From: Paragemmobacter ruber
GTDB lineage: Bacteria > Pseudomonadota > Alphaproteobacteria > Rhodobacterales > Rhodobacteraceae
Reading direction: 5' to 3'
NCBI RefSeq assembly: GCF_009908315.1
Contig: NZ_JAAATW010000003.1
Span: 1 to 64,000 of the forward strand
DNA: 64,000 bases
Shown here piece by piece: positions 1-64,000 of this stretch (within the stretch, counting starts at the first letter, position 1; every line of letters starts with the position of its first letter). Under the pieces are notes generated by a model. It was not told the origin of the DNA and made no database searches. It was given only the letters and a program-made list of their open reading frames with translations. Made by a program: the position numbers and the translations under genes.

Positions 1-64
1 CACCCGCCTCATGCTCCTGCAAGATGCCAATGATCTGCTCTTCCGTCAGTCGTGCCTTCTTCAT
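1..64 (-). CDS. IS3-family transposase OrfA, N-terminal fragment cut by the window edge
   Basis: The minus strand reads M-K-K-A-R-L-T-E-E-Q-I-I-G-I-L-Q-E-H-E-A-G from position 64 and then leaves the window. This is the usual beginning of the small OrfA (helix-turn-helix DNA-binding subunit) of IS3-family insertion sequences. Only 21 codons are visible, so nothing can be said about integrity of the element. Two 43-bp copies of what looks like the element's terminal sequence lie just upstream of this start. Confidence 0.7.
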   Translation of the reverse strand, partial: MKKARLTEEQIIGILQEHEAG

Positions 65-84
65 CGTCCGTCCTCTCCATGGGC

Positions 85-170
85 CGGACTCTAATCGCAG
101 ATGGAGGAAAAATCCCGTGGCAGGTCACGGACTCTAATCGCAGATGGAGGAAAAATCCCGTGGCAGGTCA
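85..170. repeat. Tandem 43-bp direct repeat, probable duplicated IS end
   Basis: Two identical 43-bp copies (85-127 and 128-170) abut head to tail. Each begins CGGACTCTAATCGCAG and ends CCCGTGGCAGGTCA. Read on the minus strand each copy begins TGACCTGCCACGGG, and the start of transposase OrfA follows about 20 bp downstream of the inner copy. The sequence is therefore probably the left terminal inverted repeat of the IS3-like element, present twice in the same orientation. The exact element boundary is an inference. Confidence 0.65.
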
Positions 171-456
171 CTGTCTTCCCGGTAGGTCAACAATAGGTCA
201 ACAAACGGACGGATTCCCCGTAAGGAAACAGCGGGATAGTAGGCGGGCAGGATCAGGAACGGGCGCGAACCGCAGCAGAGCGCACGGGGCGGGAAGGGCG
301 GTTTCGGTGTGCGAGGATCTCGCGTTCTTGCCATGCACGGGCAACGGGAAAGGATCATGAGCGGCGTGGTCGGGTGGGGGCTGCCTCCCTCTGACCGCGT
401 TGATCGACCACGTGGTCCCTAAATGGCCTTTGGCCAGTAGCGATGCAGGTCGTCGA
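171..456. other. Intergenic stretch with no convincing gene
   Basis: No reading frame here resembles a protein. It contains two near-tandem copies of AGGTCAACAA (about 184-204), a perfect 12-bp palindrome GACCACGTGGTC (406-417) and a small hairpin TGGCC-TTT-GGCCA (424-436) just beyond the 3' end of the MFS gene. The hairpin lacks a T-run, so it is only a weak terminator candidate. Confidence 0.5.
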
Positions 457-1725
457 TCACCAGGGCGTGGGCGTGTTGGGCCCGTGGTCGGCCAGATGCG
501 GGTGGTCTGGTGAAAGGTCCGGGTGGTGATGCGGAAGGATCGTCTGGTCGTTCGCGGGCCACAGGCGCAGCACGGCGGCGAGGCTTGCGGCGCCGATGAT
601 GGCAAGGCTGATGGCCGCGACCGATAGTCCCGCGCCGGCGCCGATCCAGCCGGCAAGGGGATAGGTGACCAGCCAGCAGGCATGCGACAGGGCAAATTGC
701 GCGGCAAAGACCGCGCCCCGGTCAGCCTCGCGCGCGGAGCGGTTGATGATCCGCCCGATGGGGGTTTGCGTGAGCGAGAAGCCGAAGCCGATCGCTGCCC
801 AAAGCGCCATCAGCAGGGGCAGGCTGCCCACCAGCGGCACCAGCGCGATGCCTGCGACCATAAGGGTAGCCCCACCGATCATCACGGGGCGGTCGGCCAA
901 TCGGTCGAGGATGCGCGGCAGAAGGAAGGCCGCCAGCATCGACCCGGCACCAAAGCCTGCGAAGGCCAGCGCCACGGCCTCCTCGCCCAGTCCAAGCCGG
1001 GCCTGCACCAGCGCGACCGTATTCACATAGACCATAGCCCCGGCTGCCGCAACGGCCGCTTCCATCACCATCAGCCCGCGCAGGCGCGGGGTGTGGATGT
1101 AGATGCGCAGGCCTTTGGTCACGTCGGCCCAGAAGTGGCCGGGTTCGGCCTTTTCCCGCGCGGGCAGGCGCGCGGTCACGACAAGCGCCGCCGAAGAAAG
1201 AAAACCCATGACGGTGCCCGCGAACAGCACCGGGAAGCTGACCACCGTCAGAAGCGCTGCCGCCAGCATGGGCGAGGCGAGCTGTTCCAGATCCTCTGCC
1301 AGCCGCAGCAGCGACAGGGCGTTGGTGTAATCACCCTCGTCCTTCAGCACGTCGGGGATGACCGCCTGGAAGGCCGGGGTGAAGCCGGCCGAGGCGGCCT
1401 GAAGGACGAAAATCAGGGCATAGACCTGCCAGACCTGATCCACGAAAGGCAGGAAGGCGATGACGCCCGCGCGGATCACGTCCAGAACCACCAGAAAGGC
1501 CCGGCGCGGCAGGCGTTCGGCGATGGCTGCGGCCACCGGGGCGAGCGTGACATAGGCCACCATCTTGATCGCCAGGGCCGTGCCGAGCACGGCCCCCGCA
1601 TTGTCGCCCGCGAGCTGCCAGGCCAGCAGGCCAAGCGCCACGGTGGCCAGCCCCGTGCCGACCAGCGCCACGATCTGCGCGGCGAAGAGGTGGCGGAAGG
1701 TGGGGTTGCGCAGGGTTGCCTGCAT
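457..1725 (-). CDS. MFS efflux transporter with His-rich tail (probable nickel/cobalt exporter)
   Basis: A 422-residue inner-membrane protein with about 12 hydrophobic segments, matching the major facilitator superfamily (enterobactin exporter EntS/NreB-like branch). The last ~25 residues are rich in histidine (HHH, then spaced H-P-H and D-H). Such tails are known in the nickel exporters NreB and NrsD. Its start codon directly follows the stop of the upstream metal-sensor gene, so the two form one operon. Export of Ni2+ or Co2+ from the cytoplasm is inferred from the tail and the neighbour. A drug or siderophore substrate cannot be excluded. Confidence 0.75.
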   Translation of the reverse strand: MQATLRNPTFRHLFAAQIVALVGTGLATVALGLLAWQLAGDNAGAVLGTALAIKMVAYVTLAPVAAAIAERLPRRAFLVVLDVIRAGVIAFLPFVDQVWQVYALIFVLQAASAGFTPAFQAVIPDVLKDEGDYTNALSLLRLAEDLEQLASPMLAAALLTVVSFPVLFAGTVMGFLSSAALVVTARLPAREKAEPGHFWADVTKGLRIYIHTPRLRGLMVMEAAVAAAGAMVYVNTVALVQARLGLGEEAVALAFAGFGAGSMLAAFLLPRILDRLADRPVMIGGATLMVAGIALVPLVGSLPLLMALWAAIGFGFSLTQTPIGRIINRSAREADRGAVFAAQFALSHACWLVTYPLAGWIGAGAGLSVAAISLAIIGAASLAAVLRLWPANDQTILPHHHPDLSPDHPHLADHGPNTPTPW

Positions 1726-1983
1726 CTACAGCAGCTTTGTCAGGGCCTTGATCTCGGCCAGATCATGCGCGCCCCCGCCTGTCAGGCAGTGGTCGATATG
1801 GTCTTGGATTAGCGCCCGCTTCGCCTCGGCCACCGCCCGTTCGACGGCGTGGAGTTGGGTGGCCAGATCGATGCAGGGCCGCCCGTCTTCGATCATGGCG
1901 ATGACGCGGCGCAGATGTCCTTCGGCGCGTTTCAGCCGTGTGGCGATGGCGGGGTGGCTTGCGTGGGTGTGGTCATCTTGCAT
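1726..1983 (-). CDS. CsoR/RcnR-family metal-sensing repressor
   Basis: An 85-residue all-helical repressor of the CsoR/RcnR/FrmR (DUF156) family. The start at 1983 gives the usual family length; the longer frame to 2070 runs through the operator. The likely metal ligands are His5, Cys37, His62 and Cys66. This spacing equals that of the nickel sensor InrS (His-Cys-His-Cys). RcnR has His at the last position, and CsoR lacks the first His. It is co-transcribed with the MFS exporter and divergent from a His-rich secreted protein. Binding to the C6G8 palindrome next to its start codon, relieved by metal, is the expected mode. Ni/Co specificity is inferred. Confidence 0.82.
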   Translation of the reverse strand: MQDDHTHASHPAIATRLKRAEGHLRRVIAMIEDGRPCIDLATQLHAVERAVAEAKRALIQDHIDHCLTGGGAHDLAEIKALTKLL

Positions 1984-1993
1984 AAATCCGTGG

Positions 1994-2013
1994 TATCCCC
2001 CCGGGGGGGGATC
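1994..2013. promoter_or_regulatory. Predicted CsoR/RcnR-type operator (TAT-C6-G8-ATC)
   Basis: The region holds ATCCCCCC followed by GGGGGGGGAT, an AT-flanked C/G-tract palindrome. Operators of the CsoR/RcnR/InrS family have this form (G/C tracts flanked by AT-rich ends). It sits 11 bp upstream of the repressor start and between the two divergent genes, so it could control both directions. Identification rests on motif form and position. Confidence 0.65.
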
Positions 2014-2048
2014 AGGCAAGGAGCGACAGCAGCCAACCCTGACGGACG

Positions 2049-2405
2049 ATGAGGCGGGCAGTGTCGGCAAAATGGGCAGGGGTCAGGGCGCTTTGCGCCT
2101 GTCTGATCATGGCATTGGCGCTGGTTCTGGCCCCGGCCATTGACGCCGTGAAGCACGGGCCCGGCGCCTTGGCCGCAGAGGCGGATCACCGTGCTGCCCA
2201 TGCCGCGCATGGCCATGCGCATGACTTAGCCGGATCTCATCATCATGATTCGAGCGATCACGATCATGTCGCCGCCGCGTTGCTTGGGCCGCAAGAGACG
2301 GACGTCCCGTCGCCCCCGGCGCGGATGCTGCGGCCAGCTGCCCTTGCGGCGGATGGCATGATCCGTGACGTGCGACGACGGCCGCCCCGACTGACGGTGA
2401 TCTGA
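2049..2405 (+). CDS. Small His-rich exported protein, function unknown
   Basis: A 118-residue protein with a hydrophobic segment at about residues 13-30 (signal peptide or anchor). A central histidine-rich stretch follows (H-G-H-A-H, then S-H-H-H-D and D-H-D-H, about residues 52-76), and the C-terminus is basic. The His clusters suggest periplasmic metal binding. It is divergent from the metal-sensor operon across the predicted operator and precedes the HupE-like gene. No clear ribosome binding site precedes the ATG at 2049. I do not recognise a named family. Confidence 0.6.
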   Translation: MRRAVSAKWAGVRALCACLIMALALVLAPAIDAVKHGPGALAAEADHRAAHAAHGHAHDLAGSHHHDSSDHDHVAAALLGPQETDVPSPPARMLRPAALAADGMIRDVRRRPPRLTVI

Positions 2406-2456
2406 GCCGCCGCCGGGCATCCCGGGCGTTCCGATCCCACAGTCAGCACATATCAC

Positions 2457-3186
2457 ATGACGCAGATGTCACGGGCGCGCTGGCGCCCCCCGATGCCTTG
2501 GCAGGTGCCGATCGCCCTCGCCACGCTGTTCACCGCCCTGCTGTTTGCAGGCGCGGCCCTTGCCCACAACGTTACTGAAGGCGACGCGGGCTATTTGCAA
2601 GAGGTGACGGGCTTCCGTCCCATCGCCTTCATCTACCTCGGCGCCAAGCACATGGTGACGGGCTATGACCACCTCTTGTTCCTCGCCGGGGTGATCTTCT
2701 TTCTTTACCGGGCCAAGGACATCGCCACCTACGTCAGCCTCTTTGCCGTCGGCCATTCGGTGACGATGATCGCGGGGGTCTGGTGGCAGGACTCGATCAA
2801 CGCCTACATCATCGGCGCGATCATCGCGTTTTCGGTGGTCTACAAGGCGCTCGACAACCTCGGCGCCTACCGGCTGTGGTTCGGAGTGCAGCCGAACACT
2901 AAAGCCGCGACGCTGATCTTCGGCCTGCTGCCTGGCTTTGGTCTGGCGACGAGGATTCAGGATTACGACATCTCGCCTGATGGTCTGCTTGGCACCCTGA
3001 CCGCCTTTAATGGGGGGGGGAGTTGGGCTGGGCCAGCTGATGGCGCTGGCCTTGATCCTGATGGCGATGACCCAGTGGCGGGCGCGGTCTGCCTTCGCAA
3101 GGCAGGCCTGTGTTGCGCATGTCCTGATGATGATGGCCGGCTTTGCCCTGATGGGCCTGCAGATCACCGGCTATTTTGTCGCCTGA
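2457..3186 (+). pseudogene. HupE/UreJ-family membrane protein, frameshifted at a G9 tract
   Basis: The frame from 2457 encodes a signal-like segment ending A-L-A-H-N, then membrane segments with G-Y-D-H-L-L-F and G-H-S-V-T motifs, as in HupE/UreJ-type proteins thought to move nickel or cobalt. At 3012-3020 there is a run of nine G. After it the reading frame becomes unlike the family. Removing one G restores a continuation (G-V-G-L-G-Q-L-M-A-L, then two membrane helices ending G-Y-F-V-A) that stops at 3186. The intact product would be about 242 residues. It is either a real frameshift, a slippery-tract switch or a sequencing error. Confidence 0.75.
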
Positions 3187-3202
3187 AAGCGGGGCGAGAT
3201 CC

Positions 3203-3780
3203 ATGACCAACCGTTTCGATATCTCGAAGGCCCCCTTGCGGGCCGAACCCCGAACTGCCGCTCCGGCCCCGGTCAATTCCGTTCCGGCCATGCCGGGCGA
3301 GCTGATCCGGTCCACGCTGATCGCCGCCGGAGCGGCGGGGGCGATCCTCGTTCTTCTCTGCCTGCCTGCTGAATACGGGATCGACCCGACCGGGGTAGGC
3401 GCCCTGACCGGGCTGACCGAGATGGGCGAGATCAAGACCCAGCTTGCCGCAGAGGCCGATGCCCTTGGCCGCCGCAGCGGCGCCGGTTCCTGCCGCAGCT
3501 GCAGCGCCCGCCACCGAGCCCGCCACCCCCGCATGGCGCGATGAGGTCAGCTATACCCTGAACCCTGGCGTATGGCAGCGTGGTGAATTTTGACCTGCAC
3601 GGTGACAGCAGCGGCGAAAGCATCAGCTACGAACAGAGCTGCGCCGTGCCCGAGGCAACGGGCGACCTCACGGCCGCCTTCACCGGCAATCACGGATGGT
3701 TCTGGCGCAACCGCACCGACGCGCCGGTGACGGTGACCCTGCGCACCGGGGGGAATACGCGGAAATCAAGGCGCCGTCAC
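3203..3780 (+). pseudogene. Remnant of a 'transmembrane anchor' protein with several frame breaks
   Basis: The N-terminus from ATG 3203 (M-T-N-R-F-D-I) has a membrane helix followed by L-P-A-E-Y-G-I-D-P-T-G-V-G. This is typical of small anchor proteins found beside HupE-like genes. An extra G near 3467 shifts the frame into an Ala/Pro linker and W-R-D-E-V-S-Y-T-L. A deletion near 3569 then joins it to Y-G-S-V-V-N-F-D-L-H-G-D in another frame. A G-tract at 3748-3753, one base short, moves the final segment (E-Y-A-E-I-K) to a third frame. The C-terminal domain motif G-N-H-G-W-F-W-R-N is preserved. No intact product can be made as sequenced. Confidence 0.7.
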
Positions 3781-3948
3781 CTGCCGCGCCCTGGCAGGAT
3801 ATCGGACCGGCCTGCCAGGGTCTGCCCAAGACGATCCGATGGGTTGCGCACGGTCGCCCGTGTGCGCGCGTTGCAGGCGGTTTGGCGTTTGGGGAAGCCG
3901 GGGTTCCCCCCACACACAGAGGGGGCGGTGAAGGTGGTTTTGCACCGG

Positions 3949-4155
3949 TCAGGCCGGCGTCGGATGCAGCATCGGCCTTGTCTTGAGCACCTCGATGCTG
4001 TCCAGCAGGGCCTCGCGCGGCAGGTCGCGGCCGATGATGACGATACGGCTGTGGCGGTCCGCCCCGGTCCAGCGGGCCAGTCTGACCGGCGGGTCCGCGA
4101 TGTGCTGGAGACCGTGGATGACGAAGCGGGTGTCTAAGCCCCCCTCCCATATCAC
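3949..4155 (-). pseudogene. CobW-type GTPase, C-terminal fragment
   Basis: Sixty-eight residues on the minus strand contain R-F-V-I-H-G-L-Q-H-I-A-D-P-P-V and D-R-H-S-R-I-V-I-I-G-R-D-L. This is the signature of the C-terminal domain of CobW/P47K metallochaperone GTPases. The N-terminal GTPase domain is absent; the ABC transporter gene begins within 30 bp upstream on the same strand. It is the end of a gene truncated by a past rearrangement. CobW proteins handle zinc or cobalt, which fits the neighbouring metal genes. Confidence 0.65.
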
Positions 4156-4182
4156 AGAGGGTATCGGGGCCGCCGGTGGCGA

Positions 4183-6006
4183 TCAGATCGCGACCAGATG
4201 GCCAGCGCCGACATCGCGAAGGATCACCCGTTCCGGCCCGGATCCCACCGGATGGACAGGGTTGGGCAGATCGCCCGTCATGCGCACCGACGGGCGGCGT
4301 TGATGGGCCGGGTCGGGAACCGGCACGGCTTCGATCAGGCGTTGCGTATAGGGATGGCGCGGATCGCCAAAGACCTGTGCGCGGCTGCCCATCTCGACGA
4401 TCTGGCCCAGATACATCACGGCCACCCGATCCGAGATGCTGTCCACCACCGCCATGTCATGGCTGATGAAGAGATAGGCCACGCCCATCTCCTGCTGCAA
4501 CTCTTGCAGAAGGGCCAGCACCCTGGCCTGAACGCTGACATCCAGCGCGGACACGCTTTCATCGGCGATGATGAGATCGGGTTTGAGCGCGAGCGCCCGG
4601 GCAATGCAGATGCGCTGGCGCTGTCCGCCGGAAAACTCGTGCGGGTAGCGGTCGATCTGATCCGGCGACAAGCCCACACGGCGGAGCAGATCCGCCGCTT
4701 CGGCGCGCCGGTCGGCCGCCGTGCCGATTCCGTGGATGAGCAGCGGTTCGGCGATCAGGTCGCCCACCCGCATCCGGGGATCGAGCGCGGCCATCGGATC
4801 CTGAAACACCATCTGCACCTTGCGGCGCAGCGCCTTGGGCGCATCCCGCCCATGGGCTGACAGCACATGGTCGCCCACGGTGATCTGCCCCTGATGCGGC
4901 ACAAGCCCGACGATGGCCCGGGCGATGGTGGATTTGCCGCAGCCGGATTCGCCCACAAGCGCGAAAGTCTCGCCCCGGGCGATATCGAAGCTGACATGTT
5001 CGACGGCATGGACATTCAGCGTGGTCCGCCCCAGCAGGCCGCCCCTGACGGGAAAGCGGACCACCACATCGGACAGGCGGGCGACAGGTTCGGCAGCGGG
5101 CAACGGCGCGGGGGCGGCGGCGGCTGCGCGCGCGCCCATGCGCGGCACCGCCGCCAGAAGATCGCGCGTATAGGGTTCGGTCGGGGCATGGAAAAGCTGG
5201 CGGACCGGCGCCTGTTCGACCATGCGCCCGGATTTCATCACGATCACGCGGTCTGCCATTTCGGCCACCACGCCCATGTCATGGGTGATCAGGATGATCG
5301 CGGTGCCAAGGTCGCGCTGCAGATCGCGCAACAGGTCCAGCACCTCGCGCTGCACGGTCACATCCAGCGCGGTGGTCGGTTCATCGGCAATCAGCACTTC
5401 GGGGCGCAGCGCCAATGCCATGGCGATCATCACGCGCTGGCGCATCCCGCCCGACAGTTCGTGCGGATACTGATGCATCCGCCGCTCGGGCTGCGACAGG
5501 CGCACGGCCGTCAGGGCGGCAAGGGCGCGGCGGCGGGCCTCGGCACGCGGGAGGGGTTCATGCGCGCGGATCGCCTCGGCCAACTGGGTGCCGATGGTCA
5601 GCACCGGGTTCAGGCTCGTCATCGGTTCCTGAAAGATCATGGCGATCCGGTCGCCCCGGACATGGCGCATCTGCGCCTCAGGGGCGGCGGTCAGGTCGGT
5701 CTGGCCAAGGCGGATGCTGCCCGCCGTCACGCGCACGGCAGGCGGCGGCAGAAGGCCCATGATGGCGAGCGAGGTCATGGATTTCCCCGATCCGCTTTCC
5801 CCGGCGATGGCCAGCGTCTCGCCCCGGCGCAGGGTGAAGGATAGGTTTTCCACCAGGGGCTTCAGGCCCGCTTCGGTGCGGACGGAAACGGTCAGCCCCG
5901 CGACCAACAGGACGGGGGCCGCCTCTGCGGCGGCATCCAGCGCGGCATCTGGGGCGGCATCCGGGGCCGCGGCGGCCCCGGATCTGGTTGCGACCTCCTG
6001 CATCAT
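4183..6006 (-). CDS. Fused oligopeptide-type ABC transporter ATPase (DppD-DppF in one chain)
   Basis: A 607-residue cytoplasmic protein with two complete ABC domains. Domain one has Walker A at 69-76 (G-E-S-G-S-G-K-S), signature L-S-G-G-M at about 184 and D-E-P at 208. Domain two has Walker A at 352-360, signature F-S-G-G-Q at 458 and Walker B D-E-S at 482-484, with Ser in place of the usual Pro. The family is peptide/nickel importers (DppD/F, GsiA-like fusions). The start overlaps the amidase stop in an ATGA. It energises the permeases encoded upstream in the operon; the substrate is probably an amide or short peptide. Confidence 0.88.
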   Translation of the reverse strand: MMQEVATRSGAAAAPDAAPDAALDAAAEAAPVLLVAGLTVSVRTEAGLKPLVENLSFTLRRGETLAIAGESGSGKSMTSLAIMGLLPPPAVRVTAGSIRLGQTDLTAAPEAQMRHVRGDRIAMIFQEPMTSLNPVLTIGTQLAEAIRAHEPLPRAEARRRALAALTAVRLSQPERRMHQYPHELSGGMRQRVMIAMALALRPEVLIADEPTTALDVTVQREVLDLLRDLQRDLGTAIILITHDMGVVAEMADRVIVMKSGRMVEQAPVRQLFHAPTEPYTRDLLAAVPRMGARAAAAAPAPLPAAEPVARLSDVVVRFPVRGGLLGRTTLNVHAVEHVSFDIARGETFALVGESGCGKSTIARAIVGLVPHQGQITVGDHVLSAHGRDAPKALRRKVQMVFQDPMAALDPRMRVGDLIAEPLLIHGIGTAADRRAEAADLLRRVGLSPDQIDRYPHEFSGGQRQRICIARALALKPDLIIADESVSALDVSVQARVLALLQELQQEMGVAYLFISHDMAVVDSISDRVAVMYLGQIVEMGSRAQVFGDPRHPYTQRLIEAVPVPDPAHQRRPSVRMTGDLPNPVHPVGSGPERVILRDVGAGHLVAI

Positions 6007-6962
6007 TCAAAGACGCAGCGCGGGAAGAAGAAGCTGACCACCCAGTTCGGCATATCGACGATCTCGGATATCCGCAGATCGCCGCAGGTGGAGACGAGCA
6101 TATAGGCATCGACCGCCGCCATGCCATGCGTGGCGGTCAACAGGTCGATCATGTTGGCCACCGCATCGCGCGCGGCGGTCATCAGATCGGGCCCGATGCC
6201 GGTTGTCACCTCATACCCCTTGGCGTCGAGATGCCGCGTCACCGGGCCGGGCGTGGTGAAGCGCGGGGTCTTGAGGTGCGCGCCCTTGACCAGATCGAGC
6301 GTCAGGACCACGTCCATCGGGCTTTCGATCGCGGTGCCGCAGACCTCGCCATCGCCTTGCGCGGCATGGGTGTCGCCCACGCTGAACAGGGCGCCCGCCA
6401 CCTCGACCGGCAGATAGAGGGTGGTTCCCGCGTTCAGGTCACGGATGTCGAGATTGCCGCCCACCCGCCGCGGCGGGACGACGGAATGAAGCCCCGGTTC
6501 GGCCAGCGCGTTGCCGATGGTGCCCGCAAAGGGTTTCAGCGGCACGCACCCCTGATCGGACCACAGCGCAGGCGCCATGCTGTTGGGGTCGTATTTCCAG
6601 ACCTTCAGCGCAGGTTCGGTGAACTGGTCGGCAAGCAGCCCGAAGCCGGGGATATTGGCCGTCCAGCCAAAGCCCGCCCCGTCAAAGACCCGGGGGGCGA
6701 AGCTTTCGATGGTGACCTTGACCGCGTCGCCGGGTTCGGCCCCTTCGATATAGATGGGGCCGGACACCGGGTTGATCTTGCCGAAGTCGAGGGAAACCAC
6801 ATCGGCCACGGTCGACGACGGGCCAAGCTGGCCCGCCGAGGAATCGTTGCAGTGAAACAGGATCGTCGATCCCGGTTCGGCGCGCAGGGCAGGGGCGATG
6901 GAATTGTCCCAGCCGAAGTGATGCTGCGCGCCGTGGATCGTGTAGTCACAGGCCTTGCACAT
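6003..6962 (-). CDS. Acetamidase/formamidase family hydrolase
   Basis: A 319-residue enzyme of the FmdA/AmdA family, which hydrolyses formamide or acetamide to ammonia and the acid. It shows the N-terminal H-F-G-W-D-N-S motif, a central G-D-T-H-A-A-Q-G-D-G-E metal/active-site motif and the late T-C-G-D-L-R-I-S motif of the family. It lies between the substrate-binding protein and the ATPase genes of an importer and shares the operon with AmiC/AmiR-type regulators. The operon therefore probably imports small amides and releases their nitrogen. Exact substrate is not readable from sequence. Confidence 0.88.
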   Translation of the reverse strand: MCKACDYTIHGAQHHFGWDNSIAPALRAEPGSTILFHCNDSSAGQLGPSSTVADVVSLDFGKINPVSGPIYIEGAEPGDAVKVTIESFAPRVFDGAGFGWTANIPGFGLLADQFTEPALKVWKYDPNSMAPALWSDQGCVPLKPFAGTIGNALAEPGLHSVVPPRRVGGNLDIRDLNAGTTLYLPVEVAGALFSVGDTHAAQGDGEVCGTAIESPMDVVLTLDLVKGAHLKTPRFTTPGPVTRHLDAKGYEVTTGIGPDLMTAARDAVANMIDLLTATHGMAAVDAYMLVSTCGDLRISEIVDMPNWVVSFFFPRCVFE

Positions 6963-6964
6963 GG

Positions 6965-8575
6965 TTATTTCACGAAAACATAGTCATAGTTGACCGGGAT
7001 GGAGACGGGATCGACGTAAAGCGCGTCATCCCCGCCCATGCGTTCGGACTTCATGGTGTAGCGCTCTTCGTTGAAGACCGGCACCCACGGGGCCTGTTCC
7101 ATCACGCCCATATAGACGTCAGACCACATCTTCAGCCGCGCTTCCGCCTGCGCGGGATCGGACAGGCTGTCGGCCTGCACGGCCATGGCATCCAGCGCCT
7201 CGTCGCAGAACTTGGACCAGTTCCAGCCGCCTTCGCCCGCACCGGCACAGCCGAGGATGGGGCCATAGAAGTTGGACGGATCGGGGAAATCGGCGATCCA
7301 CGCCATGCCACCCGACCAGACCATCGGCGCCGTGCCGGCACCGCCCGCCTCGATCACGTTGGCCTGTGCCAGCGACTGGATGTTCGCCGTGATGCCGATG
7401 GCCGCCAGATCCTGCTGGATGGCCTGGGCGATGCGGGGGTTGGGGTCGGTGTTCATGACGTAGAGATCCGTCTCGAACCCGTCGGCAAGGCCCGCCTCTG
7501 CCAGCAGGGCCTTGGCCCCTTCGACATCATAGGCGTAGCCTGCATAATCGCCGGTATAACCCGGCATCGACGGCGGCAGCGGCTGGGTCGCGGGGACGGC
7601 GCGGCCGTTGATGATCTGGGTAATGCGCTCCTTGTTGATGGCCATGTTCACCGCCTTGCGCACCTCGACCTTGTCGAAGGGCGGGGTGGTGACGTTCAGC
7701 GTGATATAGCCGGTATGCAATTGCCCGCCGACCACCACGCGTTCGGCCTGTGCCGGATCGCCCATCACCTCGACGAACTTGGCGGGCGGGATGCCGTCGC
7801 CGGGGACGTCTACCTCGCCGTTCTGCAGGCGCAGCAGGGCCACGACAGGCTCCTGACCCACCTCGAACACAACGCCATCCAGATAGGGCACGCCCTCGCG
7901 CCAGTAATCGGCGTTCTTTTCAAACACCAGCCGCTGGCCCAGCGTCCATTCCGCCAGCTTGAAAGCCCCGGTTCCCACCGGTTGCTTGCCGAAATCGCCT
8001 GCCGCCGCATCCACCGCCTCTTTCGGCACGACGGAGGCGAAGTTCAGCGCCATCACATGCAGGAAGGTGGCATCCGGGCGCGACAGCGTGATCTTGACGG
8101 TCAGGGGATCCACGACCTCTACCCCCGACAGCCCGCCTGCGCCTGCATTTTCAAACCCGGCGATGGAGCCGAAGAAGCCTGCACCCGGCGACTGGGTTTC
8201 AGGATTGGTCACGCGGTCGAGCGAGTATTTGACATCCTCTGCCGTCATCTCGCGCCCGTTGTTGAATTTGACGCCCGCGCGCAGCTTGAAGGTGTAGGTC
8301 AGGCCGTCTTCGGAAATCTCGTAGCTTTCGGCCAGACCGGGGCGCAGGGTCGTGGTGCCGGGGACATAATCCATCAGCCCGTCGAACAGCGACTTGATCA
8401 TCGACCAGTTCTGCCAGTCATAGCCGATCGCGGGGTCGAGCGTGGCCACGTCATCCTTGTAGGTGACGGTGATGGTTCCGCCTGCCTTGGCGTTGGGATC
8501 GGGCGTGTAGTCCTGCGCCGCGACGGGCAGCGCCAGCGTCAGCGCGAGGGCGGTGGATGCGAGCAATTTTTTCAT
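6965..8575 (-). CDS. ABC transporter substrate-binding protein, family 5 (dipeptide/oligopeptide type)
   Basis: A 536-residue periplasmic binding protein with a clear signal peptide (M-K-K-L-L-A-S-T-A-L-A-L, cleavage after A-A-Q about residue 21) and the SBP_bac_5 fold. Family features include T-L-D-P-A near the mature N-terminus and Y-T-F-K-L-R-A-G-V-K-F about residue 90. Length is normal. It is followed 2 bp later by the amidase gene. In this operon it should capture the amide or peptide ligand for the permease pair. Confidence 0.9.
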   Translation of the reverse strand: MKKLLASTALALTLALPVAAQDYTPDPNAKAGGTITVTYKDDVATLDPAIGYDWQNWSMIKSLFDGLMDYVPGTTTLRPGLAESYEISEDGLTYTFKLRAGVKFNNGREMTAEDVKYSLDRVTNPETQSPGAGFFGSIAGFENAGAGGLSGVEVVDPLTVKITLSRPDATFLHVMALNFASVVPKEAVDAAAGDFGKQPVGTGAFKLAEWTLGQRLVFEKNADYWREGVPYLDGVVFEVGQEPVVALLRLQNGEVDVPGDGIPPAKFVEVMGDPAQAERVVVGGQLHTGYITLNVTTPPFDKVEVRKAVNMAINKERITQIINGRAVPATQPLPPSMPGYTGDYAGYAYDVEGAKALLAEAGLADGFETDLYVMNTDPNPRIAQAIQQDLAAIGITANIQSLAQANVIEAGGAGTAPMVWSGGMAWIADFPDPSNFYGPILGCAGAGEGGWNWSKFCDEALDAMAVQADSLSDPAQAEARLKMWSDVYMGVMEQAPWVPVFNEERYTMKSERMGGDDALYVDPVSIPVNYDYVFVK

Positions 8576-8608
8576 CTGCGTCTCTCCTGTTGGGTTGGTT
8601 TTGCCGCA

Positions 8609-9526
8609 TCAGCGCAGGCGGATGCGGGGGTCGATAAGGGGGGCAACCAGATCGGCAAGAAGATTGCCGATGACGATGGCAAGGGCAGAGACCAGCGTGA
8701 CACCCATGATGATGGGGATGTCCACGCGCTGGATCGCCTGCCAGGCAAGCTGGCCAATACCCGGCCAGCCGAAAACGGATTCGACGACGACGATGCCGCC
8801 CATGAAGATGCCGATGTCGATGCCGATCATTGCGATGACGGGCAGGATGGCATTGGGCAGGGCGTGGCCAAAGACGACGCGCGCCCGGCTCAGTCCCTTG
8901 GCGCGGGCGGTGCGGATGTAATCGGCGCGCAGGACCTCGGTCATGGAGGAGCGCATCATTCGGGAATACCAGCCCGACCCGAGGATGCCCAAGGTGATGG
9001 CGGGCAGCACCAGATGCGCCGCCGTGCCGTAGCCGCCGATGGGGAACCAGCCCAGTTTGACGGCAAAGACATACAGCAGGAGAAGGCTGACCACGAATTG
9101 CGGGGCCGAGACGGTGACGAAGGAGGCCATCATCAGAAGCTGGTCCCCAAGGCGCCCTCGCATCAGCGCCGCCGCGATGCCCATGGACAGGCCCAGGATC
9201 AGTTCCGCCACGATCCCCGCCGCCATCAGTTGCAGCGTGGCGGGCAGGCGCGACAGGATCAGCTCCGTCACTTCCGTCTTCTGCAGATAGCTGCGCCCCA
9301 GATCGCCCTGCGCCAGCGCCGCGAGGTAGCGGCCGTATTGCACCAGCAGCGGCTGATCCAACCCCAGTTGCTGGCGGATGTTCTCGACCGTTTCCGCCGT
9401 GGCGGCGCGGCCTGCGATCTGGCGCACTGGATCGGCCGGCAGGACATAGAGCAGCACGAAGGTGATGAAGCTGACCCCCAGAAGGATGAGGGCAGACTGG
9501 ATCAGGCGGCGCAGCACATAGACCAT
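8609..9526 (-). CDS. ABC transporter permease, DppB type
   Basis: A 305-residue inner-membrane protein with about six membrane helices. It starts M-V-Y-V-L-R-R-L-I-Q-S, the typical beginning of DppB-like permeases, and contains the coupling-loop segment around Y-I-R-T-A-R-A-K-G-L. It overlaps the preceding permease gene by one base and precedes the binding-protein gene. It forms half of the importer channel. Confidence 0.9.
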   Translation of the reverse strand: MVYVLRRLIQSALILLGVSFITFVLLYVLPADPVRQIAGRAATAETVENIRQQLGLDQPLLVQYGRYLAALAQGDLGRSYLQKTEVTELILSRLPATLQLMAAGIVAELILGLSMGIAAALMRGRLGDQLLMMASFVTVSAPQFVVSLLLLYVFAVKLGWFPIGGYGTAAHLVLPAITLGILGSGWYSRMMRSSMTEVLRADYIRTARAKGLSRARVVFGHALPNAILPVIAMIGIDIGIFMGGIVVVESVFGWPGIGQLAWQAIQRVDIPIIMGVTLVSALAIVIGNLLADLVAPLIDPRIRLR

Positions 9527-10410
9527 CAGTCGCGCCCCCGCTGGGTGGGATCGAGCACGTCGCGCAGCGCATCGCCCACAAGGTTGAAGGCCAGCGCCAG
9601 CAGGATGATCGCCGCCCCGGGAATGAAGACCAGCCAGGGCGCGGCCTGAAAATAGGTCTGGTTTTCAAAGATGATGTTGCCCCAGCTGGGCGTGGGCGGC
9701 TGCACGCCCACACCAAGGAACGACAGCGTCGCCTCCAGCAGGACGGTGGTCGAAATGCCCAAGGTGCCCCAGACGATCAGCGTGGGCACGAGATGGGGCA
9801 GGATGTGGCGGAACAGGATGCGCCCGGTGCTTGCGCCCAGCGTGCGTTCGGCGGCGATGAAATCGCGCGCTGCAAGCGAGGTGGTCTCGGTATAGATCAC
9901 CCGCGCCGTCTGCACCCAGTTCACCAGCGCGATGACCAGCGCGACGATCCAGAGCGACGGCTTGAAGATCGCGGCAAGGCAGATCGCCAGCAAAAGCGCC
10001 GGGAAGGCCATCATCAGATCGGTGAACCGCATCAGCGTGGCCCCGATCCAGCCCCGGAAAAAACCGGCGGTCAGCCCCACCAGCGTGCCGATGAACAGGG
10101 CCAGCCCATTTGCGACCACCCCGACGATGAGCGAGGTTTGCGCGCCATAAAGCATCCGGCTGAACAGATCGCGCCCCAACAGATCGGTCCCCATGATGAA
10201 GCGGGCATCGGGGGGCAGGGGGGCGCCTTCCAGGGTCAGGCCATCGAAAAGCTGCTCTTCCGGCGCGTAGGGCGCGATGAGCGGCGCGCAGGCCGCCGCG
10301 CCCACCACGATCAGGATCATCGCAAAGCCGAACATGGCAAGCTTGCGTTCGCCAAGGCGGCGCAGGGTGGATTTCGGCGTCGATGCGGCGGGGGCGGGCA
10401 GGTCAACCAT
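9526..10410 (-). CDS. ABC transporter permease, DppC type
   Basis: A 294-residue inner-membrane permease with the DppC-type N-terminal helix (L-A-M-F-G-F-A-M-I-L) and the periplasmic motif F-I-M-G-T-D-L-L-G-R-D. The start at 10410 overlaps the stop of the ANTAR gene by 8 bp, indicating translational coupling. The longer open frame to 10521 is unlikely because it lies entirely in the upstream gene. Confidence 0.9.
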   Translation of the reverse strand: MVDLPAPAASTPKSTLRRLGERKLAMFGFAMILIVVGAAACAPLIAPYAPEEQLFDGLTLEGAPLPPDARFIMGTDLLGRDLFSRMLYGAQTSLIVGVVANGLALFIGTLVGLTAGFFRGWIGATLMRFTDLMMAFPALLLAICLAAIFKPSLWIVALVIALVNWVQTARVIYTETTSLAARDFIAAERTLGASTGRILFRHILPHLVPTLIVWGTLGISTTVLLEATLSFLGVGVQPPTPSWGNIIFENQTYFQAAPWLVFIPGAAIILLALAFNLVGDALRDVLDPTQRGRD

Positions 10411-11011
10411 CGAGTGAACCTTCCTGACCGGCGGGCGTGCCATCGCGGCTGGCCACGATGCGGGCGGCGGCATCTTCAAAGCTGATCCGCCACGCCATCG
10501 CCATCTGGCGCAACTGGGCATAGGCCTGCTCTTCCGTCTTGCCGCGCGCTGCCAGCAGCGTGACGGCCCGCACGACCGTCTGGCGCCCCTCCAGCCGCCG
10601 CTTCAGATCGGCGATCTCGGCCGACAGGGCCTTTTGCGCGTCAAAGGCATCGCGGGCGATCAGCAGGGCCGAATAGGCCCCGTTATCCCCCACGGGCTTG
10701 AGCAGCTGCGCATGGGATCCCGCCCGCAGCGACCATTCGATCCGGCCCGGCGCTTCGGACCCGATCAGCGCGATCATCGGCATGGGCGGCTGGCCCGCCG
10801 GCCAGGGAAACATCCCGTCATGGCCCATATCGGCATCGAAAAAGACGTAATCCGCCCCCATCGCATCGGCGCCCAGTTCCGGCCAGCACTGCACCACCTC
10901 AAGACCGATGGCCGTCAACTGCCGCAGCAGGGCCTGCACGGTGGGATGGGGACGGTGCAGGATCACCGCCCGGGCGCCGCCCAGTTCGGGGATGCGGATC
11001 GGCCGCCTCAT
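10403..11011 (-). CDS. ANTAR-domain transcription antiterminator, AmiR-like
   Basis: A 202-residue protein with a degenerate receiver-like N-terminal domain (about 1-125), a coiled region, and a C-terminal ANTAR three-helix RNA-binding domain (about 130-190, with R-Q-T-V-V-R-A-V-T-L-L-A and E-E-Q-A-Y-A-Q-L-R-Q-M-A-M). In Pseudomonas aeruginosa AmiR, held by AmiC, binds a leader RNA and prevents termination upstream of the amidase gene. Here it overlaps the AmiC-like gene by 4 bp, and a textbook intrinsic terminator lies just before that gene, so the same mechanism is predicted. Confidence 0.88.
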   Translation of the reverse strand: MRRPIRIPELGGARAVILHRPHPTVQALLRQLTAIGLEVVQCWPELGADAMGADYVFFDADMGHDGMFPWPAGQPPMPMIALIGSEAPGRIEWSLRAGSHAQLLKPVGDNGAYSALLIARDAFDAQKALSAEIADLKRRLEGRQTVVRAVTLLAARGKTEEQAYAQLRQMAMAWRISFEDAAARIVASRDGTPAGQEGSLDG

Positions 11012-12105
11012 GACGACACCACGCGCAACTGGGGCGGCACGGGCGATTGCGCGGACCGGGTGAGGTAGGGATCACCCGCCACGCCATCACGCCGATGCAC
11101 AAGGCGGAACGCCCCCCCTTCGACACGGGCGATGATCGCGGGCAGGACGGTGTGATGCGTCTCGGGGTCGATGATCCCGCCGTCCGTGCCTGCTTCGGCC
11201 AGAAGCTGGGACAGGCTCATCGCTTCGGCCCCCGGGCGATGGGAGAGAAGGCGCGCCAGTTCGCGCACCGCGACATAGGCCGCCGCCTCGTGCGACGAAC
11301 CAAAGCGCCCCTTGCCGGGCCAGCCCTCGATGCCGCGGAAATAGGGGCCTGCGGCCACCATCCCTTCGGCCGCCATGCCGATGGCGGGCAATTCACATTC
11401 CGTCATGTTGCAAGACAGGACCGGGCAGCGCGACGGCGCAAAGTGATCGTCCTGACGGCCAAGCTCGCGATAGGCGGCAAGGAATTCATAGGAGGACGGG
11501 CCGATCAGCGAATTCAGGATGAAATCCGGGCGCGCGTAGCGGATTTCCTCGATCATCCGGCCGACATCGCGCGACCCGATGGGAAGGTAGCGTTCCCCTA
11601 GGATGGTGCCGCCCGCGCGGACGATCCGTTCGCGCGCAAGGCGGTTCATCTCCCAGCCCCAAATGTAGTTGGACCCCGTCAGATAGGCCTTGCCGCCATG
11701 CGTTGGGATCACCCAGTCGAGCAGCGGCAGAAGGTGCTGGTTCGGGCAGGCATGGGTATAGACGACATGATCGGATGCCTCGAACCCCTCATAGGGCACG
11801 GCATACCAGAGCGTGCCGCCATGGCGTTCCAGCGTAGGGATGACTTCCTTCCTGCTCCAGGATGTGACGCAGCCGATCACATGCCGGGCAGAGGTTTCGC
11901 TGAGGATTTCGTCACAGAGCGGACCGTAGAGATCGACATTGCCTTCGGGATCGCGCTCCACCGCCACGAAGGACAGGTCGATCCCCGGATCGGCGTTCAG
12001 TTCGGCAATCGCCGCCAGCGCGCCGGAACGGCAGGCCTCGGAGATCAGGGAGTAGCTCCCTGATCGCGAGTATAACAGGCCGATCTCGATCCGCCGCTTC
12101 GTCAC
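11008..12105 (-). CDS. AmiC-like periplasmic-binding-fold sensor of amides
   Basis: A 365-residue protein of the AmiC/urea-binding (type I periplasmic-binding) family. It starts at a GTG at 12105 preceded by GGGGGCGAAAC. No signal peptide is seen, as expected for a cytoplasmic AmiC that sequesters AmiR. Family motifs include I-G-L-L-Y-S-R-S-G near the start and W-Y-A-V-P-Y-E-G-F-E about residue 100. Ligand binding should release the ANTAR protein encoded next. The frame extends upstream to 12234, but that part would read through the leader terminator. Confidence 0.82.
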   Translation of the reverse strand: MTKRRIEIGLLYSRSGSYSLISEACRSGALAAIAELNADPGIDLSFVAVERDPEGNVDLYGPLCDEILSETSARHVIGCVTSWSRKEVIPTLERHGGTLWYAVPYEGFEASDHVVYTHACPNQHLLPLLDWVIPTHGGKAYLTGSNYIWGWEMNRLARERIVRAGGTILGERYLPIGSRDVGRMIEEIRYARPDFILNSLIGPSSYEFLAAYRELGRQDDHFAPSRCPVLSCNMTECELPAIGMAAEGMVAAGPYFRGIEGWPGKGRFGSSHEAAAYVAVRELARLLSHRPGAEAMSLSQLLAEAGTDGGIIDPETHHTVLPAIIARVEGGAFRLVHRRDGVAGDPYLTRSAQSPVPPQLRVVSS

Positions 12106-12125
12106 CGTTTCGCCCCCGCCAACGC

Positions 12126-12163
12126 AAAAAACCCGATCCAGCAGTCGAAATCTGCTGTTCGGG
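12126..12163 (-). terminator. Intrinsic terminator in the leader of the amide operon (predicted ANTAR target)
   Basis: On the minus strand the arms CCCGA...CAGCAG and CTGCTG...TCGGG enclose a loop of about seven bases (ATTTCGA). A run of six T follows immediately (12126-12131). It ends 20 bp before the GTG of the amiC-like gene, downstream of any promoter for the operon. A terminator in front of the first gene, in an operon that encodes an ANTAR protein, is the hallmark of antitermination control. Confidence 0.85.
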
Positions 12164-12300
12164 CGCGAATGCCGATATGATGTTAGATTTGCAGGATCAG
12201 CATAAGGCAGTGCTGCCACCCTGCAATCCCCCAAGGCGGCCGGAGCGACAATAAAGCTGATGGTCGCCTAATTTTTAGGCGGACGGGCGGGTTTGTCTGC
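12164..12300 (-). promoter_or_regulatory. Leader/promoter region of the amide operon with structured repeats
   Basis: On the minus strand a perfect dyad CGCCTAA-AAA-TTAGGCG (12265-12281) precedes a segment in which TTGCAGG pairs with CCTGCAA around an inner GGCAG-CA-CTGCC. A weak sigma-70-like pair, TTGCAG and TATGCT spaced by 16 bp, lies in the same segment. The dyad may be an operator. The GGCAG hairpin may be the first of the two hairpins that ANTAR targets carry. Both assignments are inference. Confidence 0.4.
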
Positions 12301-12453
12301 CTGTGGGGCGGGCGGCGCACAGGGATGCAGGGCGCGGCGCCGGCGTGTCGGGGGCCTTGAGGCGTGGCGCGTGCAGGGCGCCTTGTCCCCAGAGCGGCGC
12401 ATCCTGTCCCTTGCCTCGCCCCACTTGCCTTGACCGTCGCGACGCCGCGTGGT
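12301..12453. other. Intergenic stretch between the amide and sulfate operons
   Basis: No convincing gene. Just beyond the cysA stop, on the minus strand, GCGTG-AAC-CACGC can form a small hairpin without a T-run. Confidence 0.4.
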
Positions 12454-13173
12454 TCACGCGCCGATGAAGTCGCGCACGAAAGGTGTTGCGGGCCGGGCGC
12501 GGATGTCTTGCGGTTTGCCGATCTGCTCGATCCGGCCCATCGACATGACGACGACCAGATCGGCCAGTTCCATCGCCTCGTCCTGATCATGGGTGACGAA
12601 GACGGTGGTCAGGCCGGTGGTGTCATGGATGTCGCGCAGGCCTTGGCGCAGTTCCTTGCGCACCTTGGCGTCAAGCGCGCCGAAGGGCTCGTCCAGCAGC
12701 AGCATCCGGGGTTCGATGGCCAAGGCACGGGCCAGCGCCACGCGCTGGCGCTGACCACCCGACAACTGCGACGGATAACGCGCGCCGATTTCGGGCAGCT
12801 GGATCAGGTCCAGCAGTTTGGTCACCCGACGGGCAATTTCCGCCTTGGTGGGCCGCGTCGCCCGGGGCCGGGCGTTCAGGCCATAGGCGATGTTGTCAAA
12901 CACCGTCATGTGGCGGAACAGCGCGTAGCTTTGGAACACAAAGCCTGCGCGCCGTTCCTGCACCGACAGGCCGGTCGCGTCCCGCCCGTCAAAGAGGACG
13001 CGACCAGAGGAGGGAAACTCCAGCCCGCCAAGGATCCGTAACAGCGTGGTCTTGCCCGATCCCGAAGGGCCGAGCAGGGCCACCAGCGCGCCCGAGGGGA
13101 TGGCAAGCGACACGGGATGCAGGGCGGCCGTCGTGCCGAACTGTTTGGAGATTTCGTCGATTTCGATATGCAT
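12454..13173 (-). CDS. cysA: Sulfate/thiosulfate ABC transporter ATPase, short form
   Basis: A 239-residue ATPase with Walker [10 protein letters not shown] at about 38-46, signature L-S-G-G-Q-R-Q-R, Walker [12 protein letters not shown] and switch His in V-T-H-D. The sequence is CysA-like and follows the two sulfate permease genes. It ends right after the ABC domain (F-V-R-D-F-I-G-A). The roughly 100-residue C-terminal TOBE-type domain of typical CysA is missing, and no continuation is seen in other frames. The start at 13173 has GGAG upstream. Confidence 0.88.
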
Positions 13174-13243
13174 GGCGATAGGCTCCGGGGGGCAAGAGTT
13201 TGGGTTGGTCCGGGTCAGGCCCGGGGCGCGCGGGTGTGCGGGG

Positions 13244-14107
13244 TCAATGGCGGTGCGCCGCGGCAAGCTGATCGGCATGGCGGATTTCCAGCGCGGTCTT
13301 GAGCAGGAGCGTGACCAGCGCCAGCAGGGCCAGCACGGCGGCAAGGCTGAAGGCCGCGACCGACAGGTATTCCTGATACTGCATCTCGATCGTAGTGGGC
13401 ATGGTCGCGGTCTGTCCCCGGATCTTGCCCGAAACGACAGAGACAGCGCCGAATTCGCCCATGGCGCGCGCATTGCAAAGGAGCACGCCGTAAAGCAGCG
13501 CCCAGCGGATGTTGGGCAGCGTCACCGTCCAGAACACCCGCCAGCCCGAAGCGCCCAGGGTGAGCGCCGCCTCTTCCTCGGCCCGGCCCTGTTCGATCAT
13601 CACGGGGATCAGTTCACGCGCCACGAAGGGGAAGGTCACGAACATGGTCGCAAGGATGATGCCGGGCATGGCAAAGACGATTGGGTAGCCCTGCGCCACC
13701 AGCCAGCCGCCAAGCGCGGAATTCGCACCAAACATCAGCACGATGCACAGGCCCGCCACGACGGGCGAAACCGAGAAGGGCAGGTCGATCAGCGTGATCA
13801 GGAAGGCCTTGCCGCGAAAGTCGAACTTGGTGATGAACCACGCCGCCGCGATGCCGAAGACCGCGTTCAGCGGCACCGAGATGGCGGCGATGGTCAGCGT
13901 CAGACGGATCGCATCGCGCGCATCGGGCGAGGCAAGGCTTTTGAGCGAGGCAGTCACGCCCTCTGCCAAAGCCTCGACAAAGACGGCGATCAGGGGCGCG
14001 AAGACGAGAATTGCAAGCCCTGCGAAGGCCAGCGCGATCAATGTCCAGCGGGCGGCGGGGCTTTCCTCGGTCGCCGCGCGAAAGCGGATTTGGGCTGCGT
14101 CAGACAT
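13244..14107 (-). CDS. cysW: Sulfate ABC transporter permease CysW
   Basis: A 287-residue inner-membrane permease with six predicted helices and the CysW segment [18 protein letters not shown] near the coupling loop. It overlaps the cysT stop by 8 bp. With CysT it forms the sulfate/thiosulfate channel. Confidence 0.92.
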
Positions 14108-14936
14108 ATCCTATTCTCCGGCGGCTCCAGATCTGGATGAGGTTGATGACCAGCAGCATCGCGAAGCTGATCAGCAGCATGGCGATGCCGATGGCGGCGG
14201 CGGCGTCGTAATTGAATTCTTCCAGCTGGATGATGATCAGCAGGGGTGCGATTTCGGTCACCAGCGGGATGTTCCCGGCGATGAAGATCACGCTGCCATA
14301 TTCGCCCACCGCACGCGCCAGCGACAGGGCAAAGCCTGTCAGCGCGGCAGGGGTGAGCATGGGCAGGATCACATGGCGCAGCGTGTGTAGGCGGCTGGCG
14401 CCGAGGGTTGCAGAGGCTTCTTCCACCTCGCGCTCGATCTCTTCCACCACGGGCTGCACGGTGCGGGTGACGAAGGGCAGGCCGACAAAGACCAGCGCGA
14501 TGAAGATGCCCCATTGCGTATAGGCGATCTTCCAGCCGATCTCGGCCGCGATCTGCCCGAAGGCGCCGTTCGGGGCATAAAGCGCGGTCAGGGAGATGCC
14601 CGCCACGGCGGTGGGCAGGGCGAAGGGCAGATCCACCGCCGCATCAAGGATGCGGCGCCCCGGAAAGCGGTAGCGCACCAGGACCCAAGCCAGCAGCACG
14701 CCAAAGACAAGGTTGAAAAGCGCCGCCAGCAGCGACAGGCGAAAGGACAGGAACAGCGCCGCCCAGACGCGCTCGCGGTTCACAGTGTCCCAGATGCCCG
14801 CCAAGCCAAAATTGGCGCCCTTCAGAAGAAGGGCGCCGATGGGCAAGAGGACGACAAGCGACAGCATCGTCAGGGTGATCCCCATGGAAACGCCAAGGCC
14901 GGGCATGGGGGATCGGTGGATGAAGGGTCTGCCCAT
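14100..14936 (-). CDS. cysT: Sulfate ABC transporter permease CysT
   Basis: A 278-residue inner-membrane permease. It has the CysT-type start G-L-G-V-S-M-G-I-T-L-T, the segment D-L-P-F-A-L-P-T-A-V-A-G and the coupling loop V-E-E-A-S-A-T-L-G-A-S. It lies 11 bp after the binding-protein gene and overlaps cysW. Confidence 0.92.
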   Translation of the reverse strand: MGRPFIHRSPMPGLGVSMGITLTMLSLVVLLPIGALLLKGANFGLAGIWDTVNRERVWAALFLSFRLSLLAALFNLVFGVLLAWVLVRYRFPGRRILDAAVDLPFALPTAVAGISLTALYAPNGAFGQIAAEIGWKIAYTQWGIFIALVFVGLPFVTRTVQPVVEEIEREVEEASATLGASRLHTLRHVILPMLTPAALTGFALSLARAVGEYGSVIFIAGNIPLVTEIAPLLIIIQLEEFNYDAAAAIGIAMLLISFAMLLVINLIQIWSRRRIGYV

Positions 14937-14947
14937 CGGCCTTTTCC

Positions 14948-16081
14948 TTACTTCGGCACGTAGATCTGGTCGAAGATGCCGCCGTCCCCGAAATGTTCCG
15001 GCTGCACCTTGGCCCAGCCGCCGAACGAGGCGATGTCGACCAGTTCAAGCTGCGGGAAGCGGGCCACATCCTCGGGCGCGGCTTTCGAGGTGTCCCAGGC
15101 GCGGTAGAAATGCTTGAAGGCCAGCGCCTGCCCTTCGGGCGAATAGAGGAAGTTCAGATAGGCCTCGGCCAGCTTGCGCTGTTCATCGGATTTGATGTTG
15201 CCTTCGACCAGCGCCACGGGCGGTTCGGCCAGAACCGATACCGAGGGCACCACGATGTCGAACTGATCTTCGCCGATTTCCTTCAGCGCCAGATAGGCCT
15301 CGTTCTCCCAGGCCAGAAGCACGTCACCGATGCCGCGCTGGGCGAAGGTGGTGGTAGAGCCGCGCGCGCCGTTATCGAGCACGGGGACGTTCTGATAGAG
15401 CGCGCCCACGAATTCCCTGGGATCCTGGCCGTTCTTTTCGGCCCATGCCCAGGCGGCGAGGTAGTTCCACCGCGCCCCGCCCGAGGTTTTGGGGTTGGGC
15501 GTGATGACCTCGACGCCATCAGCCACCAGATCGCCCCAGTCCTTGATGCCCTTGGGATTGCCCTCGCGGACAAGGAAGACGATGGTCGAGGTGTAGGGCG
15601 AAGAGTTGTTGGGCAGCTTGGTCTGCCAATCGGCGGGCAGCTTGCCGGCTTCGGCGATCCTGTCGATGTCCGAGGCAAGGGCCAGCGTCACCACCTGCGC
15701 CTCCAGCCCGTCGATCACCGCGCGGGCCTGGCTGCCCGATCCGCCATGGCTGACCTCGATCTGCGGGGCGGGGTTGCCCTGGGCCGTCCAGAAGGCGGTG
15801 AAGGCTTCGTTCACCTCGCGATACAGCTCGCGCGTCGGGTCGTAGCTGACATTAAGCAGCGTTTCGGCCTGCACTTGCGCCGGGGCCGCCCCCAGCGCCA
15901 GCAGCGCCACGGCCAGCGCCGACAGCGTGCCGCGCAGGGCGCGGGCCACAGGCCAGCCGCTCACGGGCCAGCCGGTCAGGCGGCGCACGCCATCGGCGAT
16001 GGTGACGCGGCCATCGGGATGGGCATCCACGACGGGCCCTTGCGCCGTTACCGTTCCGGCGAGTGTGATGGTGGCAAGCAT
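14948..16081 (-). CDS. Sulfate/thiosulfate-binding protein with an unusual N-terminal extension
   Basis: A periplasmic binding protein of the Sbp/CysP family. The mature part begins [15 protein letters not shown] and contains the family segments S-H-G-G-S-G-S-Q and [10 protein letters not shown]. The start at 16081 (377 residues) follows AGGAG at good spacing. It leaves about 45 residues before the hydrophobic signal core ([12 protein letters not shown]), far longer than a normal n-region. An in-frame upstream ATG at 16177 overlaps the preceding gene as ATGA and would add 32 residues. The true start is uncertain. Confidence 0.82.
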
Positions 16082-16173
16082 GGTCTTCTCCTGTTGAGGT
16101 CTGGTTTGGGCCGCGGAAATCGGCCGGAAGGGGGCAAGGCCCAGAATGGTGTGCGGGATCGGGGTGGCGGTCG

Positions 16174-16458
16174 TCATAGGCGGCCCTCCCTGCGGCGGCT
16201 GTCGGGCGTGATGCCGGCGATGCCGATCGGTTCGATGCGCGCCTCCCACACGGCGGCATCGCGACCTGACAGAAGTTCTGCCACGGCCTCGGCCGGGTTG
16301 CGGGTGAACAGCACCAGCGGGCTGCCGTTAATGCGGTGGGTCTGGCCGGTGCGGCGATCAATCAGGCGCACGGCACAGGCCTGCGGCAGCGCGGTGGACA
16401 TGGCCGACATCGACAGTCCTGCCCGCTGGGTCTGAGCCGGGGAAAGTGCAGTTGTCAT
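16174..16458 (-). CDS. Small conserved-looking protein heading the sulfate operon
   Basis: A 94-residue soluble protein that I do not recognise. It has a strong AAGGAG site before its ATG at 16458 and ends in an ATGA overlap with an in-frame ATG of the binding-protein reading frame. The middle segment ([16 protein letters not shown]) reads like a compact beta structure, followed by an acidic helix and W-E-A-R-I-E-P-I. Position suggests a role in, or coupling to, sulfate uptake. Confidence 0.6.
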
Positions 16459-16506
16459 CGTGGGTCTCCTTCGCTGTCGGGCCGGACATCAGCCTCCCAT
16501 GCCCTA

Positions 16507-16532
16507 AATAACGACAGAGATAGTCGAGTATT
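16507..16532. promoter_or_regulatory. Imperfect dyad upstream of the sulfate operon, possible Rrf2-type operator
   Basis: AATAACGAC and GTCGAGTATT lie as near-inverted arms around seven bases, about 50 bp upstream of the first gene of the sulfate operon and beyond the 3' end of the Rrf2 gene. Rrf2 proteins bind AT-rich dyads of this size. Assignment rests on location and symmetry alone. Confidence 0.35.
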
Positions 16533-16640
16533 GCAACGGAAAATTCACGCCAAAATTGGTCGTGTATAGAGAAAGAAATTCTCCGCGCCGGGCCCGCCCG
16601 AAGGGGCGGGGCGCATCGAAAGCCGTGGGAAAAAGGGCGG

Positions 16641-17096
16641 TTAGCCGTTGCCAAGCACCTGATCGGCAACACTGCCCGACCGCAGCATGTCTTGCAGCGT
16701 CAGCGATTCGATCATCACGAGGTAGGACCAGAACACCTCGGCAAAGACCTTGCGGATCCGGCAGGTGGCCTCATCGGCGCAATCCTCGCAGCGCTGATAG
16801 GCGCGGCGCGACAGGCAGGGCAGGGGGGCGATCGGCCCGTCGATCATGCGCAGAAGTTCCGAAATCGAGATTTCGGTCGGTTTCTTGATCAGCACATAGC
16901 CGCCCGCCCGGCCCCGGATCGACGCGATCACGCCCGCATTGCGGATTTCCAGAAGGATATGTTCAAGAAACCGCTTGGGCGTGTCGGACCGCTTGGCGAT
17001 CTCTTCGATCGTCAGGGGTTCGGGCTGGCCCTTGGCCGCCTCGTCCGCCAGCACAAGCAGCGCCTTGAGCGCGTATTTCATCTTCTGCGTGATCAT
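16641..17096 (-). CDS. Rrf2-family transcriptional regulator with a Cys cluster
   Basis: A 151-residue regulator. The N-terminal winged helix contains M-K-Y-A-L-K-A-L-L-V-L-A and the recognition part R-G-R-A-G-G-Y. A C-terminal cysteine cluster (P-C-L-S-R, then C-E-D-C and T-C-R-I-R) could bind an Fe-S cluster or sense sulfur status. It lies directly upstream of the sulfate-uptake genes on the same strand. The family includes IscR and CymR, the latter a regulator of cysteine metabolism. Control of the sulfate operon is inferred. Confidence 0.85.
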   Translation of the reverse strand: MITQKMKYALKALLVLADEAAKGQPEPLTIEEIAKRSDTPKRFLEHILLEIRNAGVIASIRGRAGGYVLIKKPTEISISELLRMIDGPIAPLPCLSRRAYQRCEDCADEATCRIRKVFAEVFWSYLVMIESLTLQDMLRSGSVADQVLGNG

Positions 17097-17314
17097 GGCT
17101 GAGCGTTACGCGCAGGAATAACGAGAATCAATGTCGGGATTAATCAGGGTCAACCTCGGCCGCTGCCCGTTGCGACAAAACACCAGCAAAACATGGGTTA
17201 CGGGCAGGGTGCGCGCGCCTTTGGAATAAACACGATAAAGACGGTAGACAATATTAGGAATTGCGTCATGCTGTAGCTGTGGCCCATCTGCCGGGCCGGA
17301 AAGGGGAATGCAGC

Positions 17315-17788
17315 ATGACCGAGCTTGACCTGATCGACCGCAAGATCGTCGCGGCCCTGATGCAGGATGCGACCCTGCCCATCGCCCAGATCGCCGAAAA
17401 GGCGGGCCTGTCCCAGACCCCGTGCTGGAAGCGGATCCAGAGGCTGGAGGCATCGGGGGTGCTGACCCAGCGCGTGGCGCTGGCCGATCCTGCGAAACTG
17501 GGCTTCGGCCTGACCGTCTTTGTGGGGATCGAGGCGCCCGACCATTCGGCCGAGTGGCGCGAGGCCTTTGCCGATGCCGTGGGCGCGATCCCCGAGATCA
17601 TGGAAGTGTATCGGATGGCGGGCGAGATGGATTACCTTCTGCGCGTCGCCGTGTCGGACATGGCGGCCTTTGACCGGCTCTACAAGCGGCTCACCGATGC
17701 GGTCGCGATCAAGAACGTCACCAGCCATTTCGCGATGGAGCGGATGAAGTTCACCACCGCCTATCCGGTGGATACCGTATCGCGCTGA
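17315..17788 (+). CDS. Lrp/AsnC-family transcriptional regulator
   Basis: A 157-residue regulator. It has an N-terminal helix-turn-helix (D-L-I-D-R-K-I-V-A-A-L, then G-L-S-Q-T-P-C-W-K-R-I-Q-R-L) and a C-terminal RAM ligand-binding domain (V-Y-R-M-A-G-E-M-D-Y-L-L-R-V). The start at 17315 follows AAGGGG. It is transcribed away from the Rrf2 gene and ends before a small hydrolase gene. The effector amino acid is not evident. Confidence 0.88.
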   Translation: MTELDLIDRKIVAALMQDATLPIAQIAEKAGLSQTPCWKRIQRLEASGVLTQRVALADPAKLGFGLTVFVGIEAPDHSAEWREAFADAVGAIPEIMEVYRMAGEMDYLLRVAVSDMAAFDRLYKRLTDAVAIKNVTSHFAMERMKFTTAYPVDTVSR

Positions 17789-17900
17789 GCGCGGTCTGGA
17801 GAACCCCGTTTCCTTTCCGCCTGACTCTTTGGAACCAAAATACACGATAATCTTGCTAGATTTATCTGGAAACCGACCCTGACCCCAGCGGAGGCACCCG

Positions 17901-18473
17901 ATGACCAAGACCCTGATCGTTCCCGGCCTTGATGGTTCGCCTGATCCGCATTGGCAGCACTGGTGGGCGGCCACCGATCCCAGGGCGCTGATGGTGGACC
18001 TGTCCAGCCCGGATCGCCCTGTGCCTGCGGTCTGGGAAATCGAACTGGCCTCGATGATCCTGCAACATCCCGACAGCATCCTTGTCGGCCATTCGCTGGG
18101 GGCGGTGCTGATCGCGCGGCTGCTGGCGACTTGGCCGCATCTGCGCATCCGCGGCGCGCTTCTGGTGGCACCGGCCGAGACCCAGGGCAATGACCGGATC
18201 GGTCAGTTCGGCGCGATCCCCGAACTTCGGCTGGACGTGCCGACGACAGTGGTCGCCAGCCGCAACGACCCGTGGATGAGCTTTGGCCGTGCGACGCATC
18301 TCGCACGGGCCTGGGGCAGCGACCTTGTCGATCTGGGCCATGCCGGCCATGTGAACGTGGCGTCGGGCTTTGGCCCCTGGCCGCGGGGCAAGGCGCTGCG
18401 TGACGCTGTTCTGACCGCAAGCGCGGAAAAAGGGGCGGGCCATGATGCCCCGGCGCGGAGGATGGCGTGGTGA
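17901..18473 (+). CDS. RBBP9/YdeN-family small serine hydrolase
   Basis: A 190-residue alpha/beta hydrolase. It has the opening motif L-I-V-P-G-L-D-G-S-P-D-P-H-W-Q-H-W-W, nucleophile G-H-S-L-G at about residue 55, acid in S-R-N-D-P-W-M and His in G-H-A-G-H-V-N. GGAGG precedes the ATG. The substrate is unknown for the family. Its stop overlaps the start of a tiny membrane protein. Confidence 0.85.
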   Translation: MTKTLIVPGLDGSPDPHWQHWWAATDPRALMVDLSSPDRPVPAVWEIELASMILQHPDSILVGHSLGAVLIARLLATWPHLRIRGALLVAPAETQGNDRIGQFGAIPELRLDVPTTVVASRNDPWMSFGRATHLARAWGSDLVDLGHAGHVNVASGFGPWPRGKALRDAVLTASAEKGAGHDAPARRMAW

Positions 18474-18658
18474 ACCTGTTCATCCGCGACGGGTATCGGG
18501 GCCGTCCGGGCTATGTCGCGCTGGTGCTGCTGGTGCTGGCCTATGCGGCGGCCCTGGCGATGGTGATCGCGCCCGACCGTGTGATGCAGGCGCTGGATGC
18601 GCGGGGCGCCGCCGTGTGGGACAGGCAGGACACAGGCGCAGGCGGCTTTTATGATTGA
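18467..18658 (+). CDS. Tiny single-helix membrane protein
   Basis: A 63-residue protein starting at GTG 18467 (a second GTG follows at 18470), overlapping the hydrolase stop. One strong hydrophobic helix (Y-V-A-L-V-L-L-V-L-A-Y-A-A-A-L-A-M-V-I) at about 15-35 is followed by a polar tail. It overlaps the next small gene by 8 bp. No family is recognised. Confidence 0.5.
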   Translation: MVNLFIRDGYRGRPGYVALVLLVLAYAAALAMVIAPDRVMQALDARGAAVWDRQDTGAGGFYD

Positions 18659-18806
18659 CGGACGCTTTGATCCGCAGTTCGCGCATCTTTTCGTGCTGCG
18701 CCGCCCCGACGACGGCAGGGGCGTGGCAGGGCCGTCGCAGCGGCCCCTGCTGATGATCTGTCTGGGCGCTGTCGCCGTGTTTGCCTTCGCGCTTTGGCTG
18801 GGGTGA
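18651..18806 (+). CDS. Tiny C-tail-anchored membrane protein
   Basis: A 51-residue protein from ATG 18651. It has a soluble N-terminal half (M-I-D-G-R-F-D-P-Q-F-A-H-L-F-V-L-R-R-P) and a C-terminal membrane helix (L-L-M-I-C-L-G-A-V-A-V-F-A-F-A-L-W-L-G). Its start lies inside the end of the preceding tiny gene, which suggests translational coupling. Not recognised. Confidence 0.5.
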   Translation: MIDGRFDPQFAHLFVLRRPDDGRGVAGPSQRPLLMICLGAVAVFAFALWLG

Positions 18807-18856
18807 TGGCCGGGCCTTCGCACGGCCAAAGGTCGGCCACAGGTGGGGCGGTGGCG

Positions 18857-20722
18857 TCAGGGCAGCGCCGCGACCGGGGGCATCGGTTCGCCGGTGCGGC
18901 CCGGTGCGGCGCTGCGATCCGCGGGCTGTGACGGCGCAGGGGGCACATCCGGGCCGGTCAGGCCCGGGTCTTGCGTCAGCGCCGTCACCGCCTCGAACTG
19001 CGACAGGAAGATCCGGCCCGTGAAATGGTCAAGAAAGTCCGACCGGCGCAGCGCATCCATCACCGGACCCTTCACCTCGGACAGATGAAAGCCGATCCCG
19101 GCAGCGGTCAGCCGGTGGGAAATCGCCTCAAGGCTTTCCAGCGCGCTGGCGTCGATGGCATTGACGGCCGGACACATCAGGATGACATGGCGCAGGGCAG
19201 GGTTGCCCGCGATGCGGTCATAGATCGCATCCTCCAAGGCGCGGGCATTGGCGAAATACAGGCTCTCATCCACCCGGATCGACAGCAGCGCGGGATGCGT
19301 GATCACGGCGTGGCGGTCGATATTGCGGAAATGCTCGGTCCCCGGCACCTGCCCGACGATGGCCATATGCGGCCGCGACGTCCGCCAGAGGAACAGAAGC
19401 AGCGACAGCGCGACGCCTGCGGTGATCCCGGCCTCTACCCCCACGCCCAGCACGATGAAGATGGTCGCGGCCATCGCAGCGAAGTCGCCCTTGGAATAGG
19501 CATAGGTGCGCCGGATCGCGGCCAGATCCACAAGGGACAGGACGGCCACGATGATCGTCGCGGCCAGCACGGCCTGGGGCAGGAACTGGAACAGGGGTGT
19601 CAGGACCAGCGTCGCGGCAAGGATGCCTGCGGCGGTGAAGGCCCCCGCCAGCGGCGTCTCGGCGCCCGCGTCAAAATTGACGACCGACCGCGCAAAGCCC
19701 CCCGTTACCGGATAGCCCCCCGACAGGGCGGCAGCGATGTTGCTGGCCCCCAGCGCCGTCAGTTCCTGATTGGGCAGGATGCGCTGGCGCCGCTTGGCGG
19801 CAAGGGTCTGGGCGACCGAGACGGATTCGACAAAGCCCACAAGGCTGATCAGCAGCGCAGGCACCAGCAACTGCTGCCACAGCCCAAGATCAAACGAGGG
19901 CAGGGCAAGCGGCGGCAGGCCCGCCGGGATTTCCCCCACGATCTTGACGCCCCTCTCCGCCAGCCCCAGCCCGACCACGGCGGCGATGGAGGCAAGGATC
20001 GCCGCCACAGGCCCGGCCTTGGCGGCCATGTCGGCGGTCCGGGGGCGCAGGCCACGGGCGATGAGCAGGGGTTTGAGCCCTTTGCGCGTCCAGAACAGGA
20101 AGGCCGTGGCCGACAGGCCGATGACAAGGGTGAAGGGGTTCGTCTCGCCCACCCGTTCGGACAGACCCATCAGCAGTTCGGGCAGCGTGTCACCGCCCGC
20201 GCTGATGCCCAGGATATGCTTCATCTGACTGGCCGCGATCAGGATGCCCGAGGCCGTGATGAAGCCCGAGATCACGGGATGTGACAGGAAATTCGCCAGA
20301 AACCCCAGCCGCAGCACGCTCATCGCCACAAGGATCAGCCCCGACAGAAAGGCCAGCGTGATCGCCGCCGTCAGATACTCGGCCGACCCCGGTTCCGCTA
20401 TCTGCCCGACCGCCGCCGCCGTCATCAAGGACACCACCGCCACAGGTCCCACCGCCAGCGCCCGGCTGGTGCCGAAGACCGCATAGGCGATCAGGGGCAG
20501 GATCGACGCGTAAAGCCCCACCTGCGGCGGCAGGCCTGCCAGCATCGCATAGGCAAGGCTTTGGGGCACCAGCATGATCGTGACGATGGCGGCGGCGACT
20601 AGGTCGCTCTGCGCGTCGCCGCGGGTGTAGCGGGGCGCCCAGCCTGCGATCGGGAACAGGGATTTCAGCGTCACGATCGGTGCCTTCAGCTTGCGGTCAC
20701 GGGGTGCGGTTTGGCCATCCAT
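18857..20722 (-). CDS. SulP-family anion transporter with STAS domain
   Basis: A 621-residue inner-membrane transporter. It has about 12-14 helices, including the SulP signature region M-L-V-P-Q-S-L-A-Y-A-M-L-A-G-L-P near residue 52, then a C-terminal STAS domain (about 440-560, with N-A-I-D-A-S-A-L-E-S-L) and a Pro-rich tail. It overlaps the end of the sulfide:quinone oxidoreductase gene by 37 bp. At the end of a sulfide-oxidation operon it may export sulfite or sulfate, or import sulfate; direction is not readable. Confidence 0.9.
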   Translation of the reverse strand: MDGQTAPRDRKLKAPIVTLKSLFPIAGWAPRYTRGDAQSDLVAAAIVTIMLVPQSLAYAMLAGLPPQVGLYASILPLIAYAVFGTSRALAVGPVAVVSLMTAAAVGQIAEPGSAEYLTAAITLAFLSGLILVAMSVLRLGFLANFLSHPVISGFITASGILIAASQMKHILGISAGGDTLPELLMGLSERVGETNPFTLVIGLSATAFLFWTRKGLKPLLIARGLRPRTADMAAKAGPVAAILASIAAVVGLGLAERGVKIVGEIPAGLPPLALPSFDLGLWQQLLVPALLISLVGFVESVSVAQTLAAKRRQRILPNQELTALGASNIAAALSGGYPVTGGFARSVVNFDAGAETPLAGAFTAAGILAATLVLTPLFQFLPQAVLAATIIVAVLSLVDLAAIRRTYAYSKGDFAAMAATIFIVLGVGVEAGITAGVALSLLLFLWRTSRPHMAIVGQVPGTEHFRNIDRHAVITHPALLSIRVDESLYFANARALEDAIYDRIAGNPALRHVILMCPAVNAIDASALESLEAISHRLTAAGIGFHLSEVKGPVMDALRRSDFLDHFTGRIFLSQFEAVTALTQDPGLTGPDVPPAPSQPADRSAAPGRTGEPMPPVAALP

Positions 20723-22392
20723 TCGCGCCCGCGCAGCATGGCCTTCCAGTAAATCGGCGGCAGGACCTGTTCCTTGAGCAGCCAGGCAAGACGGCTGGGC
20801 CGCGTGCCATCAATCATCCAGCCGGGGAAAGAGGGCAGAAGCTTGCCGCCATAGCCGAACTCGGCCAGCACGATGCGCCCCCGTTCCACCGTCAAGGGGC
20901 AGGAGCCGTAGCCGTCATAGGCCACATCTGCGCCCCCGACCGCGCCCTGCGTAGCGCCCCCGACCAGGCCCCGGTCCCTCAGCAGGTTATGCGCCACCAC
21001 GGGCGCCTGCTTGCGCGCCGCGGCGGCGGTCTTGGCGTTGGGCGCGTTGGTGACATCGCCCAGCGCATAGATGTTGGGCAGGCGCTTGTGCCGCAGGGTG
21101 GCCGGGTCCACATCCAGCCAGCCCGCCGCATCAGCAAGGACCGAGACGCGGACGAAGTCGGGGGCCACCTGCGGCGGGACGACATGGATCATGTCGAACC
21201 CGGTTTCCACCGTCTCGGTCGTGCCATCGGCATTGGTCTTGGCAAACCACGCCTTGCGCGCTGGGCCATCGACGCGGGTCAGGCGGTGCTGGAAATGCAG
21301 GTTGGTGCCGTACTTCTCGATATAGTCCATCAGGGCGGGGACATATTCCTTGACCCCGAACAGCACCGCGCCCGCGCTGTAGAAATCAATGCGGATATCC
21401 TTCAGCACACCCGTCCGGTGCCAATGGTCACCCGACAGATACATGGCCTTCTGCGGCGCGCCGGCGCATTTGATGGGCATGGGCGGCTGGGTAAAGACTG
21501 CATGTCCCCCTTTCAGGCCGCGCACGAGGTCCCATGTGTAAGGCGCGAGGTCATAGCGATAGTTCGACGTCACCCCGTTGCGCCCCAGCGTTTCGGTCAG
21601 CCCGTCGATCCCGGCCCAGTTCAGCTTCAGCCCCGGCGCGACGATCAGCTGCTCATACCGCACCACCCGGCAGCCATCGAGGATGACGGCGTTACGCTCC
21701 GGCTCGAAGGCCGCGACGGCGGCCTTGATCCAGCGCACCCCCGCAGGGATCAGCGATCCCATGGTGCGGGCCGTCGTTGCGGGGGTAAAGACGCCGCCGC
21801 CGACCATGGTCCAGCCCGGCTGGTAGTAATGGATGTCGGCCGGGTCGATGATGGCGATGTCGAGATCCGGCTGGCGGGATCTCAGGCTGGCGGCGGCCGC
21901 GATCCCGGCCGCACCCCCGCCGATGATGACAACCGCGTGGGACGCATCCACCATGTCGGCGGGGGTGCGCCCGCCATTGGCGATGCGCCGCACCACGCCT
22001 GCCATGTCATAGCCCGCGGCCCGCGTTGCGGCCATGATCTCGGGCAGCGCGCGCCCGCGCCCGGCCTCGGACAGCGACCACAGCGTGGCCGACCGCGTGC
22101 CGGTGCGGCAATAGGCAAGCGCGGGTTTCGGCAGGCGGTCCAGTGCCGCGCCAAAGGCCAGGGCATCCGCGTCGCCCACCTTGCCCGACAGGACGGGAAG
22201 ATAGGCCGCCTGCATCCCCGCCGCCTCGGCAGCTGCCGCGATCTCGGCAAAGCCGGGCTGATCCGCCCCCTCGCCATCGGGGCGGTTGCAGATGATCGCG
22301 CGGAACCCCGCGGCGGCCAGCGCGGCCATGTCCTGCGGCTGCACCTGTTCGCTGACGGACAGGGTCGGTGTGATCGGCTTGGCGGTCGTCAT
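20686..22392 (-). CDS. Fusion of DUF442 (TIGR01244) phosphatase-like domain and sulfide:quinone oxidoreductase
   Basis: A 568-residue protein. Residues 1-140 form a DUF442 domain with the Cys-X5-Arg loop (C95-R-T-G-T-R100), found in sulfur-transfer proteins of the BigR/SqrR regulon. From about 150 an SQR flavoprotein begins with V-V-I-I-G-G-G-A-A-G. Cys residues in M-P-I-K-C-A-G-A-P and G-S-C-P-L-T match SQR positions that carry persulfide. SQR oxidises sulfide at the membrane and passes electrons to quinone. The fusion could hand the sulfane sulfur within one chain. Confidence 0.88.
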   Translation of the reverse strand: MTTAKPITPTLSVSEQVQPQDMAALAAAGFRAIICNRPDGEGADQPGFAEIAAAAEAAGMQAAYLPVLSGKVGDADALAFGAALDRLPKPALAYCRTGTRSATLWSLSEAGRGRALPEIMAATRAAGYDMAGVVRRIANGGRTPADMVDASHAVVIIGGGAAGIAAAASLRSRQPDLDIAIIDPADIHYYQPGWTMVGGGVFTPATTARTMGSLIPAGVRWIKAAVAAFEPERNAVILDGCRVVRYEQLIVAPGLKLNWAGIDGLTETLGRNGVTSNYRYDLAPYTWDLVRGLKGGHAVFTQPPMPIKCAGAPQKAMYLSGDHWHRTGVLKDIRIDFYSAGAVLFGVKEYVPALMDYIEKYGTNLHFQHRLTRVDGPARKAWFAKTNADGTTETVETGFDMIHVVPPQVAPDFVRVSVLADAAGWLDVDPATLRHKRLPNIYALGDVTNAPNAKTAAAARKQAPVVAHNLLRDRGLVGGATQGAVGGADVAYDGYGSCPLTVERGRIVLAEFGYGGKLLPSFPGWMIDGTRPSRLAWLLKEQVLPPIYWKAMLRGREWMAKPHPVTAS

Positions 22393-22429
22393 GTCGGGCT
22401 CCTCCCAGAGCGTGGGTTGCGTCGGGGGC

Positions 22430-23326
22430 CTACAGCCCGTTGATCGGCACTTTCAGAAAGCGCTTGCCGCTGTCATCCGGCGGCGGCAGTTCGCCTGCGC
22501 GCATGTTCACCTGAAGCGACGGGATGATCAGCTTGGGCATTGCCAGCGTCGCATCGCGCGCCTCGCGCAGCGCGACGAACTCATCCTCGGTCACGCCGTC
22601 ATGGACATGGATGTTGTGCGCGCGCTGTTCGGCCACCGTGGTTTCCCAGCGGATGTCGCGCCCGTTCGGGCCATAGTCGTGGCACATGAACAGCCGCGTC
22701 GCATCGGGCAGCGAAAGCACGCGCCGGATGGACCGGTAGAGCGTGCGCGCATCCCCGCCCGGGAAATCGGCCCGGGCCGACCCGCCATCCGGCATGAACA
22801 GCGTGTCGCCCACGAAGGCGGCGTCACCGATCACATGCGTCATGCAGGCCGGCGTGTGGCCCGGCGTGTGCAGGGCCTGCGCGGTCATCGTGCCGATCTG
22901 GTAGGTGTCACCGTCGTGGAACAGGCGGTCGAACTGCGATCCGTCGCGCTGGAATTCCGTCCCTTCGTTGAAGACCTTGCCGAAGGTTTCCTGCACGATG
23001 GTGATGTTGGCGCCGATGCCGATCTTGCCGCCCAGCTTGCCCTGGATATAGGGCGCGCCCGACAGGTGATCGGCATGGACATGCGTCTCAATCAGCCATT
23101 CCAGCCTGTAGCCGCGCGCGCGGATGAAGGCGATCACCGCATCGGCCGAGGCATAGGTGATCCTGCCTGCGGCATAGTCGATGTCCATCACGCTATCAAT
23201 CACGGCGCAGGCGGTGCTGGCGGGGTCGCGGACGACATAGGTCACCGTATTGGTGGGTTCGTCGAAGAAGGCCGTCACCTCGGGGGTCACGGTCAGGTCC
23301 ACGGGATGGGGGATCGGGGTCGTCAT
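22430..23326 (-). CDS. MBL-fold persulfide dioxygenase-like protein (Blh/ETHE1 type)
   Basis: A 298-residue metallo-beta-lactamase-fold enzyme. It has T-H-V-H-A-D-H-L-S-G at about 65-75, P-G-H-T-P-A-C, G-D-T-L-F-M and C-H-D-Y-G-P metal-binding motifs. The ATG at 23326 is preceded by GGAG; the frame also opens with a GTG 15 bp upstream. Relatives in Agrobacterium/Xylella (Blh) and ETHE1 oxidise persulfide to sulfite, which fits its place between SQR and YeeE genes. Confidence 0.85.
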   Translation of the reverse strand: MTTPIPHPVDLTVTPEVTAFFDEPTNTVTYVVRDPASTACAVIDSVMDIDYAAGRITYASADAVIAFIRARGYRLEWLIETHVHADHLSGAPYIQGKLGGKIGIGANITIVQETFGKVFNEGTEFQRDGSQFDRLFHDGDTYQIGTMTAQALHTPGHTPACMTHVIGDAAFVGDTLFMPDGGSARADFPGGDARTLYRSIRRVLSLPDATRLFMCHDYGPNGRDIRWETTVAEQRAHNIHVHDGVTEDEFVALREARDATLAMPKLIIPSLQVNMRAGELPPPDDSGKRFLKVPINGL

Positions 23327-23350
23327 GGTCAGGGTCTCCACGTCGGGGGA

Positions 23351-23785
23351 TCAGGCGGTGGTGGGGCGCGGCAGGGCTTGCAGGCGCCGGGCGATCAGCA
23401 TGCCCGCCCCCATCGAGATCAGGAAAAGCGCGGTGGGCCAAGGCGCGAATCCCAGCGCAGGAACCGCGCCGCCGGGGCAAAAGCCCGCGATGCCCCAGCC
23501 CAAGCCGAACAAGGCCGATCCGCCCACCAGCCGCAGGTCGATGGTGCGGGCGGTCGGCAGATGGAACGTCGTGTCAAACAGGGGCGCGCGGCGTGTGCCG
23601 AACACCACCCGGTAGCCGATCGCCGCGGTGGTCAGCGCGCCGCCCATGACGAAGGCAAGGCTCGGGTCCCATGTCCCAAGAGGATCGAAGAAGTTCATCA
23701 CCTTGGCCGGGTTGGCCATGCCCGAAAGGGCGATGCCCAGACCGAAGACGACACCGGCAAGAAGCGCGGACAGGATGCGTTGCAT
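23351..23785 (-). CDS. YeeE/YedE-type membrane protein (PmpB-like half)
   Basis: A 144-residue membrane protein with about four helices and the conserved G-F-C-P-G-G-A-V-P motif. It pairs with the gene 5 bp upstream to form a split YeeE/YedE transporter. The family takes up thiosulfate or sulfur compounds. It belongs to the SqrR-controlled operon. Confidence 0.85.
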   Translation of the reverse strand: MQRILSALLAGVVFGLGIALSGMANPAKVMNFFDPLGTWDPSLAFVMGGALTTAAIGYRVVFGTRRAPLFDTTFHLPTARTIDLRLVGGSALFGLGWGIAGFCPGGAVPALGFAPWPTALFLISMGAGMLIARRLQALPRPTTA

Positions 23786-23790
23786 AGGCC

Positions 23791-24216
23791 TTATCCCCCA
23801 AATCCGTGGCGGATCACGGTCACGGTGGCAAAGGTCGTAACCATGAAGGTGGCCGTGGCCACGATGGACCGGGGCGACAGCCGCGCCATCCCGCAAACCC
23901 CATGCCCCGAGGTGCAGCCCGAGGCATAGGTCACCCCGATGCCCACAAGCAGGCCACCCACAGCCAGCATCGCGCCGGTGGTGGGCGCGGCAAAGCCAAA
24001 CTCGGCGCCCATGCGCGTGGCGATCATCGGCGCGGCAATCGCACCCGCCAGAAAGGCAATCCGCCACGGGCTGTCAGGGTGCTGCGGTTGCAGCACGCCG
24101 CCCAGCATGGCCGTCATGCCCGCGATCCGGCCGTTCAGCGCCATCAGGATCACGGCGGCAAGGCCGATCAGGATGCCACCGGCAAGCGAGGCGAGGGGGG
24201 TGAATTCGGTGATCAT
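23791..24216 (-). CDS. YeeE/YedE-type membrane protein (PmpA-like half)
   Basis: A 141-residue membrane protein with about four helices and the motif G-C-T-S-G-H-G-V-C-G, the Cys-bearing channel motif of YeeE/YedE proteins. It is the first gene of the sulfide operon and divergent from the SqrR-like repressor. The ATG at 24216 is preferred over the GTG at 24231, which sits directly on the AAGGAA site. Confidence 0.85.
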   Translation of the reverse strand: MITEFTPLASLAGGILIGLAAVILMALNGRIAGMTAMLGGVLQPQHPDSPWRIAFLAGAIAAPMIATRMGAEFGFAAPTTGAMLAVGGLLVGIGVTYASGCTSGHGVCGMARLSPRSIVATATFMVTTFATVTVIRHGFGG

Positions 24217-24328
24217 GCGGGGCGGGTCCACTTCCTTGACACCTGTCTGCCGACGCCCCGGCCCGCCGCATCACGCTTGTGGCAGAGGGCAGGGATTGCT
24301 AGACAGGTCTTTATCTTCGAGATACATT

Positions 24329-24348
24329 ACTTTCGAAACTACTAAAGT
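24329..24348. promoter_or_regulatory. Dyad in the divergent sulfide-operon promoter region
   Basis: ACTTT and AAAGT are separated by ten bases and sit just before the ATG of the SqrR-like gene. The intergenic region (24217-24355) is locally AT-rich. An ArsR repressor would be expected to bind here and control both directions. This is a weak motif call. Confidence 0.35.
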
Positions 24349-24355
24349 GTCAAGC

Positions 24356-24676
24356 ATGAAAACAGATCCCGCAGACATGCCGATCGAGGCGCTGGAAGCC
24401 CGCGCGATCGAAGTGGCCGCCACGCTGGACGCGATGGCGAACCCAAAGCGGCTTTTGGTGATGTGCACGCTTTTGAAGGGCGAGAAGTCGGTGGGCGACC
24501 TGGCCGAGATCGTGAACCTCAGCCCCGCCGCCCTGTCGCAGCATCTGGGCAAGATGCGCGCGCTGCGCCTTGTCGCCACGCGCCGCGATGGGCAGACCAT
24601 CTATTACAGCCTCGCCAGCCCGGAGGTGAGCGAGATCCTCGCCACCCTGTACCGCGTCTATTGCGTGGACGATTGA
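24356..24676 (+). CDS. sqrR: SqrR/BigR-type ArsR-family persulfide-responsive repressor
   Basis: A 106-residue winged-helix repressor. It has Cys37 (V-M-C-T-L-L) and Cys103 (V-Y-C-V-D-D), 66 residues apart. SqrR of Rhodobacter capsulatus uses Cys41 and Cys107, also 66 apart, forming a polysulfide bridge with reactive sulfur. The helix-turn-helix core is L-S-P-A-A-L-S-Q-H-L-G-K-M. It is divergent from the YeeE-MBL-SQR-SulP operon, its probable target. Confidence 0.9.
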   Translation: MKTDPADMPIEALEARAIEVAATLDAMANPKRLLVMCTLLKGEKSVGDLAEIVNLSPAALSQHLGKMRALRLVATRRDGQTIYYSLASPEVSEILATLYRVYCVDD

Positions 24677-24789
24677 CCGATGGGTCACGCGCGGCACCGG
24701 TCAGGATGCCGCGCTGTGCGGGAAAAAGGGGGGGGGCAGCGGCGCAGGTCGGGGCCTTCACCCCGTGCCGCCGCCGCGCGCGTGACCGG

Positions 24790-25635
24790 TCAGTTCAGCC
24801 ACAGCCTTTCGCGTTCCACCCGGCCCTGATCATCCAGCCGCACCTCGACCACATCGCCCGATGGATTGGTGGCAATGGCCGTCACATGCCGCCCGCCCCG
24901 TTCGACAAAGCCCACATCGCGATAGCCAAGCGCGGCCAGCCGGTCCCGCGCGGCGGCCTCGGTCATCGAGCGGCGATCGTCGGTCTCGCGTTCGAACCCC
25001 TGCAAAACGCCATCGCGCGCGAATTCCATCTCGATCCGCATGCCGTCGGCGGCAAAGCCTTCGACTGAGATTTCTCCGTCATCATCTACCTCGATCTCGG
25101 TCATCCGGGCGATCTCGGTCAGGCGCGGCTCGTCGCGTGCGGGCGCGGGCAGCATCGCGGCGATCAGGTCGGGCGGCAGACCCGCGCCATCACCCTGCAC
25201 TTCGTGCAGCCGATCACCGCGCGCCTCGGCCCGCAGCCAGCCGGTGGCCGTGCGGGCATAGAGATAGACATCGCCGTCATCATCGCGGCGGGTGCGGATG
25301 TCGCTCAGCCCAAGGCCGCGCAGCGGGGCAGGCAGCGTCGCCTCATCCGCGACGGGTGCTGCCGTGCCAGCGCTCAACGTGGCGGCGGCGAAGGTGTCGC
25401 CCGTCCGCGTGCCGGTCAGCGTCAGGGCAGTGCCCGGCGCCGGGGCGGCGGTCCCTTCGGGCAGGGTGACGAGAAGCCGCCCGTCGGATGTGGTCAGCAC
25501 CATCTGGGTGCCGAACACCTCGGCCACCGTGCCGGAAAGCTGCGTCTCTTGCGCCGCGACCGGCGCGGCAAGCGGTGCGACAAGCGCCATGGCCAGCGTC
25601 AGGGTGATGGCAGGGGCGGTAAATCGGCGTGTCAT
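24790..25635 (-). CDS. Exported PepSY-like protein, function unknown
   Basis: A 281-residue protein with a signal peptide (L-T-L-A-M-A-L-V-A-P-L-A-A-P-V-A-A-Q, about residues 12-29). An OB-like strand-rich part follows (residues 30-90), then two PepSY-like segments: V-D-D-D-G-E-I-S-V-E-G and R-L-A-A-L-G-Y. It is probably periplasmic. It is divergent from a small PepSY-like gene and a two-component system, so it may belong to the same regulon. Start at 25635 follows GGAGAG. Confidence 0.65.
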   Translation of the reverse strand: MTRRFTAPAITLTLAMALVAPLAAPVAAQETQLSGTVAEVFGTQMVLTTSDGRLLVTLPEGTAAPAPGTALTLTGTRTGDTFAAATLSAGTAAPVADEATLPAPLRGLGLSDIRTRRDDDGDVYLYARTATGWLRAEARGDRLHEVQGDGAGLPPDLIAAMLPAPARDEPRLTEIARMTEIEVDDDGEISVEGFAADGMRIEMEFARDGVLQGFERETDDRRSMTEAAARDRLAALGYRDVGFVERGGRHVTAIATNPSGDVVEVRLDDQGRVERERLWLN

Positions 25636-25746
25636 GGGTCTCTCCTGTGGTTTCATCATGCCAGCACCTTGCGCGATTCGCCCCAAATGCCGCCGAAACG
25701 GGCCTGTTTGGTTTTCGTTGAGCCTTGCCGGGTTATATGCTGCCCC

Positions 25747-26046
25747 ATGCGCCCCGTCTTCGCCCCCCTCCTTCTCTGCCTGCTGGCCGTCCCGGCCCGC
25801 GCGGATGCGCCGGAAGATGCCCGCCCCATCGGCGCGGCCGACGCCCTCGCCTGCGCCGCCAGCCGCTACCGGGGCGAGGCGCTGCGGATCGAGGAGGAAG
25901 ACGATGGTCTGGTGCAGGAAATCCGCTGGCTCACCCCCGATGGCAGCGTGATCGAGATCGAACTCACCGGTCCGGGCTGCCGCTTCCTCGAGGTGGAAGG
26001 GGTAGGCCAGTCCGAGGCGCGCATCCTGCCGGGCGAAGCGCCCTGA
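25747..26046 (+). CDS. Small exported PepSY-like protein preceding a two-component system
   Basis: A 99-residue protein with a short signal peptide (F-A-P-L-L-L-C-L-L-A-V-P-A-R-A) and an acidic PepSY-like body (Y-R-G-E-A-L-R-I-E-E-E-D-D-G). It lies 24 bp before the response-regulator gene on the same strand. PepSY proteins beside PhoPQ-type systems are common; a role in modulating the sensor is an inference. Confidence 0.6.
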   Translation: MRPVFAPLLLCLLAVPARADAPEDARPIGAADALACAASRYRGEALRIEEEDDGLVQEIRWLTPDGSVIEIELTGPGCRFLEVEGVGQSEARILPGEAP

Positions 26047-26070
26047 AAGAAAAGCCGTGAAAGTTCTGCC

Positions 26071-26739
26071 GTGAAAATCTTGATCGTCGAGGATGACCGC
26101 GACCTGGCCGCCCAGATCGCCACCGCGCTGGGGCAGGCCGGATATACGGTCGAGACCGCGCATGACGGCGTGGCGGGCGAATATCTCGGCGCGACCGAAA
26201 CCATCGGCGCGGCGGTGCTCGATCTCGGGCTGCCGGGGATGGACGGGATCGAGGTGCTCAAACGCTGGCGGGGCGCGGGGCTTGCCTTTCCCGTGCTGAT
26301 CCTGACGGCGCGGGATGCGTGGTCGGACAAGGTGGCGGGCTTCCGCGCCGGTGCCGATGATTTCGTCCTCAAACCCTTTCGGATGGAAGAGGTGACGCTG
26401 CGCCTTGCCACGCTGATCCGCCGCGCGGCGGGCCATGCCACGGTGGAACTGGTGGCCGGGGGGCTGGTCTTGGACACGGCGACCGGGCTTGCAACGCTGG
26501 ACGGGATGCCGCTGCGGCTGACGGCCTTCGAAGGGCGGCTCTTGCGCTATCTTATGCTGCACAAGGGGCGGGTCGTCAGCCGGACGGAGCTTTCCGAACA
26601 TATGTATGACCGCGACAGCGACCGGGATTTCCGGTCGATGGAGGTGGTGATCGGCCGCCTGCGCAAAAAGATCGGCGAGGCCCGGGTCGAAACCCGGCGC
26701 GGCGAAGGCTATCGCTTCATGCCTGGTGATCCGGCATGA
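26071..26739 (+). CDS. Two-component response regulator, OmpR/PhoP family
   Basis: A 222-residue regulator starting at GTG 26071. Its receiver domain has the acidic pocket E-D-D near residue 7, phospho-Asp in L-D-L-G-L-P-G-M-D-G at about 51, and Lys in F-V-L-K-P-F. The C-terminal winged helix ends with V-E-T-R-R-G-E-G-Y-R-F. Its stop overlaps the kinase start as ATGA. Confidence 0.9.
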   Translation: MKILIVEDDRDLAAQIATALGQAGYTVETAHDGVAGEYLGATETIGAAVLDLGLPGMDGIEVLKRWRGAGLAFPVLILTARDAWSDKVAGFRAGADDFVLKPFRMEEVTLRLATLIRRAAGHATVELVAGGLVLDTATGLATLDGMPLRLTAFEGRLLRYLMLHKGRVVSRTELSEHMYDRDSDRDFRSMEVVIGRLRKKIGEARVETRRGEGYRFMPGDPA

Positions 26740-28022
26740 CCTTCGGCTCGATCCGGGCCAGGTTGCTGACATGGTCGGCGGGCCTGACGCTGGCGGCGCT
26801 GGTTGTCGCCTGGTTTGTGCTGTCTGCCGTGCTGACGGATTTCGTGACGCGCCGCCTTCAGGCGGAACTGACGGCAGGCGCGCGCGGGGTCATGGCGGTG
26901 GCCCGCTGGGATGAGGCCGGGGCCTTCTCCGTGATCCCGCCGCCATCGGATGCGCGTTTTGAACAGCCGCTGTCGGGCTGGTTCTGGCAGGTCAGTGACG
27001 GGGCGGCCGTGCTGGCCCGGTCCCCGTCGCTGGTGACGGGCGATCTGGGCGTGGATGGGCGGGGCCGGACCGGCCCGGATGGCCGCGTGCTGGTGACCCA
27101 TGTCGCGGCCTTCACCGCCCCCGGAGAGGGGCGCCGACTGACCGTCACCGTCACCTTGCCCAAGGATGTGGCCGATGCCGAACTGGCCGCGATCCGCCGC
27201 CCCCTTGCCGTGGCGCTGCTCCTGCTGGGGGCCGCGCTGATGGGCGCGCAGGTGCTGGCGGTCAGGGCAGGGCTTGCCGATCTGACACGCTTTGCCCGTG
27301 GGGTGGCCGCCCTGCGCGACGGGCAGGCCGCCGCCCTTCCCGCGGCGCAGGCGGCAGAGCTGCGCCCGCTCGCCGATGAACTGGGGCGCCTTGTCGCGGC
27401 CAATGCCGCGCAGGTCGCACGCGCCCGCGCCCATGCCGCCGACCTTGCCCATGCGCTGAAGACCCCGCTTGCGGTGCTGTCCAACCGGGCGGGGGCCGAG
27501 GATGCGGCGCTGATCCAGCGGATGGATCGCATCCTGCGCTGGCATCTCAGACGGGCGCGGGCATCGGCGCCGTCCGATCCGCGGGCGCGCGCCGCCATCG
27601 CCCCCGTGCTGGAGGATGTGGCGCTGGTCCTGCGGCCCGAGGCGCGGCGGCGCGGGGTGACGCTTGCGCATGCCTCCGACACGGCGCCCGATTTTCGCGG
27701 CGATGGCGAAGATCTGGCCGAAATCATCGGCGCCCTTGCCGAGAACGGCGTGAAATGGGCGCGCACAACCGTGCGGATCGACGCGCGGCGCTGCGCGGAC
27801 GGGGTCGAGATCACGGTCACCGATGACGGCCCCGGCATCCCCGCGGCAGAGCGTGACAGACTTCTGGGCCGCGGCGCCCGGCTGGATGAAACGATGCCCG
27901 GCCATGGCCTTGGTCTGGCCATCGCGGCGGATCGGATCGCCGCCTATGGTGGGCGGCTTGATCTGCTGCAGGCCGATACGGGCGGGCTTGCGGTCCGTGT
28001 CATCCTGCCCGCCTTGGGATGA
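26736..28022 (+). CDS. Two-component sensor histidine kinase, PhoQ-like
   Basis: A 428-residue membrane kinase. It has helices at about 10-32 and 155-180 flanking a periplasmic sensor region, then a HAMP-like segment, phospho-acceptor His in L-A-H-A-L-K-T-P-L at about residue 242, and an HATPase domain with N (L-A-E-N-G-V-K), D-D-G-P-G-I and G-H-G-L-G-L. Paired by ATGA overlap with the response regulator. The H-A-L-K-T-P form is typical of the PhoQ-type group. Confidence 0.9.
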   Translation: MTFGSIRARLLTWSAGLTLAALVVAWFVLSAVLTDFVTRRLQAELTAGARGVMAVARWDEAGAFSVIPPPSDARFEQPLSGWFWQVSDGAAVLARSPSLVTGDLGVDGRGRTGPDGRVLVTHVAAFTAPGEGRRLTVTVTLPKDVADAELAAIRRPLAVALLLLGAALMGAQVLAVRAGLADLTRFARGVAALRDGQAAALPAAQAAELRPLADELGRLVAANAAQVARARAHAADLAHALKTPLAVLSNRAGAEDAALIQRMDRILRWHLRRARASAPSDPRARAAIAPVLEDVALVLRPEARRRGVTLAHASDTAPDFRGDGEDLAEIIGALAENGVKWARTTVRIDARRCADGVEITVTDDGPGIPAAERDRLLGRGARLDETMPGHGLGLAIAADRIAAYGGRLDLLQADTGGLAVRVILPALG

Positions 28023-28034
28023 TCGCGCCGCGCC

Positions 28035-28724
<690 letters not shown>

Positions 28725-28771
28725 CTACGTCGAAACGGCCCCCCGCCGGCCTTCGGGGCGCCCGGTTTCGT

Positions 28772-28930
28772 CTGGCCGGTCTTCTGACTTGGCTTCGCAC
28801 GGATGCTGCGCCTTCCCGGTCTTGCGACCAGTGGCCTCATGCAGCACCATCCACCTTACAGCGTTGGGCACGTCGCAGACTTGCACTGCGTTCCCGATTA
28901 TCCGGCAGCGAAAGGCCACCGGCACCAGAC
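28772..28930 (-). ncRNA. Cobalamin (B12) riboswitch
   Basis: The minus-strand leader of bluB contains the conserved riboswitch blocks in order: GGTGCCGGTGGCC at the 5' end, GGGAACGCAGTGCAAG with TGCGACGTGCCC, the B12 box GAGGCCACTG, then GACCGGGAAGGCG and GTGCGAAGCC...AGAAGACCGGCC at the 3' end. It ends about 57 bp before bluB. GC-rich complementary segments (about 28742-28770) between it and the start could form the expression platform. Confidence 0.92.
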
Positions 28931-29145
28931 TGGGAAAATCCTAGCCGCACCTGCGCTGACGCACAATGGAGGATCGGGGCGCGGCTGCGGGCGGGCGATG
29001 GAGACGCAGCCAAGCGCGCCTGTTCGCCGCCCCCTGATGGGGCATGTCCGTGGAAGGGGCCGGACGGGGCGGGGGCCGGACGGGGCGGGGGCCCATCCCC
29101 CTGACCAGAGCGATGCGGGGAAACCCGGCCGTCCTGTTACGCCGT
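28931..29145. repeat. Intergenic stretch with a short 16-bp tandem repeat
   Basis: Between the riboswitch and the hybrid kinase stop no gene is seen. At about 29056-29093 the unit GGGGCCGGACGGGGCG occurs twice and begins a third time, a minor GC-rich tandem repeat. Confidence 0.5.
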
Positions 29146-31005
29146 TCAGTCCGCCGCCCACTCAGCCGCCCATTCCGCTGCGCGGTCGCCGCCCGTTTCG
29201 GTGCGGGTCGCGCGGACGCGCTGCAGAAGCTTTGCCAGATCGTCAAAGACGATGGGTTTGGGCAGATGGGCATCAAAGCCTGCGTCCAGATAGGCGCGGA
29301 TATCCTCGGCCATCACATTGGCGGTCGCGGCCACGGCGATGGGTGGCACCCGTCCCTCTTCCGCAGCGGCCCGGCGCAGGGCGGCCAAAGTTTCAACCCC
29401 GTTCATCCCGGGCATGTTGATGTCGATCAGATAGGCATCGAACCGCTGCGCGCGGGCCTTCTCGATCATGTCCGGTCCGCCATCGGCCATCACCGGGGTC
29501 ACCCCAAGCTCGATCAGCAAGGCCTCAAGCACCATGCGGTTGATCTCGTCATCATCGGCGCACAGAAGGCGCAGGCCCGCACCGGCGCGGGGCGCGGGCT
29601 GCGGCGGTTCTGACTGCGTCACGGGCGGGGCTTCGGTCGCGGGCAGGGGCAGGGTCACCTCCATCCGCGTGCCGCTGCCGGGCGCGCTGTCCACCGCGAT
29701 CCGCCCGCCCATGGCCGTGACCAGCATGTTGACGATGCTCAGCCCCAGACCGGTGCCGCCGAACTGCCGCGCGGTGCCTGCGGTGGCCTGACGGAAGGGT
29801 TCGAACAGATGGGCCAACTGCTCGGCACTCATCCCGATGCCGGTGTCTGCAACCGCCAGCCTAACGCCCTCCTCGCCGGAGGGAGCGACCGACAGGACGA
29901 TCTCGCCCGCGCTGGTGAATTTCACCGCATTGGCCAGAAGGTTGTGCAGGATCTGGCGCAGACGCATCGCATCGCCCCTGCGCCAAGGGGGCATGTCGGG
30001 CGCAAGCTCCAGCCGTAACGCTACGCCCCGTTCCGATGCCAAGGCCCGGTACTGGGTGGCCATGGCCTCCGCCACCTCGGCCAGATTGAAGGGCAGATGC
30101 TCAAGCTCCAGCGCCCCGTTGTCGAGTTTGGCGAAATCAAGCACGTCATCGACCACGGTCTTGAGCAGCGCCGCCGAGGATTGCAGATCGCGCAGGGTGC
30201 GCTTGCCATCCTCGTCGGCGACATGGCGCGCCAGCACCCGCGTCAGCCCCACGATCCCGTTCAGGGGCGTGCGCAATTCATGGTTGATCTGGGAAAACAG
30301 GCGCGTCCGCTGCTGCAGGATCGCGTCGCTTTCCGCGCGCGCCTGACGCAGGGCATCGCTCAATGCGCTTTCGCGCAGGATGATCAGCGCAAAGCCGATG
30401 TAAAGCGATGTCCCCGCCAGAACAAAGGCGATCAGCGATGAGGCCACGACGAACCACGCCCCCGGATCGGTCGAGGCCAGCACCACCAACCGCATGGCAT
30501 AGGCGGCGCTGACCATAAAGAAGGGCGCCGCCACCAGCAGGCGGTTGCGCGGCGATGTTCGGGCCACCGCAGCCCAGAGACTGCCCGCCGCAAGAAGGCC
30601 TACCACCGCATTCACCACCGATGTGGTGATGATCAGAAGCGGCGCGTCCCGGTAGAGAACGGCCAGCACACATTGCGCCAGACAGATCAGCCCGGCAATC
30701 AGCACGACCAACCCCGCCGCCGGATGCGGGCGCAGCGATCCGTACAGCGACAGATAGGCCAGCACGATGCTGAAATGCGCCCCCGCGATGATCAGGGCGG
30801 CGCTGACGACAAAGGGCGCATCGCGCGACAGGAACACCCCCATCGCTGCAATCAGCAAGGCGCCAAGGCTCGCGGCATAAAGACTGGCGGCTTGGCGGAA
30901 CCGCTCGGTCCAGGCCCCGCGCAGGAACGTGGCAAGGCAGGCCGAAAAGAACAAAAGGATGCACGCAACGGCCACAAGGATCCGTATGTCGACCGATGTC
31001 GTCAT
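29146..31005 (-). CDS. Hybrid sensor histidine kinase with C-terminal receiver
   Basis: A 619-residue membrane protein. An N-terminal region with about seven helices (residues 8-215) is followed by HisKA with phospho-acceptor in I-N-H-E-L-R-T-P-L-N-G at about 240 and HATPase with N (L-L-A-N-A-V-K-F), D-T-G-I-G-M and G-G-T-G-L-G-L-S. The receiver domain has phospho-Asp in L-I-D-I-N-M-P-G-M-N-G at about 533. The tail ends in repeated A-A-E-W. No partner regulator is adjacent. The signal is unknown. Confidence 0.9.
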   Translation of the reverse strand: MTTSVDIRILVAVACILLFFSACLATFLRGAWTERFRQAASLYAASLGALLIAAMGVFLSRDAPFVVSAALIIAGAHFSIVLAYLSLYGSLRPHPAAGLVVLIAGLICLAQCVLAVLYRDAPLLIITTSVVNAVVGLLAAGSLWAAVARTSPRNRLLVAAPFFMVSAAYAMRLVVLASTDPGAWFVVASSLIAFVLAGTSLYIGFALIILRESALSDALRQARAESDAILQQRTRLFSQINHELRTPLNGIVGLTRVLARHVADEDGKRTLRDLQSSAALLKTVVDDVLDFAKLDNGALELEHLPFNLAEVAEAMATQYRALASERGVALRLELAPDMPPWRRGDAMRLRQILHNLLANAVKFTSAGEIVLSVAPSGEEGVRLAVADTGIGMSAEQLAHLFEPFRQATAGTARQFGGTGLGLSIVNMLVTAMGGRIAVDSAPGSGTRMEVTLPLPATEAPPVTQSEPPQPAPRAGAGLRLLCADDDEINRMVLEALLIELGVTPVMADGGPDMIEKARAQRFDAYLIDINMPGMNGVETLAALRRAAAEEGRVPPIAVAATANVMAEDIRAYLDAGFDAHLPKPIVFDDLAKLLQRVRATRTETGGDRAAEWAAEWAAD

Positions 31006-31184
31006 CGCTGCCTGTCCCCCGTCTGCCTTTCCAAACCTGCTGTCCCCGATCTGCCCCTGTGGGATGCGCGGGCCTTACCGTGGCACAGTATCGCCGCAGA
31101 CCGTGGCCTTTTCTCGCCCGCCCGCGCGTTTCAGCCACTCTTGGCAAGTCGCGTGCCATCCGTGCCACGCAGGCGGGCCGGCCG

Positions 31185-31808
31185 TCATGCGCCCTCCGCT
31201 GGGTCAGGCTCGGCACTGTCCACGCGCGCGCCGCGCCACGCGGCCCAGGCTTCGGGCGTATCCAGATCGGTCGTTGCGTGACAGTCGGGCAGGGGGATCA
31301 GGCGCAGCCTTGCGCGGTGGCGCACCAGCACGCTGCGCGCCCCTTCATCGCCCTGCAGCATCATCAGGTCATCGCGCAGATCGGGCGGGAAGCAGACCGG
31401 ATGCCCGGCGGTCCCATCGGCCGCCGCGCCCCGCAGGATGGCCTCCGGCTCGGCCTGCCAGGCGTCGCGCAGGGTGATGAGGTCATTGGGTGTGATGTCG
31501 GGCATGTCGGCCAGCAGCACCATCACGCCCGCATCCTGCGGAATGGCGGCAAGGCCCGCCTTCAGGCTTTCGGCCATCCCGGCCGGGGGTTCGGGCAAGG
31601 TGACGCTCCGGATGCCCAGGCCCTGCAACGCGGCGCTGCGGGCCGGGCGGTCGGCGGGCAGGGTCACATGGACCGGCAATCCCGTGGCCAGCGCCGCCGC
31701 CGCGACGTGGGCGATGAGGGGGCGCCCCGCGACAGGTTCCAGCAGCTTGTCGCCCCCCCGCATGCGGGATGACGAACCAGCGGCGAGGACAAGGATATGG
31801 ACCTGCAT
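31185..31808 (-). CDS. MocA/MobA-like nucleotidyltransferase (molybdenum cofactor cytidylyltransferase type)
   Basis: A 207-residue enzyme with the nucleotide-binding start L-V-L-A-A-G-S-S-S-R-M-R-G-G-D-K-L-L and metal-binding V-L-L-A-D-M-P-D-I. The family attaches CMP or GMP to molybdopterin. The start at 31808 places the motif at the N-terminus; the frame continues upstream to 31916 without family similarity. No molybdoenzyme genes are adjacent. Confidence 0.82.
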   Translation of the reverse strand: MQVHILVLAAGSSSRMRGGDKLLEPVAGRPLIAHVAAAALATGLPVHVTLPADRPARSAALQGLGIRSVTLPEPPAGMAESLKAGLAAIPQDAGVMVLLADMPDITPNDLITLRDAWQAEPEAILRGAAADGTAGHPVCFPPDLRDDLMMLQGDEGARSVLVRHRARLRLIPLPDCHATTDLDTPEAWAAWRGARVDSAEPDPAEGA

Positions 31809-31933
31809 GGCGCAACCCTTCCAAGCGGCGGTGCGGGCGTCAAGCGCGGATGATGCGGCGCGGCGTGCCGCCGCAAGCCTTTCCTCTTGCCTCCACTGCC
31901 GCTCCGGCTCGGTCATTGGGGCGCTGCCCCAAA

Positions 31934-32026
31934 CCCCGGGGTATTTTCCCCAAGATGAAGGGGCGCGGTCTTCATCTTGTCAGAAATACCCTCGGGAGGG
32001 TCCGGGAGGGCAGACCGCCCTCCCGG
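31934..32026. repeat. Composite palindromic intergenic repeat, copy 1
   Basis: Imperfect 27-bp arms (31934-31960 and 31970-31996) of the form CCC..GGTATTT....CAAGATGAAG enclose the loop GGGCGCGGT. A second perfect hairpin, CCGGGAGGGC/GCCCTCCCGG (32002-32026), is next to it. The same two-part layout recurs at about 53950 and 60961. It lies between the dehydrogenase stop and the MocA-like start. Confidence 0.75.
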
Positions 32027-32054
32027 GGGGTATTGCCGGGGCGCTGTGCCCGGA

Positions 32055-34481
32055 TCAGGAGCGCATGCGCGCGCCGTCGCCGTCCCAGAGCGGGGCGAGG
32101 TGGACGGTGGCCTTGCGGCGTTCGCCGAGGATCTCGATCTCGCAGGCGAGGCCGTCCTTGACCGCATCGGCGGGCAAAAAGCCCATGGCGACCGATTTGC
32201 CGGACCAATGCGCATAGCCGCCCGAGGTGCAGAAGCCCACCACCGCCCCGTCAAGCCAGATAGGTTCCCACGCCACGACATCGGCATCGGCGGCATCCAC
32301 GATGAAGCTGACCAGCCGCCGCTTGGGGCCTGCGGCCTTTTCCGCCGTCGCCGCCTCTTTCCCGATCCAGTCGGCCGCCTTGTTCCAGCGGATGAAACGG
32401 TCAAGGCCCGTCTCGCAGGGCGTATAGTCGGGGCTGAATTCGCGGCCCCAGCTGCCGAACCACTTGTCCAGACGCAAGGACATCATGGCGCGCATCCCGA
32501 AGGGGCGGATGCCAAGGTCCTTTCCGGCCGCGGTCAGCACATCCCAGAGGTGGCGGACCGACATGTGATCGGTGAAGATCTCATAGCCCAGATCGCCCGT
32601 GTAGCTGACGCGCTGGACGATGCAATTGGCCATGCCGACGGTCATGCGCTTGACATCCATGAACCCGAACGCCTCGGACGAGACATCGGCGCGCGTCACG
32701 CGGGACAGGAGTTCGCGCGCCTTGGGGCCTGCGATCTGGAAGCCCGACCGCGCGTCGGAGATGTTCTCGACCGTCACGCCCTCCATCGGGTTCATCTCGA
32801 ACCAGCGGGCGTGCCAGCCCTGCGCGCCATAGGAGGCGGTCAGCTGGAATTCCGTCTCTGACAGGCAGGAGACGGTGAAATCGCCGATGATCTTGCCGGA
32901 ATGGGCGAGCATCGGCGTCAGCGACAGGCGGCCCGGTTTCGGGATCAGGCCGGCCATGATCCGGTCGAGCCAGGCCCGCGCATTGGGGCCGGTGACGCGG
33001 TACTTGCCGAAATTCTGCACCTCGTTGATGCCCACGCCTTCGCGCACGGCCAGCACTTCCTGCCGCGTCGCCTCCCATGCGTTGGAGCGGCGGAAGGTCG
33101 GCTGTTCATAGCGCGGCTCACCCGGCAGGGCGTGGTAGTTCACCACCTCCAGCCCGTATTGCTGGCCCCAGACGGCGTTCAGGCCATCGAACACCTCATA
33201 CATGGGCGTGGTGCGGAAGGGGCGGGCGGCGGGGCGTTCCTCGTTCGGGTATGAGACGCTGAACCGCATCTGGTAGTTTTCGATGACCTTCGGGACGGTA
33301 TAGCCCGGGCTTGTCCAGTTGCCGAAGCGGGCGACGTCAAAGCCGCGCGGATCACGCTCCACCTCACCATGGATCATCCATTGGGCGAGCGCGAGGCCCA
33401 TGCCCCCACCCTGGCTGAAGCCCGCCATCACCGCGCAGGCGGACCAGTAGTTGCGCAGGCCCGGCACGGGGCCGATCAGCGGGTTGCCGTCGGGGGCGAA
33501 GGTGAAGGGGCCGTGGATCACCCGCTTCACGCCTGACCGTTCCAGCACGGGAAAGCGGCGATAGGCAAAGTTGACGCTGTCCTCGATCTTGTCGAACTGT
33601 TCGTTCAGCAGTTCATGGCCGAAATCCCAAGGCGTGCCATCCACCGACCACGGCTCGCAGGGTTTCTCATAGAACCCGATGCAGAGGCCCCGGCCTTCCT
33701 GCCGCAGATAGCTTTCGCCGCCCGGGTCCATCACATGGGGGAATTCGCGGCCCGATTTCAGGATATCCATGATTTCCGGGATGTCGTCGGTCACCAGATA
33801 CTGGTGCGCCATGGGCAGCAGCGGCAGGTAGACGCCTGCCATCGCCCCGATCTCGCGCGCCCACAATCCGCCTGCATTGACCACATGTTCGGCGATGATG
33901 GTGCCTTTCTCGGTCACCACTTCCCATGATCCGTCCGGGCGGGGGTTGGTTTCCAGCACGCGGTTGTGCAGCACGATCTCCGCCCCGCCCATGCGGGCGG
34001 CCTTGGCATAGGCATGGGTTGTGCCGGACGGGTCAAGATGGCCATCAAGCGGGTCGTAAAGCGCGCCGATGATGCCTTCGAGGTTTACCATCCCGTCGGT
34101 CAGCTTGTGAATCTCCTCAGGCCCGAGGATTTCCGTATCCAGCCCCATGTAGCGGTGCTTGGCGCGTTCGGCCTTGAGCTGTTCGAACCGCGCCTCATTG
34201 TCGGCCAGCGTGATGCCGCCCACATGGTGCAGGCCGCAGGACATGCCGGTGATCGCCTCAAGCTCCTTGTAAAGCCGGATCGTATAGCCCTGCAGCGCCG
34301 CCATGTTGGTGTCGCCGTTCAGCGTGTGAAAGCCCCCCGCCGCGTGCCAGGTGGACCCGGAGGTGAGTTCGGACCGTTCGACCAGCATCACATCCGACCA
34401 GCCCAGCTTTGTCAGGTGATAAAGGACCGAGCAGCCGACGACGCCGCCGCCGATGACGAGGACTCGGGTATGGGTTTTCAT
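32055..34481 (-). CDS. Dimethylglycine/sarcosine dehydrogenase-like FAD oxidoreductase with GcvT domain
   Basis: An 808-residue enzyme. The N-terminal FAD domain has V-I-G-G-G-V-V-G-C-S at about 9-18, followed by a DAO-type oxidoreductase and from about 430 a GcvT-like aminomethyltransferase fold (N-F-G-K-Y-R-V-T-G, then C-terminal D-G-L-A-C-E-I). This layout is that of dimethylglycine and sarcosine dehydrogenases, which demethylate to tetrahydrofolate. The ATG at 34481 starts just before the FAD motif. The neighbouring Liv-type importer has its own terminator. Confidence 0.88.
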   Translation of the reverse strand: MKTHTRVLVIGGGVVGCSVLYHLTKLGWSDVMLVERSELTSGSTWHAAGGFHTLNGDTNMAALQGYTIRLYKELEAITGMSCGLHHVGGITLADNEARFEQLKAERAKHRYMGLDTEILGPEEIHKLTDGMVNLEGIIGALYDPLDGHLDPSGTTHAYAKAARMGGAEIVLHNRVLETNPRPDGSWEVVTEKGTIIAEHVVNAGGLWAREIGAMAGVYLPLLPMAHQYLVTDDIPEIMDILKSGREFPHVMDPGGESYLRQEGRGLCIGFYEKPCEPWSVDGTPWDFGHELLNEQFDKIEDSVNFAYRRFPVLERSGVKRVIHGPFTFAPDGNPLIGPVPGLRNYWSACAVMAGFSQGGGMGLALAQWMIHGEVERDPRGFDVARFGNWTSPGYTVPKVIENYQMRFSVSYPNEERPAARPFRTTPMYEVFDGLNAVWGQQYGLEVVNYHALPGEPRYEQPTFRRSNAWEATRQEVLAVREGVGINEVQNFGKYRVTGPNARAWLDRIMAGLIPKPGRLSLTPMLAHSGKIIGDFTVSCLSETEFQLTASYGAQGWHARWFEMNPMEGVTVENISDARSGFQIAGPKARELLSRVTRADVSSEAFGFMDVKRMTVGMANCIVQRVSYTGDLGYEIFTDHMSVRHLWDVLTAAGKDLGIRPFGMRAMMSLRLDKWFGSWGREFSPDYTPCETGLDRFIRWNKAADWIGKEAATAEKAAGPKRRLVSFIVDAADADVVAWEPIWLDGAVVGFCTSGGYAHWSGKSVAMGFLPADAVKDGLACEIEILGERRKATVHLAPLWDGDGARMRS

Positions 34482-34546
34482 GGGGGGACTCCCTGCATTG
34501 GATTGCCCGCAGATTGGCCGCAAGCACCGCCGGGCGGCATGTTGGT

Positions 34547-34568
34547 TTGCGACAGGAACATGTCGCAA
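34547..34568. promoter_or_regulatory. Perfect dyad upstream of the dehydrogenase gene
   Basis: TTGCGACA and TGTCGCAA form perfect 8-bp arms around six bases, 66 bp upstream of the dehydrogenase ATG and just past the livM terminator. Such a site fits an operator for a dimeric regulator, for example the GlxA-type AraC protein encoded 8 kb away. The regulator assignment is a guess. Confidence 0.5.
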
Positions 34569-34581
34569 GTGGCGGGCGCGA

Positions 34582-34614
34582 CAAAAGGAAAGGGGCGCCC
34601 GCGCGGGGCGCCCC
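34582..34614 (-). terminator. Intrinsic terminator of the liv operon
   Basis: On the minus strand GGGGCGCCCC and GGGCGCCCC pair around a short GC loop and are followed by TTTCCTTTTGT. It lies about 25 bp after the livM stop. Confidence 0.75.
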
Positions 34615-34638
34615 CTGCCATTGCCCCGCGGAAGCGGG

Positions 34639-35937
34639 TCATTTCTCGGGGATCAGACCGCGCGGGCTGAACCGCAGGACCAGCAGCAGGATCACCCCCA
34701 TGGTCAGCAGGCGCATGTGCTGGGCGCTGTCGATCAGATGGGCCTTCAACGGGCCTTCCGACAGGCCAGCCACCATGATCCGCATCACGTCAGGCCCGAG
34801 GCTTTCGACGATCAGCCAGAGCCAGCCGATCAGCAGGCCCCCCAGCACCGCGCCCCAATTGTTGCCCGACCCGCCGACGATCACCATCACCCAGACGAGG
34901 AAGGTAAAGCGCAGCGGGTTGTATTCGCCCGGCAGCAGCGCTCCGCCGATGGTCGTGTACATCGCCCCGGCGATGCCGACGACGGCAGAGCCGAGGATGA
35001 AGACCTGCAGATGGCGCGCCTTCACGTCCTTGCCCATCGCGGCCGAGGACACCTCATTGTCGCGGATGGCGCGCATCATGCGCCCCCAAGGGCTGTTCAG
35101 CGCGCGTTCCGACAGCCAGATCACCGCAAGCAGCACCGCCGTGAACAGCGCGATGTAAAGAAGCTTGACCACGATCGACGAGGCGCTGACAGGGTCAAAG
35201 CCCCAGCGCGTCGCCCAGTCCACGAAAGCGGCGGATTGCTGCAGTTCCACCTCATAGGGCACCGGCCAGGGACGCGGCAGGTCGATGATGTTCTTCACCC
35301 CGCGGGCCAGCCAATCCTCGTTCTTCATGACGGCCACGATGATCTCGGCAATGCCCAGCGTCGCGATGGCGAGGTAATCCGACCGCAGGCCAAGCGAGAT
35401 CTTCCCGATGGCCCAGGCCGCCGCCGCCGCCAGAAGCCCGCCCACCGGCCAGGCGACCAGCGCAGGCAGGCCCAGACCGCCCAGATTGCCCGCCGTGGCG
35501 GGGTTGAACGCCTCGACCGCGACGACCGCAGGATCAAACACCGCCCGGAACAGGAAGAAGCCCGCCACGCCGATGGCCAGTGTCACCAGGGTGCGCGTCC
35601 GCCCGGGCGCCATGCGGTTCCACGCGAAGATGGCCGCCGCGATGGAGGCCGCGCCCAGGAACAGACCCAGCAGGATGCCCGTGCCGCCCGCCGCCCAGCC
35701 TTCGGCCACGGGCCGGGCGGATACCAGCACGACGGCCAGACCACCCAGCGCGGTAAAGCCCATGATCCCGGTGTTGAACAGGCCCGCATAGCCCCACTGG
35801 ATGTTCACACCCAGTGCCATGATCGCCGACAGAAGCGCGATCCCAAGGATCGACAGCGACAGGTTCCAGCTTTCAAACGCGCCGGTCAGGATGAACAGGG
35901 CGGCGACGCCCCCGAAAAGTGCAAGGTTGCGGGTCAT
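34639..35937 (-). CDS. livM: Branched-chain amino acid-type ABC permease LivM
   Basis: A 432-residue inner-membrane permease of the LivM family with G-V-N-I-Q-W-G-Y-A-G-L-F-N-T-G near residue 43 and the conserved loop S-L-G-L-R-S-D-Y-L-A-I-A-T-L-G. It is longer than E. coli LivM owing to an extra membrane stretch at about 80-150. It overlaps the livH stop as ATGA and ends the operon. Confidence 0.9.
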   Translation of the reverse strand: MTRNLALFGGVAALFILTGAFESWNLSLSILGIALLSAIMALGVNIQWGYAGLFNTGIMGFTALGGLAVVLVSARPVAEGWAAGGTGILLGLFLGAASIAAAIFAWNRMAPGRTRTLVTLAIGVAGFFLFRAVFDPAVVAVEAFNPATAGNLGGLGLPALVAWPVGGLLAAAAAWAIGKISLGLRSDYLAIATLGIAEIIVAVMKNEDWLARGVKNIIDLPRPWPVPYEVELQQSAAFVDWATRWGFDPVSASSIVVKLLYIALFTAVLLAVIWLSERALNSPWGRMMRAIRDNEVSSAAMGKDVKARHLQVFILGSAVVGIAGAMYTTIGGALLPGEYNPLRFTFLVWVMVIVGGSGNNWGAVLGGLLIGWLWLIVESLGPDVMRIMVAGLSEGPLKAHLIDSAQHMRLLTMGVILLLVLRFSPRGLIPEK

Positions 35938-36944
35938 ACCGATTTCCCCTTGAACAGGCCGGTGGGCATGAAGATCAGCACAAGGATCAGGATCGCGAAG
36001 CTGACGGCGAATTTGTAATCCGTCCCCATCAGTTGCAGCAGCCCCTCAGGCGCCATGCTTTCCGGCACAAGGTAGGTCACCACCTTCTTCCACGCATAGG
36101 TCACCATCACCTCGGAGAAGGCGATCAGGAACCCGCCCGCGATCGCGCCCAGCGGGCTGCCCAAGCCCCCCACGATGGCCGCGGCAAAGATGGGCAGCAG
36201 CAGCTGGAAATAGACGAAGGGGCGGAAGCTTTTGTCGAGCCCGTAAAGCACGCCCGCAATCGTGGCCAGCGCGGCGGCGATGATCCAAGTGACCGCAACC
36301 ACGCGGTCAGGATTGATGCCGGACAACAACGCCAGATCCTCGTTATCCGAGAAGGCGCGCATGGATTTGCCCGTGCGCGTCTTCTGCAGGAACCAGAACA
36401 GAAGCCCCATCACCACCAGCGCGGTGACGACCGTCACCACCTGCGTGGTCTTGATGGCCAGCCCCTCGGCCAGACCCGTCATCTCGCGGAAGTCGCCCGC
36501 CGCGATGACAAAACGGCTGCCATCGACGAAATTCTGGTCATCCACGCCGATGATCAGGCGCACGATGCCGTTCATCACGAACATCACGCCGAGCGAGACC
36601 ATCACAAGGATCACCGGCGCCGCCTTCTGCTTGCGGTAGAAGCGATAGACCACCCGGTCCGTGCCCAGCACGAACAGCGCGGTGACCGCAATGCCGATGG
36701 GCAGCGCCAGAAGGGCGGTGGGCAGCACGCCAAAGCTGATGCCCATCGACTGGAACCACCACGTGAACAGGATCGTCACCATGGTGCCCAGGGCCATGGT
36801 ATCGCCATGGGCAAAGTTGGAAAAGCGCAGGATGCCGTAGATCAGCGTCACCCCCAGCGCGCCCAGCGCCAGTTGCGCGCCATAGGCAAGGCCCGGCACG
36901 AAGACGAAATTCAGGAAAACCACAAGGGCGTTCAGGATATCCAT
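35934..36944 (-). CDS. livH: Branched-chain amino acid-type ABC permease LivH
   Basis: A 336-residue permease with F-S-N-F-A-H-G-D-T-M-A-L near residue 44 and G-G-L-G-S-P-L-G-A-I-A-G-G late in the chain, both LivH hallmarks. It contains a family-variable insert around residues 120-170. It begins 3 bp after the livF stop and overlaps livM. Confidence 0.92.
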   Translation of the reverse strand: MDILNALVVFLNFVFVPGLAYGAQLALGALGVTLIYGILRFSNFAHGDTMALGTMVTILFTWWFQSMGISFGVLPTALLALPIGIAVTALFVLGTDRVVYRFYRKQKAAPVILVMVSLGVMFVMNGIVRLIIGVDDQNFVDGSRFVIAAGDFREMTGLAEGLAIKTTQVVTVVTALVVMGLLFWFLQKTRTGKSMRAFSDNEDLALLSGINPDRVVAVTWIIAAALATIAGVLYGLDKSFRPFVYFQLLLPIFAAAIVGGLGSPLGAIAGGFLIAFSEVMVTYAWKKVVTYLVPESMAPEGLLQLMGTDYKFAVSFAILILVLIFMPTGLFKGKSV

Positions 36945-36947
36945 GCC

Positions 36948-37658
36948 TCAGCCCCCAAGGAAGGAACGGCGGACCTCCGGATCGGCGAGCAGCGCCTTGC
37001 CGGTGTCGGTGAAACGGTTGGCGCCCTGCACAAGGACATAGCCCTTGTCAGCGATCTCCAGCGCCTGACGGGCGTTCTGTTCGACCATCAGGATCGAGAT
37101 GCCGGTGCGCGCCACCTCGATGATCCGGTCGAACAATTCGTCCATTACGATGGGGCTGACGCCGGCCGTGGGTTCGTCAAGCATCAGGACCTTGGGCCGT
37201 GTCATAAGCGCGCGGCCCACGGCCACCTGCTGGCGCTGCCCGCCCGACAATTCGCCCGCGGGCTGCAGGCGCTTCTGCTTCAGGATCGGGAACAGGTCAT
37301 AGACCTGCGCCAGGGTGTCGCTGAAATCATCGGTGCGGATGAAGGCCCCCATCTCGAGGTTCTCCTCCACCGTCATCGAGGTAAAGATGTTGTGGGTCTG
37401 CGGCACAAAGCCCATGCCCTTGGCCACCCGCGCCTGCGGGGAAAGCGCGGTGATGTCCTCGCCCGCCAGCTTCACATGGCCCGCCCGCAGGCGCAGCATG
37501 CCGAAGACGGCCTTCATCGCGGTGGACTTGCCCGCGCCATTGGGGCCGACGATCACCGCGATCTGGCCCTTTTCCACCGCGATGGTGCAGGCATGCAGGA
37601 TATCCGCCCCGCCATAGCCGCCCGTCATCGCCTCGCCGATCAGGAAGGGTTCAGCCAT
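36948..37658 (-). CDS. livF: Branched-chain amino acid-type ABC ATPase LivF
   Basis: A 236-residue ATPase with Walker A G-P-N-G-A-G-K-S-T at about 38-46, signature L-S-G-G-Q-R-Q-Q and Walker B L-M-L-D-E-P-T-A-G-V-S. It is separated from livG by a 119-bp gap holding a large inverted repeat. Confidence 0.92.
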   Translation of the reverse strand: MAEPFLIGEAMTGGYGGADILHACTIAVEKGQIAVIVGPNGAGKSTAMKAVFGMLRLRAGHVKLAGEDITALSPQARVAKGMGFVPQTHNIFTSMTVEENLEMGAFIRTDDFSDTLAQVYDLFPILKQKRLQPAGELSGGQRQQVAVGRALMTRPKVLMLDEPTAGVSPIVMDELFDRIIEVARTGISILMVEQNARQALEIADKGYVLVQGANRFTDTGKALLADPEVRRSFLGG

Positions 37659-37678
37659 GCGACACGCTCCCGCCCGCC

Positions 37679-37745
37679 ACGAATTTCCTGCGAGAATTCA
37701 GCGGGCTTCCGTGGCCGGGGACCGGAATTTTCGAAGGAAATTCGT
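37679..37745. repeat. Large inverted repeat between livG and livF
   Basis: Two 21-bp arms (37679-37699 and 37725-37745) match at 19 positions. They share ACGAATTTCCT at the outer ends and AATTC at the inner ends, around a 25-base loop. The AT-rich arms contrast with the GC-rich surroundings. It may be a mobile palindromic repeat or an mRNA-processing hairpin within the operon. Confidence 0.7.
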
Positions 37746-37777
37746 AGGTCCCGCCCACGGCTCCGATGCTGCGCGCC

Positions 37778-38569
37778 TCACGCATGCGCGGCCTCCTCTT
37801 TCACCTTGTTCTTCAGCCCGGTGCCCAGATAGGCCTCGATCACGCGCTCGTCGTTCTTGACCTGATCCACCGTGCCTTGGGCCAGCACCTTGCCCTCGGC
37901 CATCACGATCACCGGGTCGCAGAGGCGGCCGATGAAATCCATGTCATGCTCGATCACGCAGAAGGTGTAGCCGCGTTCCTTGTTCAGCCGCACGATGGCA
38001 TCGCCGATCGTGTTCAGGAGCGTGCGGTTCACGCCCGCGCCCACCTCATCGAGAAAGACGATCTTGGCATCCACCATCATGGTGCGCCCCAGTTCCAGAA
38101 GCTTCTTCTGCCCGCCGGAAATCTGGCTGGCCTTCTGCTCGGCCAGATGGCTGATCGTCAGGAACTCCAGCACCTCCAGCGCCTTCTTGCGGATGGCGGC
38201 CTCTTCGGCGGCCACGGCGCGGCGGTTGAACCATGCGTTCAGAAGCCGCTCGCCCTTCTGCCGGGCGGGAACCATCATCAGGTTCTCCAGACAGGTCATG
38301 GAGCCGAATTCATGCGCGATCTGGAAGGTGCGCAGCAGTCCCTTGTGGAACAGCTCATGTGGCGGCAGACCCGTGATGTCCTCGCCATCCATCAGCACCC
38401 GGCCCGATGTGGGCGGCAGGCGCCCGGCGATTACGTTGAACAGGGTGGTCTTGCCCGCGCCGTTCGGGCCGATCAGCCCGGTGATCGACCCGGTCCTGAT
38501 TTCCAGCGAGGCCCCATCAACGGCACGGAAGCCGCCGAAATGCCTGTGAAGGTCTTCGACAACGATCAT
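37778..38569 (-). CDS. livG: Branched-chain amino acid-type ABC ATPase LivG
   Basis: A 263-residue ATPase starting M-I-V-V-E-D-L-H-R-H-F-G-G-F, with Walker A G-P-N-G-A-G-K-T-T at about 34-42, signature I-S-G-G-Q-K-K and the C-terminal LivG extension V-I-E-A-Y-L-G-T-G. GGGGAA precedes the ATG at 38569. It works with LivF. Confidence 0.92.
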   Translation of the reverse strand: MIVVEDLHRHFGGFRAVDGASLEIRTGSITGLIGPNGAGKTTLFNVIAGRLPPTSGRVLMDGEDITGLPPHELFHKGLLRTFQIAHEFGSMTCLENLMMVPARQKGERLLNAWFNRRAVAAEEAAIRKKALEVLEFLTISHLAEQKASQISGGQKKLLELGRTMMVDAKIVFLDEVGAGVNRTLLNTIGDAIVRLNKERGYTFCVIEHDMDFIGRLCDPVIVMAEGKVLAQGTVDQVKNDERVIEAYLGTGLKNKVKEEAAHA

Positions 38570-38659
38570 CTGTGTTCCCCTGACCCCCGTCATTTCCGCG
38601 CATCCCCCATGTCCTTGCGGTCATGGCCGGGCGGCGTCGCGGGGTGTTTGCTTATGGCA

Positions 38660-38685
38660 GCGGCCCGGGCACATGCCCGGGCCGC
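38660..38685. repeat. Strong intercistronic hairpin after livK
   Basis: GCGGCCCGGGC and GCCCGGGCCGC pair perfectly around ACAT, 27 bp beyond the livK stop and about 90 bp before livG. It lacks a T-run. Such hairpins often protect a binding-protein mRNA and set a high ratio of binding protein to transporter. Confidence 0.65.
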
Positions 38686-38711
38686 GCCGTGAGGTCAAGC
38701 CGAAAGACGGA

Positions 38712-39893
38712 TCAACGGAACCCGACCGTGGTGATCGCGCCGTCGGTGATCGAATATTCGCGGTAGTTGCCCGCGGATTCACCGGCACCCACCAGTTCCA
38801 CCGCCGTCGCACCGATATAGTCGATATCGGTGCCCGCCGCGATCAGCTCCAGCGCCTTGCCCAACTCGCCCGGCAGGATCGGCTCGCCCGGGGCGTTGGC
38901 CAGATCCATCACCTTGGTGGTCCAGTCCTTGGAGTTGGTCGAATTCGCCGCCGCCATCGCCATCAGGATCAGCGCCGCCGCGTCATAGCTTTCGGGCGAG
39001 AAGGCCGAGGTCCCGTCAAAGCCCGCTGCCGTGGCCATTTCCTGGAACTTGGTCGCGCCTTCCGAATCCGTGCCCGGCACCGCGCCGAAGGACCCGTTCA
39101 GCGGCTCGCCGATCGCTTCGATCAGCGCTTCGCCATACATCCCGTCCACAAGGTAGAAGGTCGAGAATGCGCCCGAGTCGATCGAGGCCTGGATCACGCC
39201 CTTGCCGCCCTGATCGACATAGCCCGCAACCACCAGCATCTCGCCACCGGCCGACGCGAGCGAGGCTACTTCTGCCGAATAGTCGGCCTTGCCATCCTCA
39301 TGCGGGGCCGAGATGGTGACGGTGCCACCCTTGGCCGCGAAGGCGGTGCCGAAGCTGTCGGCCAGACCCTTGCCATAGTCGTTGTTGGTATAGGTCAGCG
39401 CGACCGACTTGATCCCCTTTTCCGACAGGATGTCGGCCATGATCTCGCCCTGACGCGCGTCCGAGGGCGCGGTGCGGAAGAACAGGCCGTCATCTTCGGC
39501 GGTGGAAAGCGCAGGCGAGGTCGCCGAGGGCGAGATCATCCCGATCCCGTTCGGGCGCGCCACGTTCTGCAGCACCGCCCCGGTCACGCCCGAGCAGTCG
39601 CCGCCCACGATGCCCGACACGCCATCGGCGGTCACAAGGCGCTCTGCCGCAGCGGTGGCCGCCGCGGCGTCGATGCAGGTCGAATCGCCGCGCACGGCGC
39701 TGACGGTGCCCAGCGTGAACTTGCCAGAGTCATTGACTTCCTTGATCGCGAGATCGGCACCGGCGCCCATCGCGGGCGTGATGGATTCGAGCGGGCCGGT
39801 AAAGCCCAAGAGAACCCCCAGTTTCACCTCTTGCGCCGAGGCGGCACCAGCCATGAGCGCGGTGGCAGCCGAGGCGAGCAGCAGTTTTTTCAT
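38712..39893 (-). CDS. livK: Branched-chain amino acid-type periplasmic binding protein LivK
   Basis: A 393-residue binding protein with signal peptide M-K-K-L-L-L-A-S-A-A-T-A-L-M (cleavage after S-A-Q about residue 21) and a type I periplasmic-binding fold (V-K-L-G-V-L-L-G-F-T-G-P). It heads the liv operon. The neighbouring N-methyl dehydrogenase and GlxA regulator raise the possibility of other ligands. The frame upstream to 40097 is not coding. Confidence 0.9.
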   Translation of the reverse strand: MKKLLLASAATALMAGAASAQEVKLGVLLGFTGPLESITPAMGAGADLAIKEVNDSGKFTLGTVSAVRGDSTCIDAAAATAAAERLVTADGVSGIVGGDCSGVTGAVLQNVARPNGIGMISPSATSPALSTAEDDGLFFRTAPSDARQGEIMADILSEKGIKSVALTYTNNDYGKGLADSFGTAFAAKGGTVTISAPHEDGKADYSAEVASLASAGGEMLVVAGYVDQGGKGVIQASIDSGAFSTFYLVDGMYGEALIEAIGEPLNGSFGAVPGTDSEGATKFQEMATAAGFDGTSAFSPESYDAAALILMAMAAANSTNSKDWTTKVMDLANAPGEPILPGELGKALELIAAGTDIDYIGATAVELVGAGESAGNYREYSITDGAITTVGFR

Positions 39894-40128
39894 CGTAAAC
39901 TCCCGTGTTGGAACGTTGTCCTGACGGGACCCTAGATCGCTTGTGATCAAAAGGGAAGCACCCCGATTTCGGCATCGCTCCTCCACTGCGCGACAGCGGG
40001 CCGCAGGGTTCGGGATCGGGATCGGGGGCGGGGCGGGACGGGCGGGTCCGTCCCGGTCAGAAAGCCGTGAGCCTGCTTCCTTTGCCGCGACGGGCACCTA
40101 AGTGGCGAGAAAACGAAAGGACATGCCC
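39894..40128. other. Divergent intergenic region livK / sugar dehydrogenase
   Basis: It must hold promoters for both genes. I see no clear -35/-10 pair. GGGATC is repeated in tandem near 40012-40026. Confidence 0.4.
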
Positions 40129-41274
40129 ATGACCCAGCCCTTCGCCCGTCTCCGGCCTTCGCCCGCCGTCACGGCCCCCCTTCCGCTCGGCGCGGCAGCG
40201 CTGCTGGGGGTTGCCCTCACCCTTGCCGCCCCGGCGCGGGCAGAGCCCTTGCAGACGTCCGCCGGGCCGGTTGTGGCGACGGCGGTGGTGACGGGCCTCG
40301 ATGAGCCATGGGCGCTCGAATTCCTGCCCGATGGCAACCTGCTGATCACCGAACGCGCCGGTCGCCTCCTGCGCGTGGCCGAGGGTGAGGCGCTGCCCGT
40401 GGAAGGCGTGCCTGAGGTGTTCGACAACGGGCAGGGCGGGCTCCTTGACGTCATGATCCCGCACGACTTCGCGCAATCGCGCGAGGTCTGGCTCAGCTAT
40501 GCGCTGCCGCTCGACGGCGGGGCGGCAACGGCGGTGGGCAAGGGGCGGCTGTCCGAAGATGGCACCCGGCTCGAAGGTTTTGCCACGCTCTACCACGGCG
40601 ATGCCACGCAAGGGGGGCGGCATTTCGGATCGCGTCTGGTCGAAGCGGCGGATGGCACGGTGTTCCTGACGACGGGCGACCGCGGCACCGGGCCGGATGG
40701 CATGGAATCGCAGGACCCGATGCGGGTGGAGGGCAAGGTCATCCATCTCAACCGCGACGGCAGCCCCGCGACATCGCTGCCCGGCCACCGCCCCGGCGTC
40801 TATTCGCTGGGCCACCGCAACGCCCAGGGCGCCACGCTGGATGCCGATGGCAACCTCTGGCTGGTCGAACACGGCGCGCAGGGCGGGGATGAGTTGAACC
40901 GGGTGGATCAGGGCCGGAACTATGGCTGGCCCGTGATCTCCTATGGCGAAGATTACGGCGGCGGCCAGATCGGCGAAGGCACGGCGCGCGACGGGATGGA
41001 ACAGCCGGTGCATTACTGGGTGCCCTCCATCGCGCCGTCAGGCCTGCTCATTTACCGGGGCGAGATGTTCCCCGAATGGCAGGGCGATGTGTTCACGGGG
41101 TCGCTCAACCAGGATTTCATCAGCCGTCTGGATGCCGATGCCGCCTATGCCGAGGAACGCATCGCAGGCCCTGTCACCGGCCGGGTGCGCGATATCGTCG
41201 AGGCCCCGGATGGCGCGATCTGGTATCTCGCGGTCTATGACGGGGCGGCCTACCGGCTGACGCCCGCCGACTGA
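40129..41274 (+). CDS. PQQ-dependent sugar dehydrogenase-like (Asd/YliI) periplasmic protein
   Basis: A 381-residue beta-propeller protein with a signal peptide (A-A-L-L-G-V-A-L-T-L-A-A-P-A-R-A). Motifs of the soluble aldose sugar dehydrogenase family include G-L-D-E-P-W-A-L-E-F-L-P-D-G-N-L-L-I-T, G-Q-G-G-L-L-D-V, Y-S-L-G-H-R-N and E-H-G-A-Q-G-G-D-E. The start at 40129 follows AAAGGA at 8 bp; an ATG at 40123 is too close to that site. No PQQ synthesis genes are seen here. It is convergent with the amine oxidase gene, 4 bp apart. Confidence 0.88.
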   Translation: MTQPFARLRPSPAVTAPLPLGAAALLGVALTLAAPARAEPLQTSAGPVVATAVVTGLDEPWALEFLPDGNLLITERAGRLLRVAEGEALPVEGVPEVFDNGQGGLLDVMIPHDFAQSREVWLSYALPLDGGAATAVGKGRLSEDGTRLEGFATLYHGDATQGGRHFGSRLVEAADGTVFLTTGDRGTGPDGMESQDPMRVEGKVIHLNRDGSPATSLPGHRPGVYSLGHRNAQGATLDADGNLWLVEHGAQGGDELNRVDQGRNYGWPVISYGEDYGGGQIGEGTARDGMEQPVHYWVPSIAPSGLLIYRGEMFPEWQGDVFTGSLNQDFISRLDADAAYAEERIAGPVTGRVRDIVEAPDGAIWYLAVYDGAAYRLTPAD

Positions 41275-41278
41275 CGGG

Positions 41279-42622
41279 TCAACCGGCGCGGGCCAGCGTT
41301 TCCGCCGCAGCCAACCCCGATAGCCACGCCCCATGCACGGTGGAGGGATGGTCGGGCGACGCGGCCTCGCCCGCAAAGGCGATGCGCCCGTCCCAATCCG
41401 CCCCGGCCAGCGCGGCCCGCGTGTCGCGCCCGGCTCCGATCGCGTGGAAGGAATAGGCCCCCCGCGCCAGCGGATCGCCGTGCCAGCGGCTGATCTTCGC
41501 CGCGACAGGCGCGGGAAAACGGCTGCCGAACATGGCGCGCAGCGCCTCGGCCGCAGAGGCGCGGGTGGCCGCGTCATCCATCACCTCCACCGCATCGGCC
41601 CGGGTTCCTGCATTGAAGGCAAGAAGCAGCGGGGCAGGGGCGGCGGCAGAGGGGTTCACCCATTCCGGCCAAAGGTCGTGGGGCGGGCCAAGGTTCAGGA
41701 TCCAATCCGCCGCAGGCACCGGCGGCGGCGCGTCAAAGCGCAGCCAGCACTTGTTCAGGATCCCCATGCCGAGCGCGCCTATCGCCGCCTGCCGCGCCGG
41801 GGCAAGGGGGGGATCAAAGGTCACATCGCCCGCCTGCAACACGCCAAGGGGCAGGGTGCAGACCACCGCATCCGCCTCTGCCACCGCCCCATCTGCGAAG
41901 GTCAGGCGCACCCCGCTGCGCGCGGCCTGCACTGCGCGCACCACCGCGCCCAGCCGCACCCTCAGGCCTTGGGCCGCGTGGCGCGCCAGTTGGTCATAGC
42001 CGCCCGGAAACAGCGCATCGCCCCCATCGAAGGCGGCGCTATCGTCATAGCTGCGGGCCGACAGCGCCCCCCAGTCGGCGCCGTATTCATGCTCCACCAT
42101 GCGGTGGACGGCGGCGCGAAAGGCATCCCGCTCCGCCCCGGTCATCTTCTGCCAGCGCGGCAGCGCCTCCACCGCCGCGCGCAGCGACATGTCGGCCCCG
42201 GCCTCCCAGGCGCGCTCCTGCGCGCGCGCCAGCATCCCCCACGGCTCGGCCGGGTAGGGCTGTTCGCGCCCCGCCCCGAAGGCGGCGGCGCTTTCGTAAT
42301 CGGTGGGATGCAGCGCCGCGCCCGCCGTCCGCGCCAGCGCGGTCAGCGGGTTGCCCGTCACGCCGTGGATCCAGCTTGCCCCCATGTCCACGGGCAGGCC
42401 GGGCCAGCCCCGATCCGTCCAGACCCGCCCGCCGATGCGGTCGCGCGCCTCGATCACCGTCACCTCGGCCCCGCCCGCCTGCAAGGCGCGCGCGGCGGCG
42501 ATCCCGGCCATGCCCGCCCCGATCACGGCCACGCGCCGCCCCGCCATCGCCCCCGAGCCGCGCCCCACCATGCCCAGAACCCCCGCCAGAAGCCCCCGCA
42601 TCACGGCACGCCGCGCGATCAT
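41279..42622 (-). CDS. Flavin-containing amine oxidase (polyamine/monoamine oxidase family)
   Basis: A 447-residue flavoenzyme with a possible export signal (R-R-A-V-M-R-G-L-L-A-G-V-L-G-M), FAD motif V-A-V-I-G-A-G-M-A-G-I at about 31-41, R-I-G-G-R-V-W-T and substrate segment D-M-G-A-S-W-I-H-G. The C-terminal FAD motif F-A-G-E-A-A-S-P-D-H-P-S-T-V-H-G-A is intact. It oxidises amines such as polyamines; the substrate is not determinable. Confidence 0.88.
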   Translation of the reverse strand: MIARRAVMRGLLAGVLGMVGRGSGAMAGRRVAVIGAGMAGIAAARALQAGGAEVTVIEARDRIGGRVWTDRGWPGLPVDMGASWIHGVTGNPLTALARTAGAALHPTDYESAAAFGAGREQPYPAEPWGMLARAQERAWEAGADMSLRAAVEALPRWQKMTGAERDAFRAAVHRMVEHEYGADWGALSARSYDDSAAFDGGDALFPGGYDQLARHAAQGLRVRLGAVVRAVQAARSGVRLTFADGAVAEADAVVCTLPLGVLQAGDVTFDPPLAPARQAAIGALGMGILNKCWLRFDAPPPVPAADWILNLGPPHDLWPEWVNPSAAAPAPLLLAFNAGTRADAVEVMDDAATRASAAEALRAMFGSRFPAPVAAKISRWHGDPLARGAYSFHAIGAGRDTRAALAGADWDGRIAFAGEAASPDHPSTVHGAWLSGLAAAETLARAG

Positions 42623-42628
42623 GGCTCG

Positions 42629-43645
42629 TCAGATCGACAGCCGCACGCCCGTGCCGCCACCCTGGCTGCCGCGTTCGCGATAGGGCGTGGTGTTGTAATG
42701 CGCGCGATAGCATTTGGAGAAGTGCGAGGGCGAGGCAAAGCCGCAAGCCAAGGCCACGTTGATCACGCTCATATCCGTCTGCATGAGCAGATTGCGCGCC
42801 TTTTGCAGCCTGAGTTCCATGTAATAGCGCTTGGGGCTGCGGTTCAGGTAACGGCGGAACAGCCGTTCCAGCTGCCGGGTGGACATGCCCACCTCTTCGG
42901 CCAGATCGGCGGGCGACATCGGGTCTTCGATGTTGCCTTCCATCATCTGGATGACTTGGCTCAGCTTCGGATGCCGCACCCCGATCCGCGTGGGGATCGA
43001 CAGGCGCTGCGTGTCCTGATCGGTGCGGATCGTGGAATAGATCAGCTGGTCGGCTACCGTATTGGCCAGATCCTCGCCATGGTCCGCCGCGATCACCTTC
43101 AGCATCAGGTCGATGGAGGACGTGCCGCCCGCCGTGCTCCAGCGGTTGCCATCCATCACAAAGACGGATTTCGTCAGCTTCACATCCTCGAATTCCTCAA
43201 GGAAACCGTCCTGATTTTCCCAATGGATCGTCGCGCGCTTGCCATCCAGAAGCCCCGCCTTGGCCACCGCATAGGCGCCGGTGCACAGGCCGCCCACGGT
43301 GACGCCGCGCCGCGCCTCGCGCCGCAGCCAGTTCAGCACAGCCTTGCTCGTGGCCTTTTGCACGTCGATCCCGCCGCAGACCAGCACGGTATCCTCGCGC
43401 TCGATCTCATCCAGCCCCATGTCCAGCTTGAAGGACGCGCCATTCGAACAGGTTGCCGTCTCGCCGCCCTCGCCGGCCAGCTTCCACATATACAGCGTCT
43501 CGCCCGACACGCGGTTGGCGATGCGCAAGGGTTCGATCGCGCTGGCGAAAGACAGCATCGTGAAACGGTCCAGCAGCAGAAAGACAAAACGCCGCGGTTC
43601 CGCGCTTTTGGCGATGGGCTGGGCTTTCTTGGGGGCGATGGGCAT
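42629..43645 (-). CDS. GlxA-family AraC-type transcriptional regulator
   Basis: A 338-residue regulator. It has an N-terminal DJ-1/PfpI-like domain (V-G-G-L-C-T-G-A-Y-A-V-A at about 130) and a C-terminal AraC double helix-turn-helix (S-T-R-Q-L-E-R-L-F-R-R-Y, then A-C-G-F-A-S-P-S-H-F-S-K-C-Y). Relatives such as GbdR control glycine betaine and dimethylglycine catabolism. It is 6 bp from the amine oxidase gene, so they may be co-transcribed. Start 43645 is preferred over a GTG at 43678. Confidence 0.85.
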   Translation of the reverse strand: MPIAPKKAQPIAKSAEPRRFVFLLLDRFTMLSFASAIEPLRIANRVSGETLYMWKLAGEGGETATCSNGASFKLDMGLDEIEREDTVLVCGGIDVQKATSKAVLNWLRREARRGVTVGGLCTGAYAVAKAGLLDGKRATIHWENQDGFLEEFEDVKLTKSVFVMDGNRWSTAGGTSSIDLMLKVIAADHGEDLANTVADQLIYSTIRTDQDTQRLSIPTRIGVRHPKLSQVIQMMEGNIEDPMSPADLAEEVGMSTRQLERLFRRYLNRSPKRYYMELRLQKARNLLMQTDMSVINVALACGFASPSHFSKCYRAHYNTTPYRERGSQGGGTGVRLSI

Positions 43646-43803
43646 TGCGCGACCTGAACGTGTCGGTATTGTGCGCACCCAATCAGGAAACGAATTTTAC
43701 TGCAAGGACAATCACTCCGGGAATCGTGCCAGTTTCTTCCTTTGCATATGCCGGATGATCGCCTTATACCGCCCCCGTTACCGCAAACCTTCGGAGAAGA
43801 CCC

Positions 43804-45174
43804 ATGACCAAGGGCTGGACCAAGACGGATTGGCGCGCAAAGCCGCGGATCCAGATGCCCGATTACCCGGATCAGGCCGCATTGCATGCCGCCGAGGCGC
43901 AGCTTGCCAAGTATCCGCCGCTGGTCTTTGCGGGCGAGGCGCGCAAGCTGAAAAAGCAGCTGGCCCTTGCCGCCGAGGGCAAGGCCTTCCTTCTGCAGGG
44001 CGGCGACTGCGCCGAAAGCTTCGCCGAATTCAGCGCCGACAACATTCGCGACACTTTCCGCGTCATGCTGCAGATGGCCGTGGTGCTGACCTATGGCGCC
44101 AAGGTGCCGGTCATCAAGGTGGGCCGCATGGCGGGCCAATTCGCCAAGCCCCGTTCGGCGCCCACCGAGGTGATCAACGGCATCGAACTGCCCTCCTACA
44201 AGGGCGACATCATCAACGGCTTCGACGCCACGCCCGAGGCGCGGATGCCCGATCCGCAGCGGATGCTGCAGGCCTATACGCAGGCGGCGGCCAGCCTCAA
44301 CCTCTTGCGCGCGTTCAGCACGGGCGGCTTTGCCGACATCCACCGCGTGCACAGCTGGACGCTGGGCTTTGCCGAACATGACAAGGCGGAACGCTACCGC
44401 GAACTGTCCAACCGCATCTCCGACGCGCTCGATTTCATGAACGCGGCCGGGGTGAATTCGGACACCGCGAACGAACTCAGCCGCGTCGATTTCTACACCA
44501 GCCACGAGGCGCTGCTTCTGGAATACGAAGAGGCGCTCTGCCGCATCGATTCCATCACAGGCCAGCCGGTGGCGGGGTCGGGCCACATGATCTGGATCGG
44601 CGACCGCACGCGTCAGCCGGACGGCGCGCATGTCGAATTCTGCCGCGGCGTGCTGAACCCGATCGGCCTGAAATGCGGCCCCTCCACCACGGCCGAGGAT
44701 CTGAAGGTCCTGATGGCCAAGCTGAACCCCGCCAACGAACCGGGCCGCCTGACGCTGATCGCGCGCTTCGGCGCGGGCAAGGTGGGCGAACACCTGCCGC
44801 GCCTGATCAAGACCGTGCAGCAGGAAGGCGCGAACGTCGTCTGGTCCTGCGATCCGATGCACGGCAACACGATCAAGTCGTCCACCGGCTACAAGACCCG
44901 GCCCTTCGACAGCGTCCTGCGCGAGGTGCGCGAATTCTTCGCCATCCACAAGGCGGAAGGCACGATCCCCGGCGGCGTGCATTTCGAAATGACGGGCAAG
45001 GACGTGACCGAATGCACCGGCGGCCTGCGCGCCGTGACGGATGAGGATCTGTCGGACCGCTACCACACCGCCTGCGACCCGCGCCTGAATGCGTCGCAGT
45101 CGCTGGAACTGGCCTTCCTCGTGGCCGAGGAACTCACCACCCTGCGCGAAGCCGGGCGTCGCATCGCGCTCTGA
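43804..45174 (+). CDS. aroG: Class II 3-deoxy-7-phosphoheptulonate (DAHP) synthase
   Basis: A 456-residue enzyme of the plant/actinobacterial type, catalysing the first step of the shikimate pathway. Motifs include [32 protein letters not shown] and [10 protein letters not shown]. Length and termini are normal. A strong terminator follows. The gene symbol is the usual one for class II enzymes. Confidence 0.95.
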
Positions 45175-45199
45175 TCCCGGCCTTTGGCGGAACGGCAAA

Positions 45200-45231
45200 G
45201 GGGCGGCCCGGCGGGCCGCCCCTTCTGCTTT
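45200..45231 (+). terminator. Intrinsic terminator after the DAHP synthase gene
   Basis: Perfect arms GGGGCGGCCC/GGGCCGCCCC around GGC are followed by TTCTGCTTT, 25 bp past the stop codon. Confidence 0.75.
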
Positions 45232-45256
45232 CCCTCCGCCAGATCCCGGCGCCCCC

Positions 45257-45889
45257 TCAGGCGCCGGACCAGACCAACACCGGCGGCCCCCCCCGCCGCA
45301 CCGTGGGGGCCGCGGCATCCGGGGCGCTGCCCGCCGCGGCCTGCGTCTCGGGCGGCTCTGCCCCCAGCGGCTCTCCCAGCACGCGGTCGATGCGAAAGCG
45401 CCGGGGCGGCAGGATCGGCGGGCCGTCCAGATCGAGACAGCCGATCAGCGTGACCCCCTCCATCCCCACCGGCGCCAGCGGCAGGAGCGTCATCCGCGCC
45501 GTCAGCAGAGGCCGCGTCAACCCGCGTTCCGACGACAGTTGCAGATCCAGCGTGCGCTGGCCGGAAAAGCCCATCTCAAGCGCCGCCAGCAGACGGTCGC
45601 GCATCCCCGTCTCGAACAGGGCCGATAGCGGCCGCCCGGTCAGGTCCTGCCCATGCACGGCATTGACCGCCATACCCGCATAGCGCAGCAGCACCGCGCC
45701 GTCATAGCGCCGTTCCACCATGATCGCGTGGTCCAGCATGGCCGCGATGCTGCGCGGGAGGATGCGGTCGCGCCTGGGCAGGGCGGCGCCCTGCCGCAAC
45801 CCCTGCCAATGGCGGCGCAGCAACGCCGAAGGCGCCACCCGCACCGTCTGCCCCTGCCATCCCTGCCAACCTGTCCACCCGCGCGCCAT
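45257..45889 (-). CDS. PAS-domain (PAS_5-like) protein, function unknown
   Basis: A 210-residue soluble protein. The segment L-P-R-R-D-R-I-L-P-R-S-I-A-A-M-L-D-H-A followed by V-L-L-R-Y-A-G-M resembles the alphaproteobacterial PAS_5 family. A Pro/Ala-rich tail follows. The ATG at 45889 has AAGGCGAG upstream; an earlier ATG at 45916 has no such site. No signalling output domain is fused. Confidence 0.6.
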   Translation of the reverse strand: MARGWTGWQGWQGQTVRVAPSALLRRHWQGLRQGAALPRRDRILPRSIAAMLDHAIMVERRYDGAVLLRYAGMAVNAVHGQDLTGRPLSALFETGMRDRLLAALEMGFSGQRTLDLQLSSERGLTRPLLTARMTLLPLAPVGMEGVTLIGCLDLDGPPILPPRRFRIDRVLGEPLGAEPPETQAAAGSAPDAAAPTVRRGGPPVLVWSGA

Positions 45890-46120
45890 GATGTCTCGCC
45901 TTCTGCCTTTGCGCATCGCGGGTTCAATCTCCCGCGGCCTGTTGTGGGGCCTTCGACCCTCTGCTACGCCCTTAAACGGATGATCGCGCCGCTGGCTTAG
46001 CCCGCCTATTCTAGGACAGCCCGCCCGCGGCAGAAGAAAAAGATGAACAAAAGGTTAACCCGGTCCCGGTTCCGCCGCGCGCTTCGGATGCGGATGGGGC
46101 AGGCGGGTCAGGAGGCTGCC

Positions 46121-47020
46121 ATGACGATCTCGATGACAGGTTTCGCCGCCCGCAAGGGGCAGGGGGCGGGGCATGGCTGGACCTGGGACCTGCGGTCGGT
46201 CAATGGCAAGGGGCTGGATCTGCGCCTGCGCGTGCCAGACTGGATCGACGGGCTCGAGGCGGCGCTGCGTGCCGAACTGGGCCGGGCCTTGGGCCGCGGC
46301 AACGTCTCGCTCACCCTCAAGGTTGTGCGCGACGATGCGGGCGAAGGCGCGGCAACGCTGCGGGTGAACCCCGCCGCGCTGCAGGCTGTCCTGCGCGCGC
46401 TGGGCGCGGTCGAGACGGCGGCGATGGAGGCAGGCGTCACGCTGGCCCAGCCAACCGCCGCCGACGTCCTGTCGGTGCGCGGCGTGCTGGATCAGGCGAC
46501 GGGCGACGACGACACCGCGCCCCTGCGCGCGGCCCTCCTCGCCGATCTGCCCGCGCTTCTGGCCGACTTCAACGCCATGCGGGCCGCCGAAGGCGCCGCG
46601 CTGCAAGGCGTGATCGCCGCCCAGCTGGACCGGATCGAAACACTCACCCGCGACGCCGCGACCGAGGCCGAGGCCCGCCGCGAGGCCAGCGCCACCGCCC
46701 TGCGCGATGCGATGGCCCGGATCATCGCCAACGCCGATGGCGTGGATGAGACGCGCCTTGCACAGGAACTGGCGTTGATCGCGGTCAAGAACGACGTGAC
46801 CGAGGAACTCGATCGCCTGACCGCCCATGTCGCCGCCGCCCGCGCCCTGTTGGCCGAACCCGGCCCGGTGGGCCGCAAGTTCGATTTCCTGATGCAGGAA
46901 TTCATGCGCGAGGCGAACACGCTCTGCTCCAAGGCGCAGGCGCTGGCGCTCACCCGCATCGGGCTTGACCTCAAGACGGTCATTGATCAGATGCGCGAGC
47001 AGGTTCAGAACGTGGAATGA
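46121..47020 (+). CDS. yicC: YicC-family endoribonuclease
   Basis: A 299-residue protein with the YicC N-terminal motif S-M-T-G-F-A, then [13 protein letters not shown] and C-terminal [24 protein letters not shown] stands 6 bp before the ATG. The family cleaves RNA. It overlaps gmk by 4 bp (ATGA), a conserved arrangement. Confidence 0.92.
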
Positions 47021-47661
47021 CCATGGCCAGCCGCAAGGGCCTTCTCCTCATCCTCTCCTCGCCCTCTGGCGCGGGCAAATCGACGCTCACCCGCCGTCTG
47101 ATGGGCTGGGATCCGACGATCCGCTTTTCCATCTCGGCCACCACGCGGCCGCCCCGGCCGGGCGAAGAGGATGGCCGCGAATACTATTTCCGCTCGCGCC
47201 CGGAATTCGAGGCGATGGTCGCCCAGGGCGAAATGCTCGAACATGCCGAGGTGTTCGGAAATCTCTACGGTACCCCGCGCGGGCCGGTCGAGGCGAACAT
47301 GCGCGACGGCTGCGACACGGTCTTCGACATCGACTGGCAGGGCGGGCAGCAGATCACCAGTTCCGCGCTGGGCCGGGATGTGGTGTCGATCTTTGTCCTG
47401 CCGCCGTCGATCGCGGAGCTTGACCGCCGCCTGCACAGCCGCGCGCAGGACAGCGCCGACGTGATCGCCGGGCGCATGGCCAAAAGCCGCGACGAGATCA
47501 GCCATTGGGCGGAATATGACTATGTGCTGATCAATGACGATCTCGACGCCACCTTCACCCGCCTGACCACGATCCTGCAGGCCGAACGCCTGCGCCGCGA
47601 CCGCCAGCCCGGGCTGGCCGACTTCGTGCGCGGCCTGAACCGGGAGTTTGACGCAAGATGA
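47017..47661 (+). CDS. gmk: Guanylate kinase
   Basis: A 214-residue kinase converting GMP to GDP. P-loop [10 protein letters not shown] at about 14-23, then [11 protein letters not shown] and G-N-L-Y-G-T-P are all standard. Its stop overlaps the next start by 4 bp. Confidence 0.95.
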
Positions 47662-48176
47662 TCTATGCCCTGGACGGGGTGGAGCCGCTGCTGGACCCGG
47701 AGGCCTGGGTCGCGCCGGATGCCAATATCATCGGTCGCGTGGTGCTGGAGGCGGGCGCCTCCGTCTGGTTCGGCGCGACGCTGCGCGGCGATAACGAGGA
47801 AATCCGCGTGGGGGCGGGGTCCAACGTGCAAGAGGCCTGCGTGCTGCATACCGATCTGGGCTATCCGCTGGTGATCGGGGCCGATTGCACCATCGGCCAC
47901 AAGGCGATGCTGCATGGCTGCACGATCGGGGATGGCACGCTGATCGGGATGGGCGCCACCATCCTGAACGGGGCGCGGATCGGGCGGGGCTGCCTGATCG
48001 GGGCCTGCGCGCTTATCACCGAAGGCAAGGAGATTCCCGACGGATCGCTGGTCATGGGCAGTCCGGGCAAGGTGGTGCGGGATCTGGATGCCGCAGCGCA
48101 GGCGCGGCTGTTGCAATCGGCCGCAGGCTACCGCGCCAACGCGCGGCGTTTCCGCGCGGGGCTGCGGGCGCTCTAG
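47658..48176 (+). CDS. Gamma-carbonic anhydrase-like hexapeptide-repeat protein
   Basis: A 172-residue left-handed beta-helix protein. It shows the family ligands in C-V-L-H-T-D and [10 protein letters not shown], and the repeat pattern I-G-x-G-x-x-I-G. Third gene of the yicC-gmk operon. Either zinc-dependent carbonic anhydrase activity or a related acyltransferase-like role is possible. Confidence 0.88.
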
Positions 48177-48200
48177 CGAAGAATGACGCATTTTTCGCGC

Positions 48201-48286
48201 CGATTTCTGACACAGAAATCGGGCGCAGACGGCAGGACCCCGGAATTTGCGTCAGATTCCGCCGCGATTTCTGCGTCAGAAATCGC
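48201..48286. repeat. Two copies of a CGATTTCTG/CAGAAATCG palindrome
   Basis: Copy one (48201-48221) is CGATTTCTG-ACA-CAGAAATCG. Copy two (48264-48286) is GCGATTTCTG-CGT-CAGAAATCGC. A related partial sequence, GCGTCAGATT, lies between them. They follow the carbonic-anhydrase gene and precede the RpiR regulator. They may be terminators, operators or small repeats. Confidence 0.65.
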
Positions 48287-48308
48287 CTCCGCCATTCCGG
48301 CAGTGGTT

Positions 48309-48322
48309 GGAATATTCGTTCC
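48309..48322. promoter_or_regulatory. Candidate RpiR (IolR-like) site before the regulator gene
   Basis: GGAATATTCGTTCC is a 14-bp near-palindrome 33 bp before the RpiR gene. A closely similar palindrome precedes iolC, suggesting shared autoregulation and control by the RpiR protein. Confidence 0.55.
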
Positions 48323-48354
48323 ACGCTGCTAGCCTCCCCGAAAAGGAGAGCGCC

Positions 48355-49206
48355 ATGTCCGCAGCCATGACCGCACCGGCCAGCATCGACGAATTCCGCC
48401 TGCGCCTGGCCGAGGTGAATGACGGCCTGCCCAAACGCCTGCGCCAATGCGCTGATTACATCGCCGCCAATGCCGACCGCATCGCCGTGTCCACGGTGGC
48501 CGAGCTTGCGGCGGGCGCGGACGTGCCGCCCTCGGCCCTGATGCGCTTTTGCCAGATTCTCGGGTTTTCGGGCTTCTCCGAGATGCAGAAACTGTTCCGC
48601 GACGCCTATGCCCCCGGCTGGCCCGACTACGCCACCCGCCTGCGCAACCTCAAGGAGGAAGGCGCGGGCAGCCCCGCCGCGCTGCTGGCCGAATTCGTCG
48701 AGGCCGGGCGCCTGTCGCTGGAGCAACTGGCAAAATCCACCGACGAGACGATGCTCTCGCAGGCCGTGGCACGGCTTGCCACGGCGCGGACGCTGCATGT
48801 CGTGGGCATGCGCCGGGCCTATCCGGTGGCCAGCTACCTCAGCTATGTGCTTGAAAAGCTTGCCATCCCCTCGCTCTTGCATGATGGGGCGGGCCGGCTC
48901 GACCATCGCCACGCCCTGCGGCAGGGCGATGCCTGCATCGCCATTACCTTCGCCCCCTATTCTGACGAGACACTTTCGCTTGCCGCCGAGGCGCGGGCGC
49001 GGGGCGTGCCGGTGATCGGGATCACCGACCGGCTTACTAGCCCGCTCGCCCGGCTGTCCGAGGCCGTGTTGACCGTGCCAGAGGTGGATTTCGGCGCCTT
49101 CCGGTCGCTCTCGGCCACGCTGGCGCTGGTGCTGGCGCTGGCGGTGGCCACAGGCTCCGCGCGGGGCGATGCGGTGGGCCCAGAAAGCGCTTCCCCTGAT
49201 CCGTAA
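48355..49206 (+). CDS. RpiR-family regulator of the inositol genes (IolR-like)
   Basis: A 283-residue regulator with an N-terminal helix-turn-helix (S-T-V-A-E-L-A-A-G-A-D-V-P-P-S-A-L-M-R-F-C) and a SIS sugar-phosphate domain (about 130-260). AAAAGGAG precedes the ATG. It is followed by iolCDEB on the same strand. RpiR-type regulators of inositol catabolism are known in rhizobia; an inositol-pathway intermediate is the likely effector. Confidence 0.85.
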   Translation: MSAAMTAPASIDEFRLRLAEVNDGLPKRLRQCADYIAANADRIAVSTVAELAAGADVPPSALMRFCQILGFSGFSEMQKLFRDAYAPGWPDYATRLRNLKEEGAGSPAALLAEFVEAGRLSLEQLAKSTDETMLSQAVARLATARTLHVVGMRRAYPVASYLSYVLEKLAIPSLLHDGAGRLDHRHALRQGDACIAITFAPYSDETLSLAAEARARGVPVIGITDRLTSPLARLSEAVLTVPEVDFGAFRSLSATLALVLALAVATGSARGDAVGPESASPDP

Positions 49207-49209
49207 AAT

Positions 49210-49223
49210 GGAATAAAAATTCC
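49210..49223. promoter_or_regulatory. Candidate RpiR (IolR-like) site before iolC
   Basis: GGAATAAAAATTCC is a perfect GGAAT/ATTCC palindrome with four central A, flanked by T and A. It lies 52 bp before iolC and resembles the site before the RpiR gene. Confidence 0.6.
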
Positions 49224-49274
49224 AAAACGGGGCGGGCGCCGAATCCGGGCACCCGTCGGGCCGACACGGAGGAG

Positions 49275-51200
49275 ATGGCCTTGGCACCAGCAGACAAGAC
49301 ACTCGACGTCATCACCATCGGCCGGTCCTCGGTCGATCTTTACGGCGCGCAGGTGGGCGGGCGTCTAGAAGACATGGGGTCGTTCCAGAAATACATCGGC
49401 GGCAGCCCCACCAACATGGCGGCCGGCACGGCCCGCCTCGGCCTGCGCTCGGCCCTCATCACCCGGGTGGGCGATGAACATATGGGCCGCTTCATCCGCG
49501 AGGAACTGGCGCGCGAAGGCGTCGATGTGCGGGGCGTGAAGACCGATCCGGAACGTCTGACCGCGCTGGTCCTGCTGGGCATCCGCGATGACAAGCAGTT
49601 CCCCCTGATCTTCTACCGGGAAAACTGCGCCGACATGGCGCTGTGCGAAGCGGATATCGACGAGGCCTTCATCGCCGAAGCCCGGTCTGTCGTGGCCACA
49701 GGCACCCACCTTTCCCATCCCCGCACCGAAGCGGCGGTGATCAAGGCGCTGACCCTCGCCCGCAAGCACGGCCTGCAAACCGCGCTCGACATCGACTATC
49801 GCCCGAACCTCTGGGGGCTGGCGGGCCATGGCGACGGCGAAAGCCGCTTCATCGAAAGCGCCGCCGTCACGGCCAAGCTGCAATCGACCCTGCATTACTT
49901 CGATCTGATCGTCGGCACGGAAGAGGAATTCCACATCGCCGGCGGCACGACCGACACCATCGCTGCCCTGCGCGCGGTGCGCGCCGTCTCTGGGGCCACG
50001 CTCGTGTGCAAGCGCGGGCCGATGGGGGCGGTGGCCTTCACCGGCGCGATCCCCGCCACGCTGGGCGAAGGCGAAAGCGGCCCCGGCTTCCCGATCGAGG
50101 TGTTCAACGTGTTGGGGGCAGGGGATGGCTTCATGTCCGGCCTCCTGAAAGGCTGGCTGGATGGCGAGCCCTGGCCCACCGCACTCAAATACGCCAATGC
50201 CTGCGGGGCCTTTGCTGTGTCGCGGCATGGCTGCACGCCCGCCTATCCGTCCTGGGAAGAGTTGCAATTCTTCCTCTCGCGCGGCGTGGTGGAAAAGGCG
50301 CTGCGCAAGGATGCCGCGCTCGAACAGGTGCATTGGGCGACCAACCGGCACAAGGACCTGTCCACCATGCGGGTCTTCGCCTTCGACCACCGCATGCAGC
50401 TCGAGGCGATGGAAGGCGCCACCCCCGCCAAGATCGGCGCCTTCAAGGAGCTTTGCCTGCAGGCCGCGCTGACGGTCGCGGATGGCCAGCCGGGCCATGG
50501 CATCCTGTGCGATGCGCGGCTCGGGCGATCGGCGCTCTATGCCGCCGCCGGGACGGGCCTGTGGATCGGCCGCCCCGTGGAATGGCCGGGATCCCGCCCC
50601 CTGACGCTCGAGCCTGAGCTTGGGCCGGATTTCGGCGGGCTGGCGGAATGGCCGCTCGAACATGTGGTCAAGGTGCTGTGCTTCTACCACCCTGACGATG
50701 ACGCCGCGACCAAGGCGCGGCAGGAAGAAACCGTCCTCCGCCTCTTCCACGCCTGCCGCCGCAATCGGCTCGAGATGCTGTTGGAGATCATCCCCTCCAA
50801 GGTCGGCCTGGTGGATGACATGACATCGGCGCAGGTCATAAGCCGCTTCTATGACCTTGGGGTGTTCCCCGATTGGTGGAAACTCGAACCCTTCGCCACG
50901 GATGCTGCCTGGAGCAATGCCTGCGCCGCCATCACGTCGCGCGATCCCCATGTCCGCGGCATCGTGGTGCTGGGGCTCGACGCGCCTGAGGATCAGCTCG
51001 CCACCTCGCTCGCCCTTGCCGCGCGGCATGATCTGGTGAAGGGTTTCGCCGTGGGCCGCACGATATTCGCCGATGCCGCGCGGGGCTGGCTGGCGGGCGC
51101 GCTGTCCGACACGGCCGCCGTCGCGATGATGGTGGAAAGATACCGCCGCCTCTGCCTGATCTGGGATGAGGCGCGCGCCAAAGGGGGAATTGCCGCATGA
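49275..51200 (+). CDS. iolC: IolC-DUF2090 fusion: 5-dehydro-2-deoxygluconokinase with aldolase-like domain
   Basis: A 641-residue protein. Residues 1-320 are a PfkB-type kinase (Y-I-G-G-S-P-T-N-M-A near 40 and G-A-G-D-G-F-M-S-G at about 280). Residues 340-640 are a DUF2090 domain related to the IolJ-type aldolase. The fusion is common in alphaproteobacteria. The ATG at 49275 lies only two bases after GGAGG, so a TTG two codons later (49281) is better spaced and may be the real start. Confidence 0.92.
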   Translation: MALAPADKTLDVITIGRSSVDLYGAQVGGRLEDMGSFQKYIGGSPTNMAAGTARLGLRSALITRVGDEHMGRFIREELAREGVDVRGVKTDPERLTALVLLGIRDDKQFPLIFYRENCADMALCEADIDEAFIAEARSVVATGTHLSHPRTEAAVIKALTLARKHGLQTALDIDYRPNLWGLAGHGDGESRFIESAAVTAKLQSTLHYFDLIVGTEEEFHIAGGTTDTIAALRAVRAVSGATLVCKRGPMGAVAFTGAIPATLGEGESGPGFPIEVFNVLGAGDGFMSGLLKGWLDGEPWPTALKYANACGAFAVSRHGCTPAYPSWEELQFFLSRGVVEKALRKDAALEQVHWATNRHKDLSTMRVFAFDHRMQLEAMEGATPAKIGAFKELCLQAALTVADGQPGHGILCDARLGRSALYAAAGTGLWIGRPVEWPGSRPLTLEPELGPDFGGLAEWPLEHVVKVLCFYHPDDDAATKARQEETVLRLFHACRRNRLEMLLEIIPSKVGLVDDMTSAQVISRFYDLGVFPDWWKLEPFATDAAWSNACAAITSRDPHVRGIVVLGLDAPEDQLATSLALAARHDLVKGFAVGRTIFADAARGWLAGALSDTAAVAMMVERYRRLCLIWDEARAKGGIAA

Positions 51201-53026
51201 CGACCGTTCGATTGACCGCCGCTCAGGCGATGGTGCGCTGGCTTGCCAATCAGCAGGCCGAAGACGGGACGCGTTTCATCGAAGGGATCTGGGCGATCTT
51301 CGGCCACGGCAACGTGGCCGGTCTGGGCGAGGCGCTGCATGGCGCCCGCGACATCTTCCCGACATGGCGGGGCCATAACGAACAGACCATGGCCCATACC
51401 GCCATCGCCTATGCCAAGGCGTCAAAGCGGCGCAAGGCCATGGCCGTGACCACCTCCATCGGGCCGGGCGCGACCAACGTCGTGACCGCCGCCGCGCTGG
51501 CCTATGTGAACCGCCTGCCGGTGCTGATCATCCCCGGCGATGTCTTTGCCAATCGCGCGCCCGATCCGGTGCTGCAACAGGTGGAAGATTTCGCCGATGG
51601 CACCGTGTCGGCCAATGACTGCTTCCGCCCCGTCAGCCGCTATTTCGACCGGATCACGCGGCCTGAACACATCCTCACCGCGCTGCCCCGCGCGCTGCGG
51701 GTGATGACGGATCCGGCGGAATGCGGCCCCGTGACGCTGGCCTTCTGTCAAGACGTGCAGGCCGAGGCCTATGATTACCCCGAAAGCTTCTTCACCCCCA
51801 AGGTCTGGCGCATCCGCCGCCCCGAACCCGATCAGGCGGAACTGGAGGCGGCCATCGCGGCGATCAAGGCCGCCAAGGCCCCGGTGATCGTGGCAGGCGG
51901 CGGCGTGATCTATTCGGGGGCCGAGGCGACGCTGGCCGCCTTCGCCGCCACGCATGGCATCCCGGTGGTGGAAACACAGGCGGGCAAATCGGCCCTCGCG
52001 CATGACCATGACATGAACTTCGGTCCCGTGGGGGTGACGGGCGCCTCCTCGGCCAACACCGTCTGCGAGACGGCCGATCTGGTGATCGGGCTGGGCACGC
52101 GGTTTCAGGATTTCACGACCGGGTCCTGGTCGCTGTTCAAGAACCCCGCGCGGCGCCTCCTCGCGATCAACGTGCAGGCCTATGATGCGGGCAAGCACGG
52201 CGCGATCAGCCTTGTCGCGGATGCGCGCGTGGCGCTGGAACGGCTGGGCGCGGCGCTGCAGGGTTTGCGCTTCGCGGCCCCAGATGCGGCGCTGAAGGCC
52301 GATTGGGCGGCGGCCAAGGCGGCGGTCAAGGCCACGCCTGCGGCGGGCAATGCGCTGCCCACCGACATGCAGGTCGTGGGCGCGGTGCAGCGCGCCGCGA
52401 CGCCCGCCACCGTGGTGATGGGCGCGGCCGGCACCATGCCGGGCGAGTTGCACAAGATCTGGGATGCCGCCCCGGGCGGCTATCACATGGAATACGGCTT
52501 CTCCTGCATGGGGTATGAGATTGCGGGGGCCTTGGGCATCAAGATGGCGCGGCCAGATGCGGATGTGGTCTGCATGGTGGGCGATGGCAGCTACATGATG
52601 GCCAACAGCGAACTGGCGACAGCGGTGATGATGGGCGTGCCCTTCACCGTGGTCATCACCGACAATCGCGGCTATGGCTGCATCAACCGGCTGCAAAAGC
52701 ATACGGGCGGGGCGCCCTTCAACAACCTCCTCGATGACAGCTATCACGTGAACCCCTCTGCGATCGACTTCGTGGCCCATGCGGGCAGCATGGGCGCGCG
52801 GGCGGTGAAGGCCGGATCGGTGGCCGAGCTTGAGGCGAAAATCCTCGAGCTGCGCGGCGGCCGCGTGCCTTCGGTCATCGTGATCGACACCGATCCCGGC
52901 CCCTCCACCGCCGCAGGCGGGACGTGGTGGGAGGTGGGCGTCCCAGAGGTTTCGGTGCGCGAAAGCGTGCGCGCCGCCCGGGCGCGTTACGAAGAAATGA
53001 AAGCAAAACAGTCTGTTGACGGCTGA
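51197..53026 (+). CDS. iolD: 3D-(3,5/4)-trihydroxycyclohexane-1,2-dione hydrolase
   Basis: A 609-residue thiamine-diphosphate enzyme of inositol breakdown. It has the N-terminal [14 protein letters not shown] segment and the cofactor motif G-D-G-S-Y-M-M...N in the last third. It overlaps iolC by 4 bp. Confidence 0.93.
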
Positions 53027-53040
53027 ACTTGAGGCATCAC

Positions 53041-53937
53041 ATGATCCGTTTCGGAACCAACCCCATCGCCTGGGCCAATGATGACGACCGCTCCATCGGG
53101 GCCGATATCCCCACCAGCCGCATCCTCGACGAAGCTGGTCGCCAGATCGGCTTTGACGGGATCGAGAATGGCCATCGCTGGCCCGATGATCCCGAAGAAT
53201 TGCGCGCGCTTCTGGGCGGTTACGGGCTGACCTTCATCTCGGGCTGGTATTCGACCGAACTGCTGGTTCGGTCCGTCGAAGATGAAATCGCCGCCTGCCA
53301 GCATCATCTGGCCAAGCTCAAGCACAACGGTTGCGCGGTGATGATCGTGTGCGAAACCTCGAACGCCATCCACGGCGATCCGGGCCGCGCGGTGAACGAT
53401 CGCCCGCGCATTTCCGACAGTGAGATGAAGGCCTTCGGGGCGAAACTTGAAGCCTTCGCCGCCTACCTCGCGGGGCAGGGCGTGACGCTGGTCTATCACC
53501 ATCACATGGGCACCATCGTCGAAAGCCCGGCCGAGATTGACGCGCTGATGGCCGCGACCGGGCCGCATACGCATCTTCTCTTCGATGCAGGCCATTGCGC
53601 CTTTGGCGGTGGCGATCCGGTGGCGGTGCTGACCCGCCACATCGCCCGCGTCCGCCATTTCCACGCCAAGAACATCCGCCCCCCCGTCGTGGACCGGGTT
53701 CGGCAGGAAGGCTGGTCCTTCCTGAAAGCGGTGGTCGAAGGCGCCTTCACCGTGCCGGGCGATCAGGAGGGCGGGGTGGATTTCGGCCCGCTGCTCCAGA
53801 TCCTCGGCAAGGCGGGCTATGACGGCTGGATCGTGATCGAGGCCGAGCAGGATCCGAAGGTGCGCAACCCGCTCCTCTATCAGACGCTGGGGCTGGCGAC
53901 GTTGAAGCGGCTGTCAAGGGAAGCCGGTCTGATTTGA
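53041..53937 (+). CDS. iolE: Inosose dehydratase
   Basis: A 298-residue TIM-barrel enzyme of the xylose-isomerase-like family, with [12 protein letters not shown] at the N-terminus and metal ligands in Y-H-H-H-M-G-T and D-A-G-H-C-A-F-G-G. The ATG at 53041 has GAGG upstream. It removes water from scyllo-inosose. Confidence 0.93.
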
Positions 53938-53949
53938 CATCCCGGCGGA

Positions 53950-54005
53950 ACCGGGGGTTTCACACCCCCGGACCCCCGTGGGGTATTTTCGCCAAGATGA
54001 AGGGC
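53950..54005. repeat. Composite palindromic intergenic repeat, copy 2 (half), at the iolB start
   Basis: A hairpin CCGGGGG/CCCCCGG (about 53951-53972) is followed by GACCCCCG and one arm GGGGTATTTTCGCCAAGATGAAG (about 53980-54002). The second arm is absent. The order matches the minus-strand layout of the other copies. The purine-rich end GAAGGGCAAGG sits immediately before the iolB ATG. Confidence 0.7.
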
Positions 54006-54011
54006 AAGGGC

Positions 54012-54827
54012 ATGACTGATCTCCTCCGCAAACCTTCAGGGACCAACGGCAAGGTCCATGACATCACCCCCGAAAGCGCGGGCTGGGGCTATGTGGGCTT
54101 TGGCCTCTACCGCCTGACGCCCGGGCAAAGCGCCGCCGAGGCGACGGGCGACCGCGAGGCGATCCTTGTCCTCGTCGAAGGCCGGGCGCGGATCACCGCA
54201 GGCGGCGCCGATTTCGGCGAGATGGGCGACCGGATGGATGTGTTCGAAAAGACCCCGCCGCATTGCCTCTATGTCCCGAATGGCAGCGACTGGCAGGCGG
54301 TGGCGACCACCGATTGCGTGCTGGCCGTCTGCACCGCGCCGGGCCGGGGCAACCACCCCGTGCGGCGGCTGGGGCCAGAGGGGATCACGCTCACGCCGCG
54401 CGGGCAGGGCGCCAATACGCGCTTCATCAACAACATCGCGATGGAGGCGCGCGAGGTGGCCGACAGCCTGCTCGTGACCGAGGTCTTCACCCCCGCCGGC
54501 AACTGGTCAAGCTATCCCAGCCACCGCCATGACGAGGATGATTTCCCCCGGATGACCTATCTGGAGGAGACCTATTACATGCGCCTGAACCCCGCGCAGG
54601 GCTTCGGCATTCAGCGCGTCTATACCGAGGACGGGGCGCTGGACGTGACCATGGCCGTGAAGAACCACGACGTCACGCTGGTACCGAAAGGCCACCATCC
54701 CTGCGGCGCGCCCTACGGATATGAGATGTATTACCTCAACGTCATGGCCGGCCCGCGCCGCAACTGGCGCTTCCAGAACGACCCCGATCACGACTGGATC
54801 TATCGCCGCGACAATCCGGAGGCGTAA
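54012..54827 (+). CDS. iolB: 5-deoxy-glucuronate isomerase
   Basis: A 271-residue cupin-type isomerase with S-Y-P-S-H-R-H-D-E-D-D, E-E-T-Y-Y and H-P-C-G-A-P-Y-G-Y-E-M-Y-Y-L-N metal-binding segments. The start at 54012 follows AAGGGCAAGG, the tail of a palindromic repeat; another in-frame ATG is at 53997 inside the repeat. It completes the iolCDEB set; iolG and iolA are not in the window. Confidence 0.92.
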   Translation: MTDLLRKPSGTNGKVHDITPESAGWGYVGFGLYRLTPGQSAAEATGDREAILVLVEGRARITAGGADFGEMGDRMDVFEKTPPHCLYVPNGSDWQAVATTDCVLAVCTAPGRGNHPVRRLGPEGITLTPRGQGANTRFINNIAMEAREVADSLLVTEVFTPAGNWSSYPSHRHDEDDFPRMTYLEETYYMRLNPAQGFGIQRVYTEDGALDVTMAVKNHDVTLVPKGHHPCGAPYGYEMYYLNVMAGPRRNWRFQNDPDHDWIYRRDNPEA

Positions 54828-54837
54828 TGGTGCGCGC

Positions 54838-55248
54838 TCAGCCGCGCGTCACCACGCTCACCCGCAGGCCGCCCGCCTGATTGCGGATCTCGCGCTCCAC
54901 CATGCGCGGATTGGGCAGGTCCGGCGCGACCACGACCAGCACGCCGGCAAAGTCGAGCGACCGCAGCAGCGTGGCCACCGACAGCGCATCGTAATCCGGC
55001 CCGATCATCGGGCAGAGCACGCGCTCCGGCTGCACCCGCGCCAGCAGCGCGGCGTCAATCTCTTCGGGGCGGGCGATGACCTCTGCGCCCGCGGGCGGCA
55101 CCTCCAGCCCCAGCGCAAGCGTCACCTGCGGGGCCTCTTCCGCCGCCGCTTCCGCCGCAGGCCGGGCGCGGGGGGCGCGCCGGCGCGTCGCGAGGGCGCG
55201 CTGCGCCTTGATCGCGGCGGCGGCCTGTTCCTGTCCACCCGTTTGCAT
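54838..55248 (-). CDS. Conserved-looking hypothetical protein
   Basis: A 136-residue soluble protein with an Ala/Arg-rich basic N-terminal half and a C-terminal segment (V-L-C-P-M-I-G-P-D-Y-D-A-L, then L-V-V-V-A-P-D-L-P-N-P) that looks like part of an alpha/beta fold. GGAGG precedes the ATG. It is divergent from the PhoR-like kinase. I do not recognise the family. Confidence 0.6.
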   Translation of the reverse strand: MQTGGQEQAAAAIKAQRALATRRRAPRARPAAEAAAEEAPQVTLALGLEVPPAGAEVIARPEEIDAALLARVQPERVLCPMIGPDYDALSVATLLRSLDFAGVLVVVAPDLPNPRMVEREIRNQAGGLRVSVVTRG

Positions 55249-55365
55249 CGGTCCTCCGTCATGGTTCGGCGGTCGGCACGGACCGAAGGCCCGCGCGCGC
55301 GCCCCGGGGCCTCTGGCCTCTGCGTCAGGGCGTGGTATGAGGGCGGAACACGGCAGGAGAGTGGC

Positions 55366-56388
55366 ATGCATACGGAAATGATGCGGACAATCGTGGCAGC
55401 CGTGCCGCTTCCGGTGATCGCCATCGGGCGCGACGACCGGATCATCGCGGCCAATGCGGCGGCGCAGGCACTGCTGGGATCGGGGATCGAAGGGCGCCAC
55501 CACCTGCTCACCCTGCGCCAACCCGCCCTGCAAGAGGCGATCGCCGCCGCCCTCGCGCGGGGCGAGGCCGGCACCGTGCGGCATGTCATTCCCGGCCCTT
55601 CGCAGGACATCGCCTATCGCGTCACCGTGGCCCCCGCCGCCGAAGGCCACGCGATCCTGACCTTTGAAGACGTGACCGAGGCCGAACAGATGGGCCAGAT
55701 GCGGCGCGATTTCGTGGCCAATGTCAGCCATGAATTGCGCACGCCGCTGACCGCGCTCCTGGGCTTTATCGAAACGCTGCGCGGCGCTGCGCGCGACGAT
55801 CCTGCCGCGCGCGACCGCTTTCTCGCGATCATGGAACGCGAGGCAGGCCGCATGAACCGCCTGATCGGCGATCTCTTGCAGCTGAGCCGGGTGGAATCCG
55901 AAGAACGCATCCGCCCGACAGAGCGTGTGGATCTTCACGCCCTCATCACCGGGGCCGTGGCGACGCTGCGCCCGCTGGCCGAAAGCGCCGGGGTGGTGGT
56001 CGAGGTGACGGGCGAACCCGGCCCGCTGCCGCTGCCCGGCGATGCCGATCAGATCACGCAGGTTCTGGTCAACCTGATCGAGAATGCGGTGAAATATGGC
56101 GGCGCGGGCGGGCGCGTCGATATCCACATCGCGCGCGAGGCGCTGCCGCGCGGCCCGGGCATCAGGGTGGAGGTGGCCGATCAGGGCGAAGGGATCGACC
56201 CCATCCACATCCCGCGCCTGACCGAACGCTTCTACCGCGTCGATGGCCACCGCTCGCGCGAAAAGGGCGGCACGGGGCTGGGTCTCGCCATCGTCAAGCA
56301 CATCGTGCAACGCCACCGGGGCCGCATCCGTATCGACAGCGAACGCGGCAAGGGCAGCACCTTCACCTTCATCCTGCCGGAAACCTGA
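55366..56388 (+). CDS. PhoR-like histidine kinase without membrane segments
   Basis: A 340-residue kinase. A PAS domain (about 10-110, I-A-I-G-R-D-D-R-I-I-A-A-N-A-A-A) is followed by HisKA with V-S-H-E-L-R-T-P-L-T-A-L-L-G-F at about 122 and HATPase with N-L-I-E-N-A-V-K-Y, D-Q-G-E-G-I and G-G-T-G-L-G-L. The PhoR-type core is clear, but no hydrophobic helix is present, so it should be cytoplasmic. No phoB, phoU or pst genes are adjacent. Confidence 0.85.
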   Translation: MHTEMMRTIVAAVPLPVIAIGRDDRIIAANAAAQALLGSGIEGRHHLLTLRQPALQEAIAAALARGEAGTVRHVIPGPSQDIAYRVTVAPAAEGHAILTFEDVTEAEQMGQMRRDFVANVSHELRTPLTALLGFIETLRGAARDDPAARDRFLAIMEREAGRMNRLIGDLLQLSRVESEERIRPTERVDLHALITGAVATLRPLAESAGVVVEVTGEPGPLPLPGDADQITQVLVNLIENAVKYGGAGGRVDIHIAREALPRGPGIRVEVADQGEGIDPIHIPRLTERFYRVDGHRSREKGGTGLGLAIVKHIVQRHRGRIRIDSERGKGSTFTFILPET

Positions 56389-56475
56389 CCCGCCCCCCTG
56401 CCACCCGCCGCCCGGTCCGGGGCAGGGCACATGACCGTGATTGGGGATTGGGCGCGCGTGTCCCGGCGCGCGGCG

Positions 56476-57420
56476 CTAAAGCCGCGCGATCCGCTCGGTC
56501 AGCAGGGCGTAGAAGCCATCGGCATCCACCGCCCCCACGAACAGCGCATTGGCCGGGCGTTTCGTGACCCCCCACCAATCGGCCACGGTCATGCCCAGCG
56601 TCAGTTCGGACTGCGTCTCGATCTCCACATTGATGTGGCGGCCGGTGAACAGTTCGGGGCGCAAGAGATAGGCGATCACGCAGGGGTCATGCAGCGGTGC
56701 GCCATCGCAGCCGTATTTCTGCATGTCGAAGCGTTCGAAGAAATCCGTCCATTCCGCCACCATCCGCCCGGCTTCGTTGCCCAGCGCGCGGAACGCCTCC
56801 ACCCGCGCGCGGGTCGTCAGCGCCTTATGCGTCACGTCCAGCGGCATCACCACCAGCGGCACGCCCGACCCAAAGACAATCGCCGCTGCCTCGGGATCGA
56901 CATAGATGTTGAACTCTGCCGCCGGGGTGATGTTGCCCACCTCGAAATAGGCCCCGCCCATCAGCACGATCTGCTGCACACGGCCCACGATATCGGGGGC
57001 ACGCTCGAAAGCGGTGGCGATGTTGGTCAGCGGCCCCAGCGGGCAGAGCGTCACGCTGTGCGGCGCTTCCCGGCGCAGCGTCTCGATGATAAAATCGACC
57101 GCGTGCTGGTCCTGCAGCGGCATCGTCGGATCGGCCATCTGCGGCCCGTCCAGCCCGGTCTTGCCATGCACATGCTCGGCCGTCACCAGCTTGCGCCGCA
57201 TCGGCCGGTCGCAGCCGGCAAAGACCGGCATGTCGCGCTTGCCCGCCAGTTCACAGATGATGCGCGCGTTCTTCTGCGTCAACGCCAGCGGCACGTTGCC
57301 CGCCACGGCGGTGATCCCCAGCACGTCGATCTCAGCGGGGCTCGCCAGGGCCAGCAGGATCGCCACGGCATCATCCTGCCCGGGATCGGTGTCGATGATG
57401 ATCTTACGCGCCTGCGACAT
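56476..57420 (-). CDS. Nucleoside hydrolase (IunH family)
   Basis: A 314-residue enzyme with the calcium-binding motif D-T-D-P-G-Q-D-D-A near residue 10, N-I-Y-V-D-P-E-A-A and the C-terminal H-D-P-C-V-I-A. It cleaves nucleosides to base and ribose. It stands alone between two differently oriented or terminated genes. Confidence 0.9.
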   Translation of the reverse strand: MSQARKIIIDTDPGQDDAVAILLALASPAEIDVLGITAVAGNVPLALTQKNARIICELAGKRDMPVFAGCDRPMRRKLVTAEHVHGKTGLDGPQMADPTMPLQDQHAVDFIIETLRREAPHSVTLCPLGPLTNIATAFERAPDIVGRVQQIVLMGGAYFEVGNITPAAEFNIYVDPEAAAIVFGSGVPLVVMPLDVTHKALTTRARVEAFRALGNEAGRMVAEWTDFFERFDMQKYGCDGAPLHDPCVIAYLLRPELFTGRHINVEIETQSELTLGMTVADWWGVTKRPANALFVGAVDADGFYALLTERIARL

Positions 57421-57484
57421 CGGTCCAGCCTCTCAGAATAGGTCCCCGTCTCAAAGCGGAAATGTATCCTTTTGTCCAGACGGT

Positions 57485-57516
57485 CAAAGAACAAGGGGCG
57501 CGGTGTTCCGCGCCCC
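57485..57516 (-). terminator. Intrinsic terminator after futA
   Basis: On the minus strand GGGGCGCGG and CCGCGCCCC pair around AACA, followed by TTGTTCTTT. It lies 35 bp beyond the stop of the iron-binding protein gene. Confidence 0.75.
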
Positions 57517-57550
57517 TTTCAGAAATGTCCGCCTCTATGCGCGGCCGTTC

Positions 57551-58558
57551 TCAACCGTCGAAGTTAACTTCCTCGATCAGCTTCAGCGCGGCAGGCCGCA
57601 GCTTGGCCACCTCGGTCAGCGATTTGGAATCCGGCGTGAACTCGCCCCAGCTCGTCACCAGTTCCGACCGCGCGACACCGGGCTTCACCGGATATTCGTG
57701 GTTGGTCTCGGCATAGATGCGTTGCGCCTCGTCGCCCGACAGCCATTCCATGAACTTCAGCGCGTTCTCGCGGTTCGGGGCGGCCTTGGTCATCGCCACG
57801 CCCGACACGTTCACATGCGTGCCGTCCCCTTCGAAGGTCGGGAAGACGATGCGCACGGCTTCGGCGGCGGCCTTCTGCTCGGGGTCGTTCAGCATCTGGC
57901 CGATGTAATAGGTGTTGCCCACGGCGATATCGCACTCGCCCGCAGCAATCGCCTTCACCTGATCGCGGTCGCCGCCATCGGGCTTGCGCGCCAGATTGGC
58001 CTTCACGCCTTCCAGCCAGGCCTTGGCGGCCTCTTCGCCGTGATGGGCGATGACGGCGGCGGTCAGGGCCACGTTGTAATCATTGGTGCCCGAACGGATG
58101 CAGATCCGGCCCGCCCATTTCGGATCGGCCAGATCCTCGTAGGTCGTCACCTCGCCATCGGCCACCCGGTCGCGGCTGGCATAGACGATGCGCGCCCGGC
58201 TGGTCAGGCCGAACCAGTGGTCACCCTCGTCGCGCAGCGTGGCGGGGATGTTGGCCTCCAGCACATCGGATTGCACCGGCTGGGTCACGCCTGCATCGAC
58301 GATCTGGGTCAGCCGCGCGATATCCACGGTCAGCACCAGATCGGCCGGGCTGCGATCGCCCTCGGCCACCAGACGCTCGGCCATGCCCTTGTCCACGAAG
58401 GCCACATTCACCGTGATGCCCGTCTCGGCGGTAAAGGCATCGACCAGCGGTTGGATCAACTCGGGCTGGCGATGCGAATAGACGTTGATCTCCTGCGCAA
58501 GGGCAGGAACCGCGGTCGTGGCAAAGGCAAGGGCCATGAAGGAAAGGCGCATCGTCAT
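57551..58558 (-). CDS. Ferric iron ABC transporter substrate-binding protein (FutA/FbpA type)
   Basis: A 335-residue periplasmic protein with a signal peptide (F-M-A-L-A-F-A-T-T-A-V-P-A-L-A-Q). Family features are I-N-V-Y-S-H-R-Q at the mature start, W-F-G-L-T-S-R-A-R and the iron-ligand tyrosines in N-T-Y-Y-I-G. No permease or ATPase genes follow; a terminator does. A dyad overlaps its predicted promoter. Confidence 0.9.
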   Translation of the reverse strand: MTMRLSFMALAFATTAVPALAQEINVYSHRQPELIQPLVDAFTAETGITVNVAFVDKGMAERLVAEGDRSPADLVLTVDIARLTQIVDAGVTQPVQSDVLEANIPATLRDEGDHWFGLTSRARIVYASRDRVADGEVTTYEDLADPKWAGRICIRSGTNDYNVALTAAVIAHHGEEAAKAWLEGVKANLARKPDGGDRDQVKAIAAGECDIAVGNTYYIGQMLNDPEQKAAAEAVRIVFPTFEGDGTHVNVSGVAMTKAAPNRENALKFMEWLSGDEAQRIYAETNHEYPVKPGVARSELVTSWGEFTPDSKSLTEVAKLRPAALKLIEEVNFDG

Positions 58559-58594
58559 TGCTTGAGTCCTTTTGTCGGAAATTGCGATGGCCGC

Positions 58595-58635
58595 CATAAA
58601 CCCGACAAATTCACTCAGGTCAATCGTTGAGTGAA
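58595..58635 (-). promoter_or_regulatory. Predicted promoter with overlapping dyad before futA
   Basis: On the minus strand TTGACC (58618-58623) and TTTATG (58595-58600) are spaced by 17 bp. Perfect 8-bp arms TTCACTCA/TGAGTGAA (58628-58635 and 58610-58617) flank the -35 hexamer, so a bound repressor would block it. Iron-dependent control is expected for this gene, but the site does not match a motif I know well. Confidence 0.5.
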
Positions 58636-58761
58636 ATGGTCGGGGATAAATCAGTCGTGACCAGAGACCGGGCCGCGCGACCGAAACCCAGCCCCGCGAC
58701 CTGCGCCGCGCGCAACCCCGGGATCCGCTTCCGGTGCCCCCGGCGCCCCGCCGGTGATCCG

Positions 58762-59598
58762 CTACCTGTTTGCCTTCTCTTCGGCCTTCGCGCGGTTCCA
58801 CAGCGCATCCATCTCGGCCAGATCGCTCTGCTCCGGGGTCTTTCCCGCGTCCGCCAGCCAATCCTCGATCCGCCCGAAGCGGCGGGTGAACTTGGCATTG
58901 GCCGCCCGCAGCGCGGCCTCGGGGTCCACCTTCAGATGCCGCGCGAGGTTGGCCATCACGAACAGCAGATCGCCGAACTCTTCCGCCACCTCCGCCTCGG
59001 TCAGCCGGTCGCGCGCCTCCACCAGCTCGGCCGCCTCTTCCGCGATCTTGGCCACCACCTCGTCGGTGGAGGGCCAGTCGAACCCCACCCGCGCCGCGCG
59101 CTTTTGCAGCTTCACCGCCCGCGTCAGCGCAGGCAACCCCAGCGCCACGCCATCGAGCACCCGCGCCGGCCCCCGTTCGGCGGCCTTGATCCGCTCCCAA
59201 TCCTCGGTCTGCTGCGCGGCGCTCTTGTCGCGGCTTTCCTGCCCGAAGACATGCGGATGCCGCGCCACCATCTTGTCCGATATCGCCGCCACCACATCGG
59301 CAAAGCCGAACAGCCCCGCCTCCTCGGCCATCTGCGCGTGATAGACGGTTTGAAGCAGCAGATCGCCCAACTCCAGTCGCAACTCGCCCCAGGCCTGCCG
59401 CGCGATCACATCGGCCACCTCATGCGCCTCTTCGATCGTATAGGGCGCGATCGAGGCGAAATCCTGCGCGATGTCCCACGGACAGCCCGTCTCGGGATCA
59501 CGCAGCCGCCGCATGATCGCCAGCAGGCGATCCATCTCGCCGCCGCCCGCATGGATCAACTTATCGCCTATCGTCGCGTCACTGTCGGGCAGGGGCAT
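58762..59598 (-). CDS. mazG: Nucleoside triphosphate pyrophosphohydrolase MazG
   Basis: A 278-residue two-domain enzyme with C-P-W-D-I-A-Q, E-E-A-H-E-V-A-D-V-I in the first domain and E-E-F-G-D-L-L-F-V in the second. It hydrolyses NTPs to NMP and pyrophosphate. The ATG at 59598 follows GGAGG at 8 bp; the GTG at 59607 is inside that spacing. Confidence 0.93.
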   Translation of the reverse strand: MPLPDSDATIGDKLIHAGGGEMDRLLAIMRRLRDPETGCPWDIAQDFASIAPYTIEEAHEVADVIARQAWGELRLELGDLLLQTVYHAQMAEEAGLFGFADVVAAISDKMVARHPHVFGQESRDKSAAQQTEDWERIKAAERGPARVLDGVALGLPALTRAVKLQKRAARVGFDWPSTDEVVAKIAEEAAELVEARDRLTEAEVAEEFGDLLFVMANLARHLKVDPEAALRAANAKFTRRFGRIEDWLADAGKTPEQSDLAEMDALWNRAKAEEKANR

Positions 59599-59655
59599 TG
59601 CGGGCACCTCCGAATTGAGATTTGATCAAAGGCACCAACGCACAAGGAACATGGG

Positions 59656-60831
59656 ATGCCCGTCCTCAACCGTATCGCCGCTTATGCCGAGGAAATGAAG
59701 ACCTGGCGTCGCCATCTCCATGCCCATCCCGAACTGGCCTTCGACTGCCACGACACCGCGGCCTTCATCCTTGACCGCCTGCGCGATTTCGGCGTGGACG
59801 AGGTGCATCCCGGCATCGCCAAGACCGGCATCGTCGCCATCATCAAGGGGCAGGGCGCCGATGCCCCCAACGCCCCCGTGATCGGCCTGCGCGCCGACAT
59901 GGACGCGCTGCCGATCCACGAGATCACGGGGGCCGCGCATGCCTCCACCGTCCCCGGCAAGATGCATGCCTGCGGCCATGACGGCCATGTCGCCATGCTG
60001 CTCGGCGCGGCGAAATACCTGACCGAGACGCGCAACTTCCGCGGCCGCGTGGCGCTGCTGTTCCAGCCTGCCGAAGAGGATGGCGGCGGCGGGCAGGTCA
60101 TGGTGCAGGAAGGCGTGATGGACCGCTTCGGCATCGACACGGTCTACGGCATCCACAACGCCCCGAACGTGGCCTTCGGCCATTTCCACACCAATCCCGG
60201 CGCGCTGATGGCCTCGGTCGATACGGCCTTCGTCTATATCACCGGCAAGGGCGGCCACGGCGCCACGCCGCATGAATGTATCGACCCCGTGGTCGCGGTC
60301 GTGGGCATGGTGCAGGCGATCCAGACGATCATCCCGCGCAATGTCTATGCGCTGGATGAGGCGGTGATCAGCGTCACGCAGATCCACACCGGCACGGCCA
60401 GCAACATCATCCCCGAAGACGCGATGTTCTGCGCCACCATCCGCTGCTTCAACCCCGATGTACGGGCCCTCCTGAAGCGCCGCTTCCACGAAATCATCGA
60501 AGGCCACGCGCTGGCCTATAACGTGACCGCACGGGTCGATTACGACTGGGGCTATCCCGCCACGATCAACCACGCCGAACCCGCCGCCTTCGCGGCCGAA
60601 GTCGCGCGCGAGGTGTCGGGGGCGGAGGCGGTGAACGACCGGTCCAACCGCGAGATGGGATCGGAGGATTTCTCCTACATGCTCGAGGCGCGTCCGGGGG
60701 CCTATCTCTTTCTCGGCACCGGGCCGGGCGCGGGCCTGCACCACCCGGCCTATGACTTCAACGACGAGGCCGCGCCGATTGGCGCGAGCTTCTTCGCCCG
60801 TCTGGTGGAACGCGCCCAGCCTGTCGCCTGA
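59656..60831 (+). CDS. M20 amidohydrolase (hippurate/N-acyl-amino-acid hydrolase type)
   Basis: A 391-residue metallopeptidase-like enzyme with G-L-R-A-D-M-D-A-L-P-I at about 76, C-G-H-D-G-H-V-A-M-L at 105, P-A-E-E-D-G-G-G-G and late E-D-F-S-Y-M-L. These match HipO/AbgB/IAA-amino acid hydrolases. AAGGA stands 8 bp before the ATG at 59656. Substrate unknown. Confidence 0.9.
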   Translation: MPVLNRIAAYAEEMKTWRRHLHAHPELAFDCHDTAAFILDRLRDFGVDEVHPGIAKTGIVAIIKGQGADAPNAPVIGLRADMDALPIHEITGAAHASTVPGKMHACGHDGHVAMLLGAAKYLTETRNFRGRVALLFQPAEEDGGGGQVMVQEGVMDRFGIDTVYGIHNAPNVAFGHFHTNPGALMASVDTAFVYITGKGGHGATPHECIDPVVAVVGMVQAIQTIIPRNVYALDEAVISVTQIHTGTASNIIPEDAMFCATIRCFNPDVRALLKRRFHEIIEGHALAYNVTARVDYDWGYPATINHAEPAAFAAEVAREVSGAEAVNDRSNREMGSEDFSYMLEARPGAYLFLGTGPGAGLHHPAYDFNDEAAPIGASFFARLVERAQPVA

Positions 60832-61230
60832 TCCCACCGCGGCGTGACCTTGCGGAGCGGCTGCGCCGCACGGCTTTCCTGTCGTCGTCGCCTTCGCTCC
60901 TCCTCCGCGGGGAGGGGCGTTCCGCCCCCTCTTGTCCCGCCTTTGGCGTGCCAATTCACCCCCTGAGGGTATTTTTCCCATGATGAAGGGGGGCGGTCTT
61001 CATCTTGGCCCAAATACCCCCGGGGTCCGGGGTGGAACCCCGGCTTGCCGGATCGGCAGCTGGCGCTGACGCGAATCATTCTGGGCAAAGCGGGGCCACA
61101 TCTTGGCCCGCTTCAACCTTTGGCCCACCATATGCGGCCCCACGCAACCTTTGGTATCGGCTTCGGGCTGGCCCCTCTCGGGCAAGGCTGTTATACTAAT
61201 GTGCAACAAAACCGAGACAGGACCCCCGCC
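60832..61230. other. Intergenic region with a composite palindromic repeat and a repeated decamer
   Basis: No gene is seen. Copy 3 of the composite repeat has arms at 60961-60988 and 60998-61025 around the loop GGGGGCGGT, then a hairpin CCGGGGT/ACCCCGG (about 61026-61043). CAACCTTTGG occurs at 61114-61123 and 61145-61154, exactly 31 bp apart. A -10-like TATACT is at 61192-61197. The last two probably belong to the aminotransferase promoter. Confidence 0.6.
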
Positions 61231-62637
61231 ATGCTGACCGCAGCCGCGCTGAATTCGCCCTCGCCCGCCGATCTTTGGGAGATGGACCGCAGCCATTCCC
61301 TGCACCCTTGGACGAATTTCGGATCGTTTCAGGACAAGGGCGCGCTGGTCATCACGAAGGGCGAGGGGTGCTGGCTCTGGGATGCCGATGGCAAGCGCTA
61401 TTTCGACAGTGTGGGGGGCCTGTGGTGCACCAATATCGGCCTCGGCCGGCGCGAGATGGCGCAGGCCATCGCCGATCAGGCCGAGCGGCTGGCCTTTTCG
61501 AACACCTTCGTCGACATGGCGAATGACCCCTCCGCCCGGCTGGCGGCGCGCATCGCAGATCTCGCCCCGGGCGATCTGAACCGCGTCATGTTCACAACGG
61601 GCGGTTCCACCGCCGTCGATACCGCCGTCCGCATGGTGGCCTATGTGCAATCCTGCCTCGGTTTCCCGGACAAGACCGGCATCGTCGCGCGGGATCACAG
61701 CTATCACGGTTCCACCTACCTGTCGCAATCGGTGGGCAAGCGTCCAGGCGACCGGGTGCCGGAGTTCCGCTACAAGGAAGACGGCATCTATCACCTGAGC
61801 CCGCCCAACCCCTATCGCCGCCCGCAGGGCATGACCGAGGAGGCCTTCTGCGACGGGCTGGTGCAGGAATTCGAAGACCTGATCGCCCGCGTGGGCGCCG
61901 ACCGGATCGGCGGCTTCATCGCCGAACCGATCCAGGCCTCTGGCGGCGTGATCGTCCCGCCGGAGGGTTATCTGAAGCGCATGTGGGAGGTCTGCCAGCG
62001 CCACGGCATCCTCTTTATCGCCGATGAGGTGGTTACTGCCTTTGGCCGTCTCGGCCACTGGTTCGCGTCATGGGATGCCTTCGGCGTGATGCCCGACATC
62101 ATCTGCACCGCCAAGGGCCTGACCTCGGGCTATGTGCCCTTGGGGGCGATGATCTTTTCCGATCGTCTGTGGGACATCATGGCCCGCGACCCCTCGCGCT
62201 GGTTCACGGCGGGTTTCACCTATTCCGGCCATCCCGTCTCCTGCGCGGCGGGCCTCAAGAACATCGAGATCATGGAGCGCGAGGGGCTCTTGGCCAATGC
62301 GGCCCGCGTCGGGGCCTATTTCCAGAACCGGCTCAAGGCGATGGAGGATCTGCCGCTGGTGGGGCAGGTGCGCGGGCAGGGGCTGATGATCTGCACAGAG
62401 AATGTGGCCAACAAGGCCACCAAGGAGCCGCTGCCGGATGGCGTGAACGAGAGCAAGCGCATCTCGGACGCGGCCGAGGCGATGGGTCTGATCGTGCGGC
62501 CTCTGGCGCATCTGAACGTGATGTCCCCGCCCCTGACGATCACCGAGGCCGAAGTCGATTTCGTGGCCGAGGTGCTGGAGAAGGCCATCCGCAAGGTGAC
62601 CGATGAGTTGGTGCGCGAAGGGCATCGTCTGGGCTGA
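61231..62637 (+). CDS. Class III PLP-dependent aminotransferase (omega-amino acid/amine:pyruvate type)
   Basis: A 468-residue enzyme. It has F-D-S-V-G-G-L-W-C-T-N near residue 55, G-S-T-A-V-D-T-A, D-H-S-Y-H-G-S-T, D-E-V-V-T-A-F-G-R and the PLP lysine in I-I-C-T-A-K-G-L-T-S-G-Y at about 291. The group includes putrescine- and beta-alanine:pyruvate aminotransferases. It precedes an agmatinase gene on the same strand, so an arginine-agmatine-putrescine route is a reasonable inference. Confidence 0.88.
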   Translation: MLTAAALNSPSPADLWEMDRSHSLHPWTNFGSFQDKGALVITKGEGCWLWDADGKRYFDSVGGLWCTNIGLGRREMAQAIADQAERLAFSNTFVDMANDPSARLAARIADLAPGDLNRVMFTTGGSTAVDTAVRMVAYVQSCLGFPDKTGIVARDHSYHGSTYLSQSVGKRPGDRVPEFRYKEDGIYHLSPPNPYRRPQGMTEEAFCDGLVQEFEDLIARVGADRIGGFIAEPIQASGGVIVPPEGYLKRMWEVCQRHGILFIADEVVTAFGRLGHWFASWDAFGVMPDIICTAKGLTSGYVPLGAMIFSDRLWDIMARDPSRWFTAGFTYSGHPVSCAAGLKNIEIMEREGLLANAARVGAYFQNRLKAMEDLPLVGQVRGQGLMICTENVANKATKEPLPDGVNESKRISDAAEAMGLIVRPLAHLNVMSPPLTITEAEVDFVAEVLEKAIRKVTDELVREGHRLG

Positions 62638-62908
62638 TGCCCCCGATTCGCCGATCTGGGTTAACCGTTGCGCCGGGGCCATCGGCGTACGCTGCGTGCA
62701 TACGCCTGTCTGCACTCGGCGTCTGCACCCGGTGTGGCACCGCCGGATCGCGGAAAATGGCCTGCGGTCAGCGGGTTAACCCCGCGTCCGCAGCGCCGCT
62801 TTGTGCTTCGGCTTGACAACCGGGCCGCCCCTTGGTCCCTTGCCGCCACCCGATCCGCCGCGTCTCGGCCACCAAACGACGCGGCGCTTGAACAGGGGAA
62901 ATCCCATC
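62638..62908. other. Intergenic region before the agmatinase gene
   Basis: No gene is seen. GGGTTAACC occurs at 62658-62666 and within GCGGGTTAACCCCGC at 62771-62785. TTGACA follows at about 62813-62818 without a clear -10. The repeated motif is a possible operator for a regulator of agmatinase. Confidence 0.45.
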
Positions 62909-63874
62909 ATGGCACTTGAAGACGCCAAGAGCGAGGTTGACACCGCCTTCACCCGGAAGGGCCTGCGCGGCTATGCCTTTGAAAACGCATTCGGAGGCGC
63001 CACCAGCTTCCTGCGGCGGACCTATACGAAGGATCTCACCGGGGTTGATCTGGCGATCACCGGCGTGCCCTTCGATCAGGCCGTCACCCACCGCACCGGC
63101 ACCCGCTTCGGCCCCCGCGCGATCCGCGAGGCATCCAGCCTGCAACCCTATGATCCGCCCTATGGCTGGCCCACCAACCCTTTGGAAGATATGGCAATCG
63201 TCGATTACGGCGACCTCGCCTTCGACTATGCCAAGGTGTCGGATTTCCCCGATGCGCTGACCGCCCATATCCGCACCATCCTCGCCGCCGGGGCGGGGAC
63301 GATCACGCTGGGGGGCGACCATTACATCACCTTTCCCATCCTGCGCGCCTATGCCGAAAAGTTCGGCCCCCTCGGCGTGATCCATTTCGATGCCCATTCC
63401 GATCTCTGGCCCGATGACGATCTGACGCGGATCGACCACGGCACGATGCTCTACAAGGCGGTGAAGACAGGGCTGGTCGATCCCAAGCGATCGGTCCAGA
63501 TCGGCATCCGCACCACGACCGAAGATTATCTGGGCGTCCATGTGATCGACGCGCGCGAGGTGCATGAAAAAGGCACCGCCGCCGCCGTGGCCAAGGCCAA
63601 GGATATCGTTGGCGATTCCGCGACTTACGTGACCTTCGATATTGACGCGCTCGATCCCGCCGTTGCCCCCGGCACCGGCACGCCGGTCTGGGGCGGGCTG
63701 CAGTCGTGGCAGGCGGCTGCGATGCTGCGCGATCTTGCGGGGATCAACATGGTGGGCGGCGACATCGTCGAGGTCTCGCCCCCTTATGATACCACGGGGG
63801 CCACCGCCATCGCCGGGGCGCATGTGGCCTATGAACTGATCTGCCTCTATCATTGGGCGCGGACACAACGATAG
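62909..63874 (+). CDS. speB: Agmatinase (ureohydrolase family)
   Basis: A 321-residue manganese enzyme converting agmatine to putrescine and urea. Ligand motifs G-G-D-H-Y-I-T at about 139, H-F-D-A-H-S-D-L-W, and D-I-D-A-L-D-P-A-V-A-P-G-T-G-T-P are all present. AGGGGAAA precedes the ATG at 62909. Guanidinobutyrase or a related ureohydrolase activity is possible. Confidence 0.88.
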   Translation: MALEDAKSEVDTAFTRKGLRGYAFENAFGGATSFLRRTYTKDLTGVDLAITGVPFDQAVTHRTGTRFGPRAIREASSLQPYDPPYGWPTNPLEDMAIVDYGDLAFDYAKVSDFPDALTAHIRTILAAGAGTITLGGDHYITFPILRAYAEKFGPLGVIHFDAHSDLWPDDDLTRIDHGTMLYKAVKTGLVDPKRSVQIGIRTTTEDYLGVHVIDAREVHEKGTAAAVAKAKDIVGDSATYVTFDIDALDPAVAPGTGTPVWGGLQSWQAAAMLRDLAGINMVGGDIVEVSPPYDTTGATAIAGAHVAYELICLYHWARTQR

Positions 63875-63893
63875 GGCGGCAGAGGTGGGCAGG

Positions 63894-64000
63894 ATGGGCA
63901 TGATCGCGGGGCTACTGGTCCTGATTGTCTTGGGCTTCGGGCTCTATGTCCGTCTTGCCCCCTCGGACCCCGCGCGGTGGCACGTCTCCCCGACCGCCGC
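63894..64000 (+). CDS. DUF1499-like membrane-anchored protein, N-terminal part only
   Basis: Thirty-five codons are visible from ATG 63894: a hydrophobic helix (M-I-A-G-L-L-V-L-I-V-L-G-F-G-L-Y) followed by V-R-L-A-P-S-D-P-A-R-W-H-V. This matches the start of DUF1499 proteins. The gene leaves the window. An in-frame ATG two codons later is also possible. Confidence 0.6.
   Translation, partial: MGMIAGLLVLIVLGFGLYVRLAPSDPARWHVSPTA

Follow-up and report, generated by a model that had tools for sequence, protein, structure and literature searches.

How could transcription pass the terminator that stands before an AmiC/AmiR-type operon in the Paragemmobacter ruber DNA analysed here (a stretch of 64,000 nucleotides, the window), and can one RNA hairpin do there what two do in other systems? 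Comparison of many leaders leads us to think that this one very probably serves an amide-inducible operon under AmiC/AmiR-type antitermination, in which a single hexaloop hairpin, P2, would do the work of a P1 and P2 pair.

The genes behind the leader (Table 1) agree with their preliminary description, according to which the first two encode an AmiC-like sensor and an ANTAR protein. The first product is a Peripla_BP_5 protein whose nearest PDB match is Pseudomonas aeruginosa AmiC (1pea/1qo0, 1.2e–39), and the second, with AmiR_N and ANTAR domains, is nearest to AmiR (1.9e–11). The two features by which an AmiC/AmiR antitermination system is recognised, an AmiC-type sensor adjoining an AmiR_N + ANTAR protein and a controlled operon whose leader includes an intrinsic terminator, are both found here. 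The AmiC sequence opens straight in the binding fold and, as read, shows no sign of a signal peptide; NCBI urea-binding-protein models give it 152.9 bits, far under their cut-off of 492.75. The residue that we take to correspond to AmiC Thr106 is Val in the window protein, so the inducer may not be acetamide. The ANTAR domain retains an aromatic residue and a Met spaced as Tyr164 and Met172 of EutV. The formamidase-family enzyme scores 125.4 bits against the NCBIfam FmdA equivalog, below its 500-bit cut-off, and the OppC/DppC-type permease is given as the listed ORF, whose true start, by reading, is probably near 10410. AmiC homologues in plasmid records L121–L126 are annotated as 'transporter substrate-binding protein', a label that masks probable cytosolic sensors.

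Table 1. Coordinates of the amiC leader elements and operon genes in the window
Feature	Position	Strand	Basis or remark
17-bp palindrome CGCC-N9-GGCG	12265..12281	.	sequence; candidate activator (NtrC-like) site
-35 element TTGCAG	12221..12226	-	leader comparison: TTG-type, 15–18 bp spacer to -10-like hexamer
-10 element TATGCT	12199..12204	-	spacer 16 bp; gap to P2 25 nt
P2 hexaloop hairpin GGC-AUUCGC-GCC, predicted AmiR site and antiterminator	12162..12173	-	leader comparison
Terminator stem-loop	12131..12164	-	GCC (12164–12162) common to P2
Terminator T tail, six T	12126..12131	-	from sequence
amiC-like ligand sensor, 365 aa, GTG start 12105	11008..12105	-	PF13433
amiR-like antiterminator, AmiR_N + ANTAR, 202 aa	10403..11011	-	PF21332, PF03861; PDB 1qo0 chain D
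ABC importer permease, OppC/DppC type	9526..10521	-	PF00528, PF12911
ABC importer permease, OppB/DppB type	8609..9526	-	PF00528, PF19300
Family 5 substrate-binding protein	6965..8575	-	PF00496
Acetamidase/formamidase family enzyme	6003..6962	-	PF03069, E 5.4e–58
Double ABC ATPase, DppD-DppF type fusion	4183..6006	-	PF00005 in 2 stretches, PF08352

The terminator is real and is part of the amiC operon (12164–12126, minus strand). We say so chiefly because it is conserved: 61 of 62 amiC leaders carry the hairpin motif described below and 58 of these 61 have a terminator in the same place. A hairpin with a six-T tail 20 bp ahead of the first gene (amiC has its GTG start at 12105) had been noticed before, and folding, sequence and conservation all bear it out. 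It is not the 'perfect' hairpin it was taken for, since a 1x2 internal loop (A / GA) breaks the stem, which reads on the minus strand, 12164–12131, GCCCGA a CAGCAG-auuucga-CUGCUG ga UCGGGU with a loop of 7 nt. RNA folding, which had been proposed as a check, returned a strong terminator: –20.9 kcal/mol for 12170–12120 (z = –3.6, equalled by 0 of 200 shuffles), –18.4 to –20.9 kcal/mol across folds, and –19.9 kcal/mol for the whole leader, where the terminator prevails. A simple pattern scan of 2500–17200 found 10 candidates versus 8.4 in shuffles, and the amiC terminator is not among the 10. The only Rfam match in the window lies elsewhere and is a cobalamin riboswitch (RF00174, 108.7 bits, 28757–28944, minus strand).

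To place the leader among its relatives we collected AmiR matches, found in 23 of 61 genomes at E <= 1e–3 (own genome included; 14 of them at E < 1e–40) and, among 394 genomes sampled from the family, in 59 at E <= 1e–12. The 62 amiC leaders are those of the window, L029–L041 and L045–L092. L042–L044, of 16 regions, were excluded because their AmiC match is partial or weak. The set also leaves aside 17 weaker AmiR matches (E 2e–18 to 8e–13), two of which overlap L042 and L043. Leaders whose AmiC is more than 50% identical to that of the window form the main group (45 leaders, 46 with L041); the distant set has 16, 15 of them with P2, and falls on the tree into two groups and not one clade. L078, the single leader of the 62 that lacks P2, is absent from the tree.

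The motif GGCA-N5-GCC occurs upstream of amiC in 61/62 leaders and in 3.3% of leaders shuffled so that base content alone is preserved. Its GCC is the base of the terminator: an automatic terminator filter is passed there by 58/61 leaders, and in 56 of these 58 the pairing begins at the G of GCC. The three that fail, L036, L037 and L047, have the hairpin or stem and a poor T tract. When the A at loop position 1 (A1) is left out of the pattern, 58 leaders have between them 59 GGC-N6-GCC sites at the base of a terminator, and all but one of these sites carry A1; the exception belongs to L076, which has an A1 site as well. Other terminator-like sites in the same DNA (274 minus 10 amiC leaders) carry an A1 hexaloop at the base in 11/264 cases, some of these being one site counted again in close relatives. 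Conservation extends to the GGC arm and the loop, which lie outside the terminator, and an alternative structure is the simplest reason for it. Since the 3' arm of P2 is the 5' base of the terminator, the two structures are mutually exclusive. Both this overlap and A1 are found in canonical dual-hexaloop ANTAR targets, and the GGC-[A+5 nt]-GCC hairpin is, to judge from its sequence and position, the P2 antiterminator of ANTAR systems. By itself P2 has 3 pairs and –3.1 kcal/mol, which is not better than shuffles. As it is so weak alone and the terminator prevails in the leader, termination is probably the default and a protein would have to hold P2 during transcription. The obvious candidate for this protein is AmiR, which the transcript itself encodes and which AmiC would release once ligand is bound.

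From 28 (alignment A1) of the 43 main-group leaders passing the terminator filter we built R1, a covariance model that spans P2 and the terminator. It finds 18/18 held-out main-group leaders (the remaining 15 and L036, L037 and L047) at E <= 0.032, L032 and L035 having near-identical relatives in the training set. In the distant set it matches 7/16 leaders at E <= 0.05 and 13/16 at E <= 1, and it matches none of six Pseudomonas/Alcanivorax-type loci at E <= 1, whose stems differ. Among 41 genomes, the amiC leader was matched in 11 of 13 with this AmiR (E <= 0.007; G003 and G037 were missed), 8 of the 11 being training leaders, where the model is partly circular; a match at E <= 0.1 was found in 1 of 28 genomes without this AmiR. 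AmiR-bearing genomes also gave 4 weak matches away from amiC (0.03–0.09). The genome of the window has one strong match, the amiC leader itself (2e–5, a training sequence), followed by one at 0.4. A wider P2 regulon was considered for this genome and dropped, as R1 gave no second credible match there.

The association extends to plasmids. P2 and an R1 match are present in 8/8 plasmid operons read, out of 256 records matching AmiR; these operons come from Rhodobacter, Paracoccus, Sulfitobacter, Rhizobium, Pseudochrobactrum, Aureimonas, Sinorhizobium and Shinella. In one genome (G401) the importer genes lie apart from amiC-amiR-fmdA and have a second P2 plus terminator ahead of them (L117:4287–4356). 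Outside the family, at class level, with a narrow pattern and ~220–340 nt of upstream DNA, a P2-like hairpin stands before amiC in only 4/9 loci (L099, L103, L104 and L106), the last three from one genus. Each of these three has two leader-like motifs, each with a terminator (near 2205–2261 and 230–290; reversed in L104), AGC-AGGGCA-GCU before amiC and GGC-AAGGAU-GCC after amiR.

The loop of P2 differs from what has been described. According to the structural and binding work, EutV and NasR require G at loop position 4 (G4; PMC3369931, PMC8934654, PMC7496416), and the 2012 papers give A1 and G4 in their text for eut, nasF and amiE, in the one loop as in the other. In the window the loop reads AUUCGC, with C4 in place of the canonical G4. 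At position 4 the 46 main-group leaders have C in 35, A in 6, U in 4 and G in 1, and at position 5 G in 32, A in 13 and U in 1; position 4 in 15 distant-set leaders is G in 6, C in 4, A in 4 and U in 1. The conserved loop is mostly A1-C4-purine5 and not the textbook A1-G4, and we count this as new. Six gammaproteobacterial amiE-type leaders (L093–L098: P. aeruginosa PA7, two other Pseudomonas, two Alcanivorax-type and one MAG) were compared by eye. Their P2 loops are AAAUGG, AAAUGA or AAAUAA, that is A1, U4 in all six and a purine at position 5 (R5), on the terminator base as in the window (PA7 AGAGC-AAAUGG-GCUCU); the likeness is A1, pyrimidine 4 and purine 5. Unlike the window, all six also have a clear A1-G4 P1 with loop AGCGUC or AACGGC (PA7 CAUC-AGCGUC-GAUG). 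It should be noted that the A1-U4-R5 loops of these P2 hairpins disagree with the A1-G4 of the published text on amiE. An A1-Y4-R5 loop type, which the leaders studied here have in common with the amiE-type ones, would broaden the search pattern for ANTAR targets.

Whether a P1 precedes P2 depends on where the RNA begins. A promoter scan anchored on TTG upstream of P2 gives a sigma-70-type promoter with a predicted start near 12192 and hence a leader of about 65 nt. The 'further structured repeats' noticed upstream fall on this promoter (12226–12199) and on the palindrome (12265–12281), that is on DNA and not on leader RNA. A helix of 12229–12218 with 12197–12185, strong in the fold of 12240–12125, was rejected as RNA structure, since the 5' half coincides with the promoter elements that the leader comparison gave and reaches upstream of them.

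The known systems have a further hexaloop, P1, ahead of P2. Two papers state that EutV antitermination requires both hairpins (PMC3369931, PMC8934654), and a third that NasR needs both for full affinity and binds a lone P2 at about 12 uM (PMC7496416); published text describes P1 as essential in both nasF and amiE. These precedents favour AmiR acting through the usual two hairpins also here, with a window P1 that is weak or unusual or made from a promoter further upstream, an option that we consider possible and, on balance, unlikely. No hairpin of 3 pairs with 2 G-C stands between the -10 element and P2 in the window or in any of its seven nearest relatives, so that, given the predicted start site, the P1 of a canonical ANTAR target is absent from the window. 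Upstream of the predicted start the window does have GGC-AGCACU-GCC at 12217–12206, though it sits between the predicted -35 and -10, and it is missing from L029, L030, L031 and L033. A1 hexaloops ahead of P2 are no commoner than chance in the main group (4 versus 2.9 in shuffles of the same kind, over the 45 leaders for which a promoter was called; 2 versus 0.7 for A1-G4), unlike the distant set, where 10 of the 12 leaders with a promoter call (of 15, scanned over a wider range than the main group) have an A1 hexaloop versus 2.8 in shuffles and 6 have A1-G4 versus 0.8. In nine main-group leaders no more than 20 nt separate -10 from P2, hence at most ~14 transcribed nt by the predicted starts, which is too short for P1 and a linker. 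Of the six plasmid leaders with a promoter call, four show no hairpin before P2 (L122, L124, L127 and L128, from Paracoccus, Pseudochrobactrum, Sinorhizobium and Shinella) and in the other two the hairpin present has a loop of 4 or 7 bases; a further two plasmid leaders gave no call.

A point for two hairpins is that a stable hairpin before P2 (at least 4 pairs, at least 3 G-C) occurs in 21 of 45 main-group leaders versus 6.9 expected from shuffles that preserve base content only. These hairpins mostly have 5-base or other loops, and roughly half of the main group retains a P1-like element of some kind. L049, L053, L057 and L060 are examples of such stable hairpins, several of which have a GGC/GCC-type stem and a 5-base loop. 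On the AmiR tree, leaders without P1 fall in several separate groups, by eye and with a bootstrap that was not yet stable. Many amiC leaders seem to need one hairpin where the studied systems need two, and those of the window group look like natural single-hairpin ANTAR antiterminators. With modest confidence, we lean towards a broader statement: that in the alphaproteobacterial AmiR group one hexaloop, mostly A1-C4-R5 and beginning from ~8 nt past the predicted 5' end, makes a complete ANTAR antiterminator, P2 having been kept where P1, in several branches, disappeared or degenerated. The two-hairpin rule would then not be general and G4 would not be required.

Two further accounts leave AmiR out. 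The terminator might only close the sulfate importer genes upstream and have no role for amiC, as the position of cysA would allow (it ends at 12457 on the same strand, about 290 nt upstream). We find this very improbable: in none of 13 operon relatives was cysA seen ahead of amiC (two of which have only 0.5–1.3 kb upstream), P2 remains ~50–150 nt ahead of amiC whatever genes precede, a predicted promoter lies between cysA and the terminator, and an end-of-operon terminator leaves the conserved GGC-A-N5 segment unexplained. Still less credible is control by a metabolite-binding riboswitch or another RNA-binding protein. A leader terminator fits many attenuators, but no Rfam family matches 12105–12300 at gathering score, ~65 nt give little room for an aptamer, P2 is the sole conserved element seen besides the terminator, and by R1 it co-occurs with this AmiR family in most genomes that have it, as given above.

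Amide-induced antitermination by AmiR is, as far as sequence can tell, well supported, and may be pictured as follows. RNA polymerase would start at the predicted site and make the short leader. When no inducer is present, AmiC would hold AmiR, the leader would fold into the terminator (12164–12131 + U6) and few transcripts would reach amiC. With inducer, AmiR would be released and its ANTAR domain would bind GGC-AUUCGC-GCC (12173–12162) as the hairpin leaves polymerase; P2 held in this way would withhold its GCC arm from the terminator base. Read-through would then cover amiC, amiR, the importer, the formamidase-family enzyme and the ATPase. A single P2 appears to do here the work of the P1 and P2 pair of eut, nas and amiE. 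The features of the sequence, their conservation, the exclusion of one structure by the other and the identities of the genes are observed directly; binding by AmiR, the nature of the inducer, the position of the start and the sufficiency of a single hairpin we infer.

Much of this arrangement is known from the classic system. Like P. aeruginosa amiEBCRS, the operon has an AmiC-type sensor, an AmiR-type ANTAR protein and a leader terminator with both genes downstream of it; unlike it, amiC-amiR come first, and an FmdA/AmdA-type enzyme and a family 5 importer stand in place of AmiE. In PA7 the terminator (L093:2479–2508) is ahead of amiE, amiB, amiC and amiR, all in one direction, so the position of sensor and antiterminator downstream of the terminator, proposed earlier as a difference, is the same in Pseudomonas, and the feedback loop belongs to the classic system and is not new; a published account likewise includes it there (PMC5259723). 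Nor is an importer and amidase under AmiC/AmiR novel, as had been thought: another report describes an amiC-amiR-ABC transporter-amiE operon on a Klebsiella plasmid, which, as here, joins AmiC and AmiR with a cluster 5 importer and an amidase, the amidase being AmiE-type and not FmdA (PMC13209695). What remains of the preliminary description is its central proposal, ANTAR antitermination of the whole operon, for which the competing P2, its link to amiC and the identity of AmiC and AmiR speak at the level of sequence; the claimed difference, the repeats and the novelty fell away.

As to the RNA, the window P2 resembles the EutV and NasR targets (Ramesh 2012, PMC3369931; Walshe 2022, PMC8934654; PMC7496416), in its C:G closing pair, A1, six-base loop and 3' arm in the terminator, and differs in having C4 and not G4 and no P1. 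The points that look new, the loop type and the missing P1, are both about RNA, and the 2022 paper leaves the single-hairpin option open (PMC8934654). EutV requires both hairpins, yet a single dimer cannot bind the two at once. The paper asks what role single-hexaloop motifs have, expects them at sites on which polymerase imposes no deadline, and cites mycobacterial sites near ribosome-binding sites where the dual motif is not always kept. Among the open-licence papers that the literature searches listed, none, judged by titles and the starts of abstracts, deals with single-hairpin leaders of this AmiR group. How ANTAR proteins prevent termination is unsettled, and the leaders of the window group are natural single-hairpin candidates that sit on terminators. 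Plasmid leaders that show no hairpin before P2 stand beside distant leaders with two hexaloops, so a direct test in short RNAs is possible.

Upstream of the promoter, the palindrome (CGCCTAAAAATTAGGCG) has counterparts with all 8 half-site positions in 21 of the 45 main-group leaders; by a second measure, 25/45 have a site matched by <=5% of their own shuffles (again preserving base content only). Distances from palindrome centre to -10 cluster near 75, 85 and 95 bp, in ~10-bp steps as for an activator on one face of the DNA; the Rayleigh test of these distances took a single site from each close group, 19 of the 25 in all, and set them against a uniform distribution, and its statistic is also raised by a single preferred distance. 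By eye, the window palindrome is no strict match to a consensus given for Paracoccus (PMC5424462). Two P-II (glnB/glnK-type) genes in the same genome have related A-rich upstream sites by eye, where the strict pattern is unmatched, and these sites make NtrC the first candidate for the palindrome. The NtrC-site consensus of Rhodobacter capsulatus is CGCC-N9-GGC. The palindrome looks like an NtrC-type activator site, and nitrogen control may sit above antitermination.
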